DNA from: a virus
Length of the DNA stretch: 36,231 nucleotides
Reading direction: 5' to 3' (one strand)
IMG/VR virus record: IMGVR_UViG_3300033149_006882
Coordinates: 1-36,231 of that record
Shown: in pieces, positions 1-36,231 of the stretch
Position numbering within the stretch: the stretch's first letter is position 1
How the letters are laid out: every line of letters starts with the position of its first letter
Notes under the pieces: generated by a model
Database searches by the model: none
What the model was told of the DNA's origin: nothing
Seen by the model: only the letters and a program-made list of their open reading frames with translations
Translations under genes and position numbers: made by a program

Positions 1-106
1 GCTGTTAAACTCCCAAAAATGGAGGTTTTACTACAATTTGGACAGGATAAAGGCTCTGGCAGTAGCTTTTGGCACATTTAGGCGGAGAGAATACGCCGAG
101 CCGTTT
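1..106. repeat. Terminal direct repeat, left copy
   Basis: These 106 bases are identical to 36126-36231. The reading frame of the PIG-L gene continues from the right end through this copy to a stop at 128-130. This is what a circular or circularly permuted genome looks like after assembly, giving a unit length of 36125 bp. A true short terminal repeat of a linear genome is the alternative. Confidence 0.9.
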
Positions 107-130
107 GAAATTTTAAGTGAAATAAGATAA
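2..130 (+). CDS. PIG-L deacetylase, C-terminal end (gene begins at 35650)
   Basis: This is the 3' end of the gene that starts at 35650. The frame entering at base 2 (Leu-Leu-Asn-Ser-Gln-Lys-Trp) repeats the residues encoded at the right end, then adds Glu-Ile-Leu-Ser-Glu-Ile-Arg before TAA at 128-130. Joined across the repeat the protein is 201 residues. The ATP-grasp gene starts four bases after the stop, so the two are probably cotranscribed and translationally close. Confidence 0.85.
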   Translation: MLNSQKWRFYYNLDRIKALAVAFGTFRRREYAEPFEILSEIR

Positions 131-134
131 CAAT

Positions 135-989
135 ATGAGGATTTTGTTAACTGCTTCTGGTTTTCAAGGAGCATTCCCTTTGGTGGAATACTTGAAAAGC
201 AGAGGCCATATAGTAATAGGGACAGATACTAATCCCAATTGCGGGGCAAGATTTTATTGTGATAAGTTTTATAAATCCCACCACGGTTATTCAAACTTTT
301 ATCATTTACATCTTGAAGATATAATTAAAAAGGAAAGGATAAAAATGATAATTCCTGGGTCCAGCGAGGAGGTATTGGCACTGGAAGAAGATGTAAAACC
401 CAGAGTTTCGGCCAAAATTCTTACTTCTTCGGCCGAGGTTTTAGAAATATGCCTTGACAAGGTAAAAACTTACGAAAAACTAAAAGGGGTTATTCCTATT
501 CCTCCTTATTTCTTTTCCAGTTCCAGTATTTTTATGAAGCCCAGCCGAGGAAAAGGAGGCAGAGGAATAGAGCTTCTGCCCACAGAATTTTTAATGGGGG
601 CAAAGTGGGACGAGGAGGAGGTAGATGTGGATGTTTTGGCTTTAAACGGCCAGCTGCTCGCTTGTGTGTGTAAAACAAGGTTGAGGACTTATGGCGGGAC
701 TTTGGCCGAAGGAGAAATAGTGGAACGGCCAGAATTGGTGGAACAGATTAAAAAAGCCTTAAAAGTTTTGCCAGTAGACTATTTGTCCGTATGGCAGTTT
801 ATGGGCGGAGAATTGCTTGAAATAAACCCCAGAATAGGAGGAGCTACGGGAGATTTTGAGCTGGTGGATTTGGCCATAAAGCTGGCAACGGGCGAAATAA
901 AGCCAGAAGAAATAAAATACAAGCCGCCTATAGGAAGCAAGATAACAAGGTTTTTAACCCAGAAAATATGGCAAGAAAAACATACATAG
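135..989 (+). CDS. ATP-grasp ligase, CarB-like
   Basis: This 284-residue protein has an ATP-grasp fold. Residues 134-145 (Met-Lys-Pro-Ser-Arg-Gly-Lys-Gly-Gly-Arg-Gly-Ile) form the lysine plus glycine-rich ATP loop, and Glu-Ile-Asn-Pro-Arg-Ile-Gly-Gly (about 229-236) supplies the Mg-ATP ligands. The N-terminal part (Ile-Leu-Leu-Thr-Ala-Ser-Gly) resembles the Rossmann-like pre-ATP-grasp domain. The family joins a carboxylate to an amine or thiol through an acyl-phosphate. It lies between a PIG-L deacetylase and a FemAB-like acyltransferase, so a role in adding an amino-acid-like group to an amino sugar is a reasonable inference. At 284 residues it is compact for a CarB-like ligase. The true substrate cannot be read from the sequence. 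Confidence 0.8.
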   Translation: MRILLTASGFQGAFPLVEYLKSRGHIVIGTDTNPNCGARFYCDKFYKSHHGYSNFYHLHLEDIIKKERIKMIIPGSSEEVLALEEDVKPRVSAKILTSSAEVLEICLDKVKTYEKLKGVIPIPPYFFSSSSIFMKPSRGKGGRGIELLPTEFLMGAKWDEEEVDVDVLALNGQLLACVCKTRLRTYGGTLAEGEIVERPELVEQIKKALKVLPVDYLSVWQFMGGELLEINPRIGGATGDFELVDLAIKLATGEIKPEEIKYKPPIGSKITRFLTQKIWQEKHT

Positions 990-1444
990 TGGATATTTCC
1001 GACCTTGCCCAGTGCTGGAAAAAGTTTGAAAAAAGGACAAGATATGCCATAAAAAAATGCCCTTGGCAGGTAAAAAGGACGAGAGATGTTTTAATGTTTG
1101 ACATACTTCACCACCTTACTCGTCCTGACAGAAAAATAACTTTTTGGCATATTTTATGGTGGTGGCTTACTAAAAGAGCAAGAATTTACGCCACGCCCAC
1201 CGCTATGGCTATGTTTTCCGCCGATAAAAAGAAAAAAACCGCCTATTATTTGTTAGCTTGCCGCATTCCAAAAACTTCCGACGGCTCGCCTGCCAAGATA
1301 ATTTGGACCGCTATTCAGGATTATTATACAGAAGGAATAAAAAAACTGGACTTGTGCGGCGCAAACAAGCCCAGTATTGCCCTTTTTAAGCGGGGATTTG
1401 GAGGAAAGCTGGCAGAGCAGGAAAAGCCCTGTTTACGCTACTAA
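968..1444 (+). CDS. FemAB/GNAT-like acyltransferase domain
   Basis: This 158-residue protein overlaps the end of the ATP-grasp gene by 22 bases, which suggests coupling. The C-terminal stretch Leu-Asp-Leu-Cys-Gly-Ala-Asn-Lys-Pro-Ser then Phe-Lys-Arg-Gly-Phe-Gly-Gly matches the ending typical of FemAB-like GNAT proteins (glycine-alanine turn followed by FK..FGG). Arg-Tyr-Ala-Ile-Lys-Lys near residue 25 resembles their R..I.KA helix. The family transfers an acyl or aminoacyl group to an amine. Only one GNAT half is present, where full FemAB proteins have two, so it may act as a dimer or with the ATP-grasp enzyme. A Trp-rich patch near residues 60-66 (WHILWWW) may touch membrane or sugar. The substrate is unknown. 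Confidence 0.6.
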   Translation: MARKTYIVDISDLAQCWKKFEKRTRYAIKKCPWQVKRTRDVLMFDILHHLTRPDRKITFWHILWWWLTKRARIYATPTAMAMFSADKKKKTAYYLLACRIPKTSDGSPAKIIWTAIQDYYTEGIKKLDLCGANKPSIALFKRGFGGKLAEQEKPCLRY

Positions 1445-1609
1445 AACCTTGCCTTCCTGCCAGTGTTCCAGCATAAGCTCTATGTCATTTTGTTTAAAGC
1501 CGAGGCTTTCCAGAAAATTCACCATATCCTGATAGCCGTAATTCTCCCAGATTTCAAGAGCTTTTTCCTCTACCCAGCCCAAAAAGGGCTTTTTCTTTTT
1601 CTTTGTCAT
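1433..1609 (-). CDS. Small hypothetical protein, last gene of minus-strand operon
   Basis: A 58-residue minus-strand frame starts with ATG at 1609-1607 and ends with TAA at 1435-1433. It begins MTKKKKKPFLGWVEEKALEI, then runs through acidic and amphipathic helices to EGKVLVA. It overlaps the 3' end of the plus-strand acyltransferase gene by 12 bases, so the two operons converge. It lies seven bases after the next minus-strand gene. No family recognised. The codon pattern and tight packing behind three other minus genes support a real gene. Confidence 0.55.
   Translation of the reverse strand: MTKKKKKPFLGWVEEKALEIWENYGYQDMVNFLESLGFKQNDIELMLEHWQEGKVLVA
1576..1600 (+). terminator. Candidate intrinsic terminator for the sugar operon
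   Basis: AGCCC, a five-A loop and GGGCT form a 5-bp hairpin (1576-1590). It is followed by TTTT, C and TTTTT on the plus strand. It lies about 130 bases past the acyltransferase stop and inside the antisense minus-strand gene, so it would end plus-strand transcription in the convergent zone. The stem is short. Confidence 0.4.
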
Positions 1610-1616
1610 AGATAAT

Positions 1617-1808
1617 TTATATTTTATTTTTATAATCCTCGCTCGGGTCCATAATTTCCATAATAGTCAGCTCTTCTTTCATTTTCTTTCTCCAAAACCC
1701 TGTTTTTTTGTCTATTGTGGCCACCAGTTCGTCTGCTGTCTCGGCTCCGTATTCTTCTTTAAACTTTAATAATAGCTTGGCCAATAAAAATAATTCTTTT
1801 CTCGTCAT
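1617..1808 (-). CDS. Small hypothetical protein (minus-strand operon)
   Basis: A 63-residue protein beginning MTRKELFLLAKLLLKFKEEY, with a predicted amphipathic N-terminal helix and a charged C-terminal half. It lies 7 bases upstream of the 1609-1433 gene and 23 bases after the 2023-1832 gene, in one minus-strand block. No known family recognised. The composition (Lys, Glu and Leu rich) suits a small soluble helical protein. Confidence 0.55.
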   Translation of the reverse strand: MTRKELFLLAKLLLKFKEEYGAETADELVATIDKKTGFWRKKMKEELTIMEIMDPSEDYKNKI

Positions 1809-1831
1809 AATAATATTACTAATAAGTTAAG

Positions 1832-2023
1832 TTATTTTTGGGGATAAACGCCAAATTGCCCGCACTGCTCTTTTTGCCAGTCTGTCCAATAAAAGCTGGC
1901 GAATTCTTTTTCGTATTCCTGCCATTGCAAGCATTCTGCCCGCTCTGTTTTCTCTAAGCCATACTGGAGAACCCAAAGGAAACAAAAGAAAAAGAGGGCA
2001 ACGGCTAAAAGTTCTTTTAACAT
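1832..2023 (-). CDS. Small membrane-anchored protein with Cys/Trp-rich tail
   Basis: This 63-residue protein has an N-terminal hydrophobic segment (residues 4-20, LKELLAVALFFFCFLWVL) that acts as a signal anchor. The outside tail contains Cys-Leu-Gln-Trp-Gln, Phe-Tyr-Trp-Thr-Asp-Trp-Gln and Lys-Glu-Gln-Cys. Two cysteines about 20 residues apart could form a disulphide. I have seen similar tails (CL.WQ ... WQKEQC) in small exported proteins of CPR-type genomes, but no function is known to me. A role in superinfection exclusion or envelope modification is a guess from location alone. Confidence 0.6.
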   Translation of the reverse strand: MLKELLAVALFFFCFLWVLQYGLEKTERAECLQWQEYEKEFASFYWTDWQKEQCGQFGVYPQK

Positions 2024-2130
2024 AAGCTAAGGAAGTTTTATTTTGTATTAGCGACCTTTTAAGAGGATTAGCTCCTCATCTTCCCCCTCCTCCCGCTCCT
2101 GTGAGGAGAAGAGGGAAGTCAGAAGCCAAC
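2024..2130 (-). promoter_or_regulatory. Intergenic pyrimidine-rich hairpin region
   Basis: This spacer between two minus-strand genes has a plus-strand pyrimidine tract. CTCCTCA (2072-2078) pairs with TGAGGAG (2102-2108). A tighter alternative is CTCCT (2096-2100) with AGGAG (2104-2108). Read on the minus strand it shows repeated GGAGG-like sequences and a three-codon ORF (ATG AGG AGC TAA). It may control translation of the next gene, but nothing proves this. Confidence 0.3.
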
Positions 2131-2322
2131 TTATCTTTTACACACTTCTACATATTCAACCCATTCTCCTTTTTTAGTTGGAATAGCATAATATCCCGAG
2201 ATTTCAGCGTTGCTGGTTTTAAACATCTTTATTGCTTCTTTTTCAGCTTTTTTCCTTTCTTTTGTTATTTTTCCAAATGTTTTCCAGCAATTTTCTTTTT
2301 TAGCAAATGCTTGGTATTTCAT
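2131..2322 (-). CDS. Small hypothetical protein, first gene of minus-strand operon
   Basis: The frame is open from 2400, but I chose the ATG at 2322-2320 because the TATTAT -10 box of the minus promoter lies at 2372-2367, so a longer start would precede the transcript. The 63-residue product begins MKYQAFAKKENCWKTFGKIT and ends YYAIPTKKGEWVEYVEVCKR. It is basic, with a helical middle and a beta-rich C-terminal end. No family recognised. Confidence 0.55.
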   Translation of the reverse strand: MKYQAFAKKENCWKTFGKITKERKKAEKEAIKMFKTSNAEISGYYAIPTKKGEWVEYVEVCKR

Positions 2323-2366
2323 TTTTTTTATTTTAATTATTTTAACTTTTAACCGACCTTTTCCCC

Positions 2367-2394
2367 ATAATAGCAAACCAAAACCCCTTGTCAA
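2367..2394 (-). promoter_or_regulatory. Minus-strand sigma70-type promoter
   Basis: On the minus strand TTGACA (2394-2389), a 16-base spacer and TATTAT (2372-2367) match the housekeeping consensus. The start would be near 2360, giving a leader of about 38 bases to the ATG at 2322. About 10 bases upstream of the -35 box lies TTATCCACA. The whole block resembles the promoter at 27855-27901. Confidence 0.75.
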
Positions 2395-2404
2395 CCCCAT
2401 AACC

Positions 2405-2413
2405 TGTGGATAA
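2405..2413 (-). promoter_or_regulatory. Perfect DnaA box
   Basis: TGTGGATAA on the plus strand is TTATCCACA on the minus strand, the perfect consensus DnaA box. It sits between the divergent promoters at 2367-2394 and 2438-2466. Related sites TTTTCCACA occur at 24167-24175 and 27855-27863, also next to promoters. Host DnaA could couple these promoters to host replication state. Confidence 0.6.
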
Positions 2414-2437
2414 CTGGGAGAGAAGGAAGAAAAAGAC

Positions 2438-2466
2438 TTGTTTTTTAAGAGAAAATATGCTATACT
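2438..2466 (+). promoter_or_regulatory. Plus-strand promoter with extended -10
   Basis: TTGTTT (2438-2443), a 17-base spacer and TATACT (2461-2466) form a sigma70-type promoter. TGC directly before TATACT gives an extended -10. Transcription would start near 2473, ahead of the small gene at 2502 and the terminase region. It is the only strong plus-strand promoter I see upstream of the late genes. Confidence 0.6.
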
Positions 2467-2501
2467 AAAGCAATAAAAAGCTATATGAAAAAAGGGGAGT
2501 C

Positions 2502-2651
2502 ATGGAAACAAAAAAAACAAAAACAAACTGGGCTCGGCTGAAAGAAAGCTTGGAAAGGCTAAAAGGAAAGCTCAAAAAACAAAAACCGCCAAAAGAAATA
2601 AAACTCCAGCTAAAGGAAAAGCTAAAAGTAAAAGAAAAACTCGGCAGATAA
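2502..2651 (+). CDS. Small lysine-rich helical protein
   Basis: ATG 2502 is preceded by GGGGAG five to eight bases upstream, one of few good Shine-Dalgarno sequences here. It encodes 49 residues, METKKTKTNWARLKESLERL followed by repeated Leu-Lys heptads. The product is very basic and probably a single amphipathic helix or coiled coil that could bind nucleic acid. An alternative ATG at 2485 in another frame gives only 18 codons. The position right behind the promoter and before terS suggests an early or packaging-related role. No family recognised. Confidence 0.5.
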   Translation: METKKTKTNWARLKESLERLKGKLKKQKPPKEIKLQLKEKLKVKEKLGR

Positions 2652-2873
2652 AAAAAACAAAAAACGGCTCATAAAAAGAAAATAACTCTGTCTTTGTTAT
2701 AAGGAAAGGAAAACAAAAACAAACGGGCCAAAAAAAAGAAACAAGAGATAAGAAAAGGGAAGGAAGGAAAGATGAATACTTTGAAAGCAAACTAAGAAAA
2801 TAAAGGAAATGAACACTTTGGAGGAATAATAATTTCAGGAGGGATAACAAACTCATTGAAAGAATAACAATCT

Positions 2874-2885
2874 CAAGCGCGCTTG
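2874..2885. repeat. 12-bp perfect palindrome
   Basis: CAAGCGCGCTTG reads the same on both strands and stands out in an A-rich stretch with little GC. It could be a protein-binding site (terminase or repressor). CAAGC also recurs at 2903-2907. Confidence 0.6.
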
Positions 2886-2924
2886 TTTAAAAAAAACAAA
2901 AGCAAGCAAAAAAAATAAAAGAAG

Positions 2925-2950
2925 GTTCGCATAACATCAATTAAGCGAAC
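2925..2950. repeat. Inverted repeat GTTCGC / GCGAAC
   Basis: GTTCGC (2925-2930) and GCGAAC (2945-2950) are a perfect 6-bp inverted repeat with a 14-base AT-rich spacer, 15 bases before the next gene. No T run follows, so it is not a terminator. An operator or part of a packaging site is possible. Confidence 0.45.
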
Positions 2951-2965
2951 TAAAAATAAGATTAA

Positions 2966-3118
2966 ATGGAGGAAGATGTAGTAAAAATAGGCGAATTTAG
3001 GGTAAACAAAGAGGTTTTGGATATAATTTTCAGCGTGAGACCAAAGAAGAGGGGGAGGGGGAGGCAAAAAACGAAAGCCGAAAAAAAGCGATATTATCCC
3101 CCTACGAGAAAATCTTAA
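2966..3118 (+). CDS. Small basic protein upstream of terS
   Basis: A 50-residue frame from ATG 2966 to TAA 3116-3118, beginning MEEDVVKIGEFRVNKEVLDI. An acidic and hydrophobic first half is followed by a very basic tail (RPKKRGRGRQKTKAEKKRYY), which suggests nucleic-acid binding. It ends 17 bases before the terS ATG. No family recognised. Its place just before terS would fit a packaging accessory, but this is inference. Confidence 0.5.
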   Translation: MEEDVVKIGEFRVNKEVLDIIFSVRPKKRGRGRQKTKAEKKRYYPPTRKS

Positions 3119-3135
3119 TTTTGACAAAAATCATT

Positions 3136-3483
3136 ATGCCCACAATAAGACAAGAGAGAGCGGCCAATTTACTGGCCAAATATAACAAAGAAGGCAAGAA
3201 AATAACCAAAAGAAAGCTTTTGTTAGAAGCTGGTTATTCTCCCAAGATTGCTAATAACCCAGCTATGGTGTTTGACAGCAAGGGGTTCAAGGAGTATTTG
3301 GCTAAGCTGGACGATACCAAGATAATAGACAGATGGTATGACTGGGCTATTAGCGGAAAGGATAAGAGGATTGCTGTTAAGTGCGGAGAGGAGATATTAA
3401 AGCTGAAGGACAGGTATCCAGCCCAGAAGTCAAAGGTTCTTGGGCTTTTTCACGCTATATCCCAGTTAGAAGAAAAAAAATAA
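3136..3483 (+). CDS. terS: Terminase small subunit (probable)
   Basis: This 115-residue protein has a helix-turn-helix-like segment (LLLEAGYSPKIANNP, about residues 27-43). It is followed by VFDSKGFKEYLAKL, the pattern of small terminases that begin with a GYS..TA-type HTH. The C-terminal region (LKLKDRYPAQKS) is typical of those I know beside RepO-type phage modules. It would recognise the packaging site and recruit the large subunit. I chose ATG 3136 over the in-frame TTG at 3121, which has no ribosome site. TerL lies 1.6 kb downstream, separated by two sugar genes, which is unusual. Confidence 0.6.
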   Translation: MPTIRQERAANLLAKYNKEGKKITKRKLLLEAGYSPKIANNPAMVFDSKGFKEYLAKLDDTKIIDRWYDWAISGKDKRIAVKCGEEILKLKDRYPAQKSKVLGLFHAISQLEEKK

Positions 3484-3489
3484 AAAAGC

Positions 3490-4200
3490 GTGGTCAAGTT
3501 TTATTTTTTGGGAAAAGGGAATATTTACCAAAAGCACAAGGAAGCTATAGAGTTTTTGGCTTGTCAGGAGGTCAAGGATTGGAAGGAAGCGGATTGGGTT
3601 GTTGTTTTGACCCCGAATTATCTCCATTTTAAGCAGGCTCTTAGGTTTGCCAAGAAGGGGAAAAAGGTTTTGGTGGAAAAGCCTTTGTGCTTTAGGGAGA
3701 AAGAGGTCGAGGTTTTGGAGAAATATCCCGTTTACTGCGTGCTCCAGCTCAGGTATTTGGATTTGGATGTAGAACCAGCGGATTATTACGATATTTGGGC
3801 GGAATTGTCTTTTAAAAGGAAAAAAAGCTATTTTGAGGGCTGGAAAGGGCAGGAGAAAAAGACTGGGGGCTTGCTGTTCCACCTCGGAATCCATTATCTA
3901 GATTATGTTTTTAACAGGTTTGGCTGGCCTAGGAAGTGGGAGGTTAAGGGTTTGGGGCCGAAAGAGGCTGAGATAGAGTTTTTTGGGAGGAAATACAGGT
4001 TTTATTTCCATTTAAAATCTGGGGCCAAACGCAATATCAGGATTATTTCCGTTAACAGCAGGCCGTATTCCTGGCTGGCGGAGAGAAATCTTTTTATTGA
4101 CCTTTACGGCGATATTTTGGACAAAAAGGGGATACACGCCTCCAGAGTAAAAAAACTAATAAATATATTGGAAAATTGTGCCTTATTTAAAAGCTGTTAA
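3490..4200 (+). CDS. Gfo/Idh/MocA oxidoreductase, WlbA/WbpB-like UDP-sugar 3-oxidase
   Basis: This 236-residue protein starts with GTG at 3490. Residues 5-16 (Tyr-Phe-Leu-Gly-Lys-Gly-Asn-Ile-Tyr-Gln-Lys-His) are the dinucleotide-binding GxG..H motif. TPNYLHF (41-47) and VLVEKPL (60-66) are the family signatures. GGLLFHLGIHYLDYV (126-140) is the catalytic GG...G.H..D block. The tail (LKSGAKRNI, then DLYGDILDKKGIHASRVKKL) matches the WlbA/WbpB ending. That subfamily oxidises C3 of UDP-GlcNAc-uronic acid with NAD, before transamination by the DegT enzyme, which overlaps this gene by 23 bases. It is short: usual members have about 310-350 residues. The shortening lies between the EKP and GG motifs. 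Confidence 0.8.
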   Translation: MVKFYFLGKGNIYQKHKEAIEFLACQEVKDWKEADWVVVLTPNYLHFKQALRFAKKGKKVLVEKPLCFREKEVEVLEKYPVYCVLQLRYLDLDVEPADYYDIWAELSFKRKKSYFEGWKGQEKKTGGLLFHLGIHYLDYVFNRFGWPRKWEVKGLGPKEAEIEFFGRKYRFYFHLKSGAKRNIRIISVNSRPYSWLAERNLFIDLYGDILDKKGIHASRVKKLINILENCALFKSC

Positions 4201-5092
4201 AAGGGTCTTAAAGAGCGAAAAATACATTTTGGGGCCAGAAGTGGAAAGGTTTGAAAAAGAGCTTGCCCGTTTTTGCAAGAAGGAATACGCTGTTGGGGTG
4301 AATTCTGGGACGGACGCCCTTGTTCTTTCCCTTAAAAGTTTGGGCATAGGCCCTGGGGACGAGGTTATAACCACTCCGTTTACTTTTGTGTCTCCTGCCG
4401 AGGCGATAGCGAGGGTTGGGGCAAAGCCCGTGTTCGTTGACATAAACTATTCCGATTTCCTGATAAATCCAGCTGAAATAGAGAAAAACATAACCGAGAA
4501 TACCAAAGCCGTAATTCCCGTCCATTTGTTCCACCAGTTGTGCGATATGAAGGAGATTATGCGCATAGCCCGAAAATACCATTTATGGGTTGTGGAGGAT
4601 GCTGCTCAGGCCTTTGGGCGGAAGGATTTGGGCCAAGGTCATTTGCTCTGTTTTTCTTTCCATCCGTCCAAAGCCCTGGGAGGCATAGGCGACGGCGGAG
4701 CTGTGCTGACCGACATAAAGAAGCTGGCGGACAAAATTAAGAGCCTCAGGAACCACGGAGCGGACTTAAAACTTGGTCCTATTGGCAAGTATCACAACCT
4801 TGAAATAGGGTTCAATTCAAGGCTGGACTCCATACAAGCGGCTGTTTTAAGGGAAAAGCTTAAAAATTTCAAGAAAAAGCCGTTTAAACGGCTTTGGACG
4901 TTCAGGACGCCTAATAGGGACTTGGTGAAGGAATATTTGGACAAAAAAGGGATAGACAACAAAATATTTTACAACAAGCTTCTCCACCTTGTTCCCTGTT
5001 TTAAATATCTTGGGTATAAAAAAGGGGATTTCCCTGTAGCGGAAAAAGTGGCGAAAGAGGTTTTAAGCGTTAACATTTACGAAAAATATTAA
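4178..5092 (+). CDS. DegT/DnrJ/EryC1 aminotransferase, WbpE/WlbC-like
   Basis: This 304-residue PLP enzyme starts at GTG 4178 inside the preceding oxidoreductase gene. NSGTDAL (42-48) binds the PLP phosphate, VVEDAAQAFG (138-147) supplies the Asp that contacts the pyridine nitrogen, and SFHPSKALGGIGDGG (160-174) carries the Schiff-base lysine (K165). NSRLDSIQAAVLREKL is the family dimer motif. It would add an amino group to the 3-keto sugar made by its neighbour. Usual length is 360-380. About 50 residues are missing after REKLKNF, where the chain jumps to FRTPNRDLVKEYLDKKGI, so this is a compact variant. It ends one base before terL. Confidence 0.85.
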   Translation: MPYLKAVKRVLKSEKYILGPEVERFEKELARFCKKEYAVGVNSGTDALVLSLKSLGIGPGDEVITTPFTFVSPAEAIARVGAKPVFVDINYSDFLINPAEIEKNITENTKAVIPVHLFHQLCDMKEIMRIARKYHLWVVEDAAQAFGRKDLGQGHLLCFSFHPSKALGGIGDGGAVLTDIKKLADKIKSLRNHGADLKLGPIGKYHNLEIGFNSRLDSIQAAVLREKLKNFKKKPFKRLWTFRTPNRDLVKEYLDKKGIDNKIFYNKLLHLVPCFKYLGYKKGDFPVAEKVAKEVLSVNIYEKY

Positions 5093-5093
5093 A

Positions 5094-6458
5094 ATGGCTG
5101 TTTCTGTAAAAAAATTGGCTGAAACAATAAGATGGTCGCCTTACGGCTATTGGGACGAGAACGGGAATTTTGTTGAAAAAAGGCACGAGGGGCAGATAGA
5201 GGTGCTGGAAGCCTACAACAAGGGAGCGGAAGAAATAGTGGTTATGTGCGGAACCAGATGGGGAAAAACGGAAATTGCTTCCTTCCTCACCTTGAAAACA
5301 TTTTTAGACGGAATATCCGAGATAAAAAACAAGAAGAAAGACAGCATAAAAATATGGGTGGTAGCCCCTTCTTACGAGCTTACCAAGAAGGTGTTTGAAA
5401 ATGTTGTTAAGTGGTTTCTTAAAATATATCCCCAAGCCCACCAGAACGTGAGCTATCGCCCTTTTCCCCAGATTAAAATGGCGGAAGGCGTCTGGATACA
5501 GGGAAAGTCGGCGACAGAGGTGGAAAGTTTGCTGGGGGAGGAGCTGGATTTCCTTGTGGTGGACGAGGCGTCTCGGCTTAAGAGGGAAGTTTGGGAGAAT
5601 TACCTCTACGCAAGGCTTACTTCCAGAAACGGCAGGGCGATACTTATTTCCACTCCGTTTGGCAGGAACTGGTTTTGGGAGGAATACCTTAAGGCGAAAG
5701 AAAAGGGCTTTGGGTTCAACTATCCCACCATTAGCAACCCTTATTTCCCAAAGGAAAAGTGGGAGGAAGCCAAGAAGAGAATGCCAGAGAAAGTGTTTAA
5801 CCAAGAATTTATGGCAATGGCTTTGGAAGGAGCCGCAAGCGTGTTCAGGGGTGTGGATGAGATAATAAGGCGGGACTGCCTTATGGACGTTATGCCGAAC
5901 CACAGGTATGTTATGGGAGTGGATTTGGCAAGGCACAACGATTACACTGTCCTGATAGTGGTGGACAAATGGAACCATAAGGTAGTTTATTTTGACAGGT
6001 TTAAAAATGTAAATTACCCTTTCCAGAAAAAGAGGATAAAAGCCGTGTCCCAGCGGTATAACAACGCAAAGATAATAATAGACGGGACAACTATGGGAGA
6101 GCCTGTGGCGGAGGACTTAAAGCGGGAAGGGCTGTTTGTGGAGGATGTAAAGGTTCACAGGGGCTCTAAGCAGGACATAGTGGAAAAGCTTTCAATATTT
6201 ATAGAGCAAAAGCAGATTTGGATACCGCAGGAGCCGATTTTGGTGGACGAGCTGAAATCTTACGGCTGCAGGTATACGGAAGCGGGAAATGTTGTTTTCT
6301 CGGCTCCCCACGGTATGCACGACGACTGCGTTATGGCTCTTGCCCTGGCGGTATGGGGCTTATACGGAAAAGCGACTGAAAAGACCCCCATAGAACTGGA
6401 AATGGAAAAAACAAAGGCAAAGTTAAGGCTTGCTGGGACAAGGGAAAACTATATCTAA
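5094..6458 (+). CDS. terL: Terminase large subunit
   Basis: This 454-residue packaging motor has both domains. The ATPase has Walker A CGTRWGKTE (52-60) and Walker B LDFLVVDEASRL (about 150-161), followed by the coupling motif LISTPFG (about 182-188). The RNase H-like nuclease has VMGVDLARHNDYT (about 278), IIIDGTTMGEP (about 325) and HDDCVMALALAVWG (about 407), which provide the three acidic metal ligands. It cuts concatemers and drives DNA into the prohead through the portal encoded just downstream. Length is normal. Confidence 0.95.
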   Translation: MAVSVKKLAETIRWSPYGYWDENGNFVEKRHEGQIEVLEAYNKGAEEIVVMCGTRWGKTEIASFLTLKTFLDGISEIKNKKKDSIKIWVVAPSYELTKKVFENVVKWFLKIYPQAHQNVSYRPFPQIKMAEGVWIQGKSATEVESLLGEELDFLVVDEASRLKREVWENYLYARLTSRNGRAILISTPFGRNWFWEEYLKAKEKGFGFNYPTISNPYFPKEKWEEAKKRMPEKVFNQEFMAMALEGAASVFRGVDEIIRRDCLMDVMPNHRYVMGVDLARHNDYTVLIVVDKWNHKVVYFDRFKNVNYPFQKKRIKAVSQRYNNAKIIIDGTTMGEPVAEDLKREGLFVEDVKVHRGSKQDIVEKLSIFIEQKQIWIPQEPILVDELKSYGCRYTEAGNVVFSAPHGMHDDCVMALALAVWGLYGKATEKTPIELEMEKTKAKLRLAGTRENYI

Positions 6459-6459
6459 T

Positions 6460-6681
6460 ATGGGGAAAAAAATAGAAATACAAAAGAATATGGACTTTAA
6501 GCCGTCTCCCCAATACGCCCATTTATTCGAGTCGGAAAACTGGAGGCTCAGGTCTCAATACACTGCCGACCCTTATTACGACAAGGTGTGCAAAATATGC
6601 GGCAGGAGAACTATTTGGGACATTTGCGGCTGGTGCAAATTGGAAAAAAAACTTAATTCACGAGGCAAAAAAAGAAAATGA
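6460..6681 (+). CDS. Small zinc-ribbon protein between terL and portal
   Basis: ATG 6460 follows the terL stop by one base, and the TGA overlaps the portal ATG (ATGA), so translation is coupled. The 73-residue product has CKIC (44-47) and CGWC (56-59), a four-cysteine zinc knuckle, and a basic tail (LNSRGKKRK). It may bind DNA or help assemble terminase on the portal. The frame is open upstream into terL but the tight-junction start is preferred. Confidence 0.65.
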   Translation: MGKKIEIQKNMDFKPSPQYAHLFESENWRLRSQYTADPYYDKVCKICGRRTIWDICGWCKLEKKLNSRGKKRK

Positions 6682-8408
6682 AAGAAATATGGCAGACAAT
6701 AAAACAGGAGCTGGATATGTGGGACAAGCCTGTTGTTCCCTACAATCCTGTTTTTGCCAAAAAGCAAAAAGACATAATAAACGTCATAGACCATTATTGG
6801 GCTTCAAGATATGTTGAAGGGGATTACGACTCCCTTAACTTTAGGAAGATATTTCTCAATGTTGTTTTAAACCCCACAGAGGTTGCCCAAAAGCTGGTGG
6901 ACTTGGATACCAAGGACATAAGATTCTTTACCGACAACCCAGATTTTTATTATATCCTTTGGTTTTACGAGACCCTTTTTAAAAGGTGGCTTAAATATTC
7001 AGAAAACCAGTTTGGGCAGACATTTGGCCAGTTCCTTAACGCTATGGTTTACAACTGGCCGAAATACGGACATTTGCTTGTTAAGAAAGCCAAGGGAACG
7101 GTTCATATTGTCCCCCTCCAGACAGTTATTGTAAAGCAGGACGCAAGAGACTTTTTGTCTTCTCCTTTCTTAATAGAAAAGCACGAATACGAGCCAGAGG
7201 AGCTGGAGGCCACAGGCTGGGACAATGTGAAGGAGGTGATAGACAAATATTATAAACCAGGGAAAAGGATAAAAGTGTACGAAAGGATTGGCTGGACAAA
7301 GGTGTCGGACAAATACAACTACTTTATAGTGCCCGAAGGAGTGGAAGACCCCAATTATATTCTTTTATACGACAAAAGGGAGAAAAAAGACCTTTACAAG
7401 GAATTAAAATGGGACGATATTCCAGGAAGGGCTTTGGGCAGAGGAACAGTGGAAAGATTGTTTGAGTCGCAAATAGCGGTTAACCAAACAGAAAATCTTT
7501 TCAGAAAGAGCTTAAGATGGACTTCCAAACAGATATTCCAAACGAAAGACGAAACCATTGCCAAAAACCTTGTAACCCAGATAGAGGATGGGGATGTTAT
7601 TGCTCTCAATTCCGAAATTTCAAAAATTCCTGTGGAAGAAAGAAACCTCCACTCCTACAATTATGCGGATGTTAAGTGGGACAGGCATATTCAGGACATT
7701 ACCTTTTCCTACAGCCAGATGGCTGGAGAGAGGCCGCCATCGGGAACGCCTTTGGGAACTTCCATATTGCAGACCCAAATGGCCGCCCAGTATTATGACT
7801 TAAAGAGGGAAGATTTCGGTCTTTTCCTAAAGAAGCTGATAAAAGACTGGATTATTCCAGATTTTGAAAAAGAGCTGAAAAAAGAAAAAAGGCTGCTGCT
7901 TCAGGACTTGGGAGAGGACAGAGCGGAAAAGATAAGGAACCTTATTTTGACCCAGAGGGTTAACAATGCCATTGTTAAGTTTGTTTCCCAGAAAATGCGG
8001 GTTCCGACAGAGGAGGAGGTGGAAACCATTAAGAGCATCCAAAAAGCCCTTATTTTAAAAGAGAAAAGCCTGTCTTTGCCCCCAGAGAGCTTTAAAAACA
8101 TAGAATACGAAATGGATATTCTTATAACGAACGAACAGGTTGACACGGCTTCAAGGCTTACCACCCTGCAGACCATTTTCCAGATATTGGGCTCCAATCC
8201 TACCGTTCTGCGGGACAAGAACATAAAGAGGATATTTTACAAGATGATAGAATTGGCTGGATTTTCTCCAGCGGAATTGTCGGAAGTGGAACCGCCCACG
8301 GTGGAAGAAAGAGGTTTGGAAGAAGGGGCAAAAGTGGCTGGTTCTATGCCAAGGCTTGCCAGCCAGCCCGTTCAGCCAGAAGTTTTAACAAAACTTAAAA
8401 CATTATGA
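6678..8408 (+). CDS. Portal protein
   Basis: This 576-residue protein directly follows terL and precedes the scaffold and capsid genes, where the portal is expected. It has the charged, mixed alpha/beta composition of portals. Its C-terminal third (REDFGLFLKKLIKDWIIPDFEKELKK and following helices) resembles the portal stem and crown. MAGERPPSGTPLGTSIL (about 350-366) recalls the conserved loop before the clip (family usually ...GxRPPSGT...L...). It forms the dodecameric DNA channel at the head vertex. Assigned from position, size and this motif; no catalytic motif exists to confirm it. Confidence 0.8.
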   Translation: MKEIWQTIKQELDMWDKPVVPYNPVFAKKQKDIINVIDHYWASRYVEGDYDSLNFRKIFLNVVLNPTEVAQKLVDLDTKDIRFFTDNPDFYYILWFYETLFKRWLKYSENQFGQTFGQFLNAMVYNWPKYGHLLVKKAKGTVHIVPLQTVIVKQDARDFLSSPFLIEKHEYEPEELEATGWDNVKEVIDKYYKPGKRIKVYERIGWTKVSDKYNYFIVPEGVEDPNYILLYDKREKKDLYKELKWDDIPGRALGRGTVERLFESQIAVNQTENLFRKSLRWTSKQIFQTKDETIAKNLVTQIEDGDVIALNSEISKIPVEERNLHSYNYADVKWDRHIQDITFSYSQMAGERPPSGTPLGTSILQTQMAAQYYDLKREDFGLFLKKLIKDWIIPDFEKELKKEKRLLLQDLGEDRAEKIRNLILTQRVNNAIVKFVSQKMRVPTEEEVETIKSIQKALILKEKSLSLPPESFKNIEYEMDILITNEQVDTASRLTTLQTIFQILGSNPTVLRDKNIKRIFYKMIELAGFSPAELSEVEPPTVEERGLEEGAKVAGSMPRLASQPVQPEVLTKLKTL

Positions 8409-8626
8409 AGCTGACCCAGCCAGAAGAAAACTTTATAAAAAATAACAAAGAGTTCCTGCTTTCCATTTTTGAAAAGAGCGTGGAAGACTTGAAGGAGGAA
8501 ATGATACAGGACGAGGGAAACAGAGACAAGATAGCTGACCTTATTAAGTTTTTCCGCCAATGGCAGGTGAAAATAGGCATTATCTCAAGGTCGGACAAAA
8601 AAAAGAAAAAAGACAATTATATCTAA
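8405..8626 (+). CDS. Small helical protein after portal
   Basis: A 73-residue protein whose ATG overlaps the portal stop (ATGA). It is almost wholly helical (LTQPEENFIKNNKEFLLSIF then EKSVEDLKEEMIQDE) and ends in a lysine-rich tail (KKKKKDNYI). Very similar small helical proteins often follow phage portals and may be minor head components or assembly helpers. No catalytic motif is seen. Confidence 0.6.
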   Translation: MKLTQPEENFIKNNKEFLLSIFEKSVEDLKEEMIQDEGNRDKIADLIKFFRQWQVKIGIISRSDKKKKKDNYI

Positions 8627-8630
8627 AAAT

Positions 8631-8825
8631 ATGGCTAAAAAGAGAAAATGGATACAGAGAGCGGTTAAAAGGCCAGGAGCTTTTACCGCTTGGTGCAAGA
8701 AGCACGGCTTTTCTGGACCGACAAAAGCCTGCATTGTCTACGCCAAAAAGGTCGCCAAGAAAACAGGGAACAAGAGCTTAATGGGGCAGGCCCTTTTTGC
8801 CCAGAAAGCCAAAAAAGGTTTTTAG
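8631..8825 (+). CDS. Small basic virion-region protein
   Basis: A 64-residue, highly basic protein beginning MAKKRKWIQRAVKRPGAFTA. The W-I-Q-x-A-x-K-x-P-G-A start is one I recognise from small proteins in phage head operons. CKKHGFSGPTKACIVYAKK has two cysteines. The charge suggests DNA binding, perhaps packaged in the head. It starts four bases after the preceding stop. Confidence 0.65.
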   Translation: MAKKRKWIQRAVKRPGAFTAWCKKHGFSGPTKACIVYAKKVAKKTGNKSLMGQALFAQKAKKGF

Positions 8826-8829
8826 TATT

Positions 8830-9000
8830 ATGCCATTGCCATTGCCAAAAAAAGGAGAAACAAGTCAGGATTTTATAAGCAGATGTATGGGTTATGAGAT
8901 TATGAAAAGAGAGTTTCCAGAACAGAAACAGAGGCTTGCTGTTTGTTATTCCCAATTTAGAAAGAAAAGAAAGTGGATTAAAAAAGGTCGTAAAAAATAA
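8830..9000 (+). CDS. Small conserved head-region protein (RCM...AVCYS type)
   Basis: ATG 8830 follows the preceding stop by four bases; the frame opens earlier but that start lies inside the preceding gene. The 56-residue product MPLPLPKKGETSQDFISRCM then EFPEQKQRLAVCYSQF matches a widespread phage motif (PKKGE...FISRCM...EFPD..QR.AVCYS.W) found near capsid or protease genes. Its function is not established. The tail is basic (RKKRKWIKKGRKK). Confidence 0.75.
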   Translation: MPLPLPKKGETSQDFISRCMGYEIMKREFPEQKQRLAVCYSQFRKKRKWIKKGRKK

Positions 9001-9018
9001 TAATAAAATAATTCATTT

Positions 9019-9633
9019 ATGTCAGAAGATATTAGAGAGGAGGGGACCGTAGAAACCCCGACAGAGGAGGGGACCGACAAAACCCCAGAGGAAGCGAAAA
9101 CCTCTGAAAAAACACAAACCGAGGCCGAAGGTCTCTCAAAGGAGCAAAAGAGCAAACTGGAGGCGTTTGACAGGATTTATGCCGAGAAGAAAAGCCTGGA
9201 AGAGAAGGTAAAGGTTTTAGAGGAGGAAATGGAAAAAATAAAACCCTCTTCTAAAGCGGAAGAAGGCAAGCAGAACGAGGAAGAAGTGGAAGAGTGGTCG
9301 GCCCCAACCGACCCCATAGAAATTGTAAGGTTGGGAAAGGTGCTGAACGGATATTCCGAGGAAGAAATAGAATTCATTATGCGGAACGCTCCAACGAGAG
9401 ATGTAGAGGGTATTATCGGAGCCACAAAAGACCCTTGGGTTCAGGCCGCTATTAAGGCTCAAAGGGAAAAGGTCGCAAAGGAGAATAAAACTCCCGAGCC
9501 TTCTTCTCCTACCCATACTCCTTTTCCGACCGAGGAAGACGCTTCCAAGGCGGTGAAAGAAGGCAGGGTGGCCCAAGTGGTGGCCGAGAAGATGAAAAAA
9601 CTCTCGGCGGAAAAGTTAGGCGAGGGAATATAA
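9019..9633 (+). CDS. Head scaffolding protein (probable)
   Basis: This 204-residue acidic protein lies directly before the major capsid gene. Residues 1-45 are low-complexity Glu/Thr. Residues 45-78 form a coiled coil (RIYAEKKSLEEKVKVLEEEM). A helical middle and a Pro-rich linker (TPEPSSPTHTPF) follow, then a short basic helical C-terminus (AEKMKKLSAEKLGEGI) that would bind the capsid subunit. This organisation is typical of scaffolds, which fill the prohead and leave or are cleaved on maturation. No protease gene was recognised nearby. Confidence 0.75.
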   Translation: MSEDIREEGTVETPTEEGTDKTPEEAKTSEKTQTEAEGLSKEQKSKLEAFDRIYAEKKSLEEKVKVLEEEMEKIKPSSKAEEGKQNEEEVEEWSAPTDPIEIVRLGKVLNGYSEEEIEFIMRNAPTRDVEGIIGATKDPWVQAAIKAQREKVAKENKTPEPSSPTHTPFPTEEDASKAVKEGRVAQVVAEKMKKLSAEKLGEGI

Positions 9634-9637
9634 CTAA

Positions 9638-10570
9638 ATGGCAGTTAAAGGAACGAACCTTCGTGTTTTCAGCCCTGAGGTGTGGAGTTCTTTCGTTAAG
9701 GTCTACTTCAAGAACCGATTGTATGCGGCTAAGCTCTTTATGGATTTTTCAGATGAGACCAAGGGAGGCGGTGATACCATTACCATCCCTCACTTGGATG
9801 AAGGACCTTCTCCTTCTACCCTGACCCAAACTACAGGCGCTTTGACTGACTTTGTGGTGACGCACACCAGAAGCCAGCTGACGATTGATACTTGGAAGGG
9901 CCAATCTAAATTCTTTTCCGACTTTGAGTTGGGAAGAATTGCCACCAAGTATAACATCCAGGAGATGGAATTGCGGGACAACATTGCCTATAAGCTGTCT
10001 CAGGATTTAGACACCGCTTTAGTAGGACAAAACGGAGAAGCGGCAAATATCCAACTGCACACTGGAACGTCTGCTACTGCTGTTAACAATACAACCGTTC
10101 AGGAAGCCATCAGAATTGCTCAATCTTATTCGCTTGACTTTTCTGGTTTGGTTTTCCTGTTCCACCCCAACGCTTTGTGGGGCGAGTTGTTAAGAAAACA
10201 GCAGTTTATAGACGCTTCCCAGTTTGGAAAGCCTGTTATCTCTGTGCCCAAAGGCTCTATGGACAGCGGTGAACTTCCTCCTATTGGCAGTTTATACGGC
10301 GTTCCTGTTTATTCATCTCCCCAGGTTGGCGCTTGCCAGGGTGTAGGGACAGACGGTTATCCTTCAAGCTCTCACAGAAACCTGTTAATCCATAAGAGAG
10401 CTATCGTCTATGCCATTGGAAACATAGACGGTATGGGAACTGGTCCGAGACTACAAACTGTAAGAGCAACCGCTGGAGGTTATCTTGGAACCCGTGTCAT
10501 AGGAGACCTTATGTATGGAACCAAGACTATTGGCAAATACGAAGGTGTAAGAATTATTTCAGATACGTAA
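9638..10570 (+). CDS. Major capsid protein, HK97-like fold
   Basis: This 310-residue protein starts four bases after the scaffold stop. GGGDTITIPHL, RSQLTIDTWKGQSKFFSDFE and the internal helix LRDNIAYKLSQDLDTALVGQNG are typical of capsid proteins of the N4-gp56/HK97-like type. LVFLFHPNALWGELLRKQQF then GSLYGVPVYSSPQVG is the A-domain pattern. Codon use (fewer AGA/AGG and more balanced third positions) differs from neighbours, as expected for a highly expressed gene. An unusual structured RNA element follows its stop. Confidence 0.88.
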   Translation: MAVKGTNLRVFSPEVWSSFVKVYFKNRLYAAKLFMDFSDETKGGGDTITIPHLDEGPSPSTLTQTTGALTDFVVTHTRSQLTIDTWKGQSKFFSDFELGRIATKYNIQEMELRDNIAYKLSQDLDTALVGQNGEAANIQLHTGTSATAVNNTTVQEAIRIAQSYSLDFSGLVFLFHPNALWGELLRKQQFIDASQFGKPVISVPKGSMDSGELPPIGSLYGVPVYSSPQVGACQGVGTDGYPSSSHRNLLIHKRAIVYAIGNIDGMGTGPRLQTVRATAGGYLGTRVIGDLMYGTKTIGKYEGVRIISDT

Positions 10571-10577
10571 TACACTT

Positions 10578-10642
10578 CCTTGTGGTGTCGTCTGTCGGGA
10601 GAAACTTGCCTCGTTTTCTCCTGACGACGAGGCAAGGCGACA
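10578..10642 (+). promoter_or_regulatory. Large hairpin / possible H-type pseudoknot after the capsid gene
   Basis: Bases 10588-10604 pair with 10615-10630 to make about 16 bp (one G-U, one bulged T) around a 10-base loop. The loop holds CTTGCCTCG (10605-10613), perfectly complementary to CGAGGCAAG (10628-10636), so the loop can pair downstream of the stem as a pseudoknot. CCTTG (10578-10582) can also extend the stem with CAAGG (10633-10637). No T run follows, so it is not a classical terminator. It may stabilise capsid mRNA or limit readthrough into the glycosyltransferases. Confidence 0.65.
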
Positions 10643-10650
10643 AAGTAGTT

Positions 10651-11538
10651 ATGAAAATAGTTTATTTCGCAAACACCAAAAACAAAAAATACCAATTTGT
10701 AAAAGACATCCAAAAAGGTCTTTCACAGCTCAATTATCAGGTTGTTTTATTGCCAGAGGACACTCCGCTGGAAAAGATAAAGAAAGAGTGCGAAAATGCG
10801 GATTTGTTCCTGTTTCACGAAGGAGGGGTTAAGACAGAAACAGAGTTTGACTTTCAGCTGACCTGCGCCAGGCTTCAAAACATACTTGACAATATAAAGT
10901 GCAAAAAGGTTTTCTGGTTTCCCCATTTGGTTATAGGTTTGGGAAACAGCTGGATGGAGCAGATAATTCCTTTTGTGGATTACGGGTTTTTGACAGACGG
11001 GCATTTTGTCAGAAGGCACAAATACGATAACCTGTTCCATTTGCCCATTAGCTGTTTGGAAGGGAAAAAAGGGAAAGAAAGGCAAGAGTTCAAAACAGAC
11101 ATTGCCTTTGTCGGCTCCCTTTTTCCAGAAAGGGAATTGTTTGTAAATCTCCTTAAAAAGAGATATGGGCACAAGGTAAAGGTTTTTCAGGACTTGTATG
11201 GGCAGGATTTTTACGACCTGTGCCAATCTGCCAAGATAGTTGTTTATTCCCCGTTTCCTTATAAGGATTATTACTGGACAGACGCCCTTTACCGAGGGCT
11301 TGCGGGAGAAGCGTTTATTGTTTTTCCCAAACTGGAAGGGCTGAAAGAGGAAGGATTTGTCAACGGTTTCCACTACATAACCTACAGCGATAAGGAAGAG
11401 TTGTTTTTGGCGGTAGATTATTACCTTGAAAAGCCAAAAGAAAGGAAAATAATAGCAAGCCAGGGCAAGGAATTTGTTCTGGAAAATTACGAAATAAAAC
11501 AACAACTTAAAAAAATAACAGAAAAATTATGGACATAG
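10651..11538 (+). CDS. Glycosyltransferase, CgeB-like / GT-B
   Basis: A 295-residue protein. I chose ATG 10651 (MKIVYFANTKNKKYQFVKDI); the frame is open to 10582 but that part is the hairpin region. The Rossmann-like N-half is followed by FVGSLFPERE (about 150) and the C-half SAKIVVYSPFPYKDYYWTDALYRGLAGEAFIVF, typical of CgeB or GT1-like nucleotide-sugar sites. TYSDKEELFLAVDYYLEKPKERKIIASQGKEFVLENY is the usual C-terminal ending of such enzymes. It would act on the host envelope glycan or on virion proteins. It is first in a four-gene glycosyltransferase row. Confidence 0.75.
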   Translation: MKIVYFANTKNKKYQFVKDIQKGLSQLNYQVVLLPEDTPLEKIKKECENADLFLFHEGGVKTETEFDFQLTCARLQNILDNIKCKKVFWFPHLVIGLGNSWMEQIIPFVDYGFLTDGHFVRRHKYDNLFHLPISCLEGKKGKERQEFKTDIAFVGSLFPERELFVNLLKKRYGHKVKVFQDLYGQDFYDLCQSAKIVVYSPFPYKDYYWTDALYRGLAGEAFIVFPKLEGLKEEGFVNGFHYITYSDKEELFLAVDYYLEKPKERKIIASQGKEFVLENYEIKQQLKKITEKLWT

Positions 11539-12392
11539 CATTTAGATGTTCTTTGTCAGTCATAAATTTCAAAGACAAAATTAAAAAGGTCTGGGGGTTG
11601 AGAGAATGGATTGGGGCGGACGACCCAGCCGAATATGTTTTGTTCTTCGGCTTGTATACCCAGCACGATTACGACGCTTGGTGGTATTTGCCAGAAAACA
11701 AAAAAAGAATGGTTTTCTGGTGCGGGTCGGACATTTTAAACACCCTGGACAATCCAGAATTCCAAAGAAGGTTAAAGTTGTTTCCAAAAGCCAAACATTT
11801 CTGCGAGACAGAAGCAGAGGCGGAGAATTTAAGGAAAATGGGCATAAAGCCAAAAGTGGTTCCTTCTTTTTTAGAGGACGAAGATTCTTTCCCGTTAACC
11901 TACAAGCATTCTGAAACGCCTCATATCTGGATGTGCGCTCATCCGCAGAGAGAAAGAGAATATGGAGTGGATATTATACTGAGAATGGCTAAGAAGTTCC
12001 CAGATTACAAGTTCCACATTTACGGCATTTACGACTGGAAGGAGGAAGAAAAGCCAGACAATGTGATATACCACGGACAGGTGTCAAACGAAAGGTTTAA
12101 TATGGAGATAAGGAACTATCAGTGCGGATTTAGAGGAAACCTGCACGACGGATTGTCGGAAGTTCCAGTAAAAGCGGTTCTTATGGGGCAATACGCCATA
12201 ACGAGGATGAAATTTCCGTGGTTCTGGCACTTTGAGACGGAGGAGGAGTTGGAGAAACTTTTGGCCAAGCTGAAGGATATGAAAGACTGGAACAGAAAAG
12301 GGAGAAAAGCGTTAAAAGGTCAACTTAACAATTTTCCTTGGTGCAGGGAAAATTTAGTAGAGGCAATTAAAACCTTATGGAGGGAAGGTTAA
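11529..12392 (+). CDS. Glycosyltransferase, GT4-like (GT-B)
   Basis: A 287-residue protein overlapping the previous gene by 10 bases. FWCGSDILNT (about 63) is the first-domain loop seen in GT4-like enzymes. HPQREREYGVDIILRMAKKFPDYKFHIYG then NVIYHGQVSNERFNMEIRNYQCGFRGNLHDGLSEVPVKAVLMGQYAI matches the second-domain donor site (G.v....m...~...l..~.~~~g~p..~~EA~~~G.~vI). The nucleotide sugar used is unknown. It is compact relative to the usual 350 or more residues. Confidence 0.75.
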   Translation: MDIAFRCSLSVINFKDKIKKVWGLREWIGADDPAEYVLFFGLYTQHDYDAWWYLPENKKRMVFWCGSDILNTLDNPEFQRRLKLFPKAKHFCETEAEAENLRKMGIKPKVVPSFLEDEDSFPLTYKHSETPHIWMCAHPQREREYGVDIILRMAKKFPDYKFHIYGIYDWKEEEKPDNVIYHGQVSNERFNMEIRNYQCGFRGNLHDGLSEVPVKAVLMGQYAITRMKFPWFWHFETEEELEKLLAKLKDMKDWNRKGRKALKGQLNNFPWCRENLVEAIKTLWREG

Positions 12393-12399
12393 AAAATTT

Positions 12400-13182
12400 A
12401 TGAAAAAAATACTTCATTTCATTTATATTCCTCTTACAGGGCTTGGGATAGTGGAATACAAAGGGGACGAATGGTTTGCTTATAGAGTAGAGTTGTTTAA
12501 AAGATTTGTTCTTCCATCTTTAAAAAACCAACAGGACAAGGATTTTATTCTCTGGATTTCTTTTAGACCCCAAGAAAAAGACAACCCTGTAACAAAAAAA
12601 CTGGAAAACTATATTAAAAAAGCTGGCTTGAGATATATTTTCACCTTTCACGGCATTGCTATGAAGGACGACAGAGGTGTTTGGCACAATGCCACTTTGC
12701 CCCAAAGAATGGAAAAAATGCTGAAAGAAATCCAAGACCAGACAGAAAAAGCGGAGTGGGTTTACAAGACAGATTTGGGGTCGGACGATATGTTTTCAGA
12801 AGAAGCGATAAAAGAAATAAAAGAAATAAATCCGCAGGAATACGAGGCGGGATATTTTATAAACGGATACGCTTTGCACTTTCCCACAATGACATTGGCA
12901 GAGTGGAACAGGCCGACATCCTGTTCAAAATATACCGTGATTTATCCATACGACACATTTTTCAACGCAGAAAAGCATTTATACCACATAAAAGACCTGA
13001 CAACCCACGAGATAATTCCCACTATTTACAAAGCGTTTAAACTTCCAGACAGAAGGTATATGGCTGGAATTCACAAGGGAAACATATCAACCCATTGGAA
13101 CCATCCTTTTAAGGGAAGGGAATTAAAAGGTCAAGAAAAACAAGAAGTTCTTAAAAAATTTGGCTTATCTCATTTACTATGA
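12400..13182 (+). CDS. Glycosyltransferase, rhamnosyltransferase-like (GT-A)
   Basis: A 260-residue protein. LHFIYIPLTGLG, then RVELFKRFVLPSLKNQQDKDFILWISFRPQEK resembles putative rhamnosyltransferases (family type PF11316: R..LF..~tlPSL..Q.d.~F.w.~). KTDLGSDDMFSEEAIKEI (about 121-138) looks like the DxD region that binds Mg-nucleotide sugar. HKGNISTHWNH (about 224) may be the acceptor side. The stop overlaps the next ATG (ATGA). The donor assignment is tentative. Confidence 0.65.
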   Translation: MKKILHFIYIPLTGLGIVEYKGDEWFAYRVELFKRFVLPSLKNQQDKDFILWISFRPQEKDNPVTKKLENYIKKAGLRYIFTFHGIAMKDDRGVWHNATLPQRMEKMLKEIQDQTEKAEWVYKTDLGSDDMFSEEAIKEIKEINPQEYEAGYFINGYALHFPTMTLAEWNRPTSCSKYTVIYPYDTFFNAEKHLYHIKDLTTHEIIPTIYKAFKLPDRRYMAGIHKGNISTHWNHPFKGRELKGQEKQEVLKKFGLSHLL

Positions 13183-13880
13183 GTTTAAAAAAGAAAGGCA
13201 TTTATATCGCAGTTTTAAACCAAGGGGCGGTTCACCCGACAATTTCCGCTTTTACAAGCCAAGCTATGTTAAACCAGAAATACAATGTTTTGGTGACCTA
13301 TCCCTGCGAAAAACCAATATCTTATAACAGAAACAAGATAGTGCACGATTTTTTGCAGAGGAAGGAAAAATTTGATTATTTGATGATGATTGACGATGAT
13401 ATTTTGCCGCCTCAAGATATGGATTTAATAGAGTTGGCGGATTACGATAAAGACATTATCACCCCGCTTATGTTCATTTACCAGCAGGACTCTGTAGTTC
13501 CTTTAATAGGCGTTAAATCGCAAGAGGGTATGTATAACATTATGGGAGCAAGCGGGAAGGAAGGGTTAATAGAAGTGGACGGGGTAGGAACGGGTTGTAT
13601 TATTATTAAAAGGGAAGTCTTGGAACATCCGCACCTACGGGCTCCATTTCTGAACGAGTATGACAAAGACGGGTTTAAAAAATTTGGCTTGGACTTTGCT
13701 TTTTCCAGAAGGGCAAAGGAAGCTGGGTTCAAGTGTTGGGTTCATTTGGACTATGTCTGCGGACACAGGGTAAAAGTGGATTTAAAAGAGATATACAAAG
13801 CGTTAAGCCAAAGAGAACTTATAATAGAGCGGCTTTACGCCGAGAATAAAAAACTAAAACAATTAAAAGAAGGAAAATGA
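13179..13880 (+). CDS. Glycosyltransferase, GT2-like (GT-A)
   Basis: A 233-residue protein with DYLMMIDDDILPP (about 66-78), the DxD catalytic loop of GT-A enzymes. GVGTGCIIIKREVLEHP (about 125-141) follows, a pattern common to GT2 proteins of this length in phages. FGLDFAFSRRAKEAGFKCWVHLDYVCGHR (about 167) is the conserved ED.~fs.~~~~~G....~d~...~~H~ region. A short coiled coil ends the protein. Stop overlaps the neck-protein ATG, so it is cotranslated with virion genes. Confidence 0.8.
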   Translation: MSLKKKGIYIAVLNQGAVHPTISAFTSQAMLNQKYNVLVTYPCEKPISYNRNKIVHDFLQRKEKFDYLMMIDDDILPPQDMDLIELADYDKDIITPLMFIYQQDSVVPLIGVKSQEGMYNIMGASGKEGLIEVDGVGTGCIIIKREVLEHPHLRAPFLNEYDKDGFKKFGLDFAFSRRAKEAGFKCWVHLDYVCGHRVKVDLKEIYKALSQRELIIERLYAENKKLKQLKEGK

Positions 13881-14605
13881 GGTTCAATAGCACCACGACA
13901 AAACAAGGTATAATTCAATTCTGCGAGAATTACTGCGGGTTTGACGACGGGGACATTTCTGGAAATCCAACGCTTTTAAAGAAGTTTACTGGTTTTATAA
14001 ATGCCAGATATAGAGATGTTGCTTTATGGGCTTGGAGAAATCAGGCGGGCTGGCAGTTTGACGATAGCAATGCCGCCACTTTGCCGATTGCTGTGACAGA
14101 CTTGGTGGACGGACAGCAGGATTACGAGCTTCCTTCTACCGCTTTTGATATCCAGCGGGTGGAGGTTAAGAATAGCAATGGGGATTACCAACAGCTTGAA
14201 AAAATGGACTGGTCTCAGGTGGAAGGGACAGCTATGTCAGAGTTTTACGAAACAAACGGAATGCCTGTTTATTACGATTTGGTTGGCAGAAGTCTTATGC
14301 TTTATCCTGCTCCTTCGGAAGAGGATGTTACCTTGACAGAAGGACTTAAAATTTATGTAAATAGGGATATTACTCCGTTTAATTCTACTGCCACTTCTAT
14401 GGAGCCAGGACTGGACGAACCATTCCACATTTTGCTTCCTTTGGGGGGAAGTTTGGATTATTGTCTTGGAAAAGGAATGCTAAACAGGGTTAATTTTTTA
14501 AGAGGGGAAATATCCCTTGTAAAAAAGAACTTAGAAGCCTTTTATGCCCAAAGAGACAAACAGGGCAGAGCAAGGCTTGAACCTTCAAGGTCGGATTTTA
14601 TTTAA
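13877..14605 (+). CDS. Neck / head-to-tail adaptor protein (probable)
   Basis: A 242-residue protein. DLVDGQQDYELPSTAFDIQRVEVKNSNGDYQQLEKMDW then YYDLVGRSLMLYPAPSEE matches a widespread phage protein that links portal and tail (pattern: ...yelPsdf~~~~~v......g.~~~L......~.......P~~Y.~~g..i.l~P.P). These are commonly called gp4-like or head-tail connectors. It starts the structural genes after the glycosyltransferase insertion and overlaps the preceding gene by four bases. Confidence 0.65.
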   Translation: MRFNSTTTKQGIIQFCENYCGFDDGDISGNPTLLKKFTGFINARYRDVALWAWRNQAGWQFDDSNAATLPIAVTDLVDGQQDYELPSTAFDIQRVEVKNSNGDYQQLEKMDWSQVEGTAMSEFYETNGMPVYYDLVGRSLMLYPAPSEEDVTLTEGLKIYVNRDITPFNSTATSMEPGLDEPFHILLPLGGSLDYCLGKGMLNRVNFLRGEISLVKKNLEAFYAQRDKQGRARLEPSRSDFI

Positions 14606-14634
14606 TATAAACTAACTTTCAAAAGAAAGGTAAT

Positions 14635-15102
14635 ATGAAATTAACAGGTTATATAAATCTTAGAGGTTATGGTATTATCCGCCATTTTCGCAATGGAAAG
14701 CTGGTTTCAGAACAGAAATTTACCAACACTATTACCGAAAGCGGCATTAGAAGGGTTGCTGGGTTGATAAATGGAGAAGAAACAACCGCTTTTTCCTATC
14801 TCCAGTTGGGAACTTCTGGAACTCAAGCCAGTTCCACAGATACTGCTCTGCTTTCTCCTATTACCGCTGGTTCTCTTGCGCCTACGGCGGCTACTACTTC
14901 CCAGATTACCACAGATACGACAGATGATACTGCTTACTTTGTCAAAAGCTGGTCTGCTACCGCTTCTTACACAGTAAAGGAAATCGCAATCGGCACTTCT
15001 GCTACCGCTCCGACTATTTTGTGCCGAACTACAAACTTTACTGCTGTCGGGCTTACGGATGGAGACTCAGTCTCAATATACTATAAGATTGACGTCGATT
15101 GA
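14635..15102 (+). CDS. Tail-associated structural protein
   Basis: A 155-residue Thr/Ser/Ala-rich beta protein. VSEQKFTNTITESGIRRVAGLINGEE then FSYLQLGTSGTQASSTDTALLSPI matches a common phage fibre-region protein (N.vt~~G...va~~i.g...~~~~y~~~GtG.t~~~~~dtaL). It lies between neck and fibre genes. Probably a minor tail or fibre-attachment component. Its GAAAGG sequence just upstream is a reasonable ribosome site. Confidence 0.65.
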   Translation: MKLTGYINLRGYGIIRHFRNGKLVSEQKFTNTITESGIRRVAGLINGEETTAFSYLQLGTSGTQASSTDTALLSPITAGSLAPTAATTSQITTDTTDDTAYFVKSWSATASYTVKEIAIGTSATAPTILCRTTNFTAVGLTDGDSVSIYYKIDVD

Positions 15103-15141
15103 GTTCTACTTGGCAATGTATAGTGTGATACGATTTATTTG

Positions 15142-15180
15142 CTAACCGCAAAATGAAAGAGTCTGAAAATGTGCGGTTAG
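15142..15180 (+). repeat. 9-bp inverted repeat between tail genes
   Basis: CTAACCGCA (15142-15150) pairs perfectly with TGCGGTTAG (15172-15180), loop 21 bases, followed by TTT and 11 bases later by the fibre start. It could be a weak terminator or attenuator that lowers fibre transcription, or an operator. Confidence 0.5.
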
Positions 15181-15190
15181 TTTAAGAACT

Positions 15191-15919
15191 ATGGCCGATA
15201 AAAAAATATCAGAATTAACAGAGTTGACCGAGGCAGAAGCCAGCGATTCTTTTGCTGTTGTTGACGCTTCGGTTTCTAAAACAAAAAAAATCACATATTC
15301 CAATTTGGTCGGTGGAGCAAGTAAAACTGAATTGAGTTATTTGAGTGGAGTTAGTTCTAACATCCAAAACCAATTGGACGCAAAAGCAGATATAGCGGAC
15401 TCAGAAACAATAACAGGTTCTTGGATTTTTAATAGCCCGATTAGATACGATTCTGGCAGAAGCATTACAGACCTTTATCATTTGGTTGACAAAAAATATG
15501 TGGACGAGGCGGTAACCTCATTAGGAGCGAGATATTATATGCTTGATACCGATTCTGGAGAAGCAGATTATAAATTGTGCTCCCTTACTCCTTCGGCAGG
15601 AGCGGAACAGAATGTTAGCAAAAACAGCTTAACAGATGACCAATACATTATCGGTTGGATTAGTCCCAATACAAATGAGCCAGACAAACTAATAGCAGGA
15701 GTATACAACTGGCGAATTTTTGCCGAAAAAACAGGCGGCACAAAAACATTAAGATTATATTGGAAGTTAGTTGAACGAAAGAACGATGATTCAGAGGTTG
15801 TTATTGGAACTTCTGCTGTTAGCGACGAAATAACAACTGGCAAAAGTTCATACATTATCCCTTTAACTTTATCAGCAGACCACGATATAGCAAGCGATTA
15901 TCAGCAGACCACGATATAG
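15191..15919 (+). CDS. Tail fibre, N-terminal part (frame broken by 29-bp duplication)
   Basis: This 242-residue frame begins MADKKISELTELTEAEASDS, a familiar phage-fibre start (KISeLt..~...~~d.~~vvd...tkKit~~~l) that attaches to the virion. LVDKKYVDEAVTSLGARYYM and the Thr/Asn-rich beta segments are shaft-like. It stops after SADHDIASDYQQTTI because of a 29-base tandem duplication at 15869-15927. Removing one repeat unit joins it in frame with 15958-16362 to give 380 residues. So this is the 5' piece of one gene, in the off state or mutated in this assembly. Confidence 0.8.
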   Translation: MADKKISELTELTEAEASDSFAVVDASVSKTKKITYSNLVGGASKTELSYLSGVSSNIQNQLDAKADIADSETITGSWIFNSPIRYDSGRSITDLYHLVDKKYVDEAVTSLGARYYMLDTDSGEADYKLCSLTPSAGAEQNVSKNSLTDDQYIIGWISPNTNEPDKLIAGVYNWRIFAEKTGGTKTLRLYWKLVERKNDDSEVVIGTSAVSDEITTGKSSYIIPLTLSADHDIASDYQQTTI

Positions 15920-15927
15920 CAAGCGAT
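15869..15927 (+). repeat. 29-bp tandem duplication inside the fibre gene
   Basis: The 30-base string starting TTATCAGCAGACC occurs at 15869-15898 and again at 15898-15927, a period of 29. As 29 is not a multiple of three, the fibre gene is shifted out of frame. Everything before and after fits one frame if a single copy is present. Slipped-strand loss or gain would switch the gene on and off. An assembly artefact is the main alternative. Confidence 0.85.
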
Positions 15928-15957
15928 AGTTATGTTGTTGGGAAAATTTATGCAGAT

Positions 15958-16362
15958 GTGTCTGGGTCAGGGAATGCTCCAAGTGTTACTTTATATTACG
16001 AGGGCGATTCAGATTGTCATTGGGAGATTCCAGTTAATACGGAAATACTTGATAATTCTTATGTTAATGTTACTGGAGACACAATGACAGGAACGCTTAA
16101 TCTGCCTTCTAACGGGCTTGTGGTAGGAACAAACCAGCTTGTTGCTTCTGGCGGCAGTATCGGCATTGGGGAATCTTCTCCCGACTCCGCCGCTTTATTA
16201 GAATTGAGTTCTACGACAAAGGGATTTTTACCGCCACGGATGACAACTACACAGAGGGACGCTATATCAAATCCGCCAGCTGGTCTTATGATTTACAATA
16301 CCACTACTAACAAACTGAATTTTTACAATGGAACGGCGTGGGAAGAAGTAACGAGCTCTTAA
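15958..16362 (+). CDS. Tail fibre, C-terminal part
   Basis: A 134-residue frame, GTG start possible at 15958 but more likely the 3' half of the 15191 gene. DNSYVNVTGDTMTGTLNLPSN is a fibre repeat motif (T.~G.~~tG~l). SSPDSAALLELSSTTKGFLPPRMTTTQRDAISNPPAGLMIYNTTTNKLNFYNGTAWEEV is the well-known fibre/tailspike ending with a small receptor-facing domain. Alone it would lack the virion-binding end, so it is probably not a functional separate protein. Confidence 0.8.
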   Translation: MSGSGNAPSVTLYYEGDSDCHWEIPVNTEILDNSYVNVTGDTMTGTLNLPSNGLVVGTNQLVASGGSIGIGESSPDSAALLELSSTTKGFLPPRMTTTQRDAISNPPAGLMIYNTTTNKLNFYNGTAWEEVTSS

Positions 16363-16412
16363 AAACTTAAAGAAGATAAAGTTACTTAATAAAAGAGGAA
16401 AATGATACTACT

Positions 16413-18092
16413 ATGTGGCTATCAGGATGGGCAAAAAGAAAAAAGATAACGATAGATTCTTCCAAGATAGATTCTGACTCTGACACAGACAAAAAGAAAG
16501 TTGCTTTTACAAAAGCAGACGGGACGACTCAACTTTACGCCGAGATAGAACAGTTTGATGCTACTAACCAGAAAGCGGTTTACTGGGTTTCTAAATCCGA
16601 TTGGGTTATTAGCAGTTCTTCTGATACAGAATTTTATGTTTATTATGATAGCAGTCAATCGGATAACACGACTTATATTGGAGACACCCCAGGTTCTGCT
16701 CCTGCGACGAATGTATGGGATAGCAATTATCAAGGAGTGTGGCATCATAGTCAAAGTCCAACAGGAAATATTTTAGATAGTTCTTCTAACGGTAGAGATT
16801 TAACTTCTTCTGGTTCAATGACTTCGGACGATTTGGTAGATGGAAAAATAGCAAAAGGTTTAGATTTTGACGGGACGGATGATGTTTTATATCGGTCTTC
16901 GGGTTCAGTGGGATTAGCCAATGCTTGGACCGTAGAGCATATTTTTAAAGGAGATACTTGGAGCGGAAGTCAATTCTTATTTAGTTTAAGGCCATCGTCA
17001 GGAGTGGCAAATGGCATAGATATTCAGAATGGTACTTATAATTATGAGATTGAATTTTTTGATTCTAACGGTTCTACTATTAAAGATTACGCAAGAAATT
17101 CTGCTTTTTCTACTGGAACTTGGTATGTTCTTACTGTTACTTGGGACGGAACAAATCTTAAAATTTATGTCAATGGAACAGAAGATACAAATATTAACAA
17201 AAGAACAGATGGCAGTGGTTCCCAAACTTCAACTGATAGAATTATTAGTTTATGGGCAAGATATACCACAAGTCAATATTATTTTGATGGAATTGGAGAT
17301 GAGGTAAGATTATCATCAACTGCCCGTTCCGCCGCTTGGATAAAAGCATCTTACAATTCAGGAAATAATACTTTGTTAACTTTTGGGAGTGAGGAGACAG
17401 GGACTATTACAATTTCTGTTTCTGAAACTATTGCTTTGACAGATAGTATTTCAAGAAATTTCTCTCTTAAAAAGATTCTTTCTGAAACAATAAATCTTAT
17501 AGACAGCATTGACAAACGAATAGAGTTCAAAAGAGTTTTGTCGGACATTGTTTCCTTGACAGACACAATAACCAAGAAAATCAATTTTAGGAGATTTCTT
17601 TCTCAAACCATTACCTTAACAGACAGCGTTTTAACAAAAGTTCTTGGGGTAACCAGAATTATGCTTTCTGAAACCATAAAGCTGACAGACACGATTGCGA
17701 GAAATACTGTTGTTAGCCGTCTTATTCAGGAAACCATAAAGCTGACAGACACGGTTTCTACAAAAATTGCTGGAGCTTACCAAATTGTTGTTTCAGAAAC
17801 CATAAAACTGACAGATTCTCTCAACAAGCATTTCAAAGTAAGCGTCAGAGTAATAGAAAGCATAACCCTTACTCCTGTTATTAGCGTAACCCGCAGGGCG
17901 TGGTATTGGGCTAAAAAACATATTCCATCTTGGTCTTTTAGAAATAAAAATGTAATTTATTTATTGCAAGAAGACAGCTCTAAAATACTTCAAGAGGACG
18001 GCGGAGGGATTTTATCATCTTCTTCAACCCCCTCTTGGTCATTTGGGAGTAAGTCTTCTTCTCCCACCTGGAAGTGGAAGAATAAACCTTAA
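16413..18092 (+). CDS. Tail fibre/adhesin: DUF2341 + LamG lectin + repeats
   Basis: A 559-residue protein. The start WLSGWAKRKKITID and TEFYVYYDSSQSDNT match DUF2341, here without its FPV section. Residues about 100-325 form a LamG/concanavalin-like lectin domain (GKGLDFDGTDDVL, TVEHIFKGDTWSGSQFLFS, WYVLTVTWDGTNLKIYVNG, YFDGIGDEVRLSSTARS). About residues 330-490 are eight copies of a beta-strand repeat with the core SETIKLTDT. The C-terminus is Trp/Ser rich. It is probably the sugar-binding adhesin that recognises the host surface. An ATG at 16402 in another frame gives only 15 codons. Confidence 0.8.
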   Translation: MWLSGWAKRKKITIDSSKIDSDSDTDKKKVAFTKADGTTQLYAEIEQFDATNQKAVYWVSKSDWVISSSSDTEFYVYYDSSQSDNTTYIGDTPGSAPATNVWDSNYQGVWHHSQSPTGNILDSSSNGRDLTSSGSMTSDDLVDGKIAKGLDFDGTDDVLYRSSGSVGLANAWTVEHIFKGDTWSGSQFLFSLRPSSGVANGIDIQNGTYNYEIEFFDSNGSTIKDYARNSAFSTGTWYVLTVTWDGTNLKIYVNGTEDTNINKRTDGSGSQTSTDRIISLWARYTTSQYYFDGIGDEVRLSSTARSAAWIKASYNSGNNTLLTFGSEETGTITISVSETIALTDSISRNFSLKKILSETINLIDSIDKRIEFKRVLSDIVSLTDTITKKINFRRFLSQTITLTDSVLTKVLGVTRIMLSETIKLTDTIARNTVVSRLIQETIKLTDTVSTKIAGAYQIVVSETIKLTDSLNKHFKVSVRVIESITLTPVISVTRRAWYWAKKHIPSWSFRNKNVIYLLQEDSSKILQEDGGGILSSSSTPSWSFGSKSSSPTWKWKNKP

Positions 18093-18094
18093 AT

Positions 18095-19645
18095 ATGCCA
18101 AAGTTAGTTTTAGACAATTTTTTAGGAGGATTATCTGTCTCAGACAGACTTGGGAAAGAAGGTTCTTATTATGTTGGCAAAGCGGTTTTCCCGTTGAATT
18201 TGGATTACAAAGGGTATTTGGCTCCTGGCCCAAGCCCAACCACTTTGACCAACACCGTTAGCAGAATAAGTTCTATGGAAGTAGATTCTGGTTCTGTTAC
18301 CAACCAATTAAGGTTATACGCTATTGAGAGGGACGATAAAATTCACCAGATTGACCCAGTTTTTTTACACTGGACAAACGGAACAGAATATCCGCATACT
18401 ATTTCTTCTACAGCTCACGGAGCCAACCACGCTCCAGTAAAAGGGGAAGATGTAAAAATTTATCCTGTGGGTTCCACCCATTATCTCTTTTACTCGTGGA
18501 ACGACAATACAGATGGAGATGTCGGCAGAGTGGAGTTAAGCGGAACTTTGAATTTTGACGACGATTTTATGTCGTCTGAACCAGCAGGAGCTTCTTTGCT
18601 CTCTAAAAGCTATCCGCATCCTATGCTGGAGTGGGGAGAAAGCGGATACTTATACATAGCGGACGGCAGAAACTTGCACCAGTTTGACGGGCAAACAGGG
18701 GCAAACGGAACTTTTACCGCAAACAAATTCCAGTTGCCAGTGGGCTGGACTATCACTTCTTTGTTTGACGCTGGGGATTATATAGGCATTACCGCTTTAT
18801 ATATTCCAAACACTTCTTGGTCCTGGCCTTCTTATCTGTCCAAAGCGAGAGCGGCAGTGTTTTTTTGGGACGGAACTACTTCCCAGTTTAACAAAAGGGT
18901 TTATATAGAAGACCCGCAAATAAGAGCTTCTGTCTCTTTGGGAGGAGATTTTTACATATTTGGAACAAGTTTGGACGGATACGGAACAATAAGGCAGTGG
19001 GACGGGTCGTCCTTCAGACTGGTTCAGATTATTAGGAGCAATGGAGCGGATTATCCAAATAGAACTGTCAAGGGATATGGAGATGTGGACGCTTGGCGAA
19101 ATTCTTTAATCTTTGGAAGCCATAACGGAAGCGTAGGAAGGGGAGAGATTTTCTTATACGGTTCCACAGAACCTGGCCTGCCAAAAGGATTATTTCATTT
19201 TGCCAACGGGCCAAACAACAGCTCTGCCAGCATTTACGCTGTAAAAGCCGTGGCAGACCGTATATTTTTTAACAATTATTCCCATTCAGCTGCGAAATAC
19301 GGTTTGAGCCATTTGTATGTCAATGCGGCAAACAATCCCAATTTTCTATATAAATCCCTTTATTACGAATTTCCCCAAAAGGTAAGGATAAATTATATTG
19401 TGGCTTATTTTACCACTCTAAGTTCTGGCCAGGGGGACGACATTTCCATAGAGACGGATTATGGCAAAGAAACAATAAAAATTGGAGATATTTCTTACGA
19501 GAAAGACGGAGCCATAAACACAAAGAGGATGTCGGGGAAAAATACCAATTGCAGAGCTTTTAGGTTAATAGTTCAGCCAGACGAAGGAGCGGGGGTAAAA
19601 TACAGCAAGTTTATAGTGGATTACGATTTTGTCCCAGACAACTAA
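18095..19645 (+). CDS. Tail nozzle / beta-propeller-like tail protein
   Basis: A 516-residue protein, almost all beta. Repeated Trp/Asp-Gly blades (VFFWDGTTSQFNKRVYIED, TIRQWDGSSFRLVQII, VDAWRNSLIFGSHNGSVGRGEIFLYG) suggest a propeller. LDNFLGGLSVSDRLGKEGSYYVGKAVFPLNLDYKGYLAPGP is the start I associate with tail-tube closing proteins of P22-like (gp10) podoviruses. It would plug or extend the short tail below the neck. Identification by fold pattern only. Confidence 0.55.
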   Translation: MPKLVLDNFLGGLSVSDRLGKEGSYYVGKAVFPLNLDYKGYLAPGPSPTTLTNTVSRISSMEVDSGSVTNQLRLYAIERDDKIHQIDPVFLHWTNGTEYPHTISSTAHGANHAPVKGEDVKIYPVGSTHYLFYSWNDNTDGDVGRVELSGTLNFDDDFMSSEPAGASLLSKSYPHPMLEWGESGYLYIADGRNLHQFDGQTGANGTFTANKFQLPVGWTITSLFDAGDYIGITALYIPNTSWSWPSYLSKARAAVFFWDGTTSQFNKRVYIEDPQIRASVSLGGDFYIFGTSLDGYGTIRQWDGSSFRLVQIIRSNGADYPNRTVKGYGDVDAWRNSLIFGSHNGSVGRGEIFLYGSTEPGLPKGLFHFANGPNNSSASIYAVKAVADRIFFNNYSHSAAKYGLSHLYVNAANNPNFLYKSLYYEFPQKVRINYIVAYFTTLSSGQGDDISIETDYGKETIKIGDISYEKDGAINTKRMSGKNTNCRAFRLIVQPDEGAGVKYSKFIVDYDFVPDN

Positions 19646-19646
19646 T

Positions 19647-19904
19647 ATGGCAAAAGCATTTTACGACACAACAACGCAAAAAACAAAGGTGGTGTATCTG
19701 CCAGAGGAGAAAATGCCAATAAGGCCTATGCCTATTGAGACAAAAGACAGCATTAAGATTTTAAAAGGATACATTGGCATTCAGGTGGTGGATACCACGA
19801 CCGATTTAAAAGGCTTTCAAGGTCAATTATTTTTGGTCGGCAAAGGCACAAAAAGATTGTGCGCTTATATAAATGGTAATTTATACTCAGTAGATTTAAC
19901 TTAA
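19647..19904 (+). CDS. Small tail-region protein
   Basis: An 85-residue protein from ATG 19647, one base after the previous stop (TAATATG pattern). MAKAFYDTTTQKTKVVYLPE, then a beta-rich end QGQLFLVGKGTKRLCAYING. Two Met-Pro turns (MPIRPMPIETK) suggest a loop. It resembles small beta domains that decorate fibre or tail proteins. No catalytic motif; function unknown. Confidence 0.6.
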   Translation: MAKAFYDTTTQKTKVVYLPEEKMPIRPMPIETKDSIKILKGYIGIQVVDTTTDLKGFQGQLFLVGKGTKRLCAYINGNLYSVDLT

Positions 19905-19905
19905 T

Positions 19906-21246
19906 ATGGCCACATTAGACCAAATACAAAAAAGGTTTCAGGAAATCCAGCAGCAGGCAGGGCAGATTTTTAAAGAGGCAAAGGGCTTGGGAGTTAATAC
20001 TGGCCAAATAAAAGACACGACAGAGTTCAAACTGCCAGATGTCCAGATAAACCAAGACACGAAAAACGCTTTGGAAAACATAAGCAACAAAAGCGCTTCC
20101 GCTTTGGCTTCCGCCACCAGTTTGGAAGAATTGGTAAAAGCCCAGCAAGAGCAAATGGCAGAATTCCAGAAACAGCAGCAAGAAGCGGAAAAAGAGAGAA
20201 AAGGGCTTACCCAAAAACTTACTTCCTTTTTTACTGGCAGGCAGCCCTTGACCCAGACTATTCAGGAGCAAATGGCGAAATTCCAAGTGCCAGAGACTGT
20301 TAGCAAGATAAACACGATAGTGCCAGAAATCCAGAACCTCCAACTTAAACTGGCGGATATAGAAAACAGGGAGAGGCAGGACTTACTTGCTATCCAGCAA
20401 AATCCCCAGTATTCCGCCCGATTTGCCTCGAGAGAAGCGAAAAGGGTAGCTCAGGACTATGCCTTGCAGAAAACCGCTGTAGCGGCGGAAATAGGGGCAA
20501 AAACAGCCGCTTTACAAGCCCTTCAGGGCAACATAGACACAGCCAGAAACCTTATTTCCGACATTGTAAACGCCCAGCAGTACGAAGACAGGCAAAAGCT
20601 ATACGGAATTACAACCCTTCTGGACCTTAATAAAGATGTTTTGGATACTCTTAGCAGTCAAGAGGCAAGAGTGCTAAATTCTGTTCAGAATTACCTTAAA
20701 CAGAAAGTGGAAACAGAAAGGGCGGATTTGAAAAATAAATGGAACTTGGTGATAGACGCCGCCCAAAGAGGGATAGATTTGGGCTTGTCTGCTTCTGACA
20801 TAAAGACTATGGATTACGAAAAAGTGCTGGAGTTGTATAACAGAAGAGTTGCCAGTTTGCCCGCTGAAAAAGGATATGCCCCGCCAGAGGCTTACAAGAT
20901 TTGGGAATTGGCAGGGGGGAAAGAAGGAACTGGTATGGATTTTGGAGAGTGGTATAAGGAGGTTTACAAAGGCGGAAAATTAGAACCGAAAGTTCCTACG
21001 ATATACGGGCTTACTCCAGAACAATCTTACGATGTATTGTTTAACCCAAACCCGCCAGAATGGTTTGTAAAGCCTTTAGAACAAGAAAACCAGATGACAT
21101 TTACGCCAGACGTTACCAAACAATTATGGGAAGGGTTTAAAATAAAAGCGATAGAAAAACACCAAGAAATTAAGGAACAATTAAGTGGTTCTGGCACATC
21201 TTCAAATTTAGATGAGTTTTTAAAGTCGGAACTTATTGGTGAATAA
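19906..21246 (+). CDS. Internal virion protein, long coiled coil
   Basis: A 446-residue protein dominated by Gln/Glu/Lys/Ala helices. Residues 1-25 and 60-105 are coiled coil (LEELVKAQQEQMAEFQKQQQEAEKE). A helix-rich middle runs to about 300 and a Pro-rich C-terminal part (YGLTPEQSYDVLFNPNPPEWF) follows. Position after the tail protein and before the 874-residue gene fits an ejected core protein of a podovirus-like particle. No enzymatic motif seen. Confidence 0.6.
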   Translation: MATLDQIQKRFQEIQQQAGQIFKEAKGLGVNTGQIKDTTEFKLPDVQINQDTKNALENISNKSASALASATSLEELVKAQQEQMAEFQKQQQEAEKERKGLTQKLTSFFTGRQPLTQTIQEQMAKFQVPETVSKINTIVPEIQNLQLKLADIENRERQDLLAIQQNPQYSARFASREAKRVAQDYALQKTAVAAEIGAKTAALQALQGNIDTARNLISDIVNAQQYEDRQKLYGITTLLDLNKDVLDTLSSQEARVLNSVQNYLKQKVETERADLKNKWNLVIDAAQRGIDLGLSASDIKTMDYEKVLELYNRRVASLPAEKGYAPPEAYKIWELAGGKEGTGMDFGEWYKEVYKGGKLEPKVPTIYGLTPEQSYDVLFNPNPPEWFVKPLEQENQMTFTPDVTKQLWEGFKIKAIEKHQEIKEQLSGSGTSSNLDEFLKSELIGE

Positions 21247-21247
21247 T

Positions 21248-23872
21248 ATGGCTTTGGCAGACGTTTTAAAAAAAGTTGGCAAAGCGGTTCTTCCACGAAG
21301 CTTAGAGGAAAAATTTGGTTTAGCTTCAAAGCCAATGGTTTTTGAAATTGGAGAAGGTTTGGGGAAAGAGCAAAAAAAAGAGGCGGAAGCTTGGTTAAAA
21401 GCCTACGAAGCCCCTAAGTTTGAAGCGATAGGAATTCCTTTTGGGAAAAAAGAAATGCTGATAAGCCCGCAGGTTAAAAAAGTTATTGACTGGACAATAG
21501 GAGACCACCTTTTAAAACCATACAGCGACCAGCTTATGGGGCAGATGAATGTGTTGGTGAAGGAGGGAGTTTCTCCAGAAAAAGCCCAAAAGGTTGTAAT
21601 TAAAAGAGAGCTTACGAAGAAAGGTTTAATAGAGCCAGCTTGGATATTAAAAGAATTAACCCCAGAACAGCTTCAAAAACTCCGCAATTACGAAATGAAA
21701 GAAATGGCTTGGTCTGGAGTGGAAGCTTTAAGCGTTTTGCCTATGGGACGAATTTCTAAAATAGGGAAAGCGGCCAAAGGGGCAAGGATAACAAAAAGAA
21801 TCCCGAAAAAACCGCCAAAACCAGCGTGGGAAGTTATAAAAACCCAAGAGGAAATTAACAAAGCTTTAGCAAAGCTTAACCAGTTTGACAAGGAAACACT
21901 AAAAAAAATAGCGGAAAAGAACAAAAAAACAAACAAGTTTGTGGCGGATTTATTCAGAAAGAAAATAATAAAAACCCACCAAGTTCCTTCTTTTAAAAAC
22001 TGGGGATATACAGAAGAGGAAGCGGCGCAATTTATAGAGAACTTTGCCACTTTTGGCGGGAAGGATTTAAACAGAATAGCCCAATGGAACAGAGAAATAA
22101 ACAAGATAATTCCTGACGATGTTTTAAAAGTCATTGAGAAGAGAAAGAACGAACCCGCTGGATTTTTCAATGTTTTGTATCATAAAGTGCCAGTCAATAT
22201 TGTTAATTTCTGGAGGGCGGCTTTAACTTCCCAATTGGCCACTGCTGTGAGAAACGCCGCTGTCGGGCTTCAAATGTTCAGCAGTAGGATTATGGAAAAC
22301 GCTGTTATAGGAGCCACAAAAATAGTTACAGGAAAAGCCCCTGCCAGACGGGCTTTTAGACCAATGGTAGAAGATATGATTACTGTTTTGTCAAGAACAA
22401 AACCAGAAATGAGGAAAAAAATAGCCCAATTGCTGGAAGAAAATCCTTTGGCAAAATTCAGGTTATATTCTACTCCTGTTAATGATGTGGCTTTAACGGA
22501 CAAAGCGGCTAAAGTGGCCACAATTTTTAACAGAACACAGGAGTTTGCCATTAGAAATTTGGTGTTTGAGGCGGTAGTGAGGGAAGAATTAGCTTCAAAA
22601 GGATTAGATTTGGCAAAAATCCCTTTAAACAAAATTCCTAAAGATGTTGTTTTAAAGGGAGTGGACGAAGCCTTAAAAGTCACAATGGCTTCTGCTCCAA
22701 AAGGCTTTTTTGCTGAACTGGTAAAATGGTGGAATAAGACGCCGACCAATTTTCTTTCTGTTCTTTTATATCCGTTTCCCCGTTATCTTTCCAACGCTGT
22801 AAGGTGGATTTATGGATACACACCGTTTGGCGTCACCAGATTTTTAAAACCAGAAACAAGAAAATTACTGCTTCAAGGAGACAAGGAAGCGGCAAGAGCG
22901 GCCGCCAGAGTGTTTTTGGGAACGCTTTATTTTCTTGGAGCATTGAAATTAAGAAACTCAAAATATGCTGGGGAAAAGTGGTATCAAGTAAAAGTAAAAG
23001 GAAAAACGGTGGATGTAAGGCCTTTTGGCCCGCTTATTCCAACTTATTTATTTTTAGCGGAAGCGGTTTCTAACCCTAAGAAACTTGGGGTGAGAGACTA
23101 TACAGAAGGACTATTGGGAATTAGACGGCTGGCTGGAACCACGTTGTTCTTGGTAGATTTGCTGGACGAAGAGCAAAGCTGGAAAAGCCTTAAAAAATCT
23201 TTACACACAATCACCCAAAACTTTATTGGCGGATTTGGAAATCTATGGCCTATAAAAACAACACAAGATATTATTGCCCAGTTTGACAAAGCGGAAGCAA
23301 CAATAAGATATACCAGAGGAGCTCCTTTGTGGGCAAAATTTCAAGCAAAAGTCCCTTATTGGTCAAGAAAACTGCCTCCTTATCCAGATATTACCAAAGC
23401 CACTCCTTTAACGTCTGACTATCCTTTATTACGTCAATTTACTGGTTTATCCGTGAGAAAGGAAAAAAACTTTACAGAACAGGAACTGGACAAGCTGGGA
23501 ATTTCTTATTATAGTCTATGGCCTAAAACAGGTTATCCAGAAATAGACAGGTTAATAGCTGAAAAAACTGGCATCATTATGGAAGAAGCCAATAAAAAGT
23601 TAGAGAAAGATTACAGAAAATACTATGATAAATTGAACGATTATAAAAAGGAAAAGAAATTGAGGAAAACTTTTGCTTGGGCCAGAAAACAAGCAAAACA
23701 ATTTGTTTTGGAAACCCAAGCAGATTGGCTGGCGGAAATGTTTTACGAAGACTTTGAAAATCTGGAAACGCCAGAAGAAAAAGAAAAATATATAGATACT
23801 CTTGACCAAAAAGGATTTTTGACAAAAGGCATTGTTAAAAAAATAATAGAACTCCATAAAAGTTCGCATTAG
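21248..23872 (+). CDS. Large internal virion / ejection protein
   Basis: An 874-residue protein, the largest here. ATG 21248 is used because it follows the previous stop by one base. The N-terminal third is charged and helical. Residues about 305-345 (HKVPVNIVNFWRAALTSQLATAVRNAAVGLQMF) match the conserved ...N.~RA~LLT~~~TQ.RN~.~~ segment of very large phage virion proteins. Hydrophobic helices at about 500-570 (FFAELVKWWNK, ARVFLGTLYFLGAL) may enter the membrane on ejection. The C-terminal coiled coil is lysine-rich. Probably crosses the envelope with the DNA. Confidence 0.6.
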   Translation: MALADVLKKVGKAVLPRSLEEKFGLASKPMVFEIGEGLGKEQKKEAEAWLKAYEAPKFEAIGIPFGKKEMLISPQVKKVIDWTIGDHLLKPYSDQLMGQMNVLVKEGVSPEKAQKVVIKRELTKKGLIEPAWILKELTPEQLQKLRNYEMKEMAWSGVEALSVLPMGRISKIGKAAKGARITKRIPKKPPKPAWEVIKTQEEINKALAKLNQFDKETLKKIAEKNKKTNKFVADLFRKKIIKTHQVPSFKNWGYTEEEAAQFIENFATFGGKDLNRIAQWNREINKIIPDDVLKVIEKRKNEPAGFFNVLYHKVPVNIVNFWRAALTSQLATAVRNAAVGLQMFSSRIMENAVIGATKIVTGKAPARRAFRPMVEDMITVLSRTKPEMRKKIAQLLEENPLAKFRLYSTPVNDVALTDKAAKVATIFNRTQEFAIRNLVFEAVVREELASKGLDLAKIPLNKIPKDVVLKGVDEALKVTMASAPKGFFAELVKWWNKTPTNFLSVLLYPFPRYLSNAVRWIYGYTPFGVTRFLKPETRKLLLQGDKEAARAAARVFLGTLYFLGALKLRNSKYAGEKWYQVKVKGKTVDVRPFGPLIPTYLFLAEAVSNPKKLGVRDYTEGLLGIRRLAGTTLFLVDLLDEEQSWKSLKKSLHTITQNFIGGFGNLWPIKTTQDIIAQFDKAEATIRYTRGAPLWAKFQAKVPYWSRKLPPYPDITKATPLTSDYPLLRQFTGLSVRKEKNFTEQELDKLGISYYSLWPKTGYPEIDRLIAEKTGIIMEEANKKLEKDYRKYYDKLNDYKKEKKLRKTFAWARKQAKQFVLETQADWLAEMFYEDFENLETPEEKEKYIDTLDQKGFLTKGIVKKIIELHKSSH

Positions 23873-23873
23873 T

Positions 23874-24164
23874 ATGACCCCAGATTTTATCCAAAACATA
23901 ACAGCCATAGGTCTTATCGCTTTGTTCCTTGTGGTTATGAGGCCGCTTATTCTTTCAATAGCGGAACGGCTTAAAATAACCCAGAATAATAACGATTACA
24001 AGAAATTGTCAAAACAGGTTTCCCAGTTAAGGGAAAACGAGTTTTTTCATCTTGAAAAAAGGCTGGACAGACTGGAAAAAAACCAAGAGGATTTTAGAAG
24101 CAAAATAGAGGAAATGGATTTAAGATTGTCAAAAGTGGAGTGGATGTTGAACAACAAAAAATAA
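23874..24164 (+). CDS. Holin-like protein, one TM and coiled coil
   Basis: A 96-residue protein. Residues 7-27 (NITAIGLIALFLVVMRPLIL) form a single membrane helix. Residues 40-92 are a coiled coil (LREN...LEKRLDRLEKNQEDFRSKIEEMDLRL). This layout is shared by BhlA/UviB-type holins and some spanin-like proteins. Starts one base after the 874-residue gene. With the two-TM protein at 24404 and the transglycosylase at 24579 it begins the lysis set. Confidence 0.6.
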   Translation: MTPDFIQNITAIGLIALFLVVMRPLILSIAERLKITQNNNDYKKLSKQVSQLRENEFFHLEKRLDRLEKNQEDFRSKIEEMDLRLSKVEWMLNNKK

Positions 24165-24166
24165 CC

Positions 24167-24175
24167 TGTGGAAAA
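24167..24175 (-). promoter_or_regulatory. DnaA-box-like site
   Basis: TGTGGAAAA (minus strand TTTTCCACA), one mismatch from the DnaA consensus, within CTGTGGAAAACTT, a 13-base string also present in inverse orientation at 27852-27864. It ends 5 bases before the TTGCCA -35 box. The flanks (TAACCTGTGGA) match the site at 2405. Confidence 0.5.
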
Positions 24176-24180
24176 CTTGT

Positions 24181-24209
24181 TTGCCAACCTTTTTTGCTTG
24201 CGGTAAAAT
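24181..24209 (+). promoter_or_regulatory. Promoter upstream of lysis-region regulator
   Basis: TTGCCA (24181-24186), a 17-base spacer and TAAAAT (24204-24209) give a sigma70-type promoter. Transcription would start near 24216, only about 7 bases before the ATG at 24223, so the mRNA leader is very short. It is the one internal promoter of the late region I can support. Confidence 0.55.
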
Positions 24210-24222
24210 AAAAGCAACGACC

Positions 24223-24402
24223 ATGAATAGTTCAAGCCTAAATACAGGAGAAAAAGTGAGATTTTTAAACCGACTTAAAAAACCAAAAAAAAGAGAACTC
24301 AAAAGGTTTTTAAAGGACAACCCAGTTTGGGAGTTGTCCGAAAAGGTCGGCATTTCAAAATATATACTCTATAACCGCATAAGGGAAATATTAAAAAAGT
24401 AA
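24223..24402 (+). CDS. Small helix-turn-helix protein
   Basis: A 59-residue protein from ATG 24223; the in-frame upstream codons overlap the promoter and are not used. Residues 1-28 are basic (RLKKPKKRELKRFLKDNP). Residues 30-57 (VWELSEKVGISKYILYNRIREIL) form a helix-turn-helix like those in small phage regulators or resolvase tails. With its own promoter and a DnaA-like box it may control lysis or late expression. Confidence 0.55.
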   Translation: MNSSSLNTGEKVRFLNRLKKPKKRELKRFLKDNPVWELSEKVGISKYILYNRIREILKK

Positions 24403-24403
24403 T

Positions 24404-24577
24404 ATGAAATACTCTATATCAAAAGGATTTATTAAGGGCTTAAAGTATGTTGTCTTGTTTTTGGTGGCAGGACTTATAGCTGGATTAAGCCCAGACATTA
24501 AGTCTTTGACCGTGGGCGGACTGCTTGTTATGCTTTACAACGCCCTAAAAGTCAAATGGCAATTGCGTTTACCATAA
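24404..24577 (+). CDS. Small two-TM holin candidate
   Basis: A 57-residue frame from ATG 24404 to TAA 24575-24577. Two hydrophobic segments: residues 15-30 (YVVLFLVAGLIAGLSP) and 36-47 (LTVGGLLVMLYN). A lysine before and after gives class II holin-like topology. LTVGGLLVMLYNALKVK resembles the ending of holin-like proteins I associate with CPR phages. It is one base before the ATG of the transglycosylase, so the pair forms a holin-endolysin cassette. Confidence 0.6.
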   Translation: MKYSISKGFIKGLKYVVLFLVAGLIAGLSPDIKSLTVGGLLVMLYNALKVKWQLRLP

Positions 24578-24578
24578 T

Positions 24579-25057
24579 ATGCTTTTAAAAAGATAGCTCT
24601 AATAGGGCTATCGTTGCTGGTCGGCCTTTGGGCAACGCCTATTGGAGCTCCCCAGTTAAAAACAAGCGAAATCCCTAAATTGCCCTTTAGAAGCGAGATA
24701 TATCTGGAAGGGTATCATTTTACCTTTTTTCCTAAAATACGGCTCTACGGGGCTATTAGCGGGGAAATACGCCGTTTTCAATGGCTTGTCTGGCGCAAAT
24801 ATCCAGATATGGCAGACTTATTGCTGTGTATGGCCGAGAAAGAAAGCGGGTTTAACCCAAATGCAATAGGAGACAGAGGCCTTGCCAAAGGCATATACCA
24901 GATACACACAGACAAACACCCTATAAGCGACCAATGCGCCTTTGAGCCTGAATGCGCTTTGGATTATACAGCAAAACTAATAAAGGAAGGGAAAGGTTAT
25001 TTGTGGACAACCTATTCCCTCTGTCAGGCTTATGGACATTCAGCAGGAAGTTTTTGA
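24579..25057 (+). CDS. Lytic transglycosylase (SLT-like endolysin), -1 frameshift needed
   Basis: ATG 24579 follows the holin stop by one base but meets TAG after five codons (MLLKR). A -1 slip on T-TTA-AAA (24584-24590) enters the long frame and gives 159 residues: MLLK then KIALIGLSLLVGLWATPIGA, a good signal peptide, and an SLT domain. Its motif is LLLCMAEKESGFNPNAIGDRGLAKGIYQIH, with E89 the likely catalytic acid and the GLAKGIYQI substrate strand. Cys residues may form disulphides outside the membrane. Without frameshifting only a TTG at 24614, inside the signal, could start it. It cleaves peptidoglycan glycan strands. The frameshift may instead be a missing A in a homopolymer. Confidence 0.75.
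24584..24612 (+). promoter_or_regulatory. Candidate -1 frameshift signal
   Basis: T-TTA-AAA (24584-24590) is a canonical X-XXY-YYZ slippery heptamer in the frame of ATG 24579. One base later GATAGCTC (24592-24599) pairs with GGGCTATC (24605-24612), eight pairs with one G-U, loop TAATA. The stem contains the zero-frame TAG stop. The spacer is shorter than the usual 5-9 bases. Confidence 0.55.
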
Positions 25058-25373
25058 GTTTGACATTGGAAAACAAAATATCAAAAAACAACTTGGTTTT
25101 ATGTTGGATTTGGTGGAAGCTATCGGGCTGACGCCAGTCGGGATAACCACGAGAATATATCCCTTAAAAGACGGAAGCGGGGGAAACGGGGTGACAGCCA
25201 CGGTAGAGTTTGTGGAAAGCTATGCCGTGTTGGACACTTGGCCAGAGCTGAATTATGCCCATCTAAACATAACTTCTTGTAAAAGGTTTTCTGTTAAAAA
25301 GGTGAAAGAACAGATAAAAAAACATTTCAAGAGTAAAAAGATAAGGCACATACGGGTGTTTAAAAGGTCGTAG
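25032..25373 (+). CDS. SpeD-like pyruvoyl decarboxylase homologue
   Basis: A 113-residue protein of the S-adenosylmethionine decarboxylase (SpeD) family size. VESYAVLDTWPELNYAHLNITSC (61-83) aligns with the family core ESHisiHTWPE.gYAa.Di~tC. S63 (pyruvoyl serine) and C83 fall at the same numbers as in the Thermotoga enzyme. However H68, needed for self-cleavage, is D68, and H64 is Y64. So it may be inactive in AdoMet decarboxylation, or have another substrate, as SpeD relatives acting on arginine or ornithine are known. It starts inside the endolysin gene (26-base overlap). The product would feed polyamine synthesis, helping DNA packaging. The C-terminal tail is basic. Confidence 0.7.
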   Translation: MDIQQEVFEFDIGKQNIKKQLGFMLDLVEAIGLTPVGITTRIYPLKDGSGGNGVTATVEFVESYAVLDTWPELNYAHLNITSCKRFSVKKVKEQIKKHFKSKKIRHIRVFKRS

Positions 25374-25404
25374 CCTTAATATAAGTTAAAACTAATACAG
25401 TAAT

Positions 25405-25512
25405 ATGTTTTTAGAATTTAAACTTCAAGAAACCGCAATTGGAGAGGAAGAAACTCAGGAAGAAACTACTGCGGAAACTACAGAAGAAGCAGAAGAGAAA
25501 GCGGAAGAGTAA
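25405..25512 (+). CDS. Tiny acidic peptide (35 aa)
   Basis: ATG 25405 follows TAAT in the junction pattern of this genome. The product MFLEFKLQETAIGEEETQEE then TTAETTEEAEEKAEE is strongly acidic. It has a real-looking end just before the long RNA structure at 25520. It may be a DNA mimic or chance low-complexity ORF. No family recognised. Confidence 0.4.
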   Translation: MFLEFKLQETAIGEEETQEETTAETTEEAEEKAEE

Positions 25513-25519
25513 ATAAAAT

Positions 25520-25646
25520 ACTGCCCCTTGCGTGTTTACCTTGTTTAGGGAATAAACTTTGGTCTCTTCAAGGCTTGACCGAGAGAGACAAACAAAAAAC
25601 ACAACCCTTATGAGCAAGGTTTAGCAACGGAGGGGCGGTTTTTTTT
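25520..25646 (+). ncRNA. Long nested RNA hairpin ending in T8; late terminator or small RNA
   Basis: Six helices nest in strict order: ACTGCCCC (25520-27)/GGGGCGGT (25632-39); TTGC (25528-31)/GCAA (25624-27); ACCTTG (25538-43)/CAAGGT (25615-20); AGGG (25547-50)/CCCT (25605-08); GTCTCT (25562-67)/AGAGAC (25584-89); and TCAA/TTGA at the tip (25568-78). Eight T follow (25639-25646). It lies between the late genes and the early promoter, so it can act as the late terminator. The long irregular rod with internal loops also resembles a discrete small RNA such as 6S-type RNA. No promoter of its own was seen. Confidence 0.6.
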
Positions 25647-25655
25647 AAAAAAGAC

Positions 25656-25684
25656 TTGACAAAGGTTTTTGGTTGTGATAATAT
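25656..25684 (+). promoter_or_regulatory. Strong early promoter upstream of rep
   Basis: TTGACA (25656-25661), exactly 17 bases, then TAATAT (25679-25684). This is close to perfect sigma70 consensus. It lies 10 bases after the T run of the RNA structure. Transcription starts near 25691 and reads the leader ORF at 25718 and the replication gene at 25839. Confidence 0.85.
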
Positions 25685-25717
25685 GGAAGTAGAAAATAAT
25701 AATAATTTGTTAGAATT

Positions 25718-25828
25718 ATGGCGAAAACCGTAAAAAATAATTTGACACTTAATCAGCAGCAATCCGCAGTTGTTTATGGGTTTCTTTACGGTTTCCCCGC
25801 CAGACGACTGCGGATTTTTGCTTATTAG
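25718..25828 (+). CDS. 36-aa leader peptide of the replication gene
   Basis: ATG 25718 to TAG 25826-25828 encodes MAKTVKNNLTLNQQQSAVVY and then GFLYGFPARRLRIFAY. Its coding sequence contains both arms of two interleaved 10-bp helices (25725-25816). Its stop overlaps the AGGAG ribosome site (25827-25831) of the rep gene. This arrangement is like leader peptides that control plasmid replication genes by translational coupling. Translation of the ORF would open one helix and let the other form. Confidence 0.55.
   Translation: MAKTVKNNLTLNQQQSAVVYGFLYGFPARRLRIFAY
25725..25819 (+). promoter_or_regulatory. Leader RNA: two interleaved 10-bp helices and terminator-like end
   Basis: Helix A: AAACCGTAAA (25725-25734) with TTTACGGTTT (25785-25794). 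Helix B: AATCCGCAGT (25761-25770) with ACTGCGGATT (25807-25816), followed by three more T. The order A-B-A'-B' makes a pseudoknot if both form, or a switch between them. Helix B plus T5 is an attenuator-like terminator. Both stems are perfect. Confidence 0.7.
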
Positions 25829-25838
25829 GAGTAAATTT

Positions 25839-26504
25839 ATGGCCATACCAAACACAACACCAACGCCAAATATAATCTTTAATGGGTTAATGGCAAAAAT
25901 GTCAGATACAGAGTTTAGGGTAGTAATGGTTGTAGTGAGGGCTACTCTTGGTTGGGAAATAGACCATAAAACAGGAATGAGAAAGAAAGAAGATTGGATT
26001 TCACACCGCCAGTTAATTGAGAAAACGGGACGAAGTGGAAGAGCTATTTCTACAGCAATTGATAGTTGTATAAAAAAGGGATGGATAGAAGCACGAGATG
26101 AAAAAGGAAATTTATTAGATGTTAAGGAAAAAAGAGTGGGTAAGAAAATATTTTATAGATTGGGAAAGGAAATTTTACTTAAAGATGATGGAGAAGAAAT
26201 TTTAGTTAAAGAATATAAACCTCTGAAAAAAGTTCAGAGGCTTGAAACAACCTCTGAAAAAAGTTCAATTGAAAAAAGTTCAATTGAAAAAAGTTCAGTA
26301 TACAAAAGAAAAACTATTACAAAAGAAAAACTATTACAAAATAATAATATATATATAAATAATTTAAAAAAATATCAAAATTTAAAAAAAGAGTTCTTAA
26401 AGGGTAAAGATTGGGACAATCCTTTTAGAAGAACCCAGGCTCAAGAAGAAGCGGCCGCTGAAATAAGACCCAGCGGGCGTTCAAAAGGTCGTGGCAATAT
26501 TTAA
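25839..26504 (+). CDS. RepO-like replication initiator
   Basis: A 221-residue protein. ATG 25839 has AGGAG seven bases upstream; the TTG at 25770 in the same frame lies inside the leader structure and is rejected. PNIIFNGLMAKMSDTEFRVVMVVVRATLGWEIDHKTG (about 10-47), then WISHRQLIEKTGRSGRAISTAIDSCIKKGWIEA (about 54-86), is the winged-helix region of phage lambda O-like initiators (N..f~~Lm..ls.tE.~v~~~i.R.T~Gw.....~iS.~ql...tG). The middle of the gene carries iterons and an AT-rich stretch, the likely origin. No helicase loader or polymerase follows, so host replication proteins would be recruited. Confidence 0.8.
   Translation: MAIPNTTPTPNIIFNGLMAKMSDTEFRVVMVVVRATLGWEIDHKTGMRKKEDWISHRQLIEKTGRSGRAISTAIDSCIKKGWIEARDEKGNLLDVKEKRVGKKIFYRLGKEILLKDDGEEILVKEYKPLKKVQRLETTSEKSSIEKSSIEKSSVYKRKTITKEKLLQNNNIYINNLKKYQNLKKEFLKGKDWDNPFRRTQAQEEAAAEIRPSGRSKGRGNI
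26220..26390 (+). other. Candidate replication origin inside rep: iterons and AT-rich stretch
   Basis: Core TGAAAAAAGTTCA occurs at 26224-26236, 26255-26267, 26270-26282 and 26285-26297 (spacings 31, 15, 15). The first copy lies in a perfect 8-bp inverted repeat (CCTCTGAA 26220-26227 / TTCAGAGG 26233-26240). Downstream a 17-base unit ending ACTATTAC is repeated at 26304-26320 and 26321-26337. An almost pure A/T stretch follows (26338-26390, with a run ATATATATA). This is the lambda ori layout: iterons in the initiator gene beside a DNA-unwinding region. Confidence 0.7.
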
Positions 26505-26518
26505 AATAAAAAAAGCTT

Positions 26519-26866
26519 ATGAAATTTGAAAAAATAAAAAACTTAGTTTTAATTTTTTCTCTTCTTGTTTTATCTTGTTCTGTTGTTTATTATCTTGTTG
26601 TTCTGCCAACACAAATCCAAAAAGCGAAAGAAAAGATAGAACTTTTAAAAATAAAACAGGCGCAGGAGAATTTGGAAAAGAATAAAAAAGCTTTGGATTA
26701 CTGCTTGGCAGAAGCGGATTTCAACTACTATTCCTGCTGGAGAACCCAGTGCAATATGCTTGGGAAAGAAGGAGACTGCACCCTTCCAGCTTATCTGGGA
26801 GATTTGTGCAGGGAAGAAAGGCACAAAGATAAAGACTATTGTTTTAAGAAGTTTCCTGTAAAATAG
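26519..26866 (+). CDS. Exported anchored protein with cysteine-rich tail
   Basis: A 115-residue protein. Residues 8-30 (NLVLIFSLLVLSCSVVYYLVVLP) form an N-terminal membrane anchor; SLLVLSC also resembles a lipobox. Residues 32-58 are a coiled coil (IQKAKEKIELLKIKQAQENL). The tail has six cysteines (YCLAEADFNYYSCWRTQCN, DCTLP, LCREER, YCFKK) likely in disulphides outside the cell. Resembles small secreted proteins of CPR genomes. Possibly surface exclusion, but not shown. Confidence 0.55.
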   Translation: MKFEKIKNLVLIFSLLVLSCSVVYYLVVLPTQIQKAKEKIELLKIKQAQENLEKNKKALDYCLAEADFNYYSCWRTQCNMLGKEGDCTLPAYLGDLCREERHKDKDYCFKKFPVK

Positions 26867-26868
26867 TT

Positions 26869-27846
26869 ATGAAGCCGACTATTCTTTTAATAGCCTGTTC
26901 TATCCACAAAAAAGGGAATTCTGAAATTGCCTTGGAGTATGTGGCGGAGGAAGCCAAGAAATATCCTGTTAAAGTGGAAAAGGTTTTGCTTAACAGGTAT
27001 TTTTTGCCAGACGGGAGCAGAAAGAATACAAAAGAGCTGTTAAAAAAAATTGAAAAAAGCAGGGGTATTGTTTTCTCTACCCCTGTTTATTTTGGGGCTT
27101 GGACTTCTTTGGCCCAAGATTTGCTGGAGGTTGCGAAAAGGAAAAAGAAAATTCCGCTTTTTCCAAAAGCTGTTTCTGTTGTTTCTGTGGGAGCAAAAAG
27201 GAACGGAGGGCAGGAGACAACTATTTTGTTTGCTGGCTGGGAGCTTATGAAAATGGGAGCGTGCCTTGTGAACGACGGGTATCCTGTTAGCCAATTTGGC
27301 GGAACTTGCGTGGCTGGCTTAAAAGGGACTATGAGGCACGACGAATACGGCAAGAATATGTGTAGAGGAGTTGGGAAGAGAATAGCGGAGACCGCTCTTA
27401 TATTGGAAGCGGGGGACTACTCGCCAAAGGTAAAGACGTTTGACTGGCCTCCCAAAGGAAAATTCCACAGGTGCAAGGGGTGTCCTGTCTGTCCGAACCC
27501 TGTAGCTTTTAAAAAGGGGGAAGATTACAAGTGCAGGAACAAGGAAGACGATATGAAAAAGGTTCACAAAAGGTTGGTTGAGAGCAATCTTATTTTTCCC
27601 AAAAAATACGATTTAAGATTTTCAGAAAGAACAAGGTATTTGAGAAGGGACAATTACCGCCTGACTTACCATATTGTTTATATTCCAGAGCCAAAATATA
27701 TTCCTTTGTTTATAAAGCAGAATTCCATTTTAGTGGCAAGCCATCCTGTGGAGTATGCCAAACTGATAACTTCTGGCAGAAAGAAGGTCAAGACCTCCAC
27801 TCCCATTTACGAGCCAATAGGCCACGAAAATCCATATCTTAAATAA
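26869..27846 (+). CDS. Flavodoxin-like NAD(P)H/FMN oxidoreductase with Cys cluster
   Basis: A 325-residue protein. Residues 1-180 form a flavodoxin-like FMN reductase fold: CSIHKKGNSEIA (10-21) is the phosphate-binding loop and FSTPVYFGAWTSLAQDLLEVAK (69-90) the second FMN loop of NAD(P)H-dependent reductases. GAKRNGGQETTIL (108-120) is the third. Residues 202-222 (CKGCPVCPNPVAFKKGEDYKC) hold four cysteines that could bind an Fe-S cluster or zinc, as in iron-sulphur flavoproteins. The rest (230-325) is unrecognised. Unusual in a small phage and probably a host-derived metabolic gene acting on a redox or tRNA/nucleotide target. Its exact substrate is unknown. Confidence 0.75.
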   Translation: MKPTILLIACSIHKKGNSEIALEYVAEEAKKYPVKVEKVLLNRYFLPDGSRKNTKELLKKIEKSRGIVFSTPVYFGAWTSLAQDLLEVAKRKKKIPLFPKAVSVVSVGAKRNGGQETTILFAGWELMKMGACLVNDGYPVSQFGGTCVAGLKGTMRHDEYGKNMCRGVGKRIAETALILEAGDYSPKVKTFDWPPKGKFHRCKGCPVCPNPVAFKKGEDYKCRNKEDDMKKVHKRLVESNLIFPKKYDLRFSERTRYLRRDNYRLTYHIVYIPEPKYIPLFIKQNSILVASHPVEYAKLITSGRKKVKTSTPIYEPIGHENPYLK

Positions 27847-27854
27847 GAAAAAAG

Positions 27855-27863
27855 TTTTCCACA
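27855..27863 (+). promoter_or_regulatory. DnaA-box-like site before early promoter
   Basis: TTTTCCACA, one mismatch from the DnaA consensus, ten bases upstream of the -35 box. The flanks AGTT.TCCACAG.TT match the site at 2405 in the same orientation relative to its promoter. Confidence 0.5.
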
Positions 27864-27873
27864 GCTTGAGGGC

Positions 27874-27901
27874 TTGACAAGGTATTATGATTTGCTATTA
27901 T
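27874..27901 (+). promoter_or_regulatory. Promoter giving a leaderless or near-leaderless mRNA
   Basis: TTGACA (27874-27879), 16 bases, then TATTAT (27896-27901). The ATG at 27910 is only 8 bases after the -10 box, so the mRNA would begin at or just before the start codon. The block TTTGCTATTATG also occurs in the minus promoter at 2367-2394. Confidence 0.8.
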
Positions 27902-27909
27902 GAAATAAT

Positions 27910-28128
27910 ATGAACCAAGCAGAACAAGCATTCAGGCAAATAGCCAGAAAAGAATACAAAAGATTGTGGGAAAAAACAAAAAGGCAATCACAACGGCTTG
28001 TGGAATTAAAAGAGCTGGTTTTTTCCCTCCAAAGGTCGTTTAAGGCGGATAATAAGGTGGAAGCAAACGCCTTATTAAGCCGAATGATAAAATTATTGGC
28101 GCAGTGTTCCTTGGAAAAGGAAGAATAG
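27910..28128 (+). CDS. Small coiled-coil protein on its own short transcript
   Basis: A 72-residue basic coiled-coil protein (MNQAEQAFRQIARKEYKRLW then ELKELVFSLQRSFKADNK). It has a strong promoter, almost no leader and a terminator overlapping its stop codon, so it is made from a transcript of about 230 bases. This arrangement suits a very early regulator, such as an antiterminator, host-takeover peptide or RNA-polymerase modifier. No family recognised. Confidence 0.6.
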   Translation: MNQAEQAFRQIARKEYKRLWEKTKRQSQRLVELKELVFSLQRSFKADNKVEANALLSRMIKLLAQCSLEKEE

Positions 28129-28139
28129 CGCCTTTTTTT
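28098..28139 (+). terminator. Strong intrinsic terminator with T7, abutting next ATG
   Basis: GGCGC (28098-28102) pairs with GCGCC (28128-28132), and TTCCTT (28107-28112) with AAGGAA (28117-28122) around a GGAA tetraloop. Seven T (28133-28139) follow directly. The next gene's ATG is the very next base (28140). The TAG stop of the upstream gene is in the stem. Downstream early genes must be reached by readthrough or antitermination, as no other promoter is clear. Confidence 0.85.
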
Positions 28140-28595
28140 ATGACTCTGGAAGATTATTTAACGCTTTACAAAATAACCCCAGGCGTTCTTATGCAGTTTC
28201 TGGAGGAGAAGAAACTGGCGAAAGAGCTTGCTTACGATTTTTCTGACAGGAACAGGAAAATGATAAACGACTTGGCGGCTTTAAAAGCATTGCTGGATTA
28301 TTTCAAACTTTCAGAAAGCATAGACCTTAAAAAGTGGAAAGGGGATAAACTGCCTCCAGAGCTTAATAAAATAGTAAAAATGGCAACTCTTATTTCTGAC
28401 CAGATTTGGGAAAAAAGGCAAGTGGAATACAAAAGAATAGACCCGACCCAGATTGTCAAGTTTTCAAAAGGAGAGCTTGACAAGAAAGAGGCAGAGGAAA
28501 AACCAGAAGAGGCAGAGGAAGATGTGGAGAAAATAAACCAGAAACTGCAGGAAGCGGCGGAGGAGGAGGAAGAATTGCCAATAATAGAGCAATAA
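28140..28595 (+). CDS. Hypothetical helical protein with acidic tail
   Basis: A 151-residue protein; ATG 28140 is preferred to the longer frame, which runs through the terminator. MTLEDYLTLYKITPGVLMQF, then a helical body and a strongly acidic coiled-coil tail (KKEAEEKPEEAEEDVEKINQ) ending EELPIIEQ. Could be a single-strand-binding or DNA-mimic partner by its acidic end. No family recognised. Confidence 0.55.
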   Translation: MTLEDYLTLYKITPGVLMQFLEEKKLAKELAYDFSDRNRKMINDLAALKALLDYFKLSESIDLKKWKGDKLPPELNKIVKMATLISDQIWEKRQVEYKRIDPTQIVKFSKGELDKKEAEEKPEEAEEDVEKINQKLQEAAEEEEELPIIEQ

Positions 28596-28599
28596 AATT

Positions 28600-28860
28600 A
28601 TGGAAATGTGGTGCAACAAACATAATAGGAAGATGTTGCCGTCCAAGTTCCAGACTGGGGTTTATTGGTGTCCAGAGTGTTATAAGGAAAAAAAGCAGGG
28701 AAAAAAACAGGACGGGGATTTTTTAAACAGGCCAGCTACGAAAAAAGATATAGCTGTTTTAAGGGGCGACATAGCAAAATTATTAAGATATTTTGAGGAA
28801 AATATCCAAATAGTAAAATATGAGATACCCAAAGGCGAACCAAAACCAAAAGAGTTTTAA
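28600..28860 (+). CDS. Small zinc-ribbon protein
   Basis: An 86-residue protein. WCNKH (4-8) and YWCPEC (22-27) provide Cys-Cys/His plus Cys-x2-Cys ligands for zinc. A helical, basic centre (KEKKQGKKQDGDFLNRPATK) and KDIAVLRGDIAKLLRYFEENIQ follow. A small transcription- or nucleic-acid-binding adaptor is likely. ATG 28600 lies four bases after the previous stop. Confidence 0.6.
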   Translation: MEMWCNKHNRKMLPSKFQTGVYWCPECYKEKKQGKKQDGDFLNRPATKKDIAVLRGDIAKLLRYFEENIQIVKYEIPKGEPKPKEF

Positions 28861-29140
28861 GGTAAAAATAAACAGGCTGTGGCTGGGAAAATACGCCAGT
28901 GTTAGGGATTATCAGGTGAAAAAGGCCTTAAAAGAAAAAAAAGATTTGGTGATAGAGTTGGAAGCAAACCGAGAGAAAATGCATATTCCTTACGAGGAGA
29001 TAAAAAAAAGAGCGTTGAAGACGGATGTGGTTTACACGAGCAGGATAAACGGGAAGAAATACAAACTGGTGGATTTTAAATGGGAAAGGCAGAAAAGCGT
29101 TTTGGACGACATAAAAAACTTTTCCAAACTGGTTTTATGA
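28820..29140 (+). CDS. Hypothetical basic protein
   Basis: A 106-residue protein whose ATG at 28820 lies 41 bases inside the previous gene; no later plausible start gives the full fold. LWLGKYASVRDYQVKKALKE then LEANREKMHIPYEEIKKRALKT suggests mixed helix and strand and a basic surface. RLWLGKYASVRDYQVKKA may bind nucleic acid. No family recognised. Confidence 0.55.
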   Translation: MRYPKANQNQKSFKVKINRLWLGKYASVRDYQVKKALKEKKDLVIELEANREKMHIPYEEIKKRALKTDVVYTSRINGKKYKLVDFKWERQKSVLDDIKNFSKLVL

Positions 29141-29184
29141 GGGGAGAGACAATATTTAATTAGAATTCAGGATAAATAAAACTT

Positions 29185-29412
29185 ATGCCAAAACAAAAGA
29201 AACTACTTAAACAATTCTCCAACTGGCTTAACAAAAAAGACCGCCAAAACTGGGAGATTGAGAGATATGTTGAAGGGTTATTAAAAGAAAAATTTAAAGA
29301 ATTTAAAGAACTGGAAAAGGGACTGGAAGAGTTAAGGCGCAAACAAGAGGAATTAGAAATGTTTTTTCTTAATTCAATATTATGCCTACCCAAGAAGAAA
29401 AACAAAAAATAA
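29185..29412 (+). CDS. Small coiled-coil protein
   Basis: A 75-residue protein, MPKQKKLLKQFSNWLNKKDR followed by a long coiled coil KEFKELEKGLEELRRKQEEL and an LCLPKKKNKK tail. The 3' 31 bases overlap the next gene. Probably a dimerising or helper protein. No family recognised. Confidence 0.5.
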   Translation: MPKQKKLLKQFSNWLNKKDRQNWEIERYVEGLLKEKFKEFKELEKGLEELRRKQEELEMFFLNSILCLPKKKNKK

Positions 29413-29933
29413 ATAAACTGGCAAGGAATTTTGGTGCTTCTCTTTGCCAAACGGGGTTAAAGATAATTCAGACGACTTTTAGAATAAACCCTGTGGAATT
29501 GGATTACGAAGAATTTAGGGATTTGTTTTTGAATTTGTCGGACGGGGTGAGACCTGTTTTACTGGACGGGAAATACTATCTGGAAAAATGGAGCACTTGG
29601 CAGAATATAATAGAGGTTGACTGGACAGATACGAAAAAATATGTGAGAGAAAGATTTGACTGCGATAATATGTCGTTTTCTTTCTGTTCCCGTGTTAGCT
29701 GGCTGTTTGGCCTTAATAGCAAGGGAGCGGTTTACGGAGCTATTTATAACAGAATAACAAAAAAACTGGTAGGTTATCACTACTGGGTTTGTATTGTTTC
29801 AAACGAGCCAGACGGCACAAGACAACTTTTTTATCTGGAACCGCAGACAGACGAACGGGTGAAATACGAAAAAGGAAAGCCGATTATTATGGGAAACTGG
29901 CTTTATGAGCCAATAAACGCAAGGTTTTATTAA
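29382..29933 (+). CDS. Papain/transglutaminase-like cysteine hydrolase homologue
   Basis: A 183-residue protein. YVRERFDCDNMSFSFCSRVSWLFGLN (87-112) has the catalytic-type Cys (C94) in the F-D-C-D-x-x-x-F pattern, and GYHYWVCIVSN (131-141) supplies His133. FYLEPQTDERV (150-160) is the conserved EPQTD ending. I know this pattern from widespread phage proteins of the transglutaminase/NlpC-like superfamily; role usually unknown. Substrate here could be a host protein or cell-wall peptide. Here the His is followed by Tyr where HA is more common. Confidence 0.6.
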   Translation: MPTQEEKQKINKLARNFGASLCQTGLKIIQTTFRINPVELDYEEFRDLFLNLSDGVRPVLLDGKYYLEKWSTWQNIIEVDWTDTKKYVRERFDCDNMSFSFCSRVSWLFGLNSKGAVYGAIYNRITKKLVGYHYWVCIVSNEPDGTRQLFYLEPQTDERVKYEKGKPIIMGNWLYEPINARFY

Positions 29934-29955
29934 CAATTTAATAAAGAAAGGGGCG

Positions 29956-30393
29956 ATGGTTATGTTTTATGTGTGTTCCGAATGCGGGAAAATAACAGGT
30001 TGCGAGTTTAGAGGAATAAAATTGAAATGTGAAACTTGCTTTATCTTGAATTGTCGGTTTAAGTTTTCAAAAGTCAAGGTAGCGAAATCCAAAAAGGTTT
30101 TGTGTAAATCGTGCCAAAAAGGAGGTGAGACAATGGGAGAATTTATCTGTTTGCATTGCGGTATGAGGTTTGGGGATACCACTGCCAAAGAGTCAAGCGG
30201 TATTTGTCCGTCTTGCTGGCGGTGGCTGCGTTTCAGGAAAATGAACCAGAAGAAAGAAAGGGTTATGTTTGACGAATTGGTAGCGACGCAGAGGAAGATA
30301 ACTTTTGCAAACAAACGCTTGGAAGCCAGAAAGAAAATGTTTAATAGAAAGAGAACTCCATTGCTGATAGAAGAGGGCGGAGAGCAAAATTAA
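29956..30393 (+). CDS. Double zinc-ribbon protein with an internal start
   Basis: A 145-residue protein from ATG 29956 (GAAAGGGG 5 bases upstream; ATG 29962 is also possible). N-half: CSEC (7-10) with CETC (25-28) and CKSC (50-53). C-half: CLHC (65-68) and CPSC (84-87), then a basic helix region RKMNQKKERVMF. A second, much better start lies at ATG 30133 (residue 60) with GGAGGTG upstream, which would make an 86-residue C-terminal product with only the second ribbon. Likely nucleic-acid-binding. Confidence 0.6.
   Translation: MVMFYVCSECGKITGCEFRGIKLKCETCFILNCRFKFSKVKVAKSKKVLCKSCQKGGETMGEFICLHCGMRFGDTTAKESSGICPSCWRWLRFRKMNQKKERVMFDELVATQRKITFANKRLEARKKMFNRKRTPLLIEEGGEQN
30121..30135 (+). promoter_or_regulatory. 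Strong internal Shine-Dalgarno and start
   Basis: GGAGG (30121-30125), seven bases, ATG (30133-30135) in frame with the 29956 gene. It is one of the best ribosome sites of the window and implies a separate short protein. Confidence 0.6.
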
Positions 30394-30405
30394 CAAGGCG
30401 TTTTG

Positions 30406-30438
30406 GGCGGTTTCCCGCTTAAAAAACCGCCTCCTTTT
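30406..30438 (+). terminator. Intrinsic terminator after the zinc-ribbon gene
   Basis: GGCGGTTT (30406-30413) pairs with AAACCGCC (30424-30431), loop about 10 bases, followed by TCCTTTT. The next bases hold the palindrome CCTTTTAAAAGG (30433-30444). It marks the end of the early block and the border of the AT-rich island. Confidence 0.65.
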
Positions 30439-30465
30439 AAAAGGTAGAATTAAATAAAATTTATT

Positions 30466-30756
30466 ATGGAAACAAAAGAACAATTAAAGAAAGAATTAGA
30501 TGAATTAAAACGTAGAAAAAAATGGGATGATGAAAGTAAAGCAAGATACAATTCTTTATTAGAAACGCTTCTCCAAAAATTAAATCTTTCTATTGACGAA
30601 AAACTTGAATTGGTATTAACAATCTATCCTTATTTGAGAATTAAGAAAGTTAAACAGAATGAATATATTTTTGAAACTCCGATTAGAATGGGCTGGTGTT
30701 CTAAACATTTTAAAACAATTTCAGAAGGGATAGATTGGTTATTAAGAAAAAACTAA
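30466..30756 (+). CDS. Hypothetical protein, start of AT-rich island
   Basis: A 96-residue protein, METKEQLKKELDELKRRKKW with an N-terminal coiled coil, then LSIDEKLELVLTIYPYLRIK and a C-terminal beta/helix end (SKHFKTISEGIDWLLRKN). From here codons end mostly in A or T and differ from the genes before the terminator. No family recognised. Confidence 0.5.
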   Translation: METKEQLKKELDELKRRKKWDDESKARYNSLLETLLQKLNLSIDEKLELVLTIYPYLRIKKVKQNEYIFETPIRMGWCSKHFKTISEGIDWLLRKN

Positions 30757-30781
30757 TAATAAAAACAAATGGAGAAACCTT

Positions 30782-31108
30782 ATGAAAAAAGATAGATACA
30801 AATGGGAAGATGCACTTGAAACTTGTGCTTTTGATAGTAAAGAGGAATTTTTATGGATTTATGTTTTAGGTGGTTGTGGTTGTGGAAGTTATGATAAAAA
30901 TATAAAAGTTGCTTGGAAAGTATTTGAGCTTTTTGCTACTCCTCACGATAATAGAAAGTTTAGTATTTACGATAAACCCGAATACGAGATAGTTGCTCAT
31001 TGGTTGGATAGTAAGAATTTAATTGAACACGGAACAGGTATTGGAGGAAGTTGGCTAACAGAAGAGGGAGAAAAGTTATATAACTTACTAACCAAACAAA
31101 CCTTATGA
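30782..31108 (+). CDS. Hypothetical protein, possible winged-helix regulator
   Basis: A 108-residue protein. WEDALETCAFDSKEEFLWIY, then VLGGCGCGSYDKN with three nearby cysteines. The C-terminal half (YEIVAHWLDSKNLIEHGTGIGGSWLTEEGEKLYNLL) has the shape of a winged helix ending in LT..G..L. A small DNA-binding regulator is possible. Stop overlaps the next ATG. Confidence 0.5.
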   Translation: MKKDRYKWEDALETCAFDSKEEFLWIYVLGGCGCGSYDKNIKVAWKVFELFATPHDNRKFSIYDKPEYEIVAHWLDSKNLIEHGTGIGGSWLTEEGEKLYNLLTKQTL

Positions 31109-31314
31109 AAAAAGCAAAAAAGAAAATTAAAATAGTCCAACTTTTTCGCTCGGCAGAAATTGGTGATATTGCTTTAACGGCAGATGGGAATTTATATCGT
31201 TTATTTCACCAATTTGATTGTAATAAAGATAGTGATATTACTTTTTATAAAGATGAAAGTGCTTTAATTCCGATTAAATTAACTTATGACCAAAAACCAA
31301 CCAAAACTAAATAA
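31105..31314 (+). CDS. Small hypothetical protein
   Basis: A 69-residue protein, start overlapping the previous stop (ATGA). Lysine-rich leader MKKAKKKIKIVQLF, then beta-rich EIGDIALTADGNLYRLFHQFD. It ends in PTKTK, the amino-acid trace of the shared junction repeat. No family recognised. Confidence 0.45.
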   Translation: MKKAKKKIKIVQLFRSAEIGDIALTADGNLYRLFHQFDCNKDSDITFYKDESALIPIKLTYDQKPTKTK

Positions 31315-31382
31315 ACTAATAACAAAGTGTGGATTTAAAGATAAAAAAGGATTTTTTATTCCTGATAAAAATTTACCAAAAA

Positions 31383-32000
31383 ATGAGAAAAACTTTACCT
31401 AAATTTTACGATAAAGAAAAAGATTTAGTTCAATGCCAGTTATGTGGTAAATGGTTTAAATCTCTTAACAGTCATATTCCAAGAGTGCATAAAATTAGTT
31501 GTGAAGAATATAAAAAAAGGTTTAACTTATGGAATGGAGATTTATGTTGTCAATCTACAAGAATTAAAATATCTGAATATCATAAAAGACCAGAGGTAAA
31601 AGAAAAATCATTAAAAAGATTTTTAGAAAAAGTAAAACCGTATAGTCCAGAGAATAAGAAAAGAGGACAAATAAAAGAAAGATACAAAAAAATGTTCGCT
31701 AACGCTGGATTTCTCCATACTCCAGAAGTTAAAAGAAAAAGGAAAGAAGCATTGAGAAAATTTAGAAATGACCCGATAAGATTTAAATTAGCAATGGAAA
31801 AATCAGCACAAAAAAGAAGAAAAGGTATTTGGCGTAAATGTGAAGTTTGTGGTAAAAAATTTTGGGTTAAACCCTATATGATTCCAACGGCAAGATTTTG
31901 TTCAAGAAAGTGCCAGAATTCAATGATTGGAAGAAAAGATTATAAAAAAGTTTTATTTGTTAATGGTTTTAAATTTGAGCAATTTATAAAAACTAAATAA
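31383..32000 (+). CDS. Two-zinc-finger protein, Ros/MucR-like N-terminus
   Basis: A 205-residue protein from ATG 31383 (an in-frame GTG at 31329 could add 18 residues). QCQLCGKWFKSLNSHIPRVH (17-36) is a C2H2 finger, and KISCEEYKKRFNLW after it matches the Ros/MucR ...Y...~gl pattern. A basic helical middle leads to CEVCGKKFWVKPYMIPTARFCSRKC (about 150-175), a second Cys4 finger of the type seen on HNH or homing nucleases. No HNH motif is seen. Probably a DNA-binding regulator or nuclease relic. Product ends KTK at the junction repeat. Confidence 0.65.
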   Translation: MRKTLPKFYDKEKDLVQCQLCGKWFKSLNSHIPRVHKISCEEYKKRFNLWNGDLCCQSTRIKISEYHKRPEVKEKSLKRFLEKVKPYSPENKKRGQIKERYKKMFANAGFLHTPEVKRKRKEALRKFRNDPIRFKLAMEKSAQKRRKGIWRKCEVCGKKFWVKPYMIPTARFCSRKCQNSMIGRKDYKKVLFVNGFKFEQFIKTK

Positions 32001-32004
32001 AACT

Positions 32005-32256
32005 ATGAAGAGAGAAAAGAAAAATTTAGAAGATAAATTTTGGGCGACTGTAAAAGAAGCAGATTTTATCTTAAATGAGTATAGTAGTATATTTGGACTT
32101 CCGAAATACTGGGAACTTGAAAAATTAATTAAAAGTTTTATTAAATTACAAACAGAAAAGACTAAGTGTAATTTAGATTTAGAGCCAGCAAGCTGGAAAT
32201 ATGAAAAAAATCCCGCTTATAGGCAATTTAATTCAACCTCTAATCTAACTAAATAA
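32005..32256 (+). CDS. Small hypothetical protein
   Basis: An 83-residue protein beginning MKREKKNLEDKFWATVKEAD. The helical centre YWELEKLIKSFIKLQTEKT is followed by a polar end. ATG is part of the junction repeat, and the C-terminal NLTK ends in the next copy. No family recognised. Confidence 0.45.
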   Translation: MKREKKNLEDKFWATVKEADFILNEYSSIFGLPKYWELEKLIKSFIKLQTEKTKCNLDLEPASWKYEKNPAYRQFNSTSNLTK

Positions 32257-32260
32257 AACT

Positions 32261-32617
32261 ATGACCAAAAAACAAAAGAAAACCTATACCAAAGAAAAAT
32301 TTTATAAAAAATGTTGGGGTTGTTATTTTTCAGAAGGAATACCTGAAAAAGAAGCAGAAAAGATGATAGAGAGAAAAATTTTATCCGAAGGTTTTGTAAG
32401 AAAAAAGATTGTGAATATTTTAAAAAACATAAAAAAAATATTAGTAAGAGAGAAATCTGCGTGGGAAAGAGAGTTAGGTGATTTAGAGGATAGTATTTTA
32501 AGGATATTTAGGAAAGAAAAAATAACACAGACAAAGAAGGTAATTCAGGAGTTAGATTGTCTTCTTGAAATATTAGAATATTATATTCAATCCTATTCTT
32601 ACCCTCAGCAAAAATGA
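32261..32617 (+). CDS. Small hypothetical helical protein
   Basis: A 118-residue protein, MTKKQKKTYTKEKFYKKCWG, later ERELGDLEDSILRIFRKEKI and a helical end. CWGCYF near residue 20 has two cysteines. The last bases overlap the nuclease-like gene (ATGA). No family recognised. Confidence 0.45.
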   Translation: MTKKQKKTYTKEKFYKKCWGCYFSEGIPEKEAEKMIERKILSEGFVRKKIVNILKNIKKILVREKSAWERELGDLEDSILRIFRKEKITQTKKVIQELDCLLEILEYYIQSYSYPQQK

Positions 32618-32913
32618 AAGAGCGAGAAATAAGAAAAAAAGCGATAAAAGAACTGAAGGAGTTAGGATATATCTGTTGGTATCCGCCAAAGGTAAGGTGG
32701 AAAAAAGAAGGAGATATTTTCGGAGTTTTTGACTTAGTAGCTACAAAAGAAAATATAATCAGGTTTATCCAGCTAACCACCACGCCCAACCTCTCAGCCC
32801 GAAGAAAAAAAATACAAAACTGGATGCGGGAGAACAAGATAAAATGGTCGGCAGAGGTGTGGGCTTATAATAAAAAGAAAAAAGTATTTAAAAAAGAGGA
32901 AATAGGGGTATGA
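32614..32913 (+). CDS. PD-(D/E)XK nuclease-like protein
   Basis: A 99-residue protein. AIKELKELGYICWYPPKVRW, then GDIFGVFDLVATKENIIRFIQLTT (33-56) follows the restriction-like nuclease pattern (G...~GvfDlva...~~~~~iQvt), with Asp40 and Gln53 as candidate metal or catalytic residues; the usual acidic residue before K is a Gln-x-Thr here. A Holliday-junction resolvase or VRR-like nuclease is possible. At 99 residues it is a minimal version. ATG overlaps previous stop. Confidence 0.5.
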   Translation: MKEREIRKKAIKELKELGYICWYPPKVRWKKEGDIFGVFDLVATKENIIRFIQLTTTPNLSARRKKIQNWMRENKIKWSAEVWAYNKKKKVFKKEEIGV

Positions 32914-33170
32914 AGAAAAAAAAGAAAATTAAGATGAAAAGCGGAAGAATAGGTTTTTTAATGCCAGGAGTTGGGAAATGGGCAAATAAAACTCCTAAAT
33001 TATGTTTAATTGATAAATGGGGGAAATATGAATTCACTGTTTATTATCCAGAATTTGACGAAATTTATAGCCATTTAACTTCTACTTGTGCTTTTCAATT
33101 TAAAATATCTAAAGTAAAAATGAGTATTTCAGATTTTAAAAAATTGTATTCCTTTTTTAAATGCGAATAA
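32910..33170 (+). CDS. Small hypothetical protein (possibly truncated)
   Basis: An 86-residue protein with a Lys-rich start (MKKKKKIKMKSGRIGFLMPG) and a beta-rich core (YEFTVYYPEFDEIYSHL). Directly after the TAA (33168-33170) the same frame continues GNFEQAKWLEENLN to a second TAA, so the gene may have lost its tail through a stop mutation. No family recognised. Confidence 0.4.
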   Translation: MKKKKKIKMKSGRIGFLMPGVGKWANKTPKLCLIDKWGKYEFTVYYPEFDEIYSHLTSTCAFQFKISKVKMSISDFKKLYSFFKCE

Positions 33171-33218
33171 AAAGGAAATTTTGAACAAGCAAAATGGCTG
33201 GAAGAAAACTTAAACTAA
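33171..33218 (+). pseudogene. Relic C-terminal tail after a stop codon
   Basis: In frame with the 32910 gene after its stop, bases 33171-33218 encode KGNFEQAKWLEENLN and end in the junction-repeat TAA. The ending QAKWLEENL parallels QVKWLKENL at the end of the 34123 gene. This suggests a common gene end that was cut off by a stop mutation. Confidence 0.35.
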
Positions 33219-33224
33219 ATAACT

Positions 33225-33518
33225 ATGGCAAAACAAAAAAAATATTATTATCCAAAACGGAAAGCAGAACTGTCTTTGCAATTTTGGTGGGATGAAAAAA
33301 CGAGCCGTTGGAATTTATTAGTAACAAAAAATAAGAAAAAACACTCTTTTTCTTGGCTCGGAGACCCAATGATATTTGGTGAGAGTTTGGCAAAAGATAA
33401 ACACCTTGATGAAAATGATAAAGAGTTTTTGCAAAGGGTTTTTGAACATTATTTGTTATCTTTAAAAGAGTTAACTAAATTCAAATATGATGAAGACAAA
33501 AACAAACAAAATGGCTAA
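33225..33518 (+). CDS. Small hypothetical protein
   Basis: A 97-residue protein beginning MAKQKKYYYPKRKAELSLQF. Beta-rich first half (WWDEKTSRWNLLVTKNKKKH) and a helical end (FEHYLLSLKELTKFKYDEDK). Start lies in the junction repeat. Ends inside the next gene. No family recognised. Confidence 0.45.
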   Translation: MAKQKKYYYPKRKAELSLQFWWDEKTSRWNLLVTKNKKKHSFSWLGDPMIFGESLAKDKHLDENDKEFLQRVFEHYLLSLKELTKFKYDEDKNKQNG

Positions 33519-33798
33519 AAGAAAATCTATGACCCAAAAACAAAAGAAAACAATTAAAGAGGAGATAGAAAAATTATTGAAAAGATTTGAGTTAGAAGTA
33601 GAAGATGGAGGAAGGCATTACTTAGTAAAATTCAAAGACAGGGGAACTGGCGAAATTCTTAATATACCAGTATTAGGTGAATCATTGAATTTTGGTGATA
33701 TTGTGGCTTTTACAGATGGTATGCTTCCTGCTGATTTGACAAAACAAAATTGGATAAATTTATATTTAGAAACCTATGAAAAAACAAAAGAAAATTGA
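33511..33798 (+). CDS. Small hypothetical protein, paralogous start
   Basis: A 95-residue protein from ATG 33511; earlier in-frame starts at 33487 and 33490 overlap more of the previous gene. Residues 1-25 (MAKRKSMTQKQKKTIKEEIE) share a 28-base identical DNA stretch with the 34123 gene. The rest (HYLVKFKDRGTGEILNIPVL) is beta-rich and different. So only the start is duplicated. No family recognised. Confidence 0.45.
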   Translation: MAKRKSMTQKQKKTIKEEIEKLLKRFELEVEDGGRHYLVKFKDRGTGEILNIPVLGESLNFGDIVAFTDGMLPADLTKQNWINLYLETYEKTKEN

Positions 33799-33919
33799 AG
33801 AATTATGCAAACATAAATGGCGGTTGGTAATTTACTGGCGAGATAGCGGACAAGTTATGTATTGGGAGTGTGAAAAATGCGGAGAAACAAGGGCTTATTG
33901 TGAATGGAGTTGTGCTTAA
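33776..33919 (+). CDS. 47-aa zinc-ribbon-like peptide
   Basis: ATG 33776 lies inside the end of the previous gene (23-base overlap), TAA at 33917-33919. MKKQKKIEELCKHKWRLVIY then CEKCGETRAYCEWSC. Ligands C11, H13, C32 and C35, with C42 and C46 extra. The product looks like a minimal zinc ribbon. The ending overlaps a junction-repeat copy. Confidence 0.5.
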   Translation: MKKQKKIEELCKHKWRLVIYWRDSGQVMYWECEKCGETRAYCEWSCA

Positions 33920-33932
33920 CTAAATAAAACCT

Positions 33933-34118
33933 ATGAAGAAAGAAAGAGAAATTAAAATTTGGGGATTATTAACTAAAGATGCTTATTTAGATTTAGAAAA
34001 ATATCCACCCCCAAAGACGGGTAAACAAATGCCGATTACTCTCGGACTTATAAGTCATTTTGCGGATTGTCCAAATGCTAAAGAGTTTAGAAAAAACCCA
34101 ACCAATAAAACTAAATAA
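33933..34118 (+). CDS. Small hypothetical protein
   Basis: A 61-residue protein, MKKEREIKIWGLLTKDAYLD, then a Pro-rich turn (KYPPPKTGKQMP) and ISHFADCPNAKEFRKN. Both start and stop lie in junction repeats, with the C-terminal NKTK. No family recognised. Confidence 0.4.
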   Translation: MKKEREIKIWGLLTKDAYLDLEKYPPPKTGKQMPITLGLISHFADCPNAKEFRKNPTNKTK

Positions 34119-34122
34119 AACT

Positions 34123-34449
34123 ATGAAAAAAGAAAAGAAAACAATTAAAGAGGAGATAGAGGAATTGATAAGTAAATGGGAAAATGAAAATAAATGGGGT
34201 GGAGGTGAAGATGCAGATGGTGGTTTAACACCAGCGTTATTAGATTGGGATGACGCAAGGGAAGAATTGATTGCTTTATTTTGCCAAACCTTCCGACGCT
34301 TTATAGAGGAGACGAAGATAGATGAATTAGAACAAAACTCTACTTTTGATTTAAGAAGTAATTGTGATTTGAATTATTGTAATGGATATAATCAAGCAAG
34401 AAAGAGAATAAACCAAAACCAAGTAAAATGGTTAAAAGAAAACCTATGA
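34123..34449 (+). CDS. Small hypothetical protein, paralogous start
   Basis: A 108-residue protein. ATG 34123 is in a junction repeat; the upstream open frame overlaps the previous gene. MKKEKKTIKEEIEELISKWE shares 28 identical bases with the 33511 gene. Ends NQVKWLKENL, a short helical tail also found as a relic at 33171. CDLNYC has two cysteines. No family recognised. Confidence 0.45.
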   Translation: MKKEKKTIKEEIEELISKWENENKWGGGEDADGGLTPALLDWDDAREELIALFCQTFRRFIEETKIDELEQNSTFDLRSNCDLNYCNGYNQARKRINQNQVKWLKENL

Positions 34450-34691
34450 AGAAAGAAAAGAAAAATGAAGGTTGGTTAATAAAGAAAAAAATAGGATATA
34501 CACTTCCTGATGGGAATTTTGTGCCTGTAATGGACTATAATGAAGCTGGATTATGGATTTATTATTTAATGGGAAAATATGCGGGAAAAACCGTAGGGGA
34601 TGCTGTAGCAGAACACGTTTTAGAAATTGAAAGACCATTTAAAGACTTTCCTAATTGTTGGATAATTTATGAAAAAGAAACCAAAATTTAA
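34446..34691 (+). CDS. Small hypothetical protein
   Basis: An 81-residue protein; ATG 34446 overlaps the previous stop (ATGA). MKKEKKNEGWLIKKKIGYTL, then WIYYLMGKYAGKTVGDAVAE and PFKDFPNCWIIYEKETKI. Compact alpha/beta look. No family recognised. Confidence 0.45.
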   Translation: MKKEKKNEGWLIKKKIGYTLPDGNFVPVMDYNEAGLWIYYLMGKYAGKTVGDAVAEHVLEIERPFKDFPNCWIIYEKETKI

Positions 34692-34980
34692 AATTATTTA
34701 TAATCTGACCACCGAAAACAAAGGGAAAAATTTTAAAGTTCCTTATGAAGAAGCGGAAAAAGAGTGGATTGATTTAGTTGGAAAGAAGAGGTGGAATAAA
34801 TTATCAGAAAAAGAAAAGCAATTTCTTGTTATGACGGCGGGAAGTTTATATTTGGGAAAAAATGTAGATTTAGAAAGAATTTTTAAAGAATTTAATTGGA
34901 AAAAGTTTGACTTAGATAAGTTTTTTAAAGATACAAACAAGGTCGGAAAAATATTAGAAAATAAATCTAAAAAAATATGA
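34669..34980 (+). CDS. Small hypothetical protein, last gene of AT-rich island
   Basis: A 103-residue Lys/Phe-rich protein, MKKKPKFKIIYNLTTENKGK, then a helical body KEWIDLVGKKRWNKLSEKEK. ATG lies 23 bases inside the previous gene. Stop overlaps the 6-dehydrogenase-like ATG. After it the codon style changes back to that of the sugar genes. No family recognised. Confidence 0.45.
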   Translation: MKKKPKFKIIYNLTTENKGKNFKVPYEEAEKEWIDLVGKKRWNKLSEKEKQFLVMTAGSLYLGKNVDLERIFKEFNWKKFDLDKFFKDTNKVGKILENKSKKI

Positions 34981-35660
34981 AAGGTCTTGTAATAGGAAAA
35001 GGGCAAATAGGAAACGCTGTGGCAGATATTTTGGGAGAACCTGCCATAGACAAAGGGGAGGAAGCAGAGGGTCTTTTTGATATTTTGCACATCTGCTTCC
35101 CTTTTTCAGGAGAGTTTGAGCAGGAAGTTAGGAAATATCAGGAAAAATATCAGCCAAAATATACTATAATCCACTCCACCGTGCCAGTGGGAACTTCCAA
35201 AAAGCTGGACGCTGTTCACTCTCCTGTTATAGGTCTCCACCCTTTTTTAAGGGAAGGAATTGCCACTTTTAAGAAGTTTTTGGGGGGAGAAAAAGCGGAA
35301 GAGGTGGCGGATTATTTCAGGAGAAAGGGGTTAAAGGTGTATATTTTTGAAAAAGCGGAGATAACAGAACTGCTTAAACTTATGTCCACTACCCACTACG
35401 CTTTAGAAGTGGAGTGGGCGAAAGAAGTCAAGAAAATGTGCCGCAAGTTCAAAGTTCCTTTTTCCGCTTGGACTTTGTGGGTGGAAAATTACAACAAAGG
35501 ATACGAGGAACTGGGTTATCCAGAATATAAAAAACCAAGTTTAGTCCCTATTTCCCAGAAAATCGGCGGCCATTGCCTCCTGCCCAATGCCAAAGTCCTT
35601 TTTCAACAGACCAAGAGCAAGATAATAAAACTAATTCTTAAAAGGAATTATGAGAAATAA
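34977..35660 (+). CDS. Mini UDP-sugar 6-dehydrogenase-like protein (WbpA/Ugd type)
   Basis: A 227-residue NAD-binding protein. VIGKGQIGNAVADIL (5-19) is the Rossmann GxGxxG. IIHSTVPVGTSKKL (64-77) is the conserved S/T-T-V-P-x-G-T of UDP-glucose/UDP-N-acetylhexosamine dehydrogenases. EITELLKLMSTTHYALEVEWAKEVKKMC (128-155) is the long central helix (E..K...N...a~~ia~~NE). KIGGHCLLPNA (195-205) carries the GGHC catalytic cysteine, C200, typical of the WecC/WbpA branch. It is about half the usual 420-440 residues and lacks the third (UDP-binding) domain. It would oxidise C6 of a UDP-sugar to a uronate, perhaps upstream of the 3490 and 4178 enzymes. Confidence 0.7.
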   Translation: MKGLVIGKGQIGNAVADILGEPAIDKGEEAEGLFDILHICFPFSGEFEQEVRKYQEKYQPKYTIIHSTVPVGTSKKLDAVHSPVIGLHPFLREGIATFKKFLGGEKAEEVADYFRRKGLKVYIFEKAEITELLKLMSTTHYALEVEWAKEVKKMCRKFKVPFSAWTLWVENYNKGYEELGYPEYKKPSLVPISQKIGGHCLLPNAKVLFQQTKSKIIKLILKRNYEK

Positions 35661-36231
35661 AAGACTTTTAGTCATATCTCCCCACCCAGACGACGGACTG
35701 CTTGGAGCTGGAGCAACAATAGCAAAATACATAGAGAACGGCTGGGAGGTAAAGTATGTTATTTTGTCCTGGAGAGACCAAGGTTTTAACCAAGAAGAGA
35801 TAAAAAACGCTTTAAGTTGCTTGGGGATAAAAGAAAGCCAGCAGGTCTTTTTGAATTACGAGGTGAGGAATTTTCCCTACGCTTCTTCCGCCATAAGGCA
35901 GGAATTGGTAAATTTGCGGGAAGATTACAAGCCAGATTTAGTTCTAATCCACAATTCGCACGATTTCCACCAAGACCACCAAATTGCCTCCCAAGAGGGA
36001 GTTAGGGCTTTTCGGGAAAAGGCTCTTTGGGGCTATGTTTTGCCTTGGAACTTGCGGGAGTTTAAGTTTGATATGTTCGTGGAAGTGGAGGAAAAATACC
36101 TTAAAAAGAAACTGGAAGCCTTAAAGCTGTTAAACTCCCAAAAATGGAGGTTTTACTACAATTTGGACAGGATAAAGGCTCTGGCAGTAGCTTTTGGCAC
36201 ATTTAGGCGGAGAGAATACGCCGAGCCGTTT
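35650..36231 (+). CDS. PIG-L family deacetylase (5' part; continues at base 1)
   Basis: ATG 35650 lies 11 bases inside the previous gene. Residues 10-18 (SPHPDDGLL) are the zinc-binding HPDD motif, with the usual following Glu replaced by Gly. IHNSHDFHQDH (about 98-108) supplies the second histidine ligand. This 194-residue part continues with seven residues after the circular join (stop at 128-130) to give 201. The family removes the N-acetyl group from GlcNAc-type sugars. It is followed by the ATP-grasp and FemAB-like genes, which could then load a new acyl or aminoacyl group. Confidence 0.85.
   Translation, partial: MRNKRLLVISPHPDDGLLGAGATIAKYIENGWEVKYVILSWRDQGFNQEEIKNALSCLGIKESQQVFLNYEVRNFPYASSAIRQELVNLREDYKPDLVLIHNSHDFHQDHQIASQEGVRAFREKALWGYVLPWNLREFKFDMFVEVEEKYLKKKLEALKLLNSQKWRFYYNLDRIKALAVAFGTFRRREYAEPF
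36126..36231. repeat. Terminal direct repeat, right copy
   Basis: Identical to 1-106. It lies within the PIG-L gene, whose frame crosses the join. The repeat is thus coding sequence, which supports a circular assembly more than a dedicated terminal repeat. Confidence 0.9.

Follow-up and report, generated by a model that had tools for sequence, protein, structure and literature searches.

Does a tail fibre gene that carries a perfect tandem duplication mark a phase switch, or a gene that has simply been broken? This question is raised by a 36,231-base virus record (hereafter, the window, meaning the whole stretch of DNA), which we analysed from its sequence. A first-pass annotation of this DNA had proposed that slippage between one and two copies of a short segment turns a receptor-binding protein on and off.

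A 29-bp duplication splits a tail fibre gene

The sequence TTATCAGCAGACCACGATATAGCAAGCGA occurs twice in the window, head to tail and on the plus strand, at 15869-15897 and 15898-15926. The two copies are 100% identical. The next base, 15927 (T), also matches, so that direct comparison of the copies and this base bears out the annotated 30-base string with a period of 29. Across 20 Markov-1 random sequences of equal length, perfect tandem matches reached at most 15 bases, compared with 30 in the window. The repeat pair is far beyond random expectation and is not explained by chance. Its period sets it apart as well: 1.29 Mb of other phage contigs contain 16 perfect tandem duplications (period 15-120), every one of which has a period that is a multiple of three. 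An out-of-frame period of 29 is thus an unusual kind of perfect tandem duplication among phage contigs.

The additional 29 bp shift the reading frame. With two copies, the fibre ORF (15191-15919, plus strand, 242 aa) stops at 15919, as annotated, and ends in six out-of-frame residues, YQQTTI, and a TAG codon at 15917-15919. The remainder of the gene (15927-16362, plus strand) lies in the -1 frame relative to the upstream ORF and encodes the rest of a fibre module and a C-terminal tail-fibre domain. This frame is open to 16362, with zero stops between 15820 and 16360. Positions 15191-16362 minus 29 bases amount to 381 codons (380 residues and a stop), which confirms the arithmetic behind the continuous 380-residue gene that had been predicted for the one-copy form. 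The tail-fibre identity is also supported, since the C-terminal part matches phrog_30742 ('tail fiber protein', E 3e-8) and the N-terminus is common to genes of many phage contigs. Near the beginning of the downstream remainder, GTG at 15958 is the only start codon, and no ribosome-binding site is evident for it; separate translation of the C-terminal piece was rejected on these grounds.

Because the one-copy form has a boundary microhomology of only 1 nt, the change from one to two copies would represent an illegitimate event rather than slippage of a repeat tract. Predicted folding at the duplication site is no more stable than that of shuffled sequences (z about -0.5), and we rejected hairpin-driven slippage. 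Conserved third positions are densest in a stretch overlapping the 29-bp unit (0.64 versus a mean of 0.47). The signal is a weak one, many of the positions concerned vary in several relatives, and a special nucleotide constraint on the unit was likewise rejected.

The duplication lies in a mosaic jelly-roll-like module

The middle of the fibre gene (15446-16090, plus strand) encodes a module of ~200 residues that is common to several phages. We identified it in 16 other contigs (L002, L003, L005, L006, L007, L008, L009, L084, L086, L171, L174 and L176-L180), many of which come from one run of metagenome numbers. In the contigs that we read through, the module is attached to differing N- and C-terminal parts and thus constitutes a mosaic fibre module. 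It has zero matches among PDB sequences, zero PHROG matches and no Pfam match that reaches the cut-off.

An AlphaFold model predicts a jelly-roll-like sandwich, with confidence over much of residues 60-190. A structure search with this model returned jelly-roll matches, the best of which (Z 13.2) was to PaL. Next came the C-terminal jelly roll of the cocaine-esterase (CocE) type, so that the model aligns with jelly-roll domains of CocE-type hydrolases at Z up to 13.2, and carbohydrate-binding modules, which aligned less well. Matches to a predicted model of this sort indicate a fold and not a function; a carbohydrate-binding role for the module is plausible. The duplicated segment falls in the loop between predicted strands 142-150 and 160-171, and the truncated product would therefore be missing three strands at the end of the module together with the entire C-terminus.

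Relatives carry a single copy

All 16 of the other module carriers, which are not close strains, have one copy of the segment, and in alignment with it the window shows 29 surplus bases. The second copy is thus derived and unique to the window record. The module is open throughout in 14 of these 16 carriers. Sequence comparison therefore upholds the annotated view that the gene is intact with one copy, and indicates that this form is ancestral.

We also scanned for frame breaks by comparison with translated neighbours. Homologues in 28 records back the break in the window, and the scan found no further one in the aligned coding DNA of this record. Two other module carriers have well-supported breaks, a 71-nt deletion in L009 (at L009:5165-5212) and a 23-nt deletion in L180 (at L180:3147-3203), both at sites other than that of the window's duplication. 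An apparent second frame break lies farther downstream in L180. The few remaining flags, each from a single query, trace to the duplicated frame of the window itself or to a single isolated pair, and ~105 kb of aligned coding DNA showed no clear break outside the broken module carriers. This clustering of breaks in the module (P about 0.001) is suggestive, in a calculation that is post hoc and biased by loci having been collected through this very module.

Three further contigs (L182, L184 and L185) end inside the fibre module, and one of them is filed as a Woesearchaeota genome bin. Three such ends among 20 module-bearing contigs exceed the 0.47 that would be expected (P about 0.01 in a post hoc calculation), suggesting that the locus is hard to assemble.

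The split gene looks accessory

Fibre-like genes flank the split gene. The upstream gene (14635-15102, plus strand) is assigned to phrog_4176 (tail fiber) and is conserved in L164-L166, the nearest relatives of the window phage by capsid protein. These relatives share 54% capsid identity, the best capsid match that we obtained, and no near-identical record of the same phage was found in a search from which very near records may have been withheld. The downstream structural gene (16413-18092, plus strand) encodes a Laminin_G_3 domain and repeated 'SETIALTDSI'-type motifs, and its product is possibly a second adhesin. The repeated motifs ('SETIxLTDSI') recur in variant form in two L166 proteins.

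In L164-L166 the next gene after the homologue of the upstream gene is another adhesin-like one, and the fibre is missing between the two. The adhesin-like gene of L166 starts 20 bases after this homologue, and the C-terminus of its product resembles that of the 16413-18092 product. As the nearest capsid relatives lack the gene, the split fibre looks accessory and its loss is likely tolerated; from these gene orders, the gene looks dispensable. The flanking fibre-like genes and the absence of the split gene from these relatives are consistent with infection through another tail protein. Calling the fibre 'the receptor-binding protein', as the annotation did, is too strong for a gene that is accessory and missing from the nearest capsid relatives.

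Other features of the record

In and beside its structural region (3490-5092 and 10582-13880), the phage has a gene resembling those of sugar oxidoreductases, one for a DegT-type aminotransferase and several that resemble glycosyltransferase genes; those at 10582-13880 are conserved in L164-L166. A short gene at 25032-25373 encodes an S-adenosylmethionine decarboxylase domain. Positions 26255-26341, within a gene for a Phage_rep_O-domain protein (25770-26504) and next to an A/T-rich stretch, contain a 15-base repeat in three near-perfect copies and after it a 17-base repeat in 2.4 copies. Judged by sequence, this arrangement looks like the iterons of a lambda-O-type replication origin inside the initiator gene.

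Origin of the split gene

We favour the explanation, to which we assign a probability of about 0.6, that a fresh, non-programmed 29-bp duplication has inactivated an accessory fibre in a phage that stays viable through its other tail proteins. A chance, one-off tandem duplication would have arisen in the fibre gene and truncated its product inside the jelly-roll module, leaving the C-terminal, receptor-facing part untranslated, or nearly so. Adsorption would most likely continue via other fibre or tip proteins, as in laboratory lambda without stf. Deletion of one of the perfect adjacent copies would restore the gene, and such reversion is probable at a low rate. We infer all three elements of this explanation, namely the presence of the duplication in the real genome, an inactive fibre and continued viability of the phage.

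An assembly or library artefact is a possible but distinctly less probable source of the second copy. The phage would then carry one copy, and the contig would have been mis-joined at a short sequence common to related fibre modules of the community. Such sequences exist, as part of the 29-bp unit is exactly matched in phages whose modules are just ~75% identical (38 bases in L002 and 29 in L003; an exact 25-mer occurs once in each). The three contigs that end within the module and the two other carriers with out-of-frame indels in it also point in this direction. However, a tandem junction requires spanning reads, whereas tangles in an assembly graph would alone yield chimeras or breaks, and no other break was seen in the window. 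Identity to relatives is unchanged across the junction, each relative being about equally identical on both sides, and we rejected a chimera at this point. An entirely different possibility is that the gene is not broken at all and that ribosomes bypass the duplication. A slippery heptamer, CCCTTTA, lies shortly upstream of the duplication in the right frame (15859-15865), and a -1 slip there would enter the stop-free frame and extend translation to the end of the fibre, adding about ten residues that differ from the normal sequence. We regard this as very improbable. None of nine aligned relatives has the heptamer, which is probably a coincidence for that reason; we estimate a probability of ~10% that the usable stretch would contain a heptamer of this kind by chance, and the relatives require no shift.

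The proposed phase switch, in which the copy number slips reversibly between one and two and the fibre is thereby turned on or off within a population, is very unlikely. The one-copy frame is exactly intact, and perfect adjacent copies could in principle drop one. Slipped-strand contingency loci in bacterial surface genes consist of short tandem repeats with several units, which are slip-prone in both states. The window fibre resembles them in that its frame depends on repeat number, but its ancestral state is repeat-free: the one-copy form offers just the 1-nt microhomology, repeat number does not vary among the 16 relatives (single copy in each, in carriers that are not close strains), and the hairpin at the site is not significant. 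Pfam scans of the main window ORFs detected no recombinase, invertase or reverse transcriptase of the kind that drives an enzymatic switch or a diversity-generating retroelement, although an enzyme could act in trans, and inverted repeats around the fibre gene are limited to a single weak pair. A literature term search for slipped-strand fibre switching in phages gave no paper that combined all terms. The deletions in L009 and L180 lie elsewhere in the gene and are unrelated, which fits a dispensable gene that is being lost, or faulty assembly, rather than a dedicated switch site. These same lesions could be read more broadly, as uncultured phages repeatedly and revertibly switching the module off by small out-of-frame indels, with on and off populations coexisting. 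This reading is based on three of 17 carriers being broken by three different lesions while the other aligned genes have no clear break, and we consider it similarly improbable. Nothing points to an evolved two-way switch.

Relation to known fibre losses and switches

The closest parallel to a one-off inactivation is the side tail fibre gene stf of the laboratory phage lambda PaPa, which a frameshift has split into ORF401 and ORF314 (PMC9659904, PMC10721106, citing Hendrix and Duda 1992). Lambda with a split stf still infects via another tail protein, and the intact form is present in its ancestor (PMC9659904, PMC10721106). In the window record, too, a frame-shifting lesion divides an accessory fibre gene whose ancestral form is intact and whose homologues in relatives are unbroken in most cases. 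In contrast to the window record, the lambda lesion is of laboratory origin and is not described in these papers as a 29-bp tandem duplication. The two genes also belong to different fibre families, and viability and a second receptor-binding protein are presumed for the window phage.

Fibre switches that operate by DNA inversion are known from Gin of Mu, Cin of P1, Min and the Rin shufflon of bifidophages (PMC6109161). A switch in the window would resemble these systems in that a fibre gene would change within a phage population. The inversion systems, however, rely on a recombinase that swaps alternative ends, whereas the window has a direct duplication, no recombinase that we could find and no alternative end.

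On the favoured reading, the split fibre would be a loss like that of lambda stf; the first-pass annotation described the locus correctly and over-read its mechanism. The case also warns against inferring a switch from a split fibre gene in a viral metagenome record until intact relatives, and reads, have been consulted. For work on fibre mosaicism among uncultured phages, the common module offers a helpful starting point. If real, the duplication would represent a wild counterpart of laboratory lambda, in which a phage loses a side fibre in one frame-shifting event and retains a simple way back.
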